Shown here piece after piece: positions 1-37,834 of a DNA stretch of 37,834 nucleotides. The number at the start of each line of letters is the position of its first letter. The first letter of the stretch is position 1. Source of the DNA: a virus; the IMG/VR virus record IMGVR_UViG_3300034101_000904, positions 1 to 37,834 of that record; one strand, given 5' to 3'. The notes beneath the pieces were generated by a model. The model had not been told where the DNA came from. It worked only from the letters and a program-made list of their open reading frames with translations, and searched no databases. The translations under genes were made by a program, and so were the position numbers.

Positions 1-127
1 GCGTCGCTGGTGTTGAAGGCTAGCTTGACCGAGGGACGGTTGCCGGTAGCGCCAAAGATGTAGACCACTTGGCCCTTGGTGATCGCAACGCTCTCAGCGT
101 TCGTCACCGTAGCCGTCAGCGTTTCCT
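1..127. repeat. Window-end overlap, left copy
   Basis: Bases 1-127 equal 37,708-37,834 exactly. The length of 127 is a common assembler k-mer, so this probably shows a circular assembly and not a biological terminal repeat. Confidence 0.9.
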
Positions 128-911
128 GCGCCACGGTCGCATCGATGGTGATGCTACCGGGAGCGTTCGTGATCGTGATACCAGCGCCAGCGGTCAGCGT
201 GTTGTTCGTCCATTGACCATCCGTACCGATCAGAAGCTGACCGGCAGTCGGCGTCGCCGTCAGCTCTGCCAGCGTGCTGAACCCTGCGCCGCCGCCACCT
301 CCACGCGCAGCGGAAAGCGTCCAGACCGACGAGCTACGGCTCGGCTTCTCTCGGTTGTCGTTTACGTTACTGACAAACGAGTCGCCGTTGTAGGTGACGA
401 GATCGAGCTTCTGATACGTCTCGGTCGGGCTCCAGCGCCCGCGCGGGTTTAGCCCTCTCGGCTCGGCAAATTCCTTCCGGAGCTGATCGATCTCACCGGC
501 GCGCGGGAAGCGCGACAGTTCGTCAGTCACGATCTCCTTGACCTTGCCGGGAATCGTAGCCGCCGCCTCCGCAATCTTCTGTTCCGCCTGCGCGAGCAAC
601 TCGGCGTTCTTCGCGCGCTCGTTCATCAGCGCGGAATACTTCGCCGCCGCCGCAAGCTCCAGCGACTTGAGCATCTCGCTTACGCGCTCGGATACTTCTC
701 CGCGCAGCAGATCGACGCGCTCCTCTGTCTTTCGCGCAAAGAACTCTTCGAGCTCCTGCCGCAGCTCAGGTTCGACCGCCTCAAAGGTCTTCTCGATTTC
801 CGAGGTCAGGTGCTCCCGCAGTTGCGGAAGCTGCTCGACCAACTGCTTGAGCTCCGCGCGCTGAACGATCGCGAGCTCGATGAGGTTGTCGATCTGGGTC
901 TGAGTGTCCAT
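1..911 (-). CDS. Tail fibre, N-terminal part (continues at 37707)
   Basis: This is the first 303 or so residues of a 1,340-residue tail fibre; reading runs from the ATG at 909-911 to base 1 and continues, in frame, at base 37,707 once the 127-bp overlap is removed. Residues 1-150 are charged and helical with repeated Glu/Leu/Ala, probably a coiled-coil trimerisation and attachment stem. Residues about 152-199 (PRGRWSPTETYQKLDLVTYN, then a Trp) match the pattern of CBM5/12-like modules that are common in phage fibres. The leader reads TTAACCAACAA before ATG with no Shine-Dalgarno sequence. The gene starts 8 bp after the portal stop. The fibre role is inferred from modular composition and length; the attachment point on the virion is not visible. 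Confidence 0.85.
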   Translation of the reverse strand, partial: MDTQTQIDNLIELAIVQRAELKQLVEQLPQLREHLTSEIEKTFEAVEPELRQELEEFFARKTEERVDLLRGEVSERVSEMLKSLELAAAAKYSALMNERAKNAELLAQAEQKIAEAAATIPGKVKEIVTDELSRFPRAGEIDQLRKEFAEPRGLNPRGRWSPTETYQKLDLVTYNGDSFVSNVNDNREKPSRSSSVWTLSAARGGGGGAGFSTLAELTATPTAGQLLIGTDGQWTNNTLTAGAGITITNAPGSITIDATVAQETLTATVTNAESVAITKGQVVYIFGATGNRPSVKLAFNTSD

Positions 912-918
912 TTGTTGG

Positions 919-3327
919 TTAAGCCTTACCCTTCAGTTGCGTCTGACAAACTGCGTACCGCTGATCGGTATCGGCGTACTCAGCGGTCATCACCGCGTCG
1001 CCCATACAGCGCTGCACGAAGGCAGCTTCATCTTCGCCTACGTTCGGCGTCGGCATCACGAACTCCTTCTTGTCGGTCTTTCCCTCGGCAAACTTGACCA
1101 GAGGCTTATCGAGAACCGGCGCTGCCGCCTGCATCGCACGCTGGTTCCGGTGTTCGATTTCCATCCCGATCTTCCGCCGGTATTCTACAAGAGCGTCTAG
1201 CCAAGCATTCGGGCTGGCAGCTTCACCCTTGACGGCTACAGCGACAGGACTCGCCGAAGCGCGAGGCACAGGCTCCTGCGCGAACTTCGTCTTGGCGGAT
1301 AGCTCCCGTTCGTTCAGTCGCTCGACGATTGCGTTGGCCCAAGTTTGACCTGCATCGCCACCCCAGCCCATCCACGCCTGCCAGCCCTTGCCCTGCTGTG
1401 ACCACGTTTCGCCTTTCTTGTCGATTTCGTGCCGGTCGAAATATGCCTTCATCCGGCGCACCGTGTCCTCGCTGAGCGGCTTTCTGTTCTGCAGGTCGCG
1501 CGCGCGAGCAAGGCCGACCGAAGTCATACCGCGCTGGGACGGCGGCTTCGACTCACGAACGTCGAGCGCCCGCTTCGCGTTCGACGCCATCTCCTTTGTC
1601 GGGACGTAGGTATCGTCCGCGAAGTTTACCTCGACCGTCTGCGAGAGAGCGCCCTCTGCCGAAACCGGCTCCTCGGTCCCGACCGGAGCTGCCTCGGTGC
1701 TGCCTTCCGCCGGAACGGTCGCGGTCGGCGAGCCCTTGCCGGTAGTCGCATTGACCGCCTCGACGGCGTCGTTGGTAACCTCGGTGCCGAGCGCGGCGGC
1801 CATCGCGGGATTCGCGGGAAGCTGCTGCGTGACCATACGGATCGCGGTCTCGGGAATCCCGTAACGCTGCGCGAGTTCCTTGATGTACGCAGCCTCGGCG
1901 GCAATCTGCTCTAGCCGAGCGAACGCATCGGTTCCCTCCTGCGAGGCGATCTCTTGCAGGGACTTCGCGCCTTGGCGGTTCTCTGCCATATTGGCTGCGC
2001 TTTCGCGGCCAACGTCGATGGTCAGCTTGGGCGGGAATCTCCACTCGCCACGGGTAGCACGACGGAGCGCCTGCACCATCGTCTCGCTATTCTGAAGTGG
2101 AGGCGGCGGCAATTCCTGTCGGGCAATCGCGTCGAGCAGCACCGCGTTCTTGATCGGGTCGAGAACTTTGTCCTGCAGCACGCCCTGATGGCGATGGAAC
2201 ACGCGGTCAGCTGCGGCGAACTCTGCGCGCACGCTTGGCCCGGTGTAATCCTCGGTGCCGAAGAGGACGCCCTGCGGGATGCCGGTCCCGATGGAGATTT
2301 CGTGCATCAGGTGCGCGATGAATCCGGCGAAGGCATTCGAGGGACGCGACGGCATCACCTCGACCTTGTCCGCCGTCCCGAAGTACCGGATGGTCGCGAC
2401 TTGGCTGAACTCGTTCTGCTGCTCCTGACCGTTCGGCAGGACTTGGTTCGGAGGACCGGGCGTGAATAGGTTGCGAGGATTCGCGCTGCCTCGGTCAGAG
2501 AATACCAGCGCTGCCTGTTGGCTGGCGAACCGGACGCCCGCTTTCTCGGCTTCGAGAATCTCGTTGAGCATCCTGATCGTTCGCTCGGTGCAATGGAAGT
2601 CGGTGACGCCTCGCATTTGATCCGAACGGAAGGGATCAAAGTAATGGCAGAAGGAGGACGCCGGAATGTCCTCGGCTCCGAAGTACACGCCCTCTCGCGT
2701 GACCCGGTAAATGCGATACGCGACCGGGCGCCCGAAGTCATCGACGATGACGCCCTGATAATAGTTGTTCGACTCGCCTCCGATCTGGTTCGGGTTCCCG
2801 ATTCGGGTCGCCGGGATCATCTGAATCTTCAGACCCTCATCGAAGCGCCGGATGGCAAACCCGCAGTCTCCGTCGACCGGGCGCTCCTCGCACGCCAGCT
2901 GGATCAGCTTCCGAAAGCTGTGCCGCCCGCTGATGTCGCAATACTTGCACCAGTTGTGGAAGAACTCATTTACCTGCGCGTTGTAATCCTTGTCCCCGGT
3001 CGCCGCGCTGTATTCGGTCGGCGTTAGGAACTGACCGAACTTGCGCGAGATCGCCCGAGCCTGCGGCACGTTCTCCACTAGCTCACGCGCTTCCCACATC
3101 ATCACGATGCGAGAGCGCGTGGTCTGCGCCGACTCGCTCGGCTGTCCGTAGGTTCGCGGTGCGTAAATCCGATTTGTGACGCTGGCGTTGTACGAGAACA
3201 GTTCGCGCTGCACGCGCGCCTCCAGCCGCTTCAACGCATAGGTCGGCGCCACCGCTTCGAGCGCCCGCTCGTACCAAGGACGATTCGAGATGACTTGCGA
3301 GGCGTCAAAAGTCGGGAGGTTGCTCAT
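919..3327 (-). CDS. Portal protein, lambda family, with long C-terminal extension
   Basis: The dodecameric portal forms the head vertex through which DNA enters and leaves. Residues about 1-530 look like the lambda/GpB portal family: an N-terminal segment ending RELFSYNASVTNR, then repeated acidic and aromatic blocks and a region with HLMHEISIGTGIPQGVLFG. The family is usually near 500-560 residues, so this 802-residue protein carries about 250 extra residues. These include a Pro/Glu/Ala linker, a helical module near residues 575-690 (TSVGLARARDLQNRK, WGGDAGQTWAN) and a short C-terminal motif near 760-800 (MPTPNVGEDEAAF, RCMGDA, QRYAVCQ) that I know from other phage head proteins. The gpW-like gene ends 2 bp upstream and the ATG sits in TGACGATG, suggesting coupled translation. 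Confidence 0.9.
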   Translation of the reverse strand: MSNLPTFDASQVISNRPWYERALEAVAPTYALKRLEARVQRELFSYNASVTNRIYAPRTYGQPSESAQTTRSRIVMMWEARELVENVPQARAISRKFGQFLTPTEYSAATGDKDYNAQVNEFFHNWCKYCDISGRHSFRKLIQLACEERPVDGDCGFAIRRFDEGLKIQMIPATRIGNPNQIGGESNNYYQGVIVDDFGRPVAYRIYRVTREGVYFGAEDIPASSFCHYFDPFRSDQMRGVTDFHCTERTIRMLNEILEAEKAGVRFASQQAALVFSDRGSANPRNLFTPGPPNQVLPNGQEQQNEFSQVATIRYFGTADKVEVMPSRPSNAFAGFIAHLMHEISIGTGIPQGVLFGTEDYTGPSVRAEFAAADRVFHRHQGVLQDKVLDPIKNAVLLDAIARQELPPPPLQNSETMVQALRRATRGEWRFPPKLTIDVGRESAANMAENRQGAKSLQEIASQEGTDAFARLEQIAAEAAYIKELAQRYGIPETAIRMVTQQLPANPAMAAALGTEVTNDAVEAVNATTGKGSPTATVPAEGSTEAAPVGTEEPVSAEGALSQTVEVNFADDTYVPTKEMASNAKRALDVRESKPPSQRGMTSVGLARARDLQNRKPLSEDTVRRMKAYFDRHEIDKKGETWSQQGKGWQAWMGWGGDAGQTWANAIVERLNERELSAKTKFAQEPVPRASASPVAVAVKGEAASPNAWLDALVEYRRKIGMEIEHRNQRAMQAAAPVLDKPLVKFAEGKTDKKEFVMPTPNVGEDEAAFVQRCMGDAVMTAEYADTDQRYAVCQTQLKGKA

Positions 3328-3329
3328 CG

Positions 3330-3572
3330 TCAGAAGCCGTTGAAGCTGACGAACGAGGTCGTCGTAGTTATGCCGTTCGCGTCGTCGATGGCAGACTGGA
3401 GCTGCCCGAGCATCATATTCAGCTTGTCGAGGTCCGCTCGGTTGACGGACTTCCCGTTGAGGCTGTAGCTCTGATTCAGCAGGACGGCTTGGATCGCATC
3501 CAGCGTCTTTGTCTTCAGCGTGTTGAGCGTGCCAACATCAATGCCGAAGAAAGGATTAGACAGCGCGGCCAT
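3330..3572 (-). CDS. gpW-like head-tail joining protein
   Basis: An 80-residue protein lying between the large terminase and the portal, exactly where lambda carries W. It has a helix (about 17-32, LNTLKTKTLDAIQAVLL), a short hairpin region (QSYSLNGKSVNRAD) and a second helix (LDKLNMMLGQLQSAI), which is the two-helix and hairpin pattern of gpW. gpW binds the portal after DNA packaging and helps to close the head. The assignment rests on gene order and predicted architecture, not on a strong motif. A GGAGG lies 13 bases before the ATG, farther than usual for a Shine-Dalgarno sequence. Confidence 0.6.
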   Translation of the reverse strand: MAALSNPFFGIDVGTLNTLKTKTLDAIQAVLLNQSYSLNGKSVNRADLDKLNMMLGQLQSAIDDANGITTTTSFVSFNGF

Positions 3573-3606
3573 TTCAAAAAGCCGCCTCCGTCAAAAGCCA
3601 CTTTGA

Positions 3607-5403
3607 CTATTGGGCTACCTCTTTGGGCGGAACGTATTTGAAGACGTTAGCGATAGTCGCCATACAGAGCAGCATAGCGCTGGTATCGAGACCGTGATTG
3701 GGCGCGTTGTGCTTTACCTCGCGCCACTCCCAAACGCCCGACCTAACCTCGACTTTGGCTTCGCCTTTAAGGTGCTCTAGGTACAGCGGGTTGACATCGC
3801 TCGGGAGTTCCCACCGCAGATCGCCTTTGTTCTCTAGCGCGGTCTGAAGGACGTCCTTGAAGTAATCGCCGCTGAAGTTGTAGAAGTAGACGTCGCCTCC
3901 TCTGAAGTCGGATACGTGCGGCTCGGAGAACGGGAAGTTAATTACCTGTCCGCTGGCGTCATCGCGTAGCGCCCAAGTCCGTCGCCCGTAGCCACGCATC
4001 GAACGCCACCCGAACTCGGCTGAGTCGTGATCGACATCTGCGGGTCGGTAGCCTCTGTCCTGCGCCACGCATTGATCCGGAATCTTGTACCGCTTCTGGA
4101 GAAGCCGTAGCCCTGCGCGCGTATCGACGCGCCCGAAATACAACTGCCGGTAGTGCTGGCGCGGCTCGTTGGCGAAGGCTCCGATCTCGACCCACCAGTG
4201 ATCTAGCTGCCTGTCGATAGCCATCATCCGCAGTACCTCGTTCGGCATAGGCTGTCCCTTATCGTAGTCAGCTACCGAGTAATCTCCCTTCGGGACGAAA
4301 ACATTCAGCACGCGCCGCTCCATCAGCCACGGCTTTGCTTCGCGCTTAGTTCGGAACTCCTGCATCGAAGTCGTATCGCCGACTCGGATGGCGTGGTTAT
4401 GCGCCTCGCAAAACTCTTCGACAAGCAGCTTCATCGGTCGACTCACAAGCGCCTCGATTCGGAACGATACCAGTTCCCTCGGCGCGCGCGTATTCGTCGC
4501 GACGAATCTGCCGGTCTTCCGCCACTCGGCGCGCGTCCTTTCCTCGTCAGGCGATTCGTGCCCGCAGTGCGAACAGCGGAAGCGGCAAGTCTCGACGGCG
4601 CGCTGGATATCAAAGGTGTCGTCCTCGCGCTTCGCCGACTTATCCCACACGACGCCGCCGACGACGTCGCGGCCATCTCGCTTCAAAAACGAGATTTCGT
4701 GCAGCTTGTGGCACGCGGGACATTCGGCCATCCACTCGCGTTGGTCGCCGCTCCTGTAGGAAAGGTCTTCGACGTTACCCGTTTCCGCATCCATTACGGC
4801 TGCTTGCGAGACGTTGTACACCTTACTCCGTCCGACCTCCTCAAACTTCGATACGCGAGCGATTGCGTGACCGTAAACGTCCTGCCACTTCGGGAGCCAT
4901 ATCTCGTCGTTCACCTTGTACCGGATCGACTGAGACTGCTGCGTGCTGATATTCGCCGGATTAAGAGTTAGGAAGAACCCGCCGAAATAAATCTCGGTCT
5001 GCGTCCTCTGCGGTCCCATTTTTGGGAGTAGCCTCGCGACCGGCTTACAGCGTTCGAGGAGCGGGTTAAGCCGGGACTTACAATGTTTCTCGACCATTTC
5101 GTCTGTCTGCATCGTCCAAGAGATAGGACCGGCGTCGTTGCAGATAAGCCAAGGAATCCAGATGTCGGCGACCAAGGTTCCGCCGATCTGCACGGCTTTG
5201 CGGAAATGCACGCGCCGAATCAGCGGGTCTTGGAGCGCGTCAAAGATCGGCATCAGCCACGGCGTGATCTTCGCGTTAAACGGTCCGCTAGTCGCGTATG
5301 ACTCGGGAAGGACAATATGCCTCCGCGCCCACTCGTAAATCGGCGCGCGATCCGGTCTCGGGAAAACGAATCGGCGCCCGAGACGCGCCTCGACCTCACT
5401 CAT
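3607..5403 (-). CDS. Large terminase subunit, GpA family
   Basis: This motor protein cuts concatemeric DNA and drives it into the prohead. The 598-residue length suits the GpA family. The N-terminal ATPase has an atypical Walker A near residues 69-76 (KAVQIGGT, with Lys first and no GKT), as in lambda gpA, and a Walker B with Asp166-Glu167 (YKVNDEIW). A CPAC and a CSHCG pair about 50 residues apart form the zinc-binding insert typical of this family. The C-terminal nuclease region contains MMAIDRQLDHWWVEIGAF and AQDRGYRPADV, resembling the acidic metal-binding blocks. The start overlaps the end of the upstream small gene by 8 bp. Confidence 0.93.
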   Translation of the reverse strand: MSEVEARLGRRFVFPRPDRAPIYEWARRHIVLPESYATSGPFNAKITPWLMPIFDALQDPLIRRVHFRKAVQIGGTLVADIWIPWLICNDAGPISWTMQTDEMVEKHCKSRLNPLLERCKPVARLLPKMGPQRTQTEIYFGGFFLTLNPANISTQQSQSIRYKVNDEIWLPKWQDVYGHAIARVSKFEEVGRSKVYNVSQAAVMDAETGNVEDLSYRSGDQREWMAECPACHKLHEISFLKRDGRDVVGGVVWDKSAKREDDTFDIQRAVETCRFRCSHCGHESPDEERTRAEWRKTGRFVATNTRAPRELVSFRIEALVSRPMKLLVEEFCEAHNHAIRVGDTTSMQEFRTKREAKPWLMERRVLNVFVPKGDYSVADYDKGQPMPNEVLRMMAIDRQLDHWWVEIGAFANEPRQHYRQLYFGRVDTRAGLRLLQKRYKIPDQCVAQDRGYRPADVDHDSAEFGWRSMRGYGRRTWALRDDASGQVINFPFSEPHVSDFRGGDVYFYNFSGDYFKDVLQTALENKGDLRWELPSDVNPLYLEHLKGEAKVEVRSGVWEWREVKHNAPNHGLDTSAMLLCMATIANVFKYVPPKEVAQ

Positions 5404-5584
5404 TCGCGGGCTTCGGTTCCTTCTTCGGACGTCCTCCGAGCGCTCCGTTTTTCCTCGCGGCGAGCGTCTTCCGTTCGGACTTGACCGCGCCGCCTCGGCG
5501 CCCGAGCAGACGCGCGTACTGCGAGAGATCGACCGAAGGTGGCTCGGAGACAGGCGCTGCCTGTATGGTAGGTTCGGGATGCAT
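5396..5584 (-). CDS. Small basic protein next to the terminase
   Basis: A 62-residue protein with an N-terminal Pro-rich half and a basic C-terminal half (LLGRRGGAVKSERKTLAARK, then GALGGRPKK). Short proteins with GRRGG and GGRPKK blocks are common in phages and bacteria, but I know no proven function; DNA binding is plausible because of the Gly/Arg/Lys content. I chose the ATG at 5582-5584, just after the hairpin at 5597-5619, because the upstream extension of this frame would run through that hairpin and into the DUF932 gene. Its last 8 bp overlap the terminase start, which suggests coupled translation. Confidence 0.6.
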   Translation of the reverse strand: MHPEPTIQAAPVSEPPSVDLSQYARLLGRRGGAVKSERKTLAARKNGALGGRPKKEPKPANE

Positions 5585-5596
5585 AAGGGCTAAATG

Positions 5597-5619
5597 GAGC
5601 CCTCCCAGAAGGAGGGCTC
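5597..5619 (-). terminator. Hairpin after the DUF932 gene
   Basis: A perfect 9-bp stem GAGCCCTCC/GGAGGGCTC with a 5-base loop lies about 10 bases after the stop codon of the DUF932 gene. No T-tract follows on either strand, so a classical intrinsic terminator is uncertain; it may stop or attenuate transcription or protect a transcript end. The same stem, with the same flanks (AATG before, GAT after on the + strand), occurs at 19,249-19,268. Confidence 0.55.
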
Positions 5620-5628
5620 GATTAACCC

Positions 5629-6705
5629 TTAGGCGACCAGATTCAGCAGCTGACCGGCGCGCTTCTCTAAATCGATCCGCGCGTCGACGAAGTCGAAGTC
5701 CCGAGCATAGGCGGTGTAGCCCTGCACTAAATCCCAGAGCGTCCGACACTCTCCCTCCTCCTTAATCGCGCAGGCGATCGCTTCGCGAGTCTCCGCCTTC
5801 GTGAACTTGAACGGAGCCAGCAGCGTGTCGAGTTCGTCTCCGCTCGGGAGCAGCTTCTCGTTCGCGCGCTTGATGGTCGCCTCGTCGTTCGCGATAGACG
5901 CCTCAGCGTACTGCTGCAGCATCGGCGCAGCGTCGGAGTCGAAGCGCGCCGGACCGAACTTGGAGTGACGGATGACGAGCTTGTTAATATTCTGCGCGCC
6001 CCAGACGATATGATTGCCGCAGACCTCGTTGAAGAGGAACGTCATTAGCCCGAAGGTCTTCGAGCCGACTTCGCTGTTCCAGACGAAGAACCCGCGATTG
6101 AGCTTGGCGCGCCGTCCGACTTCGAGCCGGGAGCCGCCGTCGATCATAAACATAAACACATCGCGGTCGCTCGCGTAGAGACCGGACGGGACCGGCGCTC
6201 CGGTGTGACGGTCATAGGCAAGCGGGTTGTAGAACTTCCCGTTAGTCCGCTCGACGATCCGCCCGACGGCGTCGACGCAATCGGCGTCCCAGATTCGGCC
6301 ATAGGTCGGGCTCGTTACCGCCTGCAGGGTATTCGCGCGCTCGCCGCTTTGATCGGCGATAGTCATAAACTTGACCTCCTCGCGCGAGGCGCGGTCGATC
6401 CCGCTGTTAATGCAGCTGACGGCAAGATCGGTCGGCAGCTTGCGGAGGTAATTTGCGGGCGCGCCGATCAGCGAAGAGAACTGACCGAAGCTCCAGTGGC
6501 TCGGCTCGCAGGCGGCGATGCCGCTGTTAAGGATGATGCTGCCGTTGCGCTCCTCGGCGCGGATGCGGGTCAGCGGGAGGTCGACGGAGCGCGAGACCAT
6601 CCGGCGGTTGTGCACCGAGGTTCGGAGATCGGCCAGCGTCTTAAAGCGCTGGTCGGCGGGACGGGACGCCCATTGGGCGGAGGCTTGCATCAGGTTCGTG
6701 GTCAT
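5629..6705 (-). CDS. DUF932 family protein
   Basis: A 358-residue protein of the DUF932 type found widely in phages and plasmids, whose biochemical role I do not know. The family pattern is visible as LTRIRAEERNG, an early block with SPTYGRIWD near residue 130, RDVFMFMIDGG, GFFVWNSEVGSKTFG and VCGNHIVWGAQN. I chose the ATG at 6703-6705 (MTTNLMQAS) because it follows a C/A-rich leader (AAACCCAACAACC, then ACGACAACGACA) shared with neighbouring genes. No Shine-Dalgarno sequence is present. It is the largest gene in a run of small genes between the small and large terminase genes and is followed by a hairpin. Confidence 0.82.
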   Translation of the reverse strand: MTTNLMQASAQWASRPADQRFKTLADLRTSVHNRRMVSRSVDLPLTRIRAEERNGSIILNSGIAACEPSHWSFGQFSSLIGAPANYLRKLPTDLAVSCINSGIDRASREEVKFMTIADQSGERANTLQAVTSPTYGRIWDADCVDAVGRIVERTNGKFYNPLAYDRHTGAPVPSGLYASDRDVFMFMIDGGSRLEVGRRAKLNRGFFVWNSEVGSKTFGLMTFLFNEVCGNHIVWGAQNINKLVIRHSKFGPARFDSDAAPMLQQYAEASIANDEATIKRANEKLLPSGDELDTLLAPFKFTKAETREAIACAIKEEGECRTLWDLVQGYTAYARDFDFVDARIDLEKRAGQLLNLVA

Positions 6706-6742
6706 TGTCGTTGTCGTTTGGTTGTTGGGTTTCGCTAACAAA

Positions 6743-6988
6743 TTAGTATCCGTAGGCGTTCTTGCGCGCTTCCTTCTCGCTCTCCTGCCGGTCGGTCTGT
6801 TCCCAGAAGGCGTGATAGTCGTCGAGGTTCGCGATCTTGTTGGCGCGATACCATTCGATGTCCTCGGCTTCGTTCGTCCAGAAGCTCCAGCGCTGCGCCT
6901 CGGCTTCGGCGTTCAGCCGCGCGTTCTTCAACTTCACGTAGGCGAGGACGTTCGCCTCGGACTTGGTCAGGTTCTCGTTGGTGGTCAT
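6743..6988 (-). CDS. Hypothetical protein, charged and helical
   Basis: An 81-residue protein beginning MTTNENLTKSEANVLAYVK. It is rich in Glu, Ala, Asn and aromatic residues and looks mostly helical. I do not recognise a family. The start at 6986-6988 is chosen because it follows the leader AAACCCAAAAACC plus AACGACA, nearly the same as that of the DUF932 gene, and because both proteins begin MTTN, so the leader and first codons seem duplicated. Its stop lies 37 bp before the next ATG. Confidence 0.65.
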   Translation of the reverse strand: MTTNENLTKSEANVLAYVKLKNARLNAEAEAQRWSFWTNEAEDIEWYRANKIANLDDYHAFWEQTDRQESEKEARKNAYGY

Positions 6989-7025
6989 TGTCGTTGGTTT
7001 TTGGGTTTGGATTTTTCTCGGACGT

Positions 7026-7247
7026 TTAGAAGTTGCCACGATAGGCGCGGCGGCTGTCACCGCGCATCTGCTGGTAATCGTCGTAAGCCATCGCGAGCGT
7101 CTGCTTCTGGAGGTTCTCGCCGAGCTTGCCCTTCGTGAGATAGAAGCTCGGTCGGTAGTTGCCTTCGGCATTGAGCAGCGCGACGAAGTTCGGGAACATC
7201 GTCAGCTTGCGGGTGATGTTGTCGAGGTGGTTGGCGTTGGTGTTCAT
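7026..7247 (-). CDS. Hypothetical protein
   Basis: A 73-residue protein starting MNTNANHLDNITRKL, with a hydrophobic-aromatic middle (MFPNFVALL) and a polar, basic end (RGDSRRAYRGNF). I do not recognise it. The ATG follows ACAACCCAAAAAACC plus AACG, another copy of the C/A-rich leader with no Shine-Dalgarno sequence. It belongs to the cluster of separately led small genes between 5,629 and 7,763. Confidence 0.65.
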   Translation of the reverse strand: MNTNANHLDNITRKLTMFPNFVALLNAEGNYRPSFYLTKGKLGENLQKQTLAMAYDDYQQMRGDSRRAYRGNF

Positions 7248-7286
7248 CGTTGGTTTTTTGGGTTGTCGGACTAACTTAGGAGAGGA

Positions 7287-7301
7287 GAACCGAAGCGGTT
7301 C
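7287..7301 (-). other. Small hairpin between two small genes
   Basis: A 6-bp stem GAACCG/CGGTTC with a 3-base loop lies in the 85-bp gap between the genes ending at 7,333 and starting at 7,247. No T-tract follows, so it may be an RNA stability element or chance. Confidence 0.3.
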
Positions 7302-7332
7302 GGAGTGTCGAGATGTATTTTGCGGAATCTTG

Positions 7333-7590
7333 TTAGCGCTTGAAGAGGTGAATCATCTCGCCGCGTCCGCAGGCGGTAGAGCCGACCAACTCGCTGGTCA
7401 GCGGCATCTGGTACATAGCCCGAAGGGCGGCGAGCGCGGCTGAATGATTTTCCTTCGTCGAGAGTTCGTAATTGTAGGAGATCGTGGCGGGACGTCCGCA
7501 TTGACCGGCTTCTCCAACGACGGCGGCTTTAAGCGCCGTGCCTCGGGTGTCGGTAGCGGGAATGAGCTTGGTCTTGATGGCGAAGAACAT
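7333..7590 (-). CDS. Conserved phage hypothetical protein
   Basis: An 85-residue protein beginning MFFAIKTKLIPATDTRGTAL. The opening (AIKTK, TDTRGTALKA), a later SYNYELSTKENHSAALAAL block and its length resemble a small conserved protein seen in many phage and plasmid genomes; no function is known to me. The ATG at 7588-7590 follows TTAGCCAACCCAATCACGACA, a copy of the leader motif. The longer upstream reading in the same frame would overlap the previous gene and lacks support. Confidence 0.7.
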   Translation of the reverse strand: MFFAIKTKLIPATDTRGTALKAAVVGEAGQCGRPATISYNYELSTKENHSAALAALRAMYQMPLTSELVGSTACGRGEMIHLFKR

Positions 7591-7613
7591 TGTCGTGATT
7601 GGGTTGGCTAAGG

Positions 7614-7763
7614 TTAAAGCTTCTTGGAGGTCTGCTTCCGGAGGGACTCCTCGATGCGGTACCACTTGAGGAGGTACTCCGCGCGGCTCATCGCGCCGTG
7701 CGCGACGAGGTTGAAGTCGGACCGCTTCTTGCTTCGAAGGGCGGGAGGGAGGATGTTTTTCAT
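7614..7763 (-). CDS. Hypothetical small basic protein
   Basis: A 49-residue Lys/Arg-rich protein, MKNILPPALRSKKRSDFNLV and onward. I do not recognise it. The ATG at 7761-7763 is preceded by AATCGCACG, resembling the end of the leaders of the neighbouring genes; an in-frame ATG at 7,802 would add 13 residues and cannot be excluded. It is the first gene after the regulatory-looking motif at 7,846-7,862. Confidence 0.5.
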   Translation of the reverse strand: MKNILPPALRSKKRSDFNLVAHGAMSRAEYLLKWYRIEESLRKQTSKKL

Positions 7764-7845
7764 CGTGCGATTACCAAAACCTAACCGCTCCGGATAAGCC
7801 ATATGAATGCAGGCTTTCGTCTCCTGCGATTCGCTTCCTGCTACC

Positions 7846-7862
7846 TCCCAGCTACTTACGAA
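7846..7862 (-). promoter_or_regulatory. Repeated intergenic motif, copy 1
   Basis: On the minus strand this reads TTCGTAAGTAGCTGGGA, just after the stop of the small nuclease gene and before the run of leader-type small genes. A second copy, TTCGTAAGTCGTTGGGA, lies at 19,784-19,800 before the early operon; 15 of 17 positions are the same. Its position at the head of two gene blocks suggests a promoter or operator, but I see no convincing standard -35/-10 pair. Confidence 0.4.
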
Positions 7863-7865
7863 CCA

Positions 7866-8246
7866 TTAAAGTTCCCGCATCTCCAGCAGGCTAACTAATT
7901 TCTCCTCGGTAATCTCGACGCCGTCCCAAAGAATCCTCCCGTTATCGGGAGCGGTTCCTTCGAGGCGAACGGTATGAAATCCGCGCCATTCCCAACCTAG
8001 GTTCGGCGCTCCGTTCTCGATTCCGCTTCTCAGGATAGCCGCCACCTCGGCGAGAGCGATGCGCTGCATCGTCGATAGGTCGGCGCCGTGCGTCTTTACC
8101 TCGACCATCTGCAGCAGCTTGCGCTCGTAGTCGCGAAAGATAAAGTCGACGTCGAAGACCGTAAAGCCGCGTGCGCTAGTAAGCCGCCGCCTAACCCATC
8201 CCGAGAAGTCGAGGTTACGTGACCCGGTCTGTTCCGCTCTCGTCAT
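7866..8246 (-). CDS. Small PD-(D/E)XK-like nuclease
   Basis: A 126-residue protein with a likely nuclease core: FDVDFIF near residues 31-37 (candidate Asp32 or Asp34), then VEVKTHG with Glu49-x-Lys51, then Gln61 in TMQRIALAEV. This spacing of Asp, Glu-x-Lys and Gln is the PD-(D/E)XK signature of small resolvases and endonucleases. The ATG at 8244-8246 overlaps the end of the small terminase gene by 32 bp, so the two are probably translated together. It may trim or nick DNA during packaging or act in host DNA breakdown; either is inference. Trp/Arg-rich stretches may bind DNA. Confidence 0.6.
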   Translation of the reverse strand: MTRAEQTGSRNLDFSGWVRRRLTSARGFTVFDVDFIFRDYERKLLQMVEVKTHGADLSTMQRIALAEVAAILRSGIENGAPNLGWEWRGFHTVRLEGTAPDNGRILWDGVEITEEKLVSLLEMREL

Positions 8247-8883
8247 CGTCCTGACGTATCGTCTGCCGGATCGCCTCGTTTTGAAACGTAGCAATGTTAG
8301 CGTTTACGACGTCCCGAATTTCGTCGAGGATCGTGCGTCCTTCGAGGTTCGCCTCCGCCGCTGTCTTGCCCGCGACTCGCGGACCGAGCTCGACCTCTAG
8401 CTTCAAACGAAGAAGCAGATCGAGCTTTTGCGCTAGCGTGCCGAGCATTTCGTCGACGATCTCCGAGTCTATCATCTCTCCTGACTCTCGCGCAATTCGC
8501 ATATCGCGCAGCTTAATTTCGCGCTGCATTAGCTGCGCCTTTAGATCGGCGAGCGTTTGAGTTGCGACGTCCTTGCCGACTAATCGCTGCGAACAAAACT
8601 GCCTCCACGCCTCTATGTTCTCCCGCTTTCCGTCAGGGTGTTTCTTCGGAGCTTCGTTCGGGAAACGCGCTCTCGCATCGTAGATAGCCTGACGAGACAG
8701 ACCGAGTTCGCGAGCAAGCGCCGATAAGTCCTTAGCCCAGTTCCCGGTCTGCTGTGACTCAAAATCGGAAAGCGCTTTGCGCTCGGCGGTCGTTAGCGTC
8801 CGACCCGCTTTGAGCTTCTTGGTTATGTTCGCGATGTTAGCCTTCGCGAGAATATCGGAATGACTCGGCGAGTCGTCGGTCAT
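8215..8883 (-). CDS. Small terminase subunit, Nu1-like
   Basis: A 222-residue DNA-binding protein. Residues about 50-75 (WAKDLSALARELGLSRQAIY) form a helix-turn-helix, followed by a linker with a conserved Trp (ENIEAWRQF), then a long helical stretch (QLMQREIKLRDMRIARESGE) and a C-terminal helical domain. The order HTH, linker, Q/R/E-rich helix and a GE motif is that of lambda Nu1-type small terminases, which find the packaging site. It is 2.8 kb from the large terminase gene, which is unusual. The ATG at 8881-8883 follows the CmoA-like gene stop by one base. Confidence 0.7.
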   Translation of the reverse strand: MTDDSPSHSDILAKANIANITKKLKAGRTLTTAERKALSDFESQQTGNWAKDLSALARELGLSRQAIYDARARFPNEAPKKHPDGKRENIEAWRQFCSQRLVGKDVATQTLADLKAQLMQREIKLRDMRIARESGEMIDSEIVDEMLGTLAQKLDLLLRLKLEVELGPRVAGKTAAEANLEGRTILDEIRDVVNANIATFQNEAIRQTIRQDDDESGTDRVT

Positions 8884-8884
8884 A

Positions 8885-9550
8885 TTAACCAGCGGTCGGA
8901 TATTTCTGCTGCCAAAGATAGCCTGCGAACTCTCCGAAACGGAACACCTCGATTGAGCCGAGAGGTATTTCGGAGGGCGCGAGAGGGCGCTGCGCGCCCG
9001 CAAGCGAGAGTTCCTTCGCGATGATATCTTTCGGCTCGGCTCCCGAGGCTACCTTCCCGGCGATAGTAAGACGCGAGAGAACGGTCGCCGGATATCCAGA
9101 GACCGGCTGTAGCTTATCGAAGATCACGATTGCGCCTCCAAGCCTACACATCCGCTGCAGCTTTTGGATTAGTTCCGCCCGCTGGTTCGGAGTCATAAAC
9201 ATCAAAACCAAAAAGCAGATCGCGAGATCGAAACTCTTGTACTCGAAACTGCAGGCGTCCTCGCAAACGACGCGCGGAGGTCCGGCGTACTTCTCGCACA
9301 TCTCTTTCGAGGATTCGATTGCGATAAACTCCGCCTTGCGCTTTTCTAGCGTGTCGGAGATCGAGCGCCCAATGTTTCCGGTCGACGCTCCGATATCGTA
9401 GACTCGTCCTCCCTCGGGAATGTAATGCCGCGCAATATGCGCGACAAGGTTAGTCGTTAGGTCATACCACGGGAGTTGTTCTCGAACGTGATGGTCGAAA
9501 GCGTCCGCAATCTCTGCGCTATTAAAGGTCCAATCATTCGGGATTTTCAT
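8885..9550 (-). CDS. CmoA-like enzyme, candidate carboxy-SAM synthase
   Basis: A 221-residue Rossmann-fold class I methyltransferase homologue. It begins MKIPNDWTFNSAEIADAF, closely matching CmoA, which opens with DWTF. PWYDLTTNL matches the PGY region of CmoA, GGRVYDIGASTGNIG matches its SAM loop VYDLGCSLGAA, and the C-terminal EVFRFGEFAGYLW matches its FQCFNFGSLVA. E. coli CmoA turns SAM and prephenate into carboxy-SAM for the tRNA enzyme CmoB. No CmoB homologue is present here; a cytosine methyltransferase with an altered motif X lies two genes upstream. As I recall, Arg199 of E. coli CmoA contacts the carboxylate; the matching place here (IIAKELSLAG) lacks a clear Arg, so activity is unproven. 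It starts one base after the asparagine-synthetase-like stop. Confidence 0.78.
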   Translation of the reverse strand: MKIPNDWTFNSAEIADAFDHHVREQLPWYDLTTNLVAHIARHYIPEGGRVYDIGASTGNIGRSISDTLEKRKAEFIAIESSKEMCEKYAGPPRVVCEDACSFEYKSFDLAICFLVLMFMTPNQRAELIQKLQRMCRLGGAIVIFDKLQPVSGYPATVLSRLTIAGKVASGAEPKDIIAKELSLAGAQRPLAPSEIPLGSIEVFRFGEFAGYLWQQKYPTAG

Positions 9551-9551
9551 T

Positions 9552-10334
9552 TCAGAGACGGTTGTAAATCGAGATCACAGACTTAAACGCGCCGGTGTTT
9601 AATTTCGACTTCAGTAGCCCGTTAAAGTGCTCCGCAATTCCGCTATCGCCTAACTGCAAATTCGTATGCGGCAAAATCCGAATCGCCTCAAATTGCTGCG
9701 GGAACGCGCGCAGGATAGGTTCCTTTTGCCTCGGTCGGTTTACCTCGTTCCACGTTGTCCCGAGGAACTCTTCCTGCATCGCTCGTTCTAGGAAAGGCAT
9801 AGCCGCCGTCTTTCCTAACTCCGCTGCGAGCGCGTTATGGATCGGCTTTTGAGCGTAGGTCGGCGACTGATAAAGTCCTCGCCGGAAGACGTCGATGCGC
9901 TCGCGGAAGTGAATCATTCCCTTTTTAGAAATGCAGAAGTGACCGTCGGCGCCCATACCGGAAGCGACCACCTTCTCCCGAGTCGCCCGATAGGCGTAGA
10001 GCATAGGCCAGCCGCACTCAAAGTCGGTCTTCTTCCTAGCTCCGAGCTTCTTCAGTTTCCGCAAATCCGCGACCAGTTGATCTAAATCCGTCGGCAGAAA
10101 TACCGGAACGAAGTCGCACTTGAACCGCGCCGCGTTTCTCCGAGCGAGGGAGAAGTCGGTCGACAGCTTTCCGTCGAGCATAAAGCTGTAGGCGGTAACC
10201 GTCTTTCCGCTCTCTAGCAGCGCGAACATTACCGACGCGGAATCAATTCCCGAGCTAAGGAGCACGGCAACCTTTTGTTCCGGTATCGCTTGCGCCCACC
10301 GCAGGAGTACCGAGCGAACATCCGGCTTGTTCAT
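9552..10334 (-). CDS. Asparagine-synthetase-like PP-loop amide-forming enzyme
   Basis: A 260-residue protein matching the C-terminal synthetase domain of AsnB-type enzymes. The PP-loop is LLSSGIDSASV (residues 25-35), and VASGMGADGHF near 123-133 matches the SGEGSDE block of AsnB. PRQKEPILRAFP near 201-212 matches the K-x-LLR segment. Enzymes of this family adenylate a carboxylate with ATP and let ammonia or an amine attack it. The N-terminal Cys glutaminase domain is absent, so free ammonia, an amine or a partner must supply nitrogen. The start overlaps the methyltransferase stop (ATGA). The family is clear; a DNA-borne carboxymethyl group as substrate is inferred only from neighbours. Confidence 0.8.
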   Translation of the reverse strand: MNKPDVRSVLLRWAQAIPEQKVAVLLSSGIDSASVMFALLESGKTVTAYSFMLDGKLSTDFSLARRNAARFKCDFVPVFLPTDLDQLVADLRKLKKLGARKKTDFECGWPMLYAYRATREKVVASGMGADGHFCISKKGMIHFRERIDVFRRGLYQSPTYAQKPIHNALAAELGKTAAMPFLERAMQEEFLGTTWNEVNRPRQKEPILRAFPQQFEAIRILPHTNLQLGDSGIAEHFNGLLKSKLNTGAFKSVISIYNRL

Positions 10335-11392
10335 TTTCCAAGTTTCCTCAGAATCTCGTCGCGAACGGCGCCAGCAATATGACTCATCATTACCGGAGGC
10401 ACGGCTCGTCCGCATCGCTCCCATTGCTGCGCGTAAGTTCCGGTCAAACTAAAGTCGTCTGGGAATCCGCAAAGCCGCTTTAGTTCTGCGATAGAAAACT
10501 TCCGCTTCTCAAGAGGATGGCAAACGCTCGCGAGTCCGGCGTTACCTCCCGCAGCGGTAACGGTCGGGCACGGTTCGTCGAGGCTAGGACGAACCAGCTG
10601 AAAGTATTTGTCGGATTGAGTTCCCGGTCCTCCCATCCGATCCCACTCACGCCCGGTCGCGTGCCGTTCCATACTCGATTCGGGCTCGATACGATTCTTC
10701 AAAGGAGCGTCGAAGATCGCGTTACGAATCGTGAACCGATACGGCAACGGCTTCGGGTGTACGGGATCGATCCGCAAATCGTTCCGCGTTCCGACGAAGA
10801 TTGTTCGTTGTCTTCCCTGCGGGACTCCGAGCCATTGCGCGTCGAGTACCCGACACGATACTCGATAGCCGCACGACTTTAGCTCCTTTAGGATATCGAG
10901 GAAGTAACCCTTTGCGGTTCCCTTAACTAACCCGCTGACATTCTCGGCGACGAAAACCTTCGGCTGTAGATCGCGCAGGAGCCTCGAAAACTCGAAAAAG
11001 AGGTCGTCGGTTCTCTGCGATTTGTCGGAGTATTTCTTAACCTTGCCCCAACCCGCCTCCCGTTTCCCGGCTGTAGAGAACGAGGCGCACGGAGGCGATC
11101 CATCGAACAGGTCGAGATCGCCAACCTTCAGTCCGGTATCTCGTAGGATGTCAGCCGCCGTTACGCTTCGGATATCCCTCCCGTCTACAACCGTATGAGC
11201 CGCTGCGTTTGTCCGGTAACACTCGCGCGCCGCATCGATAAACTCCGACGCCCAGACTACCTTAAACCCGGCCATCCGGTAGCCGGTCGAACTTCCTCCG
11301 CATCCCGAGAAGGTACTCGCGCAAGTAAAGCCGTTCCAAGGGAGGGCGCGTACCTCCTCCATACTTGGTACGCGATACAGCGGCTTTGTCAC
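10331..11392 (-). CDS. Cytosine-C5 DNA transferase with Arg in motif X, candidate carboxymethyltransferase
   Basis: A 353-residue C5-cytosine methyltransferase homologue. Motif I is TFSGCGGSSTGYRMAG (residues 27-42), motif IV GSPPCASFS with catalytic Cys102, motif VI ENV at 150-152, motif VIII VPQGRQR (190-196). A target-recognition region spans about 210-300 and motif X is at 325-343. In motif X the near-invariant Asn of GNAVPP is Arg329 (CGRAVPP). In engineered M.MpeI the corresponding Asn374-to-Lys change permits transfer of a carboxymethyl group from carboxy-SAM to cytosine. This gene starts with GTG inside the ParB stop (GTGA) and ends overlapping the PP-loop gene (ATGA). Fold and chemistry class are sure; carboxy-SAM use is inferred. 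Confidence 0.9.
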   Translation of the reverse strand: MTKPLYRVPSMEEVRALPWNGFTCASTFSGCGGSSTGYRMAGFKVVWASEFIDAARECYRTNAAAHTVVDGRDIRSVTAADILRDTGLKVGDLDLFDGSPPCASFSTAGKREAGWGKVKKYSDKSQRTDDLFFEFSRLLRDLQPKVFVAENVSGLVKGTAKGYFLDILKELKSCGYRVSCRVLDAQWLGVPQGRQRTIFVGTRNDLRIDPVHPKPLPYRFTIRNAIFDAPLKNRIEPESSMERHATGREWDRMGGPGTQSDKYFQLVRPSLDEPCPTVTAAGGNAGLASVCHPLEKRKFSIAELKRLCGFPDDFSLTGTYAQQWERCGRAVPPVMMSHIAGAVRDEILRKLGK

Positions 11393-11895
11393 GACGGTTT
11401 ACCGCTCCATTTGTAACCGCACTTCGGGCATTCGTGTTCCGTCTCGATGTTCTCGTCGACCTCTTGGAAGTCTTCCGGAGGCGCGACCTCCTCCTCGCCT
11501 GCGACGCTTTGCGTAAGCCGCGCAAGATCGTCCTCGTTGAATCCGATATCGGCGAGGTCGAACGATTCCTCCTTTAAGGACGCGAGGACTTCGCCAAGCT
11601 TCTCGTCCCACTCGGCAAGCTCAGCGGTTCGGTTATCGGCGATCCCAAACGCCGTAGCGCCAACGCCAGTCAGGTCGCTCCGAACAATTTCAATCTCCGT
11701 CCACCCAATCGACTTGGCGGCGGCGAGCGTCCCGTTACCCGCGAGCACGACGTTGTTGCGGTCGACGACCAGCGGCTTCTGCTGACCGAACTTCCGAAGC
11801 GACGCCGCAATCGCGTCGAGGTTCCGCTCCGAATGTTTTCGGAGGTTCGCCGGGTCTTGCGATAGCGACTGAATCGAGATGGTCTCTAGTTTCAT
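11389..11895 (-). CDS. ParB-like domain protein with C-terminal zinc ribbon
   Basis: A 168-residue protein with a ParB/Srx-type N-terminal domain: SIQSLSQDPANLRKHSERNL, then LRKFGQQKPLVV and VLAGNGTLAAAKSIGW, followed by GIADNRTAELAEWD. In many phages this module is fused or next to a DNA methyltransferase. Residues about 150-165 contain CPKCGYKW, half of a zinc ribbon. It could direct the modification enzymes to DNA, bind a nucleotide, or regulate the cassette; none is proven. Its stop overlaps the GTG start of the methyltransferase gene. It lacks the helix-turn-helix of plasmid-partition ParB. Confidence 0.8.
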   Translation of the reverse strand: MKLETISIQSLSQDPANLRKHSERNLDAIAASLRKFGQQKPLVVDRNNVVLAGNGTLAAAKSIGWTEIEIVRSDLTGVGATAFGIADNRTAELAEWDEKLGEVLASLKEESFDLADIGFNEDDLARLTQSVAGEEEVAPPEDFQEVDENIETEHECPKCGYKWSGKPS

Positions 11896-11914
11896 TCTGT
11901 AAAGTTGCCGGTTT

Positions 11915-12100
11915 TCACGACTCGCGTTTTTTCTTCGCAGGCGTTTCCGACCCGGACTGGGTAATGTACCCTAGAAGTCTTCTAGGTAGGGTACCCCTGC
12001 TAGGACGCTCGGAAACCGCCATTGAATCGATTTTAAGGCAGGATCGACGCCGATGAATACCAAGACTCGCGCACGCTGCCAATCGTCCTTCTAAGGCCAT
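11915..12100 (-). CDS. Doubtful small reading frame
   Basis: A possible 61-residue protein, ATG one codon after the upstream stop (TAAATG), rich in Arg, Ser and Lys at its end (ETPAKKKRES). The strong palindrome at 11,966-11,994 lies inside it, which may mean the stretch is regulatory and not coding. An internal ATG would give a 35-residue form (MAVSERPSRG). I do not recognise it. Confidence 0.3.
   Translation of the reverse strand: MALEGRLAACASLGIHRRRSCLKIDSMAVSERPSRGTLPRRLLGYITQSGSETPAKKKRES
11966..11994. other. Bulged 12-bp palindrome before the ParB-like gene
   Basis: GTACCC-TAGAAG-T-CTTCTA-GGTA-GGGTAC forms a 12-bp hairpin with a 4-base bulge, about 70 bp upstream of the ParB-like gene. 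No T-tract follows on either strand. It could be an operator for the modification cassette, an attenuator or a processing site. Confidence 0.45.
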
Positions 12101-12559
12101 TTACGCGCCCTCCCTCTTGCCGCTCGGCGCCGCTCCCTCTACGGCTAGCCTTAGACCGTCGGCGGCACTAAGGGCGCCCTCTCGCCGCTCGATTGACTCG
12201 CGATACTCCCGCATTAGGGTCTCCAGCTCGGGAAAACAAAGCTTGATCGCTTTCAGATCCTGCTGCCACTGCCAATGGATTGCCTGTCGCGTACAGCCAC
12301 GGCGCGTCGCCTGCTCCTCGTAGGAGGCGAGGAGGGCGCGGGTATTCCCTCTCCCAAACTCAAGTACCATACGGAACGCGCCGGACGATAGGTCGGCGAG
12401 AGTAGCAAGCCGCCTAACCAACCCGCCTGCTTGTCCCTTCTTCGTCTCCTCTAATTCGATCAGCCGCTCGAACAGTTCGGCCATTAACTTAGCCGAGTCA
12501 CTCGCGCCGTCGTACACGTTGCGATGTACCGGCTGCTGGTTGAGCGTGTAAGTGATCAC
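12101..12559 (-). CDS. Hypothetical helical protein, possibly DNA binding
   Basis: A 152-residue protein from a GTG at 12557-12559, placed right after the upstream stop (CTCTAACCGTG). A longer reading from 12,838 would run through the upstream gene in another frame and has Arg/Gly-rich shadow composition, so I reject it. The protein is mostly helical: SDSAKLMAELFERLIELEET, then RRGCTRQAIHWQWQQDLKAI, a possible helix-turn-helix, and a Glu-rich stretch near ETLMREYRESIERR. Its role is unknown; it lies between replication genes and the modification cassette. Confidence 0.6.
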   Translation of the reverse strand: MITYTLNQQPVHRNVYDGASDSAKLMAELFERLIELEETKKGQAGGLVRRLATLADLSSGAFRMVLEFGRGNTRALLASYEEQATRRGCTRQAIHWQWQQDLKAIKLCFPELETLMREYRESIERREGALSAADGLRLAVEGAAPSGKREGA

Positions 12560-12561
12560 GG

Positions 12562-12816
12562 TTAGAGCCCTTGCATCGGATTGTGGATCAGCGCCTCGTC
12601 CTCGACGCCCACGCTGATCTTGTCGATGCCCTCGATAGGAAGCATCCCGAGTTGGTCCCTCTGCTGGATCGCTGCGATAATCCGGCGCAGTCGCTTCCTC
12701 CGTTCGCCGCACTCCTGCGCGAGTGCCTTCTGATGATTTTCCAGTGTGGCTATCGCCCGCTGCGTCTTCGCGAGCAGCCGAAATGCCTCTAACTCTCTGC
12801 GTTCGTTGTTTTCCAC
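12562..12816 (-). CDS. Hypothetical coiled-coil protein
   Basis: An 84-residue protein from a GTG at 12814-12816 with GAGG eight bases upstream, so a Shine-Dalgarno start is likely. A TTG at 12,879 would give 105 residues but overlaps another plausible small gene. The sequence ELEAFRLLAKTQRAIATLEN and GERRKRLRRIIAAIQQRD suggests coiled-coil or helical-hairpin structure; the C-terminus is acidic (DKISVGVEDEA). I do not recognise the family. Confidence 0.55.
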   Translation of the reverse strand: MENNERRELEAFRLLAKTQRAIATLENHQKALAQECGERRKRLRRIIAAIQQRDQLGMLPIEGIDKISVGVEDEALIHNPMQGL

Positions 12817-12920
12817 TTCGTTGTCCTCGACCGCCCACCCTTGCGAAGCTGTGCGTTGATGCGTTGATGCTTCTTCCAAGTGTGAGCGGAGATGTTCTTG
12901 GGTTTACCTGATTCGCGCAC
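12789..12920 (-). CDS. Small basic hidden gene
   Basis: A 43-residue reading frame from a GTG at 12918-12920, beginning VRESGKPKNISAHTWKKHQR and ending near a TAG at 12,789-12,791. It fills the gap between the DnaC-like stop and the coiled-coil gene and overlaps the latter's start by 28 bp. The sequence is Lys/Arg-rich with a His-Trp-Lys-Lys-His core, plausible for a nucleic-acid-binding peptide. AGG lies about eight bases before the start. No family is recognised and the evidence is only composition, position and an open frame. Confidence 0.42.
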   Translation of the reverse strand: MRESGKPKNISAHTWKKHQRINAQLRKGGRSRTTKWKTTNAES

Positions 12921-12927
12921 GCGAGAC

Positions 12928-13764
12928 CTATCCCGAAGCGCTTAGGACTTTGTCAAGACCGAAATTAACAACGGTGCAACTATCGGCAATGCGTCCTCGT
13001 ATGTCTTCGCCGAGGACCGGCTCGGAGAATCGCCCGACAAACTCGCTGCCTCGGAAGCGCGTGGAGATAAGCGTGAGGCGCCGATGGTTGTTCCGAGAGT
13101 CGATAACTTCCCAGATGAGCGGAGCGACGGCTGCAGATAACTTTTCCTTTCCTAGATCGTCGATAATGAGGACTGGCGCCCGCATCAGCCAGTCAGCTTT
13201 ATCAAGATCGCGCGCAGCGACTGCGAGCTTACGAGCGAACTCAACTGCGGACAAGAACACAGGCTTTACGCCTGAGCGCTCTAGGTCGCGCGCCTTCGCC
13301 CATAGCGAGAGCGTCTTTCCTATTCCCGACGGTCCGAGGAGGACGAGCCCTTTGCGGTCGCTCGCGGTCCACTTCTGCACGCGCTCGATAGCGACGCGGT
13401 CGCAGTGTTCCGGCCAACGCTTCGAGGTAATCAGTTCCTGATAGTTCGGCGGACAATTCTCGTCCCACCACGGATTCTGCGTGACGATCTCGTAGCCTGC
13501 GCGGTCGCAGCTGTAATGCGCCGAGACCATTGGTCCGCATCGCTCGCAAACGTTAATCGGGAGCTCGAAGTCCATCAGCTTACAACTCGTCTCCTCCATC
13601 GGCTCCGCGCAGACCTTGCAAGCTCCTCGGCTCCACTTGTCGTCTCCGTCCCACGTTTCGACCAGCTTGCGTTCGAGCGCGGTGCGGTGAGCAGCGTCAG
13701 GGTTTATTTTGATCCCGATAGAGTCGAAGACTCGCTCGGCTTCTAATACGTCGAGGGTTGGCAT
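12928..13764 (-). CDS. DnaC-like AAA+ helicase loader
   Basis: A 278-residue ATPase. Residues 49-52 (CKVC) and 73-76 (CERC) can bind zinc, Walker A is GPSGIGKT at 144-151 and Walker B is LIIDDLGKE near 199-207, followed by a SRNNHRR-like block and STRF sensor region. Proteins of this family load the host or phage replicative helicase at the origin with ATP. I take the ATG at 13762-13764 since it follows the upstream initiator stop in TGACGATG. An upstream start would only add a stretch out of phase with the previous gene. No helicase gene is recognised here, so the host DnaB is the likely partner. Confidence 0.88.
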   Translation of the reverse strand: MPTLDVLEAERVFDSIGIKINPDAAHRTALERKLVETWDGDDKWSRGACKVCAEPMEETSCKLMDFELPINVCERCGPMVSAHYSCDRAGYEIVTQNPWWDENCPPNYQELITSKRWPEHCDRVAIERVQKWTASDRKGLVLLGPSGIGKTLSLWAKARDLERSGVKPVFLSAVEFARKLAVAARDLDKADWLMRAPVLIIDDLGKEKLSAAVAPLIWEVIDSRNNHRRLTLISTRFRGSEFVGRFSEPVLGEDIRGRIADSCTVVNFGLDKVLSASG

Positions 13765-13766
13765 CG

Positions 13767-14477
13767 TCACCAGTCTTTGGATCGCACGCTCTGAAACTCG
13801 CCCTGTACGCCCTGCGGCGCCAGCGGCTTGTCGCATCGGTTAAGCCAGTTGACGAACCGGCGGCGCGTCGGCTGGCGGTTGTTAACGGCGCACCAGCTAC
13901 TCATCTTGGCGAACTCGGCTGGTACGTTCAGCGTCTTGTACGCTGGATTGGCGGTTAGAGAATTAAGCCACTCGGAATCGCTGACTGCTGGTGCGGAACC
14001 CTCCGCACCTTCTGTCTTCTCCTTCCTTTCTATTTCTCCTTCTCCTTCTCCTTCTCTTTCCGTTTGGTCTGAGCTTTGCCTGTGCTTAGGTTGAGCTTTG
14101 CCTTTGCTTTGGCTTTGCTTCGCTCCGTTAGCTCGGACGGCTTCGACTTTTGCTTCGGACCGGCTTAGACCTCCGCGCCGTCCTGCCTCCCTCCGCGCCT
14201 GTATTTCGGCCTGCTTATCCGCCGGATACTGCCAGACGACTAGGTCGGTTCCGTCCCAGATCAGAAGCGGCTGCGCCGAGTGCACCTCGTCATAGGTCAC
14301 GCCACAAATCTGCTGCCACTGCCGGTCCTTCCATTCCGAGCAGGCGGTGATTTTCCCGCCGTTCTCCTGAGAGCAGCAGTACGCGAGGATCGACAGCCAA
14401 GTAGCCCGAGCAACAGGCTCGCATCCGATAAACTCCGGAGACCGGAGGGTCGCGACGTTGAGGTTAACCCAGTTCAT
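13767..14477 (-). CDS. Replication initiator, O/DnaD-like
   Basis: A 236-residue protein with an N-terminal winged-helix-like region (MNWVNLNVATLRSPEFIGCE, TWLSILAYCC, WQQICGVTYDEV) as in phage replisome organisers, a highly charged low-complexity linker (ERE followed by GEGEGE and KEKTEG), and a C-terminal domain (PAEFAKMSSWCAVNNRQPT, FVNWLNRCDK). It is followed directly by the helicase loader, the lambda O-P arrangement. The start at 14475-14477 overlaps the RusA stop (ATGA). Repeats in the linker-coding region may serve as the replication origin. Confidence 0.72.
   Translation of the reverse strand: MNWVNLNVATLRSPEFIGCEPVARATWLSILAYCCSQENGGKITACSEWKDRQWQQICGVTYDEVHSAQPLLIWDGTDLVVWQYPADKQAEIQARREAGRRGGLSRSEAKVEAVRANGAKQSQSKGKAQPKHRQSSDQTEREGEGEGEIERKEKTEGAEGSAPAVSDSEWLNSLTANPAYKTLNVPAEFAKMSSWCAVNNRQPTRRRFVNWLNRCDKPLAPQGVQGEFQSVRSKDW
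14008..14103. repeat. Candidate replication origin inside the initiator gene
   Basis: Two exact direct copies of TGAGCTTTGCCT (14,070-14,081 and 14,092-14,103, 22 bp apart) adjoin an almost pure pyrimidine tract on the + strand (14,008-14,061) containing period-6 TTCTCC repeats. In lambda the origin, with iterons and an easily melted purine tract, lies inside gene O. The match here is only by architecture and position. Confidence 0.4.
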
Positions 14478-14920
14478 AGGGAGCAAATCTCCATTAGGCA
14501 TCCCGGCTCACCTCGGCTCCAGTCTTTCGTAACCCTCAGATCAACAATCTGTGCGTCGTCCTTCCAGAACACGCCCGAGTCGGTGACGGCGTCGAGGACC
14601 GCCTTAGCTAAGTTATCTGAGTCGGGACGCTGGCAATGCCATTCGGGAGCGCGCGAGTTAAGTGTACCGTCGGCTTTGAAGTGCGACTTCGGTCGCGCGA
14701 AGAAGAAGGAGAGACGGACCTCAACTGCTAGGTTCTCCAATCCGATATTCGCGCCGTACTTCTGCGCCCAACACTCGCGTTTGATTAGCTCCTTCCAAGC
14801 ATCTGCCGAGTCGGAATCGTAGACCCGCGCGACGTAGCGCGAGCCCATCTTCCGAGCGAAGGCTCGCGGGCGCGGCTGCGGCTTCGGGTGTCCGTTAAAG
14901 CTTAGGACGTAATGGCTCAC
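14474..14920 (-). CDS. rusA: RusA-like Holliday junction resolvase
   Basis: A 148-residue endonuclease that cuts four-way DNA junctions. The family signs are HPKPQPRPRAF at the N-terminus, RPDSDNLAKAVLDAV with Asp100 and Asp102, and WKDDAQIVDLRV with Asp121-Asp122, which together form the metal site. The GTG start at 14918-14920 overlaps the previous stop (GTGA). A longer upstream reading to 15,187 would overlap a complete other gene and is not used. It fits beside RecT and the exonuclease as a recombination or replication-fork clean-up enzyme. Confidence 0.9.
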   Translation of the reverse strand: MSHYVLSFNGHPKPQPRPRAFARKMGSRYVARVYDSDSADAWKELIKRECWAQKYGANIGLENLAVEVRLSFFFARPKSHFKADGTLNSRAPEWHCQRPDSDNLAKAVLDAVTDSGVFWKDDAQIVDLRVTKDWSRGEPGCLMEICSL

Positions 14921-15129
14921 GGGATGTCCTCCGGTTTCATCTTGCGGCGCTCGCCGATAAACTTTCGCTCGTCCGCTGTAAGATAGACCCGCCGTAGCTT
15001 TAGCGCCTGCGCCTGATCGCAGATCTCTTTTCCTGATACGCGCAGCGCTAGGTGAATCTCCTTCGAGGATTTCATCTCCATCAGCATCCGTTGAATCGCT
15101 GGCGTCTTGGGCTTTTGAGGGTAGCTCAT
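14917..15129 (-). CDS. Small HTH-like protein A
   Basis: A 70-residue basic protein whose second half, SGKEICDQAQALKLRRVYLT followed by ADERKFIGERRK, resembles a homeodomain-like HTH. It shares the pattern LRR-x-Y-[LI]-T-x-[AD]-ER with the product at 15,350-15,586, so the two may be paralogues. Starts and stops overlap on both sides (ATGA/GTGA), giving a translationally coupled string. Function is unknown; DNA binding is inferred. Confidence 0.6.
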   Translation of the reverse strand: MSYPQKPKTPAIQRMLMEMKSSKEIHLALRVSGKEICDQAQALKLRRVYLTADERKFIGERRKMKPEDIP

Positions 15130-15353
15130 CGCTTCTTCCTCCCGAGCGCGCGACCGGCTGTCTTGCGAGCGAACGTGCCGTAGTCATTACCGTGCGGCGC
15201 GTCGACGATCTTAGTCAGCGCGGTCCGGAACTTCGCCTGCTCTAGCCTGAGTCGGAAATTGTCCTTCTCTAGCAGTGCGAATTTTTCTTCCCGGCAGTCG
15301 CACGCATAATGGTGCGTCGTACACCGATATGTAAAAGCGGGATCGTTACTCAC
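15126..15353 (-). CDS. Small Cys/His-rich protein
   Basis: A 75-residue protein with a clustered metal-binding candidate near its start (CTTHHYACDCREE), a middle helix rich in Arg/Leu and a basic end (GRALGRKKR). It may bind zinc and nucleic acid; I do not recognise the family. It overlaps both neighbours by 4 bp. Confidence 0.6.
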   Translation of the reverse strand: MSNDPAFTYRCTTHHYACDCREEKFALLEKDNFRLRLEQAKFRTALTKIVDAPHGNDYGTFARKTAGRALGRKKR

Positions 15354-15586
15354 AGGATAACTCCCTTCCGCGCGGCGAGGATTTTAATGCGCTCGGCATC
15401 GGTAATGTAACCGCGCCGCATACCTCTAAGGCGGTAGTGCAAGTGAGCGTGTGAATTAGAAATGCCCAGCTTGAGAGCGGTCGTTTTGGGATCGTTCATT
15501 TCTTGAATAAGCCGTTCGAGTTCGGCGTCGTGCTTTGCCAGTTCAGCTTTTGTCCGTCGTGGTCGTCGTAGTTTTGAAGCGTCCAT
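15350..15586 (-). CDS. Small HTH-like protein B
   Basis: A 78-residue protein from the ATG at 15584-15586, preceded by an A-rich leader; a TTG ten codons upstream is a weaker option. The N-terminus is basic (KLRRPRRTKAELAKH), the middle has an HTH-like part (TTALKLGISNSHAHLHYRLR) and the end (GYITDAERIKILAARKG) resembles protein A at 14,917-15,129. Probably DNA binding, function unknown. Confidence 0.6.
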   Translation of the reverse strand: MDASKLRRPRRTKAELAKHDAELERLIQEMNDPKTTALKLGISNSHAHLHYRLRGMRRGYITDAERIKILAARKGVIL

Positions 15587-15752
15587 ATTTGTCTCGTTTA
15601 CGTTTGTCGGTTTCAACGCGCCGGAAGAAGGAGTCCATCCACTCCTGATCGCGTCCGAGTTGTTCTCCGTCCTTCACGCCTCGCCAGTATCCTGCGAGGA
15701 TACCACAGGCGGTTGCGAGCAAGCCTGCAGCGATGAGTTCGATGTTACTCAT
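15543..15752 (-). CDS. Small membrane protein
   Basis: A 69-residue protein with one N-terminal hydrophobic segment (LIAAGLLATACGILAGYW, residues about 5-22) followed by a polar, basic tail ending in a run of Thr. The ATG at 15750-15752 is preceded by GGAGG six bases upstream, one of the few clear Shine-Dalgarno sequences in the window. No family is recognised; inner-membrane location is inferred. Confidence 0.65.
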   Translation of the reverse strand: MSNIELIAAGLLATACGILAGYWRGVKDGEQLGRDQEWMDSFFRRVETDKRKRDKYGRFKTTTTTTDKS

Positions 15753-15837
15753 CGTCGCCTCCGTCCTGCACCGTGAAAAGCGCATATGCAACGATGGCGA
15801 ACAGCAGGACGCCGAACATCGCTAGTGTAGTGATCAT
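15745..15837 (-). CDS. 30-residue membrane peptide
   Basis: A short gene that starts inside the exonuclease stop (ATGA) and overlaps the next start by 8 bp. The product, MITTLAMFGVLLFAIVAYAL plus a short acidic tail (TVQDGGDDE), is one hydrophobic helix. The coupling on both sides supports expression. Role unknown; small membrane peptides in such places may affect host physiology or superinfection. Confidence 0.5.
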   Translation of the reverse strand: MITTLAMFGVLLFAIVAYALFTVQDGGDDE

Positions 15838-16664
15838 TTGTTTGGATACCACTTCGGCAGGCCGAGCTCGCTCACCTCTGGCTCAATGTTCGGCCAGACG
15901 TTCGTATCACGGCAGATCTTGAGCCGCCGCAGATCCGCGAGCGATTCATCCTGCCCGATAGCGATAGCTTCGTCGGTGAGCTTAAAGACCGCAACTCCGT
16001 ATGGCGCCTGCTTTTCCACCGCGATGAAGAAAAAATCGGTCACGGTCGCGCCGAGGATTTCGGTGATCAGCGGAAGGTAGAAACCAGCCTGCCGATGATA
16101 GCCGAACTGGAAGCACGCCCGCTCGAAGGAGCGGAAGGCATCCGCGTCGAGAGAATCGATGGTCTTTAGGTCTGCGACGTATGGTCGACCGTTCGTCAGC
16201 GCGCAGCCAATGTGCGCGAACCAGTCAGTGCGGCATTGCAGCGGGATCGCGCCCGTGTCGACGCGCCACGATAGCTCGGGCGTGCCCTGCGCGAGAAGCT
16301 GCGACGCAAGCGGGTTGGCCCGCACAGCGTCACGCATCGCACAGATCTGCTGCCACTCCTCCGCGTCGAGGATTTCCTTGCCTACGTGCTGCGTCGCGAA
16401 GGCTTCCCACGCTGCCTTGCCTTCCTTCGTTCGACGGTCGATGCCCTCGGGTCTAGCAACGTAGCGATCCTCAAACGTGTCGGCTTCGAGGATCGCGCAG
16501 TGCGTCGCCGACCCGATGCGGAACGCCGCCGTCTGTTCGGGAGGCGGAACCTCCTTCGTGATGTACCGCATCTGGTAGAGGCGCGGTCGACGGCGGTAGA
16601 CCTCCAGCTTGCTATGCGAGACCGCAGGGTTCGTGTGATACTGCTCGCTCGTTTCGAGGATCAT
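15834..16664 (-). CDS. RecE/RecB-like exonuclease
   Basis: A 276-residue PD-(D/E)XK nuclease similar to exonuclease VIII and DUF3799 proteins. The core appears as LQCRTDWFAH (Asp), YVADLKTIDS (Asp-x-Lys) and YHRQAGFYLPL (Gln-Ala-x-Tyr). N-terminal AVSHSKLEVYRRRP and RIGSATHCAILE are also typical of the family. It would chew one strand from double-strand ends, making single strands for the RecT protein encoded about 600 bp upstream, a Red-like recombination pair. Its stop overlaps the small membrane peptide gene. Confidence 0.85.
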   Translation of the reverse strand: MILETSEQYHTNPAVSHSKLEVYRRRPRLYQMRYITKEVPPPEQTAAFRIGSATHCAILEADTFEDRYVARPEGIDRRTKEGKAAWEAFATQHVGKEILDAEEWQQICAMRDAVRANPLASQLLAQGTPELSWRVDTGAIPLQCRTDWFAHIGCALTNGRPYVADLKTIDSLDADAFRSFERACFQFGYHRQAGFYLPLITEILGATVTDFFFIAVEKQAPYGVAVFKLTDEAIAIGQDESLADLRRLKICRDTNVWPNIEPEVSELGLPKWYPNK

Positions 16665-16966
16665 TTGTCGAGGCTCCTTTCCATCTCGCTAGCACGGCGC
16701 AACAAATCGCGCGCATTGTTGCGTAGCTCCTCGACCTTCTTCTGAGTGCACTCGAACTTTTTGGTCAGGTCTTGGATTGCCTCGTCGAAGTTAGCTCCAT
16801 CTCCGCAGCGATACAGATCGCGATCCGGCTCCCGCTTTCCCCAAGCCCACACGCGAACGATGTCTGCGCGCACGTTTAGCTGAAGGTGTTCGAGGATATT
16901 GCTGTGCTTCTTGCCCAGCCGCTCCTGCTCCTCGGCTAGCCAATTCTGTATGCTGTCTAGATTCAC
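16661..16966 (-). CDS. Hypothetical helical protein
   Basis: A 101-residue protein from a GTG at 16964-16966, which overlaps the previous stop and has GGAGG upstream. It has DSIQNWLAEEQERLGKKHSN at the start and a coiled-coil-like C-terminal part (DLTKKFECTQKKVEELRNNA). I do not recognise it. Its place between RecT and the exonuclease suggests a recombination-related role, by position only. Confidence 0.6.
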   Translation of the reverse strand: MNLDSIQNWLAEEQERLGKKHSNILEHLQLNVRADIVRVWAWGKREPDRDLYRCGDGANFDEAIQDLTKKFECTQKKVEELRNNARDLLRRASEMERSLDK

Positions 16967-17250
16967 AGTGCACCTCCTTCCAGCGGCAGCTTCGTCTGCA
17001 TCGGATCGACTTGAGCTTCGCTCTCGTCGCGATAACGCGCCGACCATCCGAGCTTCACCGTCACGCGCGAGACTTCAGCGACGGCATCGAACTCGACGAC
17101 GACGGAGACCTTCGCGCGAAGTTCGTGCTGTGCTTCGTCCTCGATGAAGGACTCGGTCGCGGCTTTCCGGATGTTCTCGAAGTTGGTCTCGAACAAGCTG
17201 CGGAACTGTTCCGCCGCGCTGTTGATGATCGCTGTCTTGATCTGGTTCAT
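16963..17250 (-). CDS. Hypothetical protein in the recombination operon
   Basis: A 95-residue acidic protein beginning MNQIKTAIINSAAEQFRSLF, with a beta-rich later part (KVSVVVEFDAVAEVSRVTVK). I know no family; it resembles small proteins that often accompany RecT. It begins 4 bp after the RecT stop and its stop overlaps the next GTG. Confidence 0.62.
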   Translation of the reverse strand: MNQIKTAIINSAAEQFRSLFETNFENIRKAATESFIEDEAQHELRAKVSVVVEFDAVAEVSRVTVKLGWSARYRDESEAQVDPMQTKLPLEGGAL

Positions 17251-17254
17251 CGGC

Positions 17255-17890
17255 TCAGAGGTTGGCGGTTAGTCCGGTCGCGACCTTCTCCGAGAGAGGC
17301 GTGACGTTGATGGGTTCGCTTGGGATGTCCCGCGCCTCCTCGACGGTCCTGAGACCTTTCAAGATGTCGCCAAACAAGTCGCGAAGGACATAACCTCTCG
17401 CGCGGAAGCGAAGCATACGCTTCGGATAATCCGACCACGGTCCTGCCTTTCCCCAGAGCTTCGCCTTCTTTGCATCGGCCACGGTGAACGTCTCCACCGC
17501 AGACTGATCTCCCTTCCGCACAGCGGTGACGCGATAGCCCTGCGTATCGGCGCCCGGTTCTCCGATCTCTTCCTCCTTGTACGAGACGAGCAAGCCGCTC
17601 GAACGGACGAGAGCCAGAGCTGCATCGCCATAGATCGCGGGACGCCCGTTGATGATCGCCGTGTTCTGCAACGCCGCCATCGGGCTAAGTCCAATCTCGG
17701 CGCCGAGTTGAATCGCTACGAGGACCGACTCCGGTCGCTCCATTCCCTTCGGCGCGAAGCCGGATGCGACCACCGCATTCGAGAAGCGGAACGCTTCTTC
17801 GAGCGAGGCGAGTTGTACGCCGGTCGAGCCGAAGCCGATGGGCGTCTTGCGCTGCGTGATTTCTGTGCTGGTGTTTTTTACGTCTTCCAT
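17255..17890 (-). CDS. RecT-family single-strand annealing protein
   Basis: A 211-residue protein with a typical RecT-like core: EEAFRFSNAVVASGFAPKGM, VLVAIQLGAEIGLSPMAALQ, TAIINGRPAIYGDAALALV, SDYPKRMLRFRARGYVLRD and FGDILKGLRTVEEARD. It would anneal complementary DNA single strands made by the RecE-like exonuclease. The leader is C/A-rich (AACCCAATAGACAACG and onward) with no Shine-Dalgarno sequence. The stem-loop at 17,923-17,948 lies just upstream. Confidence 0.92.
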   Translation of the reverse strand: MEDVKNTSTEITQRKTPIGFGSTGVQLASLEEAFRFSNAVVASGFAPKGMERPESVLVAIQLGAEIGLSPMAALQNTAIINGRPAIYGDAALALVRSSGLLVSYKEEEIGEPGADTQGYRVTAVRKGDQSAVETFTVADAKKAKLWGKAGPWSDYPKRMLRFRARGYVLRDLFGDILKGLRTVEEARDIPSEPINVTPLSEKVATGLTANL

Positions 17891-17922
17891 TTTCTTGTTC
17901 GTTGATCGTTGTCTATTGGGTT

Positions 17923-17955
17923 CCCTGCCACCTTGGTCGGTGGCAGGGTTTTTTT
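17923..17955 (+). terminator. Intrinsic terminator facing the + strand
   Basis: CCCTGCCACC/GGTGGCAGGG is a perfect 10-bp stem with a 6-base loop, followed on the + strand by seven T. All genes are on the minus strand, where the same element shows seven A and then the hairpin. It may stop antisense transcripts, or act in both directions; the minus-strand gene upstream of it ends inside the T-tract. Confidence 0.75.
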
Positions 17956-18386
17956 CAGAAGGCTTCGGAGTCTACTGAATCAAAGTCGTTCGGTACGGCA
18001 GCGGTATTCGGAACCGCTGAGAGCGTGTTGCGGCGGCGGTGAATGATCTGGCGAGCGGCGTTCTCCAGAGCGACGTCTACGGCGCGAGGCGGGAACGGCT
18101 TCCCGTTCCGATCAAGCTTCGGCTCCTTCACCGAGGCGTACCATTCGATGCTACGCTCTCCGAGCGCGCCGAGAGGCGTGCCCGAGTTCTTCCCGAAGTG
18201 CACCACGACGGCGTCAGGATCGTCGACCACAGCGGTCGGCTGCGGAATCTCAGGACGCGCGGCAAACGCATCGCGAACGGGCGCGGCTGTGGCTGGAGCG
18301 GTCGGCGGTTTTGCATTTGCGTTGGTGAGAGCTTCGCGGATGCCGCGCAGCTCGGTGATGATGAGGTCGAACTGTTCCGTTGTCAT
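17955..18386 (-). CDS. Protein with DUF3820-like motif
   Basis: A 143-residue protein with a short N-terminal helix, a Pro/Ala-rich linker and a conserved block VVHFGKNSGTPLGALGERSI followed by EWYAS. The pattern F-G-K-x-x-G-x-x-L...W is that of small DUF3820/exodeoxyribonuclease X C-terminal-like modules. It may bind DNA or work with the adjacent RecT; the match is to a motif only. It starts with ATGA coupling to the lysozyme-like gene upstream. Confidence 0.55.
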   Translation of the reverse strand: MTTEQFDLIITELRGIREALTNANAKPPTAPATAAPVRDAFAARPEIPQPTAVVDDPDAVVVHFGKNSGTPLGALGERSIEWYASVKEPKLDRNGKPFPPRAVDVALENAARQIIHRRRNTLSAVPNTAAVPNDFDSVDSEAF

Positions 18387-18763
18387 TTGAGGTTCCTCTT
18401 AACTTTCTCTGCGTACTGGATCGTTTGTGGTTTGGTGTGACCGCGCGGCCCACCGTTGTGGATGCGCGCGAGAGTGGTGGTGTCGCCTGCTGCCCAAGCC
18501 TGCGGCGCGTAGCGACGGAGGTAGGCAGAGGCGACCTTGATGGAATACGAGAGGTCAGCGCAGTCCTCGTACCGACCGCCAACGCGGGCGTCCTGCCAGT
18601 ACGAGCGATGAATCTGAAGCGGACCGAGCGCGCGACCGTTGTCGCCGATAACGGCACCGCGCTTGCCTCCGGTCTCGACGAGGTGGATGGCGCGCCAGAA
18701 CGAATCCGGCGGCGAGGCGTGCGTCGCCGAGGCGAGCGCGAGGATTGCGACGAGGCGCTTCAC
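18383..18763 (-). CDS. Secreted lytic transglycosylase-like endolysin
   Basis: A 126-residue protein with an N-terminal signal peptide (MKRLVAILALASATHA) and a lysozyme-like fold: HLVETGG with candidate catalytic Glu30, GDNGRALGPLQIHRSYW, then ARIHNGGP and a Tyr-Ala near the end. This is the SLT-like pattern for cleaving peptidoglycan glycan strands. It lies in the early recombination block, far from the holin-like genes, so it may serve in lysis with Sec-dependent export or in wall remodelling. The start and stop overlap both neighbours by 4 bp. Confidence 0.85.
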   Translation of the reverse strand: MKRLVAILALASATHASPPDSFWRAIHLVETGGKRGAVIGDNGRALGPLQIHRSYWQDARVGGRYEDCADLSYSIKVASAYLRRYAPQAWAAGDTTTLARIHNGGPRGHTKPQTIQYAEKVKRNLK

Positions 18764-18957
18764 GATTCGTCCTCCTCTTCGTCTTCGTCTTCGTCCTGCC
18801 TCTGTGGATTCTTAGCTTCCCAAGCGGCGAGGGCGGCGCGCTCCTGCTCACGCTTCGCGCTAGCCCTAGCTTCGTCTTCCGCTGTCCACGGGTTCTCGCG
18901 CTTCCGCCGCTCGTTTTCGAGTCGGCACATCTCGTCGAAGGTAATGCGGTCTTGCAT
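18760..18957 (-). CDS. Small highly charged protein
   Basis: A 65-residue, almost wholly helical and charged protein (RLENERRKRENPWTAEDEAR) ending in an Asp/Glu repeat. I know no family. It overlaps the endolysin start by 4 bp, which supports that it is expressed. Acidic tails of this kind can mimic DNA or bind basic proteins, but that is only a possibility. Confidence 0.6.
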   Translation of the reverse strand: MQDRITFDEMCRLENERRKRENPWTAEDEARASAKREQERAALAAWEAKNPQRQDEDEDEEEDES

Positions 18958-18967
18958 AGGTTCGTCC

Positions 18968-19213
18968 TCAGTTGTCCCAGCCTCCGAGCGCGAGCGCCTC
19001 CGCGTTACCGCCGCGCTCTAGAATCTTGTGAACGTTGCACCGACCCGAGCTCGGCGTGTACCTAAAGGTCCGCTCGATAACCCAAGCGACCGTGTCGCTC
19101 GGTAAAGTCCCGAGCGAATTGCGCGCGTCGGTCGCGTTCGAGAACGGTCCATTGACGTCGATGCAATCGCCGTGCGCGTCGATAAACCGGAGGTTGATTT
19201 CGCTGAATTTCAT
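18968..19213 (-). CDS. Hypothetical protein
   Basis: An 81-residue protein, MKFSEINLRFIDAHGDCIDV, with conserved-looking DVNGPFSNATDARN and a C-terminal ALALGGWDN. I do not recognise it. The leader TTAACCCAACGACCAACGAT precedes the ATG, without Shine-Dalgarno sequence. It comes after the hairpin at 19,249-19,268. The C-terminal LGGW also occurs in the neighbouring gene product (GALGGWETR), perhaps by chance. Confidence 0.65.
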   Translation of the reverse strand: MKFSEINLRFIDAHGDCIDVNGPFSNATDARNSLGTLPSDTVAWVIERTFRYTPSSGRCNVHKILERGGNAEALALGGWDN

Positions 19214-19248
19214 ATCGTTGGTCGTTGGGTTAAGTTAAGAACTCAATG

Positions 19249-19268
19249 GAGCCCTCCGTGGAGGGCTC
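19249..19268 (-). terminator. Second copy of the GAGCCCTCC hairpin
   Basis: GAGCCCTCC and GGAGGGCTC are separated by two bases, so the stem closes as 8 bp with a 4-base loop. It lies about 15 bases after the stop of the gene at 19,283-19,708 and has the same flanks as the hairpin at 5,597-5,619. No T-tract follows. Confidence 0.55.
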
Positions 19269-19282
19269 GATGAATCCTCAAC

Positions 19283-19708
19283 TTAGGCAGCTTTCAGAGC
19301 GGCAAGCTGCTGCATCATCGCGCGGACCTCGGCGCTCAGACCCTCGATCTTCGACGCGAGGGTCCAGACGGTACGCTCGCTGGCGTTGGCGTTCCGATAG
19401 CGAACAATCGCAAGGGCCATCGCGGTATCGTCGTTGACCAAGTCCTTCAGCATCGCGAAGGACTTCGCGTCGAGCCGGGTCTCCCAGCCGCCGAGCGCTC
19501 CCGCCTCGAAGTTATCGCGACCGATACAAGAGAGGAGGCACTCGTCGCTCATAATCGCGGGCTTGCTGAACATCCAAGCGAGGTAGGACTCGCGGATGAG
19601 GCGAGCGACGGTGACGAGGTTGGTCGGCTCAGCCGGGATCTGAAGGGCGGCGCCCTTGACGGTGCCGAAGCTGAAGCGGACGGTGCGGGTCTTGATCGTG
19701 TTATTCAT
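19283..19708 (-). CDS. Hypothetical protein, first early gene
   Basis: A 141-residue protein starting MNNTIKTRTVRFSFGTVKGA, ending in a helical, Ala-rich stretch (EVRAMMQQLAALKAA). I do not recognise it. As the first gene of the early block, right after a terminator-like region, it may be expressed early and may interfere with host functions; that is inference. The ATG is preceded by TACCCA. Confidence 0.65.
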   Translation of the reverse strand: MNNTIKTRTVRFSFGTVKGAALQIPAEPTNLVTVARLIRESYLAWMFSKPAIMSDECLLSCIGRDNFEAGALGGWETRLDAKSFAMLKDLVNDDTAMALAIVRYRNANASERTVWTLASKIEGLSAEVRAMMQQLAALKAA

Positions 19709-19750
19709 TGGGTACGCCGCCGACCATAGACGCCCGTCCGCGCTGTGCGA

Positions 19751-19782
19751 GATAATAATTCAGCGCCTTATTAGAGCGCTGA
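19751..19782 (-). terminator. Probable terminator at end of the tail operon
   Basis: On the minus strand TCAGCGC, a 9-base loop and GCGCTGA are followed by ATTATTATC. The stem is 7 bp. It separates the last tail gene (stop at 19,822) from the first early gene (start 19,708), the expected place for a terminator. The T-run is interrupted, so it is probably weak. Confidence 0.5.
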
Positions 19783-19783
19783 T

Positions 19784-19800
19784 TCCCAACGACTTACGAA
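19784..19800 (-). promoter_or_regulatory. Repeated intergenic motif, copy 2
   Basis: TTCGTAAGTCGTTGGGA on the minus strand, matching 15 of 17 positions of the copy at 7,846-7,862. It lies in the 113-bp gap between the tail operon and the early operon, a natural place for an early promoter or operator. No certain -10 box is seen. Confidence 0.4.
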
Positions 19801-19821
19801 GAATCAAAATTGCACAGGAGG

Positions 19822-20148
19822 TCAGACATCGACCGCGTCCGCGAAGGCGTCGCTCCCGAAATCACAGGAGAGCGGCTCGGCTTTAGCCGCGACGTAGAGC
19901 TGCGCGAGGATACCCGGCGCAGATAATTCTGCGTTCGATAGGTACTGATCAAACTTCGCGTCGCGTAACCACAGCTTCGCAATCCAAGGCGTAAGTGCCT
20001 GCTTGCCGTCCTGCGCTGCCGTCGCGTCGACGTAGAGCGCGAACAGAGCCGAGCACTCTCGCGCGGCGCGGTCCCATCGGTGAGCGATTAGCCGAACATA
20101 ATTTCCCGAGACTCCGCTCGGGAGCGTGAAGGTTTTTTGGAAGGCCAT
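19822..20148 (-). CDS. Hypothetical tail-associated protein
   Basis: A 108-residue protein, last gene of the tail operon and 5 bp after the J-like hub stop. It has MAFQKTFTLPSGVSGNYVRL at the start and a helical middle (WDRAARECSALFALYVD). I do not recognise a family. Its place suggests a small tail-tip or fibre accessory protein. Confidence 0.65.
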   Translation of the reverse strand: MAFQKTFTLPSGVSGNYVRLIAHRWDRAARECSALFALYVDATAAQDGKQALTPWIAKLWLRDAKFDQYLSNAELSAPGILAQLYVAAKAEPLSCDFGSDAFADAVDV

Positions 20149-20153
20149 AAGCG

Positions 20154-23100
20154 TTACGAGTAATCCGTGAACCGTCCCGAGAGCCGCAAGTTGCCAGCTG
20201 CGAGAGTGCCGCCGTCATTGCGGAAGATTCTCACCACAGCATTCGTGCTTGTGGAGCCAGCGACCTGCGAATTGTAGAAGCCTGCGTACAAGACGTCCTC
20301 AACTATGACGAGACCGTCATCCGGTTTCGCAGAGAAACCGCGATTTGTTAGGTCGATGTTTGCGTCGTAATATGGCCCGCCTGCCGTAATCGCCACGACT
20401 TCGTTGGTTTCATAAACGACATTTACCTGACGAGTCGCGCTTTGATTACCCGTCTTGATTCCTGTGACCTGTACGTCGTTTGTATTTTGCGGCGAGATGC
20501 TACCTGCCGACAGGCTTACGATCGAGTTCAGATTCGTAGCTGACCACGCTTCGGTCGAGGTATTACCGCTACGATCCACCGCTCTCACGGCAACCCAAGC
20601 GCCGAGTAGATTGAGCGTGTAATAATAATAGAACGTCTCTGGAATGATCGTTGCGTTCCAAGTAATCGCTCCGAGGTACGAAGTGGCAAAGCCGACCTGA
20701 TAACCGATTACTGATTTGGTTGACGAGGCAGTCCACGAAATCCTTGCGCCGTAGTACTGAACCTTGGTGCCGGGATCGTAAGCAGGCGGCACCGAAACCG
20801 TATTACTTGGAGACTGTGGCGTTACGCCGCTCGGCGCTGCAGGTGCAGTAGTATTCGTCGGCGCGGTACGGGAGAGCGTAGCCGAGACGGCTGAAAGGAT
20901 ATCGAAGTTTGAGATCGCTCTGGCAGCAAACTCATACGTCACACCGGGAGTGAGATCGTCGATCGAGACTGAGACGGAACCGCTGTTGATCTGGTTGCCG
21001 ACTACCCAATCACTAGACCCAGAGCGGCGATACAAGATCGTCAGAATCTTACCAAGCGTCGGCATCGCGGGAGCGGTCAGCGTGATGCGGGCAAGTGATG
21101 TTCCGTCGGTCGATAGGTAAGTCGCCTCGCTCGAATACGTCGGCGCGTTCGGCGTCGCAGGAGCGGTCTGATCTACCGTAGTGCCAGCGATGAACGTCGG
21201 CACAGCCTGCACTCGCGACGAGAATCCGGAGACGTTCTCGACTGCATCGTAGGCATTGATCCAGTACGAGTACGTCGTGCCTATGATGACATCCGTATCG
21301 ACGAAACGCGACGCCCGCACCTCGGCGATCTTATCGGTGTTGGCGTTGGCTGGCGTGACGCCAGTCGTGTTTCGATAGACGCCATACTCCGAGAAGTCTG
21401 CCTCGGTGTTATCGTTCCAGTCGAGCGAGACCGCTTGTCCTGTTCCCACGACTGCCGCTAGTCCCGTCGGTGTAGCGGGCGCGGTCGTATCCTTCTGAAC
21501 GGTTACGCTTGCCGAGATGTAGCTCGTCGACACTCCGAAGTACGATTCGCCAGACAGGCGAACGTCGTAGGTCGTACCGATGCGGATGTCCGAGGAGATG
21601 TAATCGAGCTCCTGATAGCCTCCGACCTTAGACCAAGTCAGGTAAGTGACGGCGTTGCCCTGCTTGTATTCGATCACGACGTTACCGCCCGACTGAATAA
21701 ACTGTTCGGTCGGCGCAGACCAAGCCACCTTGATCCGAGGCAGCGCCGTGCCATCCGCTTGGATAAGCTGCGTCGTGCCGTCTGCGACGAGGCTCAGATT
21801 CGTAGGCGCATCGAGCGAGAACGGATTCGGCAACGTCGTCGTCGGCGCAGTCGTCACCACGATCTCGTCGGTTATGCTCCAGTCGTACACGCTCGATGCC
21901 GTCTCTCGCATCGTCATCTCAATCGCGAGCTGCGGCGGTTGCCCGTCGCTCACGAAGTTCCAGTCGATTACCTCGAAGACTTTCTCAGTCCAGCCGAACT
22001 TCGAGAGGGTGACCTTCACCGTATCGCCAGCTCGAACCTGCATTGCGTCGAGCCGGAAGCGTGCAGTGAAGGTGATCTCCTGCCGTCCTCGGAGGAGCTC
22101 GATCCGCGCGAGGCGCTGCGCGCAGGAACTGGAGGTCGTCATCGGCAGGACGACGTCTCGCCAGTACCGGATGCCGTTGTCCTGAGCGAGCAGGGTAGCC
22201 GAGGTCGCAGGCGGGAAGTCGGTCGGTTGCCACTCGCTCTTCTCCGAGACGAACACGCCCTTGACTGCGTTCACCCGATCGCGCGCGCTCGTCTTGGTCT
22301 GCACGCTGAGCGGTCCAGCGAAGTCGCTATCGGTAAGCGTGACCGTAGGGATGCGGTAGCCTGCGGCATACGGGATGATCTTGCCACCTGAGTAAGCGAT
22401 AAGTCCGCCCATCGACGAGAGCAGCTTACCGATGTTCTCGTCTGGGCTGGCGCTGGTGTAGATCACGCCGTTTGCCTCGTACCGTTTCTCGTAGGTAGTC
22501 GGCGAAGCTGGAAGTATCTGCACGCTCTCGTCGCAGATATTTGCCGCTACTGAGAACGCAGTATCGTCGATCTCTCCAGCGCTGAGCCCGAGCCCATAGA
22601 CCGAGTTCGTCAGGTAGTCGCGTAGGCACAGCGCAGCGTTGGCCGAGTATGCCGTCGTCGCAGTGCGCGGATCGTAGACCTGCTTGCCCTTCACCATCGC
22701 GCTGATGTTCGGGATGCCTCCCGCGAACACTTGCTGGTCCCAAGTCAGGCGCACGTAGATGTACGCGATGCCAAGAAGCCGGTGCTGCGATGTCCACTTC
22801 CCGTTGGTCAAGCTTGCCGTCGCCGCTTCGAGGTTCGTCTCGACGGTCTGCGTATCTGATCCGAGCTTTTTGTAGATGTCTGCCTTTCCGGTAAAGCGCC
22901 CGGTGGCTCCGCTGCCCGCGCCGGTCAGAGCGAGTTCATCGTTGAAGTAAACGTCACCGATCTCTTCGACCTGATGCCCAGCTAGAGCTACGACGATATG
23001 AAGGTACTCGTTCTTTGTTCCGGTCGTAGAGAGATAGACGATAACGCCCGAGACCTTTGTCTGACCGTAGATGATCTGACGCGCGGCGATTGGCGAGCGC

Positions 23101-23312
23101 ACCATCTGCGTCCGACTCGCCAGCGACGGATCATCATAACTCGGCATCTTTGGCGCCAACAGTTTGTTGACCGCCATATTCGCGCCGACGAGAGCGACGA
23201 AGGAGACGATTGCCGTGACCGCCTGTAGCGTTGCCATCGAGACGACGACGACACCAGCGGCGTTCGCCGTGCCGAACGTCGTGAGCAACCAGATCGCGAT
23301 TGTTTCAGCCAT
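20154..23312 (-). CDS. J-like tail hub / tail-tip attachment protein
   Basis: A 1,052-residue central tail-tip protein. Two N-terminal hydrophobic segments (about residues 5-50) precede a hub-like region with PKMPSYDDPSLASRTQMVRS, KNEYLHIVVALAGHQVEEIG and DPRTATTAYSANAALCLRDY, typical of the lambda gpJ family. From about residue 495 on come several fibronectin type III-like repeats (for example APATPTGLAAVV, WNDNTEADFSEYGVYR and TYEFAARAIS), then a beta-rich end. The C-terminal repeats probably contact the host surface. The gene follows the NlpC/P60-like gene, the lambda K-I-J order. Confidence 0.9.
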   Translation of the reverse strand: MAETIAIWLLTTFGTANAAGVVVVSMATLQAVTAIVSFVALVGANMAVNKLLAPKMPSYDDPSLASRTQMVRSPIAARQIIYGQTKVSGVIVYLSTTGTKNEYLHIVVALAGHQVEEIGDVYFNDELALTGAGSGATGRFTGKADIYKKLGSDTQTVETNLEAATASLTNGKWTSQHRLLGIAYIYVRLTWDQQVFAGGIPNISAMVKGKQVYDPRTATTAYSANAALCLRDYLTNSVYGLGLSAGEIDDTAFSVAANICDESVQILPASPTTYEKRYEANGVIYTSASPDENIGKLLSSMGGLIAYSGGKIIPYAAGYRIPTVTLTDSDFAGPLSVQTKTSARDRVNAVKGVFVSEKSEWQPTDFPPATSATLLAQDNGIRYWRDVVLPMTTSSSCAQRLARIELLRGRQEITFTARFRLDAMQVRAGDTVKVTLSKFGWTEKVFEVIDWNFVSDGQPPQLAIEMTMRETASSVYDWSITDEIVVTTAPTTTLPNPFSLDAPTNLSLVADGTTQLIQADGTALPRIKVAWSAPTEQFIQSGGNVVIEYKQGNAVTYLTWSKVGGYQELDYISSDIRIGTTYDVRLSGESYFGVSTSYISASVTVQKDTTAPATPTGLAAVVGTGQAVSLDWNDNTEADFSEYGVYRNTTGVTPANANTDKIAEVRASRFVDTDVIIGTTYSYWINAYDAVENVSGFSSRVQAVPTFIAGTTVDQTAPATPNAPTYSSEATYLSTDGTSLARITLTAPAMPTLGKILTILYRRSGSSDWVVGNQINSGSVSVSIDDLTPGVTYEFAARAISNFDILSAVSATLSRTAPTNTTAPAAPSGVTPQSPSNTVSVPPAYDPGTKVQYYGARISWTASSTKSVIGYQVGFATSYLGAITWNATIIPETFYYYYTLNLLGAWVAVRAVDRSGNTSTEAWSATNLNSIVSLSAGSISPQNTNDVQVTGIKTGNQSATRQVNVVYETNEVVAITAGGPYYDANIDLTNRGFSAKPDDGLVIVEDVLYAGFYNSQVAGSTSTNAVVRIFRNDGGTLAAGNLRLSGRFTDYS

Positions 23313-23314
23313 TG

Positions 23315-23734
23315 TTAGACGCGCCAGAAGAACCCGGCTTTTTGAAAGTCGAACGGCGCGAAGAGGATTCCTCGCGCTCCCACAAATGCAGCGTGTGTCC
23401 CAATCGATATGCCGATGCTCTCGCCGTTGCCGGTATCAGCGACGACAAGGTCTCCTCGTTGATCGAACTTCCCATCGATACGTTCCAGCCCGACCGGCTC
23501 GCCAAACGTGCGGATGATTCCGCGAACGCCACCGTGCTTGTGAAGGATGCGCGCCGCACTTAACGCCGACGAATACTTGCCGCGAAGCTCAGCGGCAGGA
23601 TCGTGCCCGGTGCAGCGCTCAACCCAGTCTGCAGCGAACAGGCAGCAATCGTTTTGTCCCCAGACAAAAGGAACCGCACGCCGCTCCTCGATGAACTGCG
23701 TCAGGAGATTCGGCCAATGCGGTTTGCGGATCAT
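23315..23734 (-). CDS. NlpC/P60-like tail protein (DUF6950)
   Basis: A 139-residue protein with a Cys-containing motif RAVPFVWGQNDCCLFAADWV and a later THAAFVGARG with His, matching the NlpC/P60-like cysteine peptidases found next to J genes in siphophages (lambda gpK-like). It may cut peptide stems of peptidoglycan at tail entry or have a structural role. The start overlaps the upstream stop by 4 bp and the J-like gene begins 2 bp after its end. Confidence 0.78.
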   Translation of the reverse strand: MIRKPHWPNLLTQFIEERRAVPFVWGQNDCCLFAADWVERCTGHDPAAELRGKYSSALSAARILHKHGGVRGIIRTFGEPVGLERIDGKFDQRGDLVVADTGNGESIGISIGTHAAFVGARGILFAPFDFQKAGFFWRV

Positions 23735-24387
23735 TCGTAACCTTGGGTTCCAGTCTTGTCGCCGCCTTCCCAGTCTGTGCCAGAAGCCTGCGCGGGATTT
23801 CCCCAGTAAATAGGTTTCTCCTGTAGGTCATTCACGAACTCCAGTCCGAGGTCGGGCATCGTGATCGATGGCGAAGTCGGGAACAGCGTCTGCTGTTCCT
23901 CGTCGGTGTAGCGGAGTTCCCTCGGTCGCTGAAAGTCCATTAGCTTGGACTCAGCGGTTAGGATGATCTCTGCGTTCTGTCCGTCGTCCGTGATCTGCAT
24001 CACGTCCATTCGCCCAGAGAACACCGTGACCGGAGACGAGATCAGCGTGCCAGCCGTCGGAGACAGCGCGCCAAACATCACACTCGCCTCGCGTCCTTGA
24101 TACGTCTCGGTCAGCGCGATGGCGATGCTTGCGGTCGGGACGCCAGACAGGCGCATCGAAATGCCACGCGCGGCTAGGTCGGTCGTCTCCTGCACCGGCG
24201 AGATCGTACCGAAGGTTCCGAGCCCGAGGTAGGTGACGGAGTTGTAGACCAGATTTCCGTAGCCGGTCCAAAGGTACACCGGCGTCGAGAAGTTCAGCGA
24301 CGCCATCAGGATTGGGGACAGCTGCGTCGTCGTGACCTCGGTCACCATCGCTGCCGAGAGGGACCGTCCTGCGGTGGTTATGCTCAT
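23731..24387 (-). CDS. Minor tail protein, baseplate/tail-tip
   Basis: A 218-residue beta-rich protein with MSITTAGRSLSAAMVTEVTT, then VYNSVTYLGLGTFGTISPVQ and FSGRMDVMQITDDGQNAEII. It occupies the place of lambda L or the DUF2163-like proteins and probably forms part of the tail tip. Start and stop overlap both neighbours. I assign it by order and fold pattern. Confidence 0.68.
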   Translation of the reverse strand: MSITTAGRSLSAAMVTEVTTTQLSPILMASLNFSTPVYLWTGYGNLVYNSVTYLGLGTFGTISPVQETTDLAARGISMRLSGVPTASIAIALTETYQGREASVMFGALSPTAGTLISSPVTVFSGRMDVMQITDDGQNAEIILTAESKLMDFQRPRELRYTDEEQQTLFPTSPSITMPDLGLEFVNDLQEKPIYWGNPAQASGTDWEGGDKTGTQGYE

Positions 24388-24965
24388 TGCGCTACGTCCT
24401 CAACGATGCCGAACCCGACACCGTAAATCTTGGCTAGGTCGATAGACCAGTTGGTCAGCGGTTCCGAGAGGCGGAACACTCCCTTCGCGTTCGAGTAGAC
24501 GATTGAAGTTCCCGCTGCGTAGCTCGATCGCAGAGCAGGAAAGACCTCAACGCTCGTCGAGGAGTTCACGACGATAACCTTGTACAGCGAGGTCGCGATC
24601 TGCAGCCAGTCGCCGACAGCGAAGGTGCCGGTCGCTCCGGTGATGCCTAGAGTGCTGGTGTTCGCGGTAGCGCTTGCCACGGTCAGCGTTCCCGTGACAG
24701 TCCCTCGCGTCGTCGGGTTGGCGTAGTCTTGAAAATAAAAGGTTCCTCGCTGCACCGAGAGCAGAAAGCTGATCACCGCCTCCGCATCGGCTCGGACCAT
24801 CGGCGGACATTCGACCTGACCTGACCACGCCTGACCCGGCCAGTTGTATTGCTGTGTCTGATAGGTGAACGGAGAGACGTTGCGCGAGGTCGCCGAGAAG
24901 CCAGAGAGCGACAGCCGCGAAATTCGGAACGGCGATGGCGGCGTGACTGGATAAGTGATTGCCAT
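24384..24965 (-). CDS. Minor tail protein (distal tail-like)
   Basis: A 193-residue protein directly after the tape measure gene. YNWPGQAWSGQVECPPMVRA and VQRGTFYFQDYANPTTRG resemble the distal-tail or gpM-like minor tail proteins of siphophages, followed by a beta-rich end. Its likely role is to join the tail tube to the tip complex. The ATG is preceded by CTAACGCTT, the same six to nine bases as before the gene at 20,148. Confidence 0.68.
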   Translation of the reverse strand: MAITYPVTPPSPFRISRLSLSGFSATSRNVSPFTYQTQQYNWPGQAWSGQVECPPMVRADAEAVISFLLSVQRGTFYFQDYANPTTRGTVTGTLTVASATANTSTLGITGATGTFAVGDWLQIATSLYKVIVVNSSTSVEVFPALRSSYAAGTSIVYSNAKGVFRLSEPLTNWSIDLAKIYGVGFGIVEDVAQ

Positions 24966-24970
24966 AAGCG

Positions 24971-26326
24971 TTAGGCGAACGCCGTCCGATACGCACCGCC
25001 GCGCCGCACCATATCAGGAATCTCTGCCTTCAAGCGCCGCCGCTCCATCTCCAAGATCGGAGCGAGCTCTGCGCGCGAGACGCCAGCCGCGATGTTGTAG
25101 GTAATGTTAACTCCGCCTCCGCCCATCGAGGCACCGGACAACCGTTCGTTGCTGACGATCGATCCGGAGTTCCGAGGCACGAACAGTTCGGGACCGCGCT
25201 CGCCTACGATGTAGGGATTGCCGGCGCCGACGGGACCGCCGTTCGCGCGGAACAAGTCCTTGAAGAAGCCACCGAGTCCTGCGCCGAGCGGAGCCGTCAC
25301 GGCTTCGCGGAACGCCAATCGCAGGAGGTCTTGAGCGAGCGCCTTCAGCACCTCGCTCAGTTTGCCGCCCATAAAAATCGCATCCTCCAAAGACTGCGCG
25401 ATGGTTTCTCCCGACTGACGAGCGATCTTCTGCATCGTCGTTTCTAGGATTTCACGCTTGGCCAGCACGTTTCGATACTGCTCCTGCAGGCTGATGAGTT
25501 TCTCCATCCTCGCGAGCTCCTCCTCCGTCGCCAGCTCGGGAATGAAGTCGGGACCGAGCGTCGAGTTCAACGCCTCGATCTCCTTGACCAGTTTTTGCAC
25601 CTGACTGCCAAGCGCGATCTGCTGCTCCTCGGCAGTCATCTGCTTCTGGTAGAACTCCTGTGTCGCCTCGGTCGTTGCTTCGACGGACTTCACGTAGTCG
25701 TCGTACACCTTCAGCGCGATCTTCCGCTGATCCGTCGAAAGCCCGAGCACCTGCTTTTCCCTATTCAACTTGTCCACAGCCTGCGAGATGGCCGGGTCTC
25801 TCGCTGCCGCATTCACCCGCTGAATCTCTTCAGCCAATCGCCCGAACTGACGGGAAGGAGTGTCTCCGACTCCGGCCAATTCCCTTCGCATTTCGGCTAG
25901 GTCATTCGTCAGTTCCTTGATCTTCGGCGCGTCACGATCCGCGCGGATTTGGTCCGCGATGCTTGCCGACTCAACCTTCGACACTCCTGTGAGCGCGTCC
26001 TTCAGATCGAGGATTTGGTTGACCGCATTTACGGCGCCCATCTTCAGCGCCTTCATCAGCGAATCGAGCGCACCTGTTGCGCGCGTTACCTTGTCTAGTT
26101 CCTCGGCTGTCGCACCGAACTTCTCTGCGTCCTTCTCGACGTCGCGCAGCGCGTTTGCAAATTCGGTCACGCCCTTCTTCGCCATTCGGAACGTGAAGAA
26201 CGCACCGATCGCGACGGTCGCGTTGCTGACCTGTCCCTTCAGCTTCTCCAGCGATTGCTGGATGCCGACGAAGACTCGGCGCGTTAGGTCGAGCGCCCTG
26301 ATTGCGATTGTGGCTTCAGCGGCCAT
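24971..26326 (-). CDS. Tape measure protein
   Basis: A 451-residue mostly helical protein that sets tail length and runs through the tube. The middle is long coiled-coil (AEEIQRVNAAARDPAISQAV, TEEELARMEKLISLQEQYRN) and the C-terminal part has the usual block ANGGPVGAGNPYIVGERGPE followed by LFVP. At about 1.5 angstrom per residue, 451 residues predict a tail of roughly 65-70 nm, short for a siphophage. The gene starts inside the stop of the frameshifted chaperone (GCCGCTGA context), as is usual. Confidence 0.9.
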   Translation of the reverse strand: MAAEATIAIRALDLTRRVFVGIQQSLEKLKGQVSNATVAIGAFFTFRMAKKGVTEFANALRDVEKDAEKFGATAEELDKVTRATGALDSLMKALKMGAVNAVNQILDLKDALTGVSKVESASIADQIRADRDAPKIKELTNDLAEMRRELAGVGDTPSRQFGRLAEEIQRVNAAARDPAISQAVDKLNREKQVLGLSTDQRKIALKVYDDYVKSVEATTEATQEFYQKQMTAEEQQIALGSQVQKLVKEIEALNSTLGPDFIPELATEEELARMEKLISLQEQYRNVLAKREILETTMQKIARQSGETIAQSLEDAIFMGGKLSEVLKALAQDLLRLAFREAVTAPLGAGLGGFFKDLFRANGGPVGAGNPYIVGERGPELFVPRNSGSIVSNERLSGASMGGGGVNITYNIAAGVSRAELAPILEMERRRLKAEIPDMVRRGGAYRTAFA

Positions 26327-26477
26327 TTTTGTTGGTACGGTTTTTGTGGTTCAGATACGCGATCCATCCCTGCATTTCCGCGACCGGCATCTGCATCACT
26401 TCGCTGGCGAACTTGCCGAGCATTTCCGCAATCGCATAGACGGCGACGAGGTCGGCTGCCTCATCGCCGCCGATCAG
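26316..26477 (-). CDS. T extension of the frameshifted tail chaperone (gpGT-like)
   Basis: After the slip at 26,477-26,483 the -1 frame stays open for 53 more residues: LIGGDEAADLVAVYAIAEML and then MQMPVAEMQGWIAYLNHKN. The fusion is 160 residues. As in lambda, the T part should recruit tail tube protein to the tape measure while the G part coats the tape measure. It overlaps the tape measure start by 11 bp. The frame has no start of its own. Confidence 0.82.
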   Translation of the reverse strand: MIGGDEAADLVAVYAIAEMLGKFASEVMQMPVAEMQGWIAYLNHKNRTNKNGR

Positions 26478-26797
26478 TTTCCCAGCTCTTCCGCCTTCGG
26501 CGCCTCGTCAGACAGGATAGCATTAGCGACGCGCGCGAGGACGTTGGAGTCAGCTCGGTTCAGAAGCGTGATCTTTTGATCGAGCGTGAACAGCTTCTTC
26601 CCGTCCGCATCGGATGCTTTCATAATCACGATGTCGACGAGGAGCTCCATATCGCTCTCCCGGCTTTTGCGGTACAGCCGGTTCTTCTCAGCGAGAGTAA
26701 CCGGCGAGGAATAGATCGTCAGCTTCCATTCCGGCACCTCGATTTTCTTGGTGCCGAGCGAAGCGAAGTGTTCCCTAACTAGATCGATTGCGTCCAT
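26474..26797 (-). CDS. Tail assembly chaperone (gpG-like)
   Basis: A 107-residue protein between tail tube and tape measure genes, with WKLTIYSSPVTLAEKNRLYR and MELLVDIVIMKASDADGKKL, typical of gpG-type chaperones. Its stop (26,474-26,476) follows at once the slippery sequence G GGA AAC. Part of the ribosomes will slip back one base and make the GT fusion. It is not part of the mature virion. Confidence 0.85.
   Translation of the reverse strand: MDAIDLVREHFASLGTKKIEVPEWKLTIYSSPVTLAEKNRLYRKSRESDMELLVDIVIMKASDADGKKLFTLDQKITLLNRADSNVLARVANAILSDEAPKAEELGN
26477..26483 (-). other. -1 ribosomal frameshift site GGGAAAC
   Basis: On the minus strand G GGA AAC TGA: a heptamer of the X XXY YYZ type, directly before the zero-frame stop. 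In lambda the equivalent is GGGAAAG. The -1 reading gives GGG AAA CTG ATC and the T-domain. Confidence 0.88.
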
Positions 26798-26805
26798 CAG
26801 TCACC

Positions 26806-27192
26806 TCAAGCGGTCAGGGATTGCAGCGCGCTGGCGCCTTCGACGGTGATGCTGCCTTCGACCATACCGTCGAACGCCGCAGAGATGTCGAACTTCGTGA
26901 CGATGCCTTGGCCGGTGTAGTACCGGGAGGTCGCCGCCGTGCCCTCGGGATACAGCGCCACGGTGACGGTCTGCCCGACGGTGATCGCGATCTGACCAGC
27001 GTTCACTTCGTCCCAGAAGAGATCGCTGTTGAGGCTCCACGTACCGAGCGTCGGTTTGCGCGTGCGGTAGGTGTCGCCGAGCGTGGTGTCCTCCACGGTG
27101 TCGAAGGTATGCGAGAGAGCATAGTTGCGGAGTTCGCCAACGGTGGTCGCCGAGATTTGGAGGGAGCCCTCCCGTCCGAGATGGTTAGCCAT
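26806..27192 (-). CDS. Major tail tube protein
   Basis: A 128-residue beta-rich protein with MANHLGREGSLQISATTVGE, LSHTFDTVEDTTLGDTYRTR, WSLNSDLFWDE and MVEGSITVEGASALQS, the pattern of lambda gpV-like tube proteins. It makes the hexameric tube rings. Its position between tail terminator and chaperone genes fits well. Confidence 0.85.
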   Translation of the reverse strand: MANHLGREGSLQISATTVGELRNYALSHTFDTVEDTTLGDTYRTRKPTLGTWSLNSDLFWDEVNAGQIAITVGQTVTVALYPEGTAATSRYYTGQGIVTKFDISAAFDGMVEGSITVEGASALQSLTA

Positions 27193-27193
27193 A

Positions 27194-27625
27194 TTAGTCT
27201 TGAGTTAGGTAGATTGCTTGAAACGTATGACGAGCTACGCCCCATTGGCGTTCCTCATCGGGTTCGATCACATAATTGACCCTCGTCAAATGGAGATCGC
27301 GGCACGCGCCTCCTAGAGTGACATCTGCCAAAACCGCCGCCTCGACCGCCGCGCTGCCTGTATCGAGCAGATCGTCGAGGATCGTGCTCGCTGTGACCGC
27401 CGTGAAATAGTCGACCGAGACTTCGAGCGTTCGATACTGCACGCGATTTGACGGCGCGAGCGAGCGCACCTCGATGTCCTCGTTGACAGCGTAGACGGCG
27501 CACGCCGGGAAGCTCGTCGACGCCAGCGTGCGATCCCGTCCGCGAAGGAGGTTCGCCGTCACCACAACGCTCGCTCCGGTGATAGCGTTCCCGATAGCGT
27601 TTCGGATAGATGTTCTGCTGCTCAT
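27194..27625 (-). CDS. Tail terminator (gpU-like)
   Basis: A 143-residue protein with MSSRTSIRNAIGNAITGASV, PACAVYAVNEDIEV, LEVSVDYFTA and ARHTFQAIYLTQD, resembling gpU-type tail terminators, which cap the tube once the length is reached. It lies between the gp10-like protein and the tail tube gene, as in many siphophages. It starts one base after the previous stop. Confidence 0.75.
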   Translation of the reverse strand: MSSRTSIRNAIGNAITGASVVVTANLLRGRDRTLASTSFPACAVYAVNEDIEVRSLAPSNRVQYRTLEVSVDYFTAVTASTILDDLLDTGSAAVEAAVLADVTLGGACRDLHLTRVNYVIEPDEERQWGVARHTFQAIYLTQD

Positions 27626-27626
27626 C

Positions 27627-28403
27627 TTAGTACGATCCTGCAGCCAGCTTCGTGAAGCCGAGGTTGATTGCTAGTTTCTTTTCGGCGCGCTCGACCTTTG
27701 TGACCGTGACCCGCAGCCGGTACTTTACGGCGGTCTCGATCTTCTTCTGCAAGGCGAAGTCCTTGATGTTGCCGTTACGCGCGATGAAGAACGGGTTCCG
27801 CCCGAAGGAGTATTCTGCGCCAGCGCGCGACCCGGCATAGGAGCCCTGCGCGAACTTCTTGATCTTGATGCCGTGAACGTTAGCGGCGTTCGTCCAGCCG
27901 CTCAGCGCGAAGCCTACCCGCTTGCTGACGTCTCGGAAATAACTCCGCATCTCAGAGCGGAATGCTACCGCCTTTGCTTCCACTTTCGTAACGCGACCAC
28001 TTACCCGCCGCGCTTTATGCTCGGCTTTTATGTCGGCAGGATTGCCGAGCACCTTGAACCCTCGGAACAGATTGAGGTTCGGGTTCTGCAGGAGCTCGCG
28101 AAGCTTGCCCGCGTTCTTCGTCCGGACGTACTTTGCGATGGAGGGATAGAAGCCGTTCGTCGTCGCCTTCGCCTCGAAGGCTTGGTAGTTCAGCGGGACC
28201 GCTACGCGATTGAGGTCGGTGCGTATGGTGTTCACGCCCGCCTGCCTGCTCGGAGGAGGCGTGTTCCGCACAGCGCTCGCGACTAGGTACTTCGACTCCT
28301 CGCGAATGATCGGACCTAACTCTAGCCCGACCCGCCGGGAGAGCTCGTACAGCTTTACCTCTAGCTGCCTCGCCTCCAAAGAGATTTCTAGGGAGCCGCT
28401 CAT
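27627..28403 (-). CDS. Neck or minor tail protein (gp10/Z-like)
   Basis: A 258-residue protein rich in Arg, Lys and Ala. EISLEARQLEVKLYELSRRV and REESKYLVASAVRNTPPPSR resemble the start of HK97 gp10/lambda gpZ-type neck proteins; later parts are basic, with AGAEYSFGRNPFFIARNG. It would join head and tail. The ATG at 28401-28403 overlaps the previous stop (ATGA); the longer upstream reading runs through another gene in the wrong frame and is not used. Confidence 0.7.
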   Translation of the reverse strand: MSGSLEISLEARQLEVKLYELSRRVGLELGPIIREESKYLVASAVRNTPPPSRQAGVNTIRTDLNRVAVPLNYQAFEAKATTNGFYPSIAKYVRTKNAGKLRELLQNPNLNLFRGFKVLGNPADIKAEHKARRVSGRVTKVEAKAVAFRSEMRSYFRDVSKRVGFALSGWTNAANVHGIKIKKFAQGSYAGSRAGAEYSFGRNPFFIARNGNIKDFALQKKIETAVKYRLRVTVTKVERAEKKLAINLGFTKLAAGSY

Positions 28404-28717
28404 ATGACCTTGCAGACGTCGAGCTCGCAGCCGGTTCCCTCTGCATCGAACCGAATCTGCTCCACGAAGTAGGTGACGCCTGACCGCACCAGCGTCTGCG
28501 ACAGAGACGGACCTGCGCCAAGCTGGGACGCTAGCAGGAAGATGGTGTATTTCGACTCGGATCGGCGCTGATCCTCGAAGGCATCGAAGACGTCGCGCGA
28601 CAGCGCCCAGACTCCGGTCACGGTCGAGCCGCCCATCGCGAACGTGATGCCCGCCTGATCCAGAATCGCGCCAAAATCTGTGGCGAGTTGAGAGGGATCG
28701 AAGTCGCGGACTGCCAT
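28400..28717 (-). CDS. Head-tail connector
   Basis: A 105-residue protein with DFGAILDQAGITFAMGGSTV, GVWALSRDVFDAFEDQRRSE and TYFVEQIRFDAEGT, similar in size, place and beta pattern to small head-closure proteins (lambda FII-like). It is the first connector gene after the glycosyltransferases. The assignment comes from gene order and size. Confidence 0.65.
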   Translation of the reverse strand: MAVRDFDPSQLATDFGAILDQAGITFAMGGSTVTGVWALSRDVFDAFEDQRRSESKYTIFLLASQLGAGPSLSQTLVRSGVTYFVEQIRFDAEGTGCELDVCKVI

Positions 28718-28739
28718 ACAAAAGTCTCGATTGGCAAAT

Positions 28740-29336
28740 TTAGCTGCTCGGCGGAGGCGCCTCGGAGACTTGATCGTCGTATCGGTAGGTGTGCAGCACT
28801 TTCCCGATGTGGATTTCTCCGGTTGCGTCCATCACCAAATGCTTCGCCCACGCCCAATCCTCGCCGTAGTTGTTCGCAGGGAACCGAACCCGCCGAGCCA
28901 TATCGCCACGCCACGCGCATACGTGCCACGCGCTCCGCTTGAATGATGGCTGCTTGAATGGCTCGTTCGGATGCCGAAGCGAAAAGGAGCAGATGGATTC
29001 GACTCCGTTAACGATGGCGCGTTGATCGAAGGTGATGACCGAGGTCCGACGCGACGCGACCGCGATGGTGTCGGTTAGCAGCTGGAGGTAGTCGTCGGAT
29101 ACCAGATCATCATCATCGCAGAACGCAACGAACTCTCCGCGCGACATCTGCACCAGCGCGTCTCGCTTCTCGCCGATAGTTCTCATCCGGTTATCAAGAA
29201 AGGTCAGTACCTCGACCGCCTGCGGATTTTCCAGCTTTGTGATCTGCGCCTCTAGCGTAGAGAGCAGAGGACACAAACAGCTAACGATCCGGCGCGGCGT
29301 CGCCGGTATCAGGACGGAGAGGGCTGGTCGGTGCAT
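28740..29336 (-). CDS. Family 2 glycosyltransferase (short)
   Basis: A 198-residue GT-A fold protein: MHRPALSVLIPATPRR at the start, EVLTFLDNRMRTIGEKRDAL, then the nucleotide-sugar/metal motif EFVAFCDDDDLVSDDYL at Asp74-77 and a later GEDWAWAKHLV that may supply the catalytic acid. The start shares one base with the stop of the upstream glycosyltransferase (TAATG). With it, this gene sits inside the structural block, so virion glycosylation is a reasonable guess; a role on host surface sugars is also possible. Confidence 0.85.
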   Translation of the reverse strand: MHRPALSVLIPATPRRIVSCLCPLLSTLEAQITKLENPQAVEVLTFLDNRMRTIGEKRDALVQMSRGEFVAFCDDDDLVSDDYLQLLTDTIAVASRRTSVITFDQRAIVNGVESICSFSLRHPNEPFKQPSFKRSAWHVCAWRGDMARRVRFPANNYGEDWAWAKHLVMDATGEIHIGKVLHTYRYDDQVSEAPPPSS

Positions 29337-31042
29337 TAGGGAGCGTCTGGGTTGCGGCTACGGAAGAGAGCGTTGCCCGCTTCATATCGCGCCTGCTGGT
29401 TGTTGTGTCGATACGTTGCATCCATCGGCGCCTTGTTGAAGCAGGGATGGCAGTGCTCGAACGTTAGCCAAGACCGAGCGTCGATGATGACCTTGTCCCG
29501 CGCGGCGCGGTACGAAAACTCATTATCCGAAAAGACCGACTCGTAGCCTTCGTGGAATACCTCGTTGCCCTGCTGCTCGTAGCGTGCCCGCGAGAGGATC
29601 GCCATACAGAGCAGATCGTCCTTCCGATGTCCGTCTGAGATAGCCACGACGACCGGCTGCTTGTTTAGATCGACGCCCTCGCAGGCGTTAAGCAGCAACT
29701 GATCCCAGCCGCGCACTGGCATCCAATCGTCCGAAAGCTGCACCAGTAGCTCTCCGCGCGCCATCCGAGCGGCGCCGTTCCACGCCGATACGCAACTCTG
29801 CTTCGGGCTGAGATAGGTCGAGAACTGCTTGCCCATCTCGACCGAAGTCTTGTCGTCGAGGTCGATGGCGAAGATGTGCTCAACCCGAGTCGGGTCTGAC
29901 GCAGTGTTTAGCCACGCCTCTCGCGTCTGCACCGCCTTTGATGGGCGTCCTCGCGTCGCGTGAAGCAGGCTGATCTTCGGAGTTGCGCCTGCGTGATATT
30001 GCCACTGCGCGAGATCAGCTGCAGCGCGGTTCCCGACCGCTCGGCAGGCGCGCGCGTACAGGTCGTATCCCGCCCAGCCGTACCACTTCACTTCGTGCGT
30101 CCACGGTCGGTCCTTGGGCAACGGTTCTCGCATCGAAGCCATTTGGTCCGCCCAGTATTTTGCCTTCTCATATTCCTTGAACTCGAAGTGCAGGAGGACG
30201 AGAGCGGCGATTGCTTCGCGGCACCACGGATAGATGCCGTGCGCCTCCATCAGCCATACGTTGGAATCCCGCCTCGACGTACTGAGCTTCGCCAAATTCA
30301 GCAGCGTCTCGTACCGGAACGCTGGCTGTAGATTAGGGAAAGCCAGAGCGACCTTGCCGAACTCTACGGCAGCGTCCCGGTTGCCCGAGCAGAAATGTTC
30401 TTGGTGAATGTAGAAATATTGCGTCGCGACTTCCTTTACCGAGTTCGCTAGGATTCGGAGATTACGCTTCCGGTTCTCCTTCTTAACCTCCAGCGGTGCG
30501 TGCAGCCAGACGGGTTGTTCCCAGTCTTCGTGCCGGTCGCCTTGAAGCAGCAGCAGATTTTCGTGAACCGAGTGGTGCCACTTTCTACCTTTCTGGTAGA
30601 GATCGCGACGGATCGCTCGCTCCCGGTACAGCTTCTTTCCCGTGCCCTGCACATCGTACAGGCACCGCACCATCGCCAGATCTGCGGCGGCTTTCTCCAG
30701 TTGTTCGCGGAACGCCTTTGTATCGCCAGAGAACTTGTCGTCGCAATCGCACCAGATCAGCCAGTCGCCCGTGCCGTTATGAAACGCGAGGTTCCGCGCC
30801 GCAGCAAAATCGTCGACGTGATCCCAGCCTTCGGTCCCGACTTCGTTGCGGTACTCACTGACCACGCAAGCGATGCCGCGCTCCTTACACCAGAGTTCGG
30901 CCAGCCCAATAGTGCCATCCGGTTTTGCGCTGCCGATTGCTCGGGTGATCGACAACTCGTCGAAGACTCCGTCGAAGGAGTTCAGCATCCGAACGATAAG
31001 CTGCTCCTCGTTCCCGCAGATGACACAGAGTGAAACGCGCAT
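29336..31042 (-). CDS. Two-domain glycosyltransferase (GT2-TPR-GT2)
   Basis: A 568-residue protein. The N-terminal GT2 domain has MRVSLCVICGNEEQLIVRML and a DxD-like WLIWCDCDDKF (Asp99, Asp101-102); this with WCKERG and FAAARNLAF resembles the SunS-like or protein-glycosylating GT2 group. The middle, about residues 215-340, is helical and TPR-like. A second GT-A domain follows from about residue 350 (PKISLLHATRGRPSKAV), with VQLSDDWMPVRGWDQLL. Two linked sugar transfers are possible. It is the first gene after the capsid terminator, so it needs its own promoter or readthrough. Confidence 0.87.
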   Translation of the reverse strand: MRVSLCVICGNEEQLIVRMLNSFDGVFDELSITRAIGSAKPDGTIGLAELWCKERGIACVVSEYRNEVGTEGWDHVDDFAAARNLAFHNGTGDWLIWCDCDDKFSGDTKAFREQLEKAAADLAMVRCLYDVQGTGKKLYRERAIRRDLYQKGRKWHHSVHENLLLLQGDRHEDWEQPVWLHAPLEVKKENRKRNLRILANSVKEVATQYFYIHQEHFCSGNRDAAVEFGKVALAFPNLQPAFRYETLLNLAKLSTSRRDSNVWLMEAHGIYPWCREAIAALVLLHFEFKEYEKAKYWADQMASMREPLPKDRPWTHEVKWYGWAGYDLYARACRAVGNRAAADLAQWQYHAGATPKISLLHATRGRPSKAVQTREAWLNTASDPTRVEHIFAIDLDDKTSVEMGKQFSTYLSPKQSCVSAWNGAARMARGELLVQLSDDWMPVRGWDQLLLNACEGVDLNKQPVVVAISDGHRKDDLLCMAILSRARYEQQGNEVFHEGYESVFSDNEFSYRAARDKVIIDARSWLTFEHCHPCFNKAPMDATYRHNNQQARYEAGNALFRSRNPDAP

Positions 31043-31059
31043 AAGGCTTGGCGCTTCGT

Positions 31060-31096
31060 AAAAAAGAAACCCGCGCTCCGGTTAAGGAACGCGGGT
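31060..31096 (-). terminator. Intrinsic terminator after the major capsid gene
   Basis: On the minus strand ACCCGCG pairs with CGCGGGT, with a further 3-bp inner stem after one mismatch, then TTTCTTTTTTAC. It lies about 30 bases after the capsid stop. This is the clearest intrinsic terminator in coding orientation and may limit readthrough from the heavily expressed capsid gene to the glycosyltransferases and tail genes. Confidence 0.85.
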
Positions 31097-31123
31097 CGAC
31101 TAGTAGGATTCTATCCCGCTAGG

Positions 31124-32089
31124 TTAAGCGTACTGAGTCGCGATCAGCTGACCGGCGTTCGTGTTCACGATCTTCTCGGCAACGTACTGAGAAGCGCGCA
31201 CGATGTTGCTCTTGATCGACTCGTCGCGGTACGTGAACACGCCAACGGCGGGACCGTACTCTGACCAGTTGAGGGTGAACCCGGCGCCACCGCCGAAGAA
31301 CCCACTACCGCCCTCGGTAACATTGCCGACCCAGATGTAGGTGTTAGCCCACACATTGGAGGCGGAATACGCCACGCCTTCGGGCGCGATGTCGTAGGAC
31401 GCCCGACCGATCAGCACCTCGGAGACGCCGAAGACTTCGGCAGCCGCCTGCGTGCTCGCGTTGAGGATCGTATCCGAGGAAATCCCGGCGCCGCGCAAGC
31501 GGTTCTGAAACTTCGTGCTGGCGCGGATGCGGGTCCACACGGGATACGGAATCACGACACGGGCGTTGGTCGTGGACTCGCCGTTAGCGAGCATACGATC
31601 GAGCGCAAGCTGAACGTCTTCACCGACATCGAAGGTGGCCAGATTGGCGTTCGTGTAGGCGGTGCCGGAGTTGGTGCTGGTGAAATTGCCGGTGTTGAAG
31701 ATCGCACCAGCGACGCGCAGTTCGTGAGCGAGGAGCAGCTTACGCTGCGCCAGCTTCGCGGAGATAACCTCCGCATCGAAGAAGCGCGACATATCAGCCG
31801 CAACCGTATCGTCGACCGCCTCCTCGTAACCCAGCTCGACACAGGCGTAGCTTTCGTACTGGAAGGCGCGAGTGCCACGCGCGTAGCTCGCATAGGGCGA
31901 ACGCGGCTTGACCTCGGACTTCAGCAGTTGACCCTGCTGGAGACGGAATGAAGGGTACTGACCGGCGCGGACAGGGACGTTCAAGATCGGCAGCACACGC
32001 GTGCCGATAAGGGTCGTCTCCCAGTCCTTCGCCTGTTCCAGAACCCCAGCGATATCGCCGCGAAAGATCGCGGCAGCATTGGAATACAT
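31124..32089 (-). CDS. Major capsid protein
   Basis: A 321-residue protein, the main shell subunit. QLLKSEVKPRSPYASYARGT, AFQYESYACVELGYEEAVDD, AVVIPYPVWTRI-like region and the C-terminal SEYGPAVGVFTYRDESIKSN followed by IVRASQYVAEKIV match HK97-fold coat proteins of lambda E-like phages. It follows the protease/scaffold and decoration genes as in lambda C-D-E. The leader TAACCTCAAACTTTACCTACA has no Shine-Dalgarno sequence although the gene must be strongly expressed. Confidence 0.92.
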   Translation of the reverse strand: MYSNAAAIFRGDIAGVLEQAKDWETTLIGTRVLPILNVPVRAGQYPSFRLQQGQLLKSEVKPRSPYASYARGTRAFQYESYACVELGYEEAVDDTVAADMSRFFDAEVISAKLAQRKLLLAHELRVAGAIFNTGNFTSTNSGTAYTNANLATFDVGEDVQLALDRMLANGESTTNARVVIPYPVWTRIRASTKFQNRLRGAGISSDTILNASTQAAAEVFGVSEVLIGRASYDIAPEGVAYSASNVWANTYIWVGNVTEGGSGFFGGGAGFTLNWSEYGPAVGVFTYRDESIKSNIVRASQYVAEKIVNTNAGQLIATQYA

Positions 32090-32107
32090 TGTAGGTAAAG
32101 TTTGAGG

Positions 32108-32458
32108 TTAGATGTTCTTCGGGATGAACTCGATGACGGAGTTCGCGGTCGAGGTCGTCGTGAGCGACTTGCCCACGATGTTCGTGCCGGTCGTCGCGAG
32201 CAGACCGTTGGAACCGAGGTACAGCGTGTCGCCGACCGTGATGGGACCAGCGGTCAGCGTGCCGTTAAGCGTGCCGTTGTTGGTGAAGAACGCGACGGTC
32301 ACGTAATCACCAGAGGCGGCGTCGATGGTCGCGATGCCATCGCAAGCGGTGGAGGTCGAGAGACCGACGCCGCGATTGGAAGAGATCACCACGCCCAGCG
32401 CGTGAGTGATGACGGTGTTGGCAAGGAACGTGCCCGTGCCGATGTATTGAGTAGCCAT
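32108..32458 (-). CDS. Capsid decoration protein (DUF2190-like)
   Basis: A 116-residue beta-rich protein in the place of lambda D. TVGDTLYLGSNGLLATTG and GKSLTTTSTANSVIEFIP match the DUF2190-like capsid-cement proteins, which bind the shell and strengthen it. It is preceded by TAACCTCAACTCAA and starts 12 bp after the scaffold stop. Confidence 0.8.
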   Translation of the reverse strand: MATQYIGTGTFLANTVITHALGVVISSNRGVGLSTSTACDGIATIDAASGDYVTVAFFTNNGTLNGTLTAGPITVGDTLYLGSNGLLATTGTNIVGKSLTTTSTANSVIEFIPKNI

Positions 32459-32469
32459 TTGAGTTGAGG

Positions 32470-33420
32470 TTAGAACTTAACGATCTCGCCCTGAGCGACG
32501 CGCTGCCGGTAGGCGGCGTATTCGCTAGAGTGGTTCTTGATGCAGAACGCCATCGCCGCAGCGAAGTCGCCCTTCAGTTCAGTCTTCTTCGCGCGAAGGA
32601 TGTCCTCGAACTGCTTCGATTCCTCCTTCTTCGCGGGAGCTTCAGCCGACACGACAGGCGCGGCGGGCGCACCGATCGTCTTGGCGAACTCCTTCAGCGC
32701 AGCCTCCGCAGCCTTGTTAGCGGCGAGTTGCACAACGTCCTCCTGCTTGCTCATCGCAACAGGCTTGTCTTCGGGCTTCGGCATACCGACCTCCAGCTTG
32801 GAGAGGCGCTCCGAAAGACCCATCATAGCGGATTCGATCATACCCGCGATTTCTTTCTTCACATCATCGTTCATAGGAATGGTGATTTCGATCTCAGGTT
32901 TCTCCTCCTCGGGCGTGGTGCCCTCGGCGGTCTGAAAAGCTTTAAGGCGCCGCTCGAACAAACCTGCGGCGTTGGCTGCTGGTTCCGAAACGAGGTCAAC
33001 CGAATAGATCTCGGAGCACCTCTGGAGCATCATCTTGCCCTCGCCGGTTTCGACGGCTCCCGAAAACGCGATGGATAGGCCAAAAGTATCGGGAATCTTT
33101 TGCGCGATCTCTAGGACGTAGTCACGATGCGGCGAGTTCTTTAGCAGATTAAGGTCGCCGAGCAGCTTCGTGCCGTCGATCCGCAGGTTGTCGACGAAGC
33201 CGATGATGTCACCGGCGCCGCCCTGATGATCCATCTTCACCTTCAACCCGCCCTCGTACTTCGAGGCGGCTTCCATCACCTGCTGCAAGGTCTTCGCGTC
33301 GACCATCACGCCGTGCCCGAGCGCCGGTCCCTCGCTGATAAGCGAGACGCCCTTGATGACGCCGGACGCTGTATCGACCTGTCCAGCCGCTACGGCAAAA
33401 GTGATTGTAGGCTTCATCAT
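32470..33420 (-). CDS. Prohead protease fused to scaffold domain
   Basis: A 316-residue protein. Residues 1-160 are a serine protease: KVKMDHQGGAG with His65, DTFGLSIAFSG with Ser116 and YSVDLVSEPAAN with Asp142 as likely triad. A Pro/Glu-rich linker (EGTTPEEEKPEIEI) leads to a helical scaffold part (DDVKKEIAGMIESAMMGLSE, ALKEFAKTIGAPAAP) and a C-terminus ending EYAAYRQRVAQGEIVKF. The scaffold guides shell assembly and the protease then removes it. An internal ATG at about residue 192 could start a scaffold-only product like lambda Nu3. Start overlaps the previous stop. Confidence 0.87.
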   Translation of the reverse strand: MMKPTITFAVAAGQVDTASGVIKGVSLISEGPALGHGVMVDAKTLQQVMEAASKYEGGLKVKMDHQGGAGDIIGFVDNLRIDGTKLLGDLNLLKNSPHRDYVLEIAQKIPDTFGLSIAFSGAVETGEGKMMLQRCSEIYSVDLVSEPAANAAGLFERRLKAFQTAEGTTPEEEKPEIEITIPMNDDVKKEIAGMIESAMMGLSERLSKLEVGMPKPEDKPVAMSKQEDVVQLAANKAAEAALKEFAKTIGAPAAPVVSAEAPAKKEESKQFEDILRAKKTELKGDFAAAMAFCIKNHSSEYAAYRQRVAQGEIVKF

Positions 33421-33635
33421 TTAATTAACAGTTTCGTCAAGATTGGCACCAAAATGCCGAACGCGCCGATGGCTCCTATCCATTTCCAGATATGCCGTTC
33501 GTGCAGAACGATCTTCCGTTCGATCCATTCCACGCGAGCCGCAAGACCTCGGTGACCCATCTCTTCGTCTCCGATTATCGCTTTCTCGATGCGCTCGACC
33601 GAGGTTTGTAGTTTGTCGAAGTTCTCTGGTGTCAT
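33417..33635 (-). CDS. XhlA/holin-like small membrane protein
   Basis: A 72-residue protein with an N-terminal helical part (MTPENFDKLQTSVERIEKAI, then RVEWIERKIVLHERHIWKW) and one C-terminal membrane helix (IGAIGAFGILVPILTKLLIK). This matches the XhlA-type haemolysin/holin-associated proteins. It overlaps the holin-like gene by ATGA and likely helps lysis. Confidence 0.68.
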   Translation of the reverse strand: MTPENFDKLQTSVERIEKAIIGDEEMGHRGLAARVEWIERKIVLHERHIWKWIGAIGAFGILVPILTKLLIK

Positions 33636-34066
33636 TTCGAGCGAGTCAGTTGGTGCCGGACGCCAAGCCAGAAGTAGACGCACGCGAACGATACGGTCAG
33701 GATTTCCGGCTGTAACCCAGCCAGTTGATCCGCCGGTCTGCTCCAGATGTACCAGCACGCGCCGCCGACCATCAGCGGACGCACCATCTGCGTCGAGAAG
33801 GCAGCGATGGTCATCAGACCGTGCATCCAGTTCGGAGCGTTCGGCGGCGGCGTGTAGCCCGTCCCAGCCGTACCCTCGACTGCCTTGGCAAACGCCTCGA
33901 CCTCTGCGATGGCGATTTGCTTTTCCTTGAGCGCTGCGATCTCTGCGATGCGGCGCTTGCTCGCTGACCATTCCTTGAGCTCGGCTACGCCGGACCCGAG
34001 GATTTGCGTGATGCCGCCGAGGAGTGTACCACCGGCGGCAGAAGCGAGGAACGAGAGAAGGCTCAT
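33632..34066 (-). CDS. GTA-type three-helix holin
   Basis: A 144-residue protein with an N-terminal hydrophobic stretch (LLSFLASAAGGTLLGGITQI), an Ala/Glu-rich helix (IAALKEKQIAIAEVEAF), then two membrane segments (LMTIAAFSTQMVRPLMVGGA; EILTVSFACVYFWLGVRHQL). RPLMVGGACWYIW and the end WLGVR match the GTA_holin_3TM family. It would form the membrane lesion of lysis. The start is TGACGATG next to the previous small frame. Confidence 0.75.
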   Translation of the reverse strand: MSLLSFLASAAGGTLLGGITQILGSGVAELKEWSASKRRIAEIAALKEKQIAIAEVEAFAKAVEGTAGTGYTPPPNAPNWMHGLMTIAAFSTQMVRPLMVGGACWYIWSRPADQLAGLQPEILTVSFACVYFWLGVRHQLTRSK

Positions 34067-34068
34067 CG

Positions 34069-34140
34069 TCAGCAACCCGACAGGATGCAGACGACGAGAA
34101 GCAGCCCGACGCCGAGCGTCGCCAGCTGCACCTTCGTCAA
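34069..34140 (-). CDS. Possible 23-residue membrane peptide
   Basis: From a TTG, a very hydrophobic peptide (TKVQLATLGVGLLLVVCILS, then Gly-Cys) is read up to a TGA that adjoins the holin start. LSGC looks like a lipobox but the Cys is the last residue, so it cannot be a normal lipoprotein. No ATG and no clear ribosome site; it may be just a coupling frame. Confidence 0.28.
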   Translation of the reverse strand: MTKVQLATLGVGLLLVVCILSGC

Positions 34141-34144
34141 CAGA

Positions 34145-34297
34145 TCAATTTTCCTTTCCGCCGGTAGACTCGACCAGCGGGACCAGAGTTCGGAGAGCTT
34201 TTTCAAGGATTTCGTGTTCGGCGCGCGTGCCACGGAACTGAGCCGCAGCTTGAGCGAGGATTTCGAGTGCCTGTTTCGGAGTCGGATTTTGGTCCAT
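34145..34297 (-). CDS. Small hypothetical protein of the lysis region
   Basis: A 50-residue helical protein, MDQNPTPKQALEILAQAAAQ and onward. GAGGTGA lies just before the ATG, an unusually clear Shine-Dalgarno site for this genome. Small proteins with NPTPKQAL-like starts are often found near holin genes in phages; function not known to me. Confidence 0.65.
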   Translation of the reverse strand: MDQNPTPKQALEILAQAAAQFRGTRAEHEILEKALRTLVPLVESTGGKEN

Positions 34298-34318
34298 AAA
34301 TCACCTCAGCGCGTCAAA

Positions 34319-34585
34319 TCACGCGGTGACGGGAGTCAGGCCAGCGTTTTCAGCGAGCACGGTGTAGAACGGCAGGTCGTCATCGCCGTTCCATTGCTCG
34401 GTCTGAGCGGTGGTCGCCTGCACAAGCTGAGCGGAGACCTCGTTGCCGTCAGCATCGAGGAGGACGGTATCAGCGACGGCGGGACCGTTCTGATAGTTTA
34501 CGTAACGCACGCCGAAGTTGACGGCGGTCTTGGTGCCGGTGGAAGTCCACACGGTCACGGGTTCGATAGCGATTAGGTTTTCCAT
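34319..34585 (-). CDS. Hypothetical protein after the tail fibre
   Basis: An 88-residue beta-rich protein (MENLIAIEPVTVWTSTGTKT, FGVRYVNYQNGP, QTEQWNGDDDLPFYTVLAEN). It lies 10 bp after the tail fibre gene, so it may be a fibre accessory or assembly protein. No family is recognised. The longer upstream reading overlaps the fibre gene and is not used. Confidence 0.65.
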   Translation of the reverse strand: MENLIAIEPVTVWTSTGTKTAVNFGVRYVNYQNGPAVADTVLLDADGNEVSAQLVQATTAQTEQWNGDDDLPFYTVLAENAGLTPVTA

Positions 34586-34595
34586 AGGAGAAAGA

Positions 34596-37500
34596 TTAGA
34601 CGTTAGAAGCGAGGAGCTTGTAGGCGACGCCTCCGATTTCGATGGTGACGTAGCCCGTGGCGGACGGAGCGGTAGTTGAATAAACGCCAAGTTCCCACGC
34701 GCCAGATCCACCAGTTGGTGCAGAAGTACTGATCGAAGCTCCCGAAGTAATCGCACCAACCGTAGTAAGAGTGGCCGCAAACTGCGCATTGCGCGTTCCC
34801 GTAGGAACCTGCATTACGTAATTTCCAGCAGGATTGGTGATGTAAAGGTCGTAAGAGGAGCCCGTGGCGCCGGAAAGCACGGTGCCAAGCGATGCCGACT
34901 TGTAGAACGAGGCAGCCGCGAATGCGCCGCCAGCAACCGTCACGGCCTCGCCAACATTGAGGGACTTCGCCACACCCACGCCCCCGCTCACCACCAGCGC
35001 ACCGGAGGAGGTGCCCGTGGAGGCGGTGGAGGCAAGCACCTGCACCTGTTGCGCCGAAGTGATGTTTAGTGCTATGGTACCTGCGGTTCCTAATCCGAGA
35101 CCGACGTTGCCGTGAATGAACGGGCGAACGGTCCCGGTAGGCGTCTGGAGACCTAACGCTAGAGTTGTCGTAGACTCGTCCGACAGGCGGATGCCGTAAA
35201 GGTATCCTACCTCTGCCGTAGTCGGCGTGTAGACATTAAGCTTCGCGCCACCATCAACTCCTCCAACCATCAACGGCGCATTGATCTTGCCGCTCGTCCG
35301 CACGTTCCAATTAACGCCGCTAGCCGGGAGCGTGATGGTCGCGTTGTTCCCAGACGTGTCGTACCACGCGAGTCCGCCTCCCGGCTGGTTCGCGTCAGGA
35401 GCGAGGAGGACGCCGAGCGGAACAATGGTGATGTCGTCCACGACTGCGCTACCACCTTCCATTCGAAGAAACACAGGCGCGTCAGCCGCCATCGTGTATT
35501 CAAGCGTCTTCGTTCCAGAGGTATTCCCAATAACTCCGGTGTAATTTACGCCGTCATAAACCCTAAGCGTCCCTCCTGTAATCGAATCAATCGTAATCGT
35601 TAGACGATATCGAATCCCTTTTCGCAGGTTCGTGTTATTGCAAAGCGCGTATGCGAGGTTAACTAGGTTGAGTTTGCCGCCGCTAATGCTGTTCCCAGTA
35701 AAGAGCGTCCAACCAGTAGCAGACGCAAAAGTAGAACGATCGCCCGTAATAAGCTGCTGACCGGAATAAACCGTCGTAGAGCTATCATTCGTACCGAATC
35801 CGTAGTCCAACTGAGCAGGCGCGCCAGCCTCATACAGCGACAGCACCTCGGCAGCGGAAAGGGCGCGGTTGTAGATCAGCGGCGTTCCGATGAACCCAGC
35901 AGAAGGCATCACCGTCAGTCCGCCGATTGCGTTGGTGTAGTTGGTTGCTAGCGTGCCCGATCCATTCGATACGCCATTGAGATAGATGGTCGTGACACCG
36001 GACGCGCGAACCGCAGTCACGCAATACACGGTATTCGCCTGCAATATCGTGCTGCCGAAAAGCTGTGCCGTAGCATCGCCGTTTCGTACGGCCACCCGTC
36101 CTGCCGGTGACGAGTCGGTCGTTCCAAAATCCCAAGACTGACCCACACCGGCCTGACCGATACGCAGAAAAGTATTCGGTGCAGTAGGAGTCGTGAGCCG
36201 CACCCAAACCTGTGCCGTGTAATCTCCCGTGCCGAACGCGGCGAAAGTTCCGACATTGGCGCTCGACGTTCCTTGCGAGATCAATCCCTGCCGCGACGCG
36301 CGCGCGTTCTCAGTCGAGGCGATAGACGGACCGCCGGTGCCGAGCAGGAAGTTGTTGGCGGTGACGGTGCCTGACGCGAGCAAGCTTCCACCTGCGACCG
36401 CGCCAATCCCGCCGATGTTTACGCCAGCGCCACCGGACTGATTGAACGAAATCGTCTTCTCGGTGCCCGCAGCATTGGTGTATGCTTTGATTGCGGCATA
36501 AGCCGAGCCTCCGTTTCCAGCTAGCGAGAGGCCTCCGTTTGCATCGAATACGGTCGGACCACCAGTAGACTCAAACGCCTTCGAGTTTACTTGCTCAGCA
36601 AAGTAGCTGCGTCCCGATACGCCGATGCCACCGTTTGTGCCGTTGCCGACGATCAGCGCGCCGGTAATCGCGCTCGTCGCGTTCGTCGTGCCGAAGACCG
36701 TCAGCCCACCGCTACCGCTCATATCCGTCGTCGTGCCAACGAGCAGATTTCCAGTCGTCGTGAATCGCGCGACCGTCGTTTGATTGGGTCGGATTTCTAC
36801 CGGGAAGGCGCCGGTCGTTGTGCCTACATATCCGACATTCGATCCGTCCGATGCGATGTACGCCTTCGACGTTCCCGAGCCTGCGTACACGGTGCCACCG
36901 AACCACGCCGACTTTGCCACACCGACACCGCCTAGAACTTGCAGAGCGCCCGAAATGGTGCTGTTTGCGTCGGTCGTCCCAAAGACCTTCAGCCCACCGC
37001 TGCCGGAAATGTCGGTAGTTCCGCCAATCAGTAAGTTCCCGCTGGTCGTCGTAAAGCGTCCGACTTCACCTACTCCGCCAATAGAAAAAACGACATTTGA
37101 GCCTTGAAGAGTCAGCAGCTTCGGCCCGGTCAACGCAGTATTCCCAGAGATGATGGAAGATCCGTTTGCATCACCACTAATTTGTAGAGCCGTTGTAGCT
37201 TGCGTATTGAGTTTAACGAAGCCGGTTCCTGCTGGCGTAAACGTAAAGCCGCCATTCGTACCTTGACCAAGCAGCAATGAAGCGCCCGCTGATCCGCCTC
37301 TCAGCGTCAGGTCGGTCGTCGTCGGTCCCGTAACCGAGCTTAGAGTCGCCGTGCTGCTGTTCTTCCAGAGGTCGGTGCTGAGTTCATACGCGAGCACCTG
37401 ACCGTTGGTCGGGCTGCTGATCAGAACGTCGTGGATTTCGTCTAGCTCGTAGCCGTTCTGGATACGGACATACAGTTCGCCGTTCCCAGCGTTGGCGCGC

Positions 37501-37834
37501 TCGATGATGCCGACGTAAACGAGATGATTCGGCGCGTAAGGCTTGGTAGCCGTAAACGCTCCCGGCGTCGCGCTGAGGTAAACGGTATCTCCGTCGTTGT
37601 ACGCTCCAAGGTTAAGCCCATCGACGACGCCGACACAGGTAACCGTTCCGATGCCGTTTGCTGCGATGCTAGCCGAGGAGACGACGCCGAAGGTCTTCGC
37701 CGATGTAGCGTCGCTGGTGTTGAAGGCTAGCTTGACCGAGGGACGGTTGCCGGTAGCGCCAAAGATGTAGACCACTTGGCCCTTGGTGATCGCAACGCTC
37801 TCAGCGTTCGTCACCGTAGCCGTCAGCGTTTCCT
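34596..37834 (-). CDS. Tail fibre, C-terminal part (begins at 911)
   Basis: The rest of the 1,340-residue fibre. Residues up to about 770 are beta-rich, with pseudo-repeats around LLIGGTTDISGSGGLKVFG and LLVGTTTDMSGSGGLTVFG. Residues about 775-935 look like a LamG/concanavalin-like lectin: GTGDYTAQVWVRL, GVTTIYLNGVSNGSG and IYNRALSAAEVLSLYEAG. About 960-1070 resemble a galactose-binding or CBM module. A third copy of the SGGVGVAKS repeat precedes the end, GYVTIEIGGVAYKLLASNV, with no S74-type chaperone domain visible. The lectin-like modules suggest sugar recognition on the host. Read with the overlap removed, the frame is unbroken across the join. Confidence 0.88.
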   Translation of the reverse strand, partial: ETLTATVTNAESVAITKGQVVYIFGATGNRPSVKLAFNTSDATSAKTFGVVSSASIAANGIGTVTCVGVVDGLNLGAYNDGDTVYLSATPGAFTATKPYAPNHLVYVGIIERANAGNGELYVRIQNGYELDEIHDVLISSPTNGQVLAYELSTDLWKNSSTATLSSVTGPTTTDLTLRGGSAGASLLLGQGTNGGFTFTPAGTGFVKLNTQATTALQISGDANGSSIISGNTALTGPKLLTLQGSNVVFSIGGVGEVGRFTTTSGNLLIGGTTDISGSGGLKVFGTTDANSTISGALQVLGGVGVAKSAWFGGTVYAGSGTSKAYIASDGSNVGYVGTTTGAFPVEIRPNQTTVARFTTTGNLLVGTTTDMSGSGGLTVFGTTNATSAITGALIVGNGTNGGIGVSGRSYFAEQVNSKAFESTGGPTVFDANGGLSLAGNGGSAYAAIKAYTNAAGTEKTISFNQSGGAGVNIGGIGAVAGGSLLASGTVTANNFLLGTGGPSIASTENARASRQGLISQGTSSANVGTFAAFGTGDYTAQVWVRLTTPTAPNTFLRIGQAGVGQSWDFGTTDSSPAGRVAVRNGDATAQLFGSTILQANTVYCVTAVRASGVTTIYLNGVSNGSGTLATNYTNAIGGLTVMPSAGFIGTPLIYNRALSAAEVLSLYEAGAPAQLDYGFGTNDSSTTVYSGQQLITGDRSTFASATGWTLFTGNSISGGKLNLVNLAYALCNNTNLRKGIRYRLTITIDSITGGTLRVYDGVNYTGVIGNTSGTKTLEYTMAADAPVFLRMEGGSAVVDDITIVPLGVLLAPDANQPGGGLAWYDTSGNNATITLPASGVNWNVRTSGKINAPLMVGGVDGGAKLNVYTPTTAEVGYLYGIRLSDESTTTLALGLQTPTGTVRPFIHGNVGLGLGTAGTIALNITSAQQVQVLASTASTGTSSGALVVSGGVGVAKSLNVGEAVTVAGGAFAAASFYKSASLGTVLSGATGSSYDLYITNPAGNYVMQVPTGTRNAQFAATLTTVGAITSGASISTSAPTGGSGAWELGVYSTTAPSATGYVTIEIGGVAYKLLASNV
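37708..37834. repeat. Window-end overlap, right copy
   Basis: The matching copy of 1-127. Removing one copy joins the two parts of the tail fibre in frame, giving a 37,707-bp circle. Confidence 0.9.

Follow-up and report, generated by a model that had tools for sequence, protein, structure and literature searches.

Four adjoining genes in the DNA of an uncultured phage raise the question of whether they form a pathway that carboxymethylates cytosine in phage DNA and then converts the new carboxylate into an amide. The window, that is, the whole stretch of DNA analysed, is a 37,834-base IMG/VR contig. Its portal, terminase, RecT, exonuclease, RusA, tail and head genes indicate a tailed phage, and its terminase and tail proteins matched only distant phages, at no more than 38% identity. 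A sequence-only reading had placed three coupled genes, for a C5-cytosine transferase, an AsnB-like synthetase and a CmoA homologue, at positions 8885–11392. Pfam and PDB matches confirmed all three there on the minus strand, the synthetase being of a short type.

The same three-gene pathway has been reported in the marine Synechococcus phage S-B43 (Yang et al., Nat Commun, December 2025; PMC12783734). In that system, CmoA was assayed to produce carboxy-SAM, CmoX acts at GC motifs to form 5-carboxymethylcytosine, and CmoY attaches glycine to this base, the glycine amide being detected in virion DNA (PMC12783734). The same study listed 5,615 candidates with SPPC and Arg from IMG/VR and other sources, already pointed out ParB-like neighbours, described a second class of ligase that includes a glutaminase domain, and found CmoY clusters with differing active-site residues (PMC12783734). 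A literature search returned no further report of CmoX or CmoY. The pathway of the sequence-only reading is thus already described, and the window is a new, divergent carrier of it.

The cassette is very probably a phage CmoA–CmoX–CmoY system for DNA hypermodification, accompanied by a ParB-like partner, by which cytosine would be carboxymethylated and the product amidated. CmoA would convert host SAM and prephenate into carboxy-SAM; CmoX, with Arg329 replacing the usual motif X Asn, would transfer the carboxymethyl group to cytosine C5 in certain motifs of the phage DNA; and CmoY would adenylate the new carboxylate with ATP and then join it to an amine, of which glycine is the likeliest. The product would be an amide such as 5-glycylcarboxymethylcytosine, and the phage would probably gain protection from some host nucleases. 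All three reactions have been demonstrated with the S-B43 homologues, and we infer every step in the window's phage from its sequence. The proposed route from carboxy-SAM through carboxymethylcytosine to an amide agrees with the S-B43 experiments (PMC12783734), and the window proteins carry the diagnostic features.

Organization of the Cassette

The four genes are translationally coupled and are transcribed in the order ParB-like, C5-transferase, AsnB-like, CmoA-like (Table 1). The ParB-like gene overlaps the start of CmoX by 4 bases and therefore belongs to the cassette; its product matched Pfam ParB_N at 3e-5, slightly below the family cut-off. The synthetase start overlaps the transferase stop in ATGA, which makes 10334 its most likely start in place of a distant ATG at 10424, and CmoA begins 1 base after the end of CmoY. 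A ParB-annotated neighbour is present in phages PaBG and TurkishDelight, and an unannotated small gene lies at the same place in Mcat8. Elsewhere in the window, two glycosyltransferase-like genes were observed amid the structural genes (28740–31042).

Table 1. Features of the window's cassette and loci of the ParB–methyltransferase fusion in other phages
Feature	Position	Strand	Evidence
ParB_N-like protein, 168 aa, first gene of the cassette	11389..11895	-	phrog_620 ParB-like 2e-42
CmoX, predicted DNA cytosine C5-carboxymethyltransferase, 353 aa, GTG start	10331..11392	-	DNA_methylase 3e-55; 8YF3 2e-66
CmoX Cys102, predicted catalytic Cys of SPPC	11087..11089	-	aligned to S-B43 CmoX Cys98
CmoX Arg329	10406..10408	-	ERCGRAVPP aligned to ERVGRMVPP; position of S-B43 Arg350 and HhaI Asn304
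CmoY, predicted short AsnB-like ATP-dependent amide ligase, 260 aa	9552..10334	-	Asn_synthase 2e-9; phrog_26038 4e-52
CmoY PP-loop SSGIDS, residues 27-32	10239..10256	-	conserved across short CmoY
CmoA, predicted carboxy-SAM synthase, 221 aa	8885..9550	-	4GEK E 2e-12; phrog_4752 2e-46
Fusion loci, viral contigs	L177-L208, L117-L145
Fusion locus, Gordonia phage Evaa	L172:702-2237
Fusion locus, Aeromonas phage HJ05	L173:1032-2624
Fusion locus, Pseudomonas phage SM1	L174:4347-5903

CmoX Carries the Arginine That Accompanies CmoA

The best PDB match of CmoX was 8YF3 (SpCmoX; E 2e-66), ahead of the HaeIII and HhaI methylases. This entry is the crystal structure of S-B43 CmoX, in which Arg350 meets the carboxylate of carboxy-SAM (PMC12783734). 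Both published marks are present in the window protein, namely GSPPC with Cys102 and Arg329 at the position of S-B43 Arg350, and CmoA lies two genes downstream.

As a control, 106 distinct relatives of the main CmoX lineage were collected, comprising 94 with Arg, 11 with Asn and one that ends before the site. Of the 94 Arg-type relatives, 91 had CmoA no more than 3 kb away; none of the 11 Asn-type relatives did. Among the three Arg-type exceptions, two loci are near contig ends and one belongs to a phage with CmoA 13 kb away. The residue and the presence of CmoA each changed about twice on the CmoX tree, too few changes for the phylogenetic sign test, so the tree alone carries no statistical weight. 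A separate C5-transferase lineage, described below, repeats the pattern.

These counts bear on a rival reading, in which the C5 enzyme simply makes 5-methylcytosine and its neighbours serve another purpose. The enzyme is a member of the C5-methyltransferase fold family, and there are Asn-type relatives that lack CmoA; however, the window has Arg where SAM users have Asn, Arg-type enzymes track CmoA in two separate lineages, and the Arg-type CmoX of S-B43 accepts only carboxy-SAM (PMC12783734). We therefore regard an ordinary methyltransferase as very improbable and retain carboxymethylation as the predicted activity. Whether motif X has Arg or Asn, taken with linkage to CmoA, allows carboxy-SAM use to be tested simply from sequence.

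CmoX relatives also occur in bacterial genomes of several phyla. In Yersinia phage fHe-Yen9-02, CmoX (L007:15504-17582) has a long insert immediately before the catalytic Cys: SPP is followed by an insert that starts with C and ends with HN, and then by C. The insert looks like an intein, and split matches suggest the same insert in the CmoX of Erwinia phages.

CmoA and the Absence of CmoB and tRNA Genes

The top PDB matches of the CmoA-like protein were 4GEK (Escherichia coli CmoA; E 2e-12), 4IWN and 1IM8. It falls in the class I methyltransferase fold family (Pfam Methyltransf_11/25, about 5e-9), with CmoA as its closest solved relative. Tyr39, Asp62, Gly64, Ser66, Phe137 and Glu/Asp164 are kept, and Asn132 is absent, as it is in S-B43 CmoA. 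In E. coli CmoA, Arg199 forms a salt bridge to the carboxylate (PMC3663124). The window protein has Glu at this position, and so does the assayed, active CmoA of S-B43; Arg199 therefore cannot serve to recognize phage CmoA.

The E. coli CmoA/CmoB pathway for tRNA cmo5U shares the CmoA fold and the carboxy-SAM cofactor with the window, but it acts on tRNA through CmoB, and the window lacks CmoB as well as Arg199 in CmoA. A role in host tRNA wobble modification, as in bacteria, would fit the PHROGs family name (tRNA methyltransferase). Yet neither a CmoB family member nor a tRNA gene was found in the 37,834-base record, in agreement with the earlier reading, and CmoA is coupled to a DNA C5-transferase in relatives from many phages. 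A tRNA role thus seems scarcely credible, and supply of carboxy-SAM to CmoX remains the favoured function.

Relatives of the Cassette and Exchange of the Ligase

A 39.1-kb contig from another sample has the same gene order and is 98–99.8% identical in the cassette genes. A second relative, also with the same order, shares 77% (CmoX), 95% (CmoY) and 80% (CmoA) protein identity. The presence of the same cassette in independent contigs rules out a sequencing artefact. Compared with the second relative, dN/dS was about 0.03 for CmoX, 0.07 for CmoY and 0.04 for CmoA, indicating purifying selection, with the values for CmoX and CmoA being rough because their dS, at about 3, is near saturation. The dS of CmoY was only 0.41, and its DNA (window 9552–10334 against L010:1711-2490) is 91% identical, compared with only 73–78% for neighbouring genes. 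Given this difference in dS, the ligase moves on its own, and the DNA identities point to a recent exchange of CmoY alone.

The window and S-B43 share the same three families in adjacent genes, SPPC and Arg in CmoX, a short CmoY without a glutaminase domain, and the lack of CmoB. They differ in gene order (X-Y-A in the window, A-Y-X in S-B43), in the ParB-like gene coupled upstream in the window, and in phage type (about 38 kb versus 214 kb), and protein identities are 37% for CmoX, 36% for CmoY and 22% for CmoA, the last being only a distant relationship. The nearest named phage for CmoA is Moraxella phage Mcat8 (KR093632; CmoA 47.5%, CmoX 48%). Its CmoX–CmoA module precedes the terminase genes, the same place as in the window, but it has no CmoY. 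For CmoX, the nearest is Streptomyces phage TurkishDelight (NC_073473; 56%), with the order ParB-CmoX-AsnB-CmoA. Its ligase occupies the position of the window's CmoY but is a full AsnB enzyme that includes a glutaminase domain, which suggests an ammonia-derived amide in that phage. The window, from an unrelated and uncultured phage, confirms that hypermodification through carboxymethylcytosine is a widespread, modular system whose ligase may be swapped or missing.

CmoY and the Likely Amine

CmoY encodes a PP-loop AsnB-type synthetase domain adjoining CmoX and CmoA, the arrangement by which this family is recognized. A phmmer search of CmoY against PDB sequences gave no real match, and the fold of a structure model was compared in its place. 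Across 36 short CmoY proteins, including that of S-B43, S27, G29 and S32 of the PP-loop and K102, R151, K204 and H223, among others, are invariant, and D31 is present in 35. The model (pLDDT 93.6) was nearest to beta-lactam synthetase (E 6e-10), followed by carbapenam and asparagine synthetases, and matched the synthetase domains of beta-lactam synthetase and AsnB over its full length. As in S-B43 CmoY, no N-terminal Ntn glutaminase domain is present; the 260-aa protein starts at the synthetase domain.

The amide of the earlier reading was either carbamoylmethylcytosine or a larger amine conjugate. The lack of a glutaminase domain, together with a fold like that of beta-lactam and asparagine synthetases, favours the amine conjugate over plain ammonia. 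That CmoY forms 5-carbamoylmethylcytosine from ammonia is accordingly unlikely, even though a sister class of full AsnB enzymes with a glutaminase domain lies beside CmoX and CmoA in other phages (TurkishDelight gp124, L014, L042 and others), since the nearest fold, beta-lactam synthetase, joins an amine to a carboxylate.

Within the favoured amine conjugate, glycine is our best guess, at about an even chance. It is possible, on a more tentative footing, that CmoY joins another amine, such as a different amino acid or a polyamine, and so makes a new final base. CmoY is just 36% identical to the glycine ligase, the published survey contains CmoY clusters with other active-site residues (PMC12783734), and CmoY was swapped alone between relatives, as would be expected of an interchangeable part that adds the tail. 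On the other hand, the invariant residues of the 36 short CmoY proteins extend to S-B43, and at a network cut-off of ~30% identity the window CmoY would probably join the S-B43 cluster.

Other contexts of this ligase family were also observed. In Salmonella phage Sen-NF (L008:4836-6359), a CmoY homologue adjoins a 2OG-Fe(II) oxygenase in a stretch without CmoX or CmoA, and an annotated oxygenase is also close to the CmoY homologue of Erwinia phage Yoloswag.

Depletion of Restriction-Type Sites

Several short sites are absent from the window (1–37834): CATG (79–93 expected), TATA (30–34 expected) and CCAGG/CCTGG (49 expected). Among six-base sites, CTCGAG, CACGAG, ACCGGT and CCGCGG are absent (22, 22, 20 and 13 expected, respectively) and GCCGGC occurs once (19 expected). 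GGCC occurs 44 times against 159 expected, and there is no depletion of GCGC, TCGA or CGCG. The near-identical contig likewise lacks CATG and TATA in the part compared; the 77% relative shows no such loss. CmoX could offer TATA no protection, as that site contains no cytosine. The purging of CATG, TATA, CCWGG and other sites indicates that modification is not the phage's only defence; it is either limited to few motifs or insufficient. Another carrier of CmoX and CmoY (L116) has no GATC, GCGC or CCGG.

Possible Wider Use of Carboxy-SAM in Phages

A separate C5-transferase lineage (L093-L106, L212-L262) has GFPC instead of SPPC and reads CGRAVTVNVI where its relatives read CGNAVTVNVI. CmoA adjoins 50 of its 51 Arg-type members and none of its 11 Asn-type members, counts that include six sequences whose slightly different motif was read by eye and several near-copy loci that are not independent events; at the sole Arg-type exception, the contig ends 29 bases downstream. 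Because this lineage is separate from the main CmoX lineage, it replicates the linkage between Arg and CmoA, and the sequence test also works for enzymes, those of GFPC type, that the SPPC search of the published survey would miss. CmoY is also present at some of the Arg-type loci.

A further association involves a fusion of ParB with a class I methyltransferase (about 504 aa; phrog_5475), followed by CmoA (phrog_4752) without CmoX and often accompanied by a HAD-like protein (phrog_32036). Among 25 window-like CmoA loci without CmoX, 23 have the fusion and an adjacent HAD-like gene; no fusion is visible in the remaining two, whose contigs both end close upstream of CmoA. Conversely, CmoA is in the locus of 31 of 32 fusion relatives at 35% identity or more, and likewise in those of Evaa, HJ05 and SM1 (Table 1). 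The low-confidence structure model of the fusion (pLDDT 69.5) supports its two-domain make-up only. No mention of this association was found in the main text of PMC12783734, where no N6-adenine or N4-cytosine candidate is reported either. The phrog_5475 fusion is a candidate for a second DNA modifier that uses carboxy-SAM.

Taken jointly, the window's cassette, of a known type, may be one branch of a wider phage use of carboxy-SAM, which would include the GFPC lineage with an independent Asn-to-Arg swap, the phrog_5475 fusion, which may carboxymethylate a target other than cytosine C5, and a CmoY that may add an undescribed amine; we consider this combined view evenly balanced. As findings, the GFPC Arg swap and the association of phrog_5475 with CmoA look newer than the window's cassette. 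Distant C5-methyltransferases were also observed beside CmoA and CmoY in Staphylococcus phage vB-SscS-F1 (L006:4553-5560) and at L112:4033-4998; at the Arg position, one of this pair has Gly as aligned and the other reads AGRSI.
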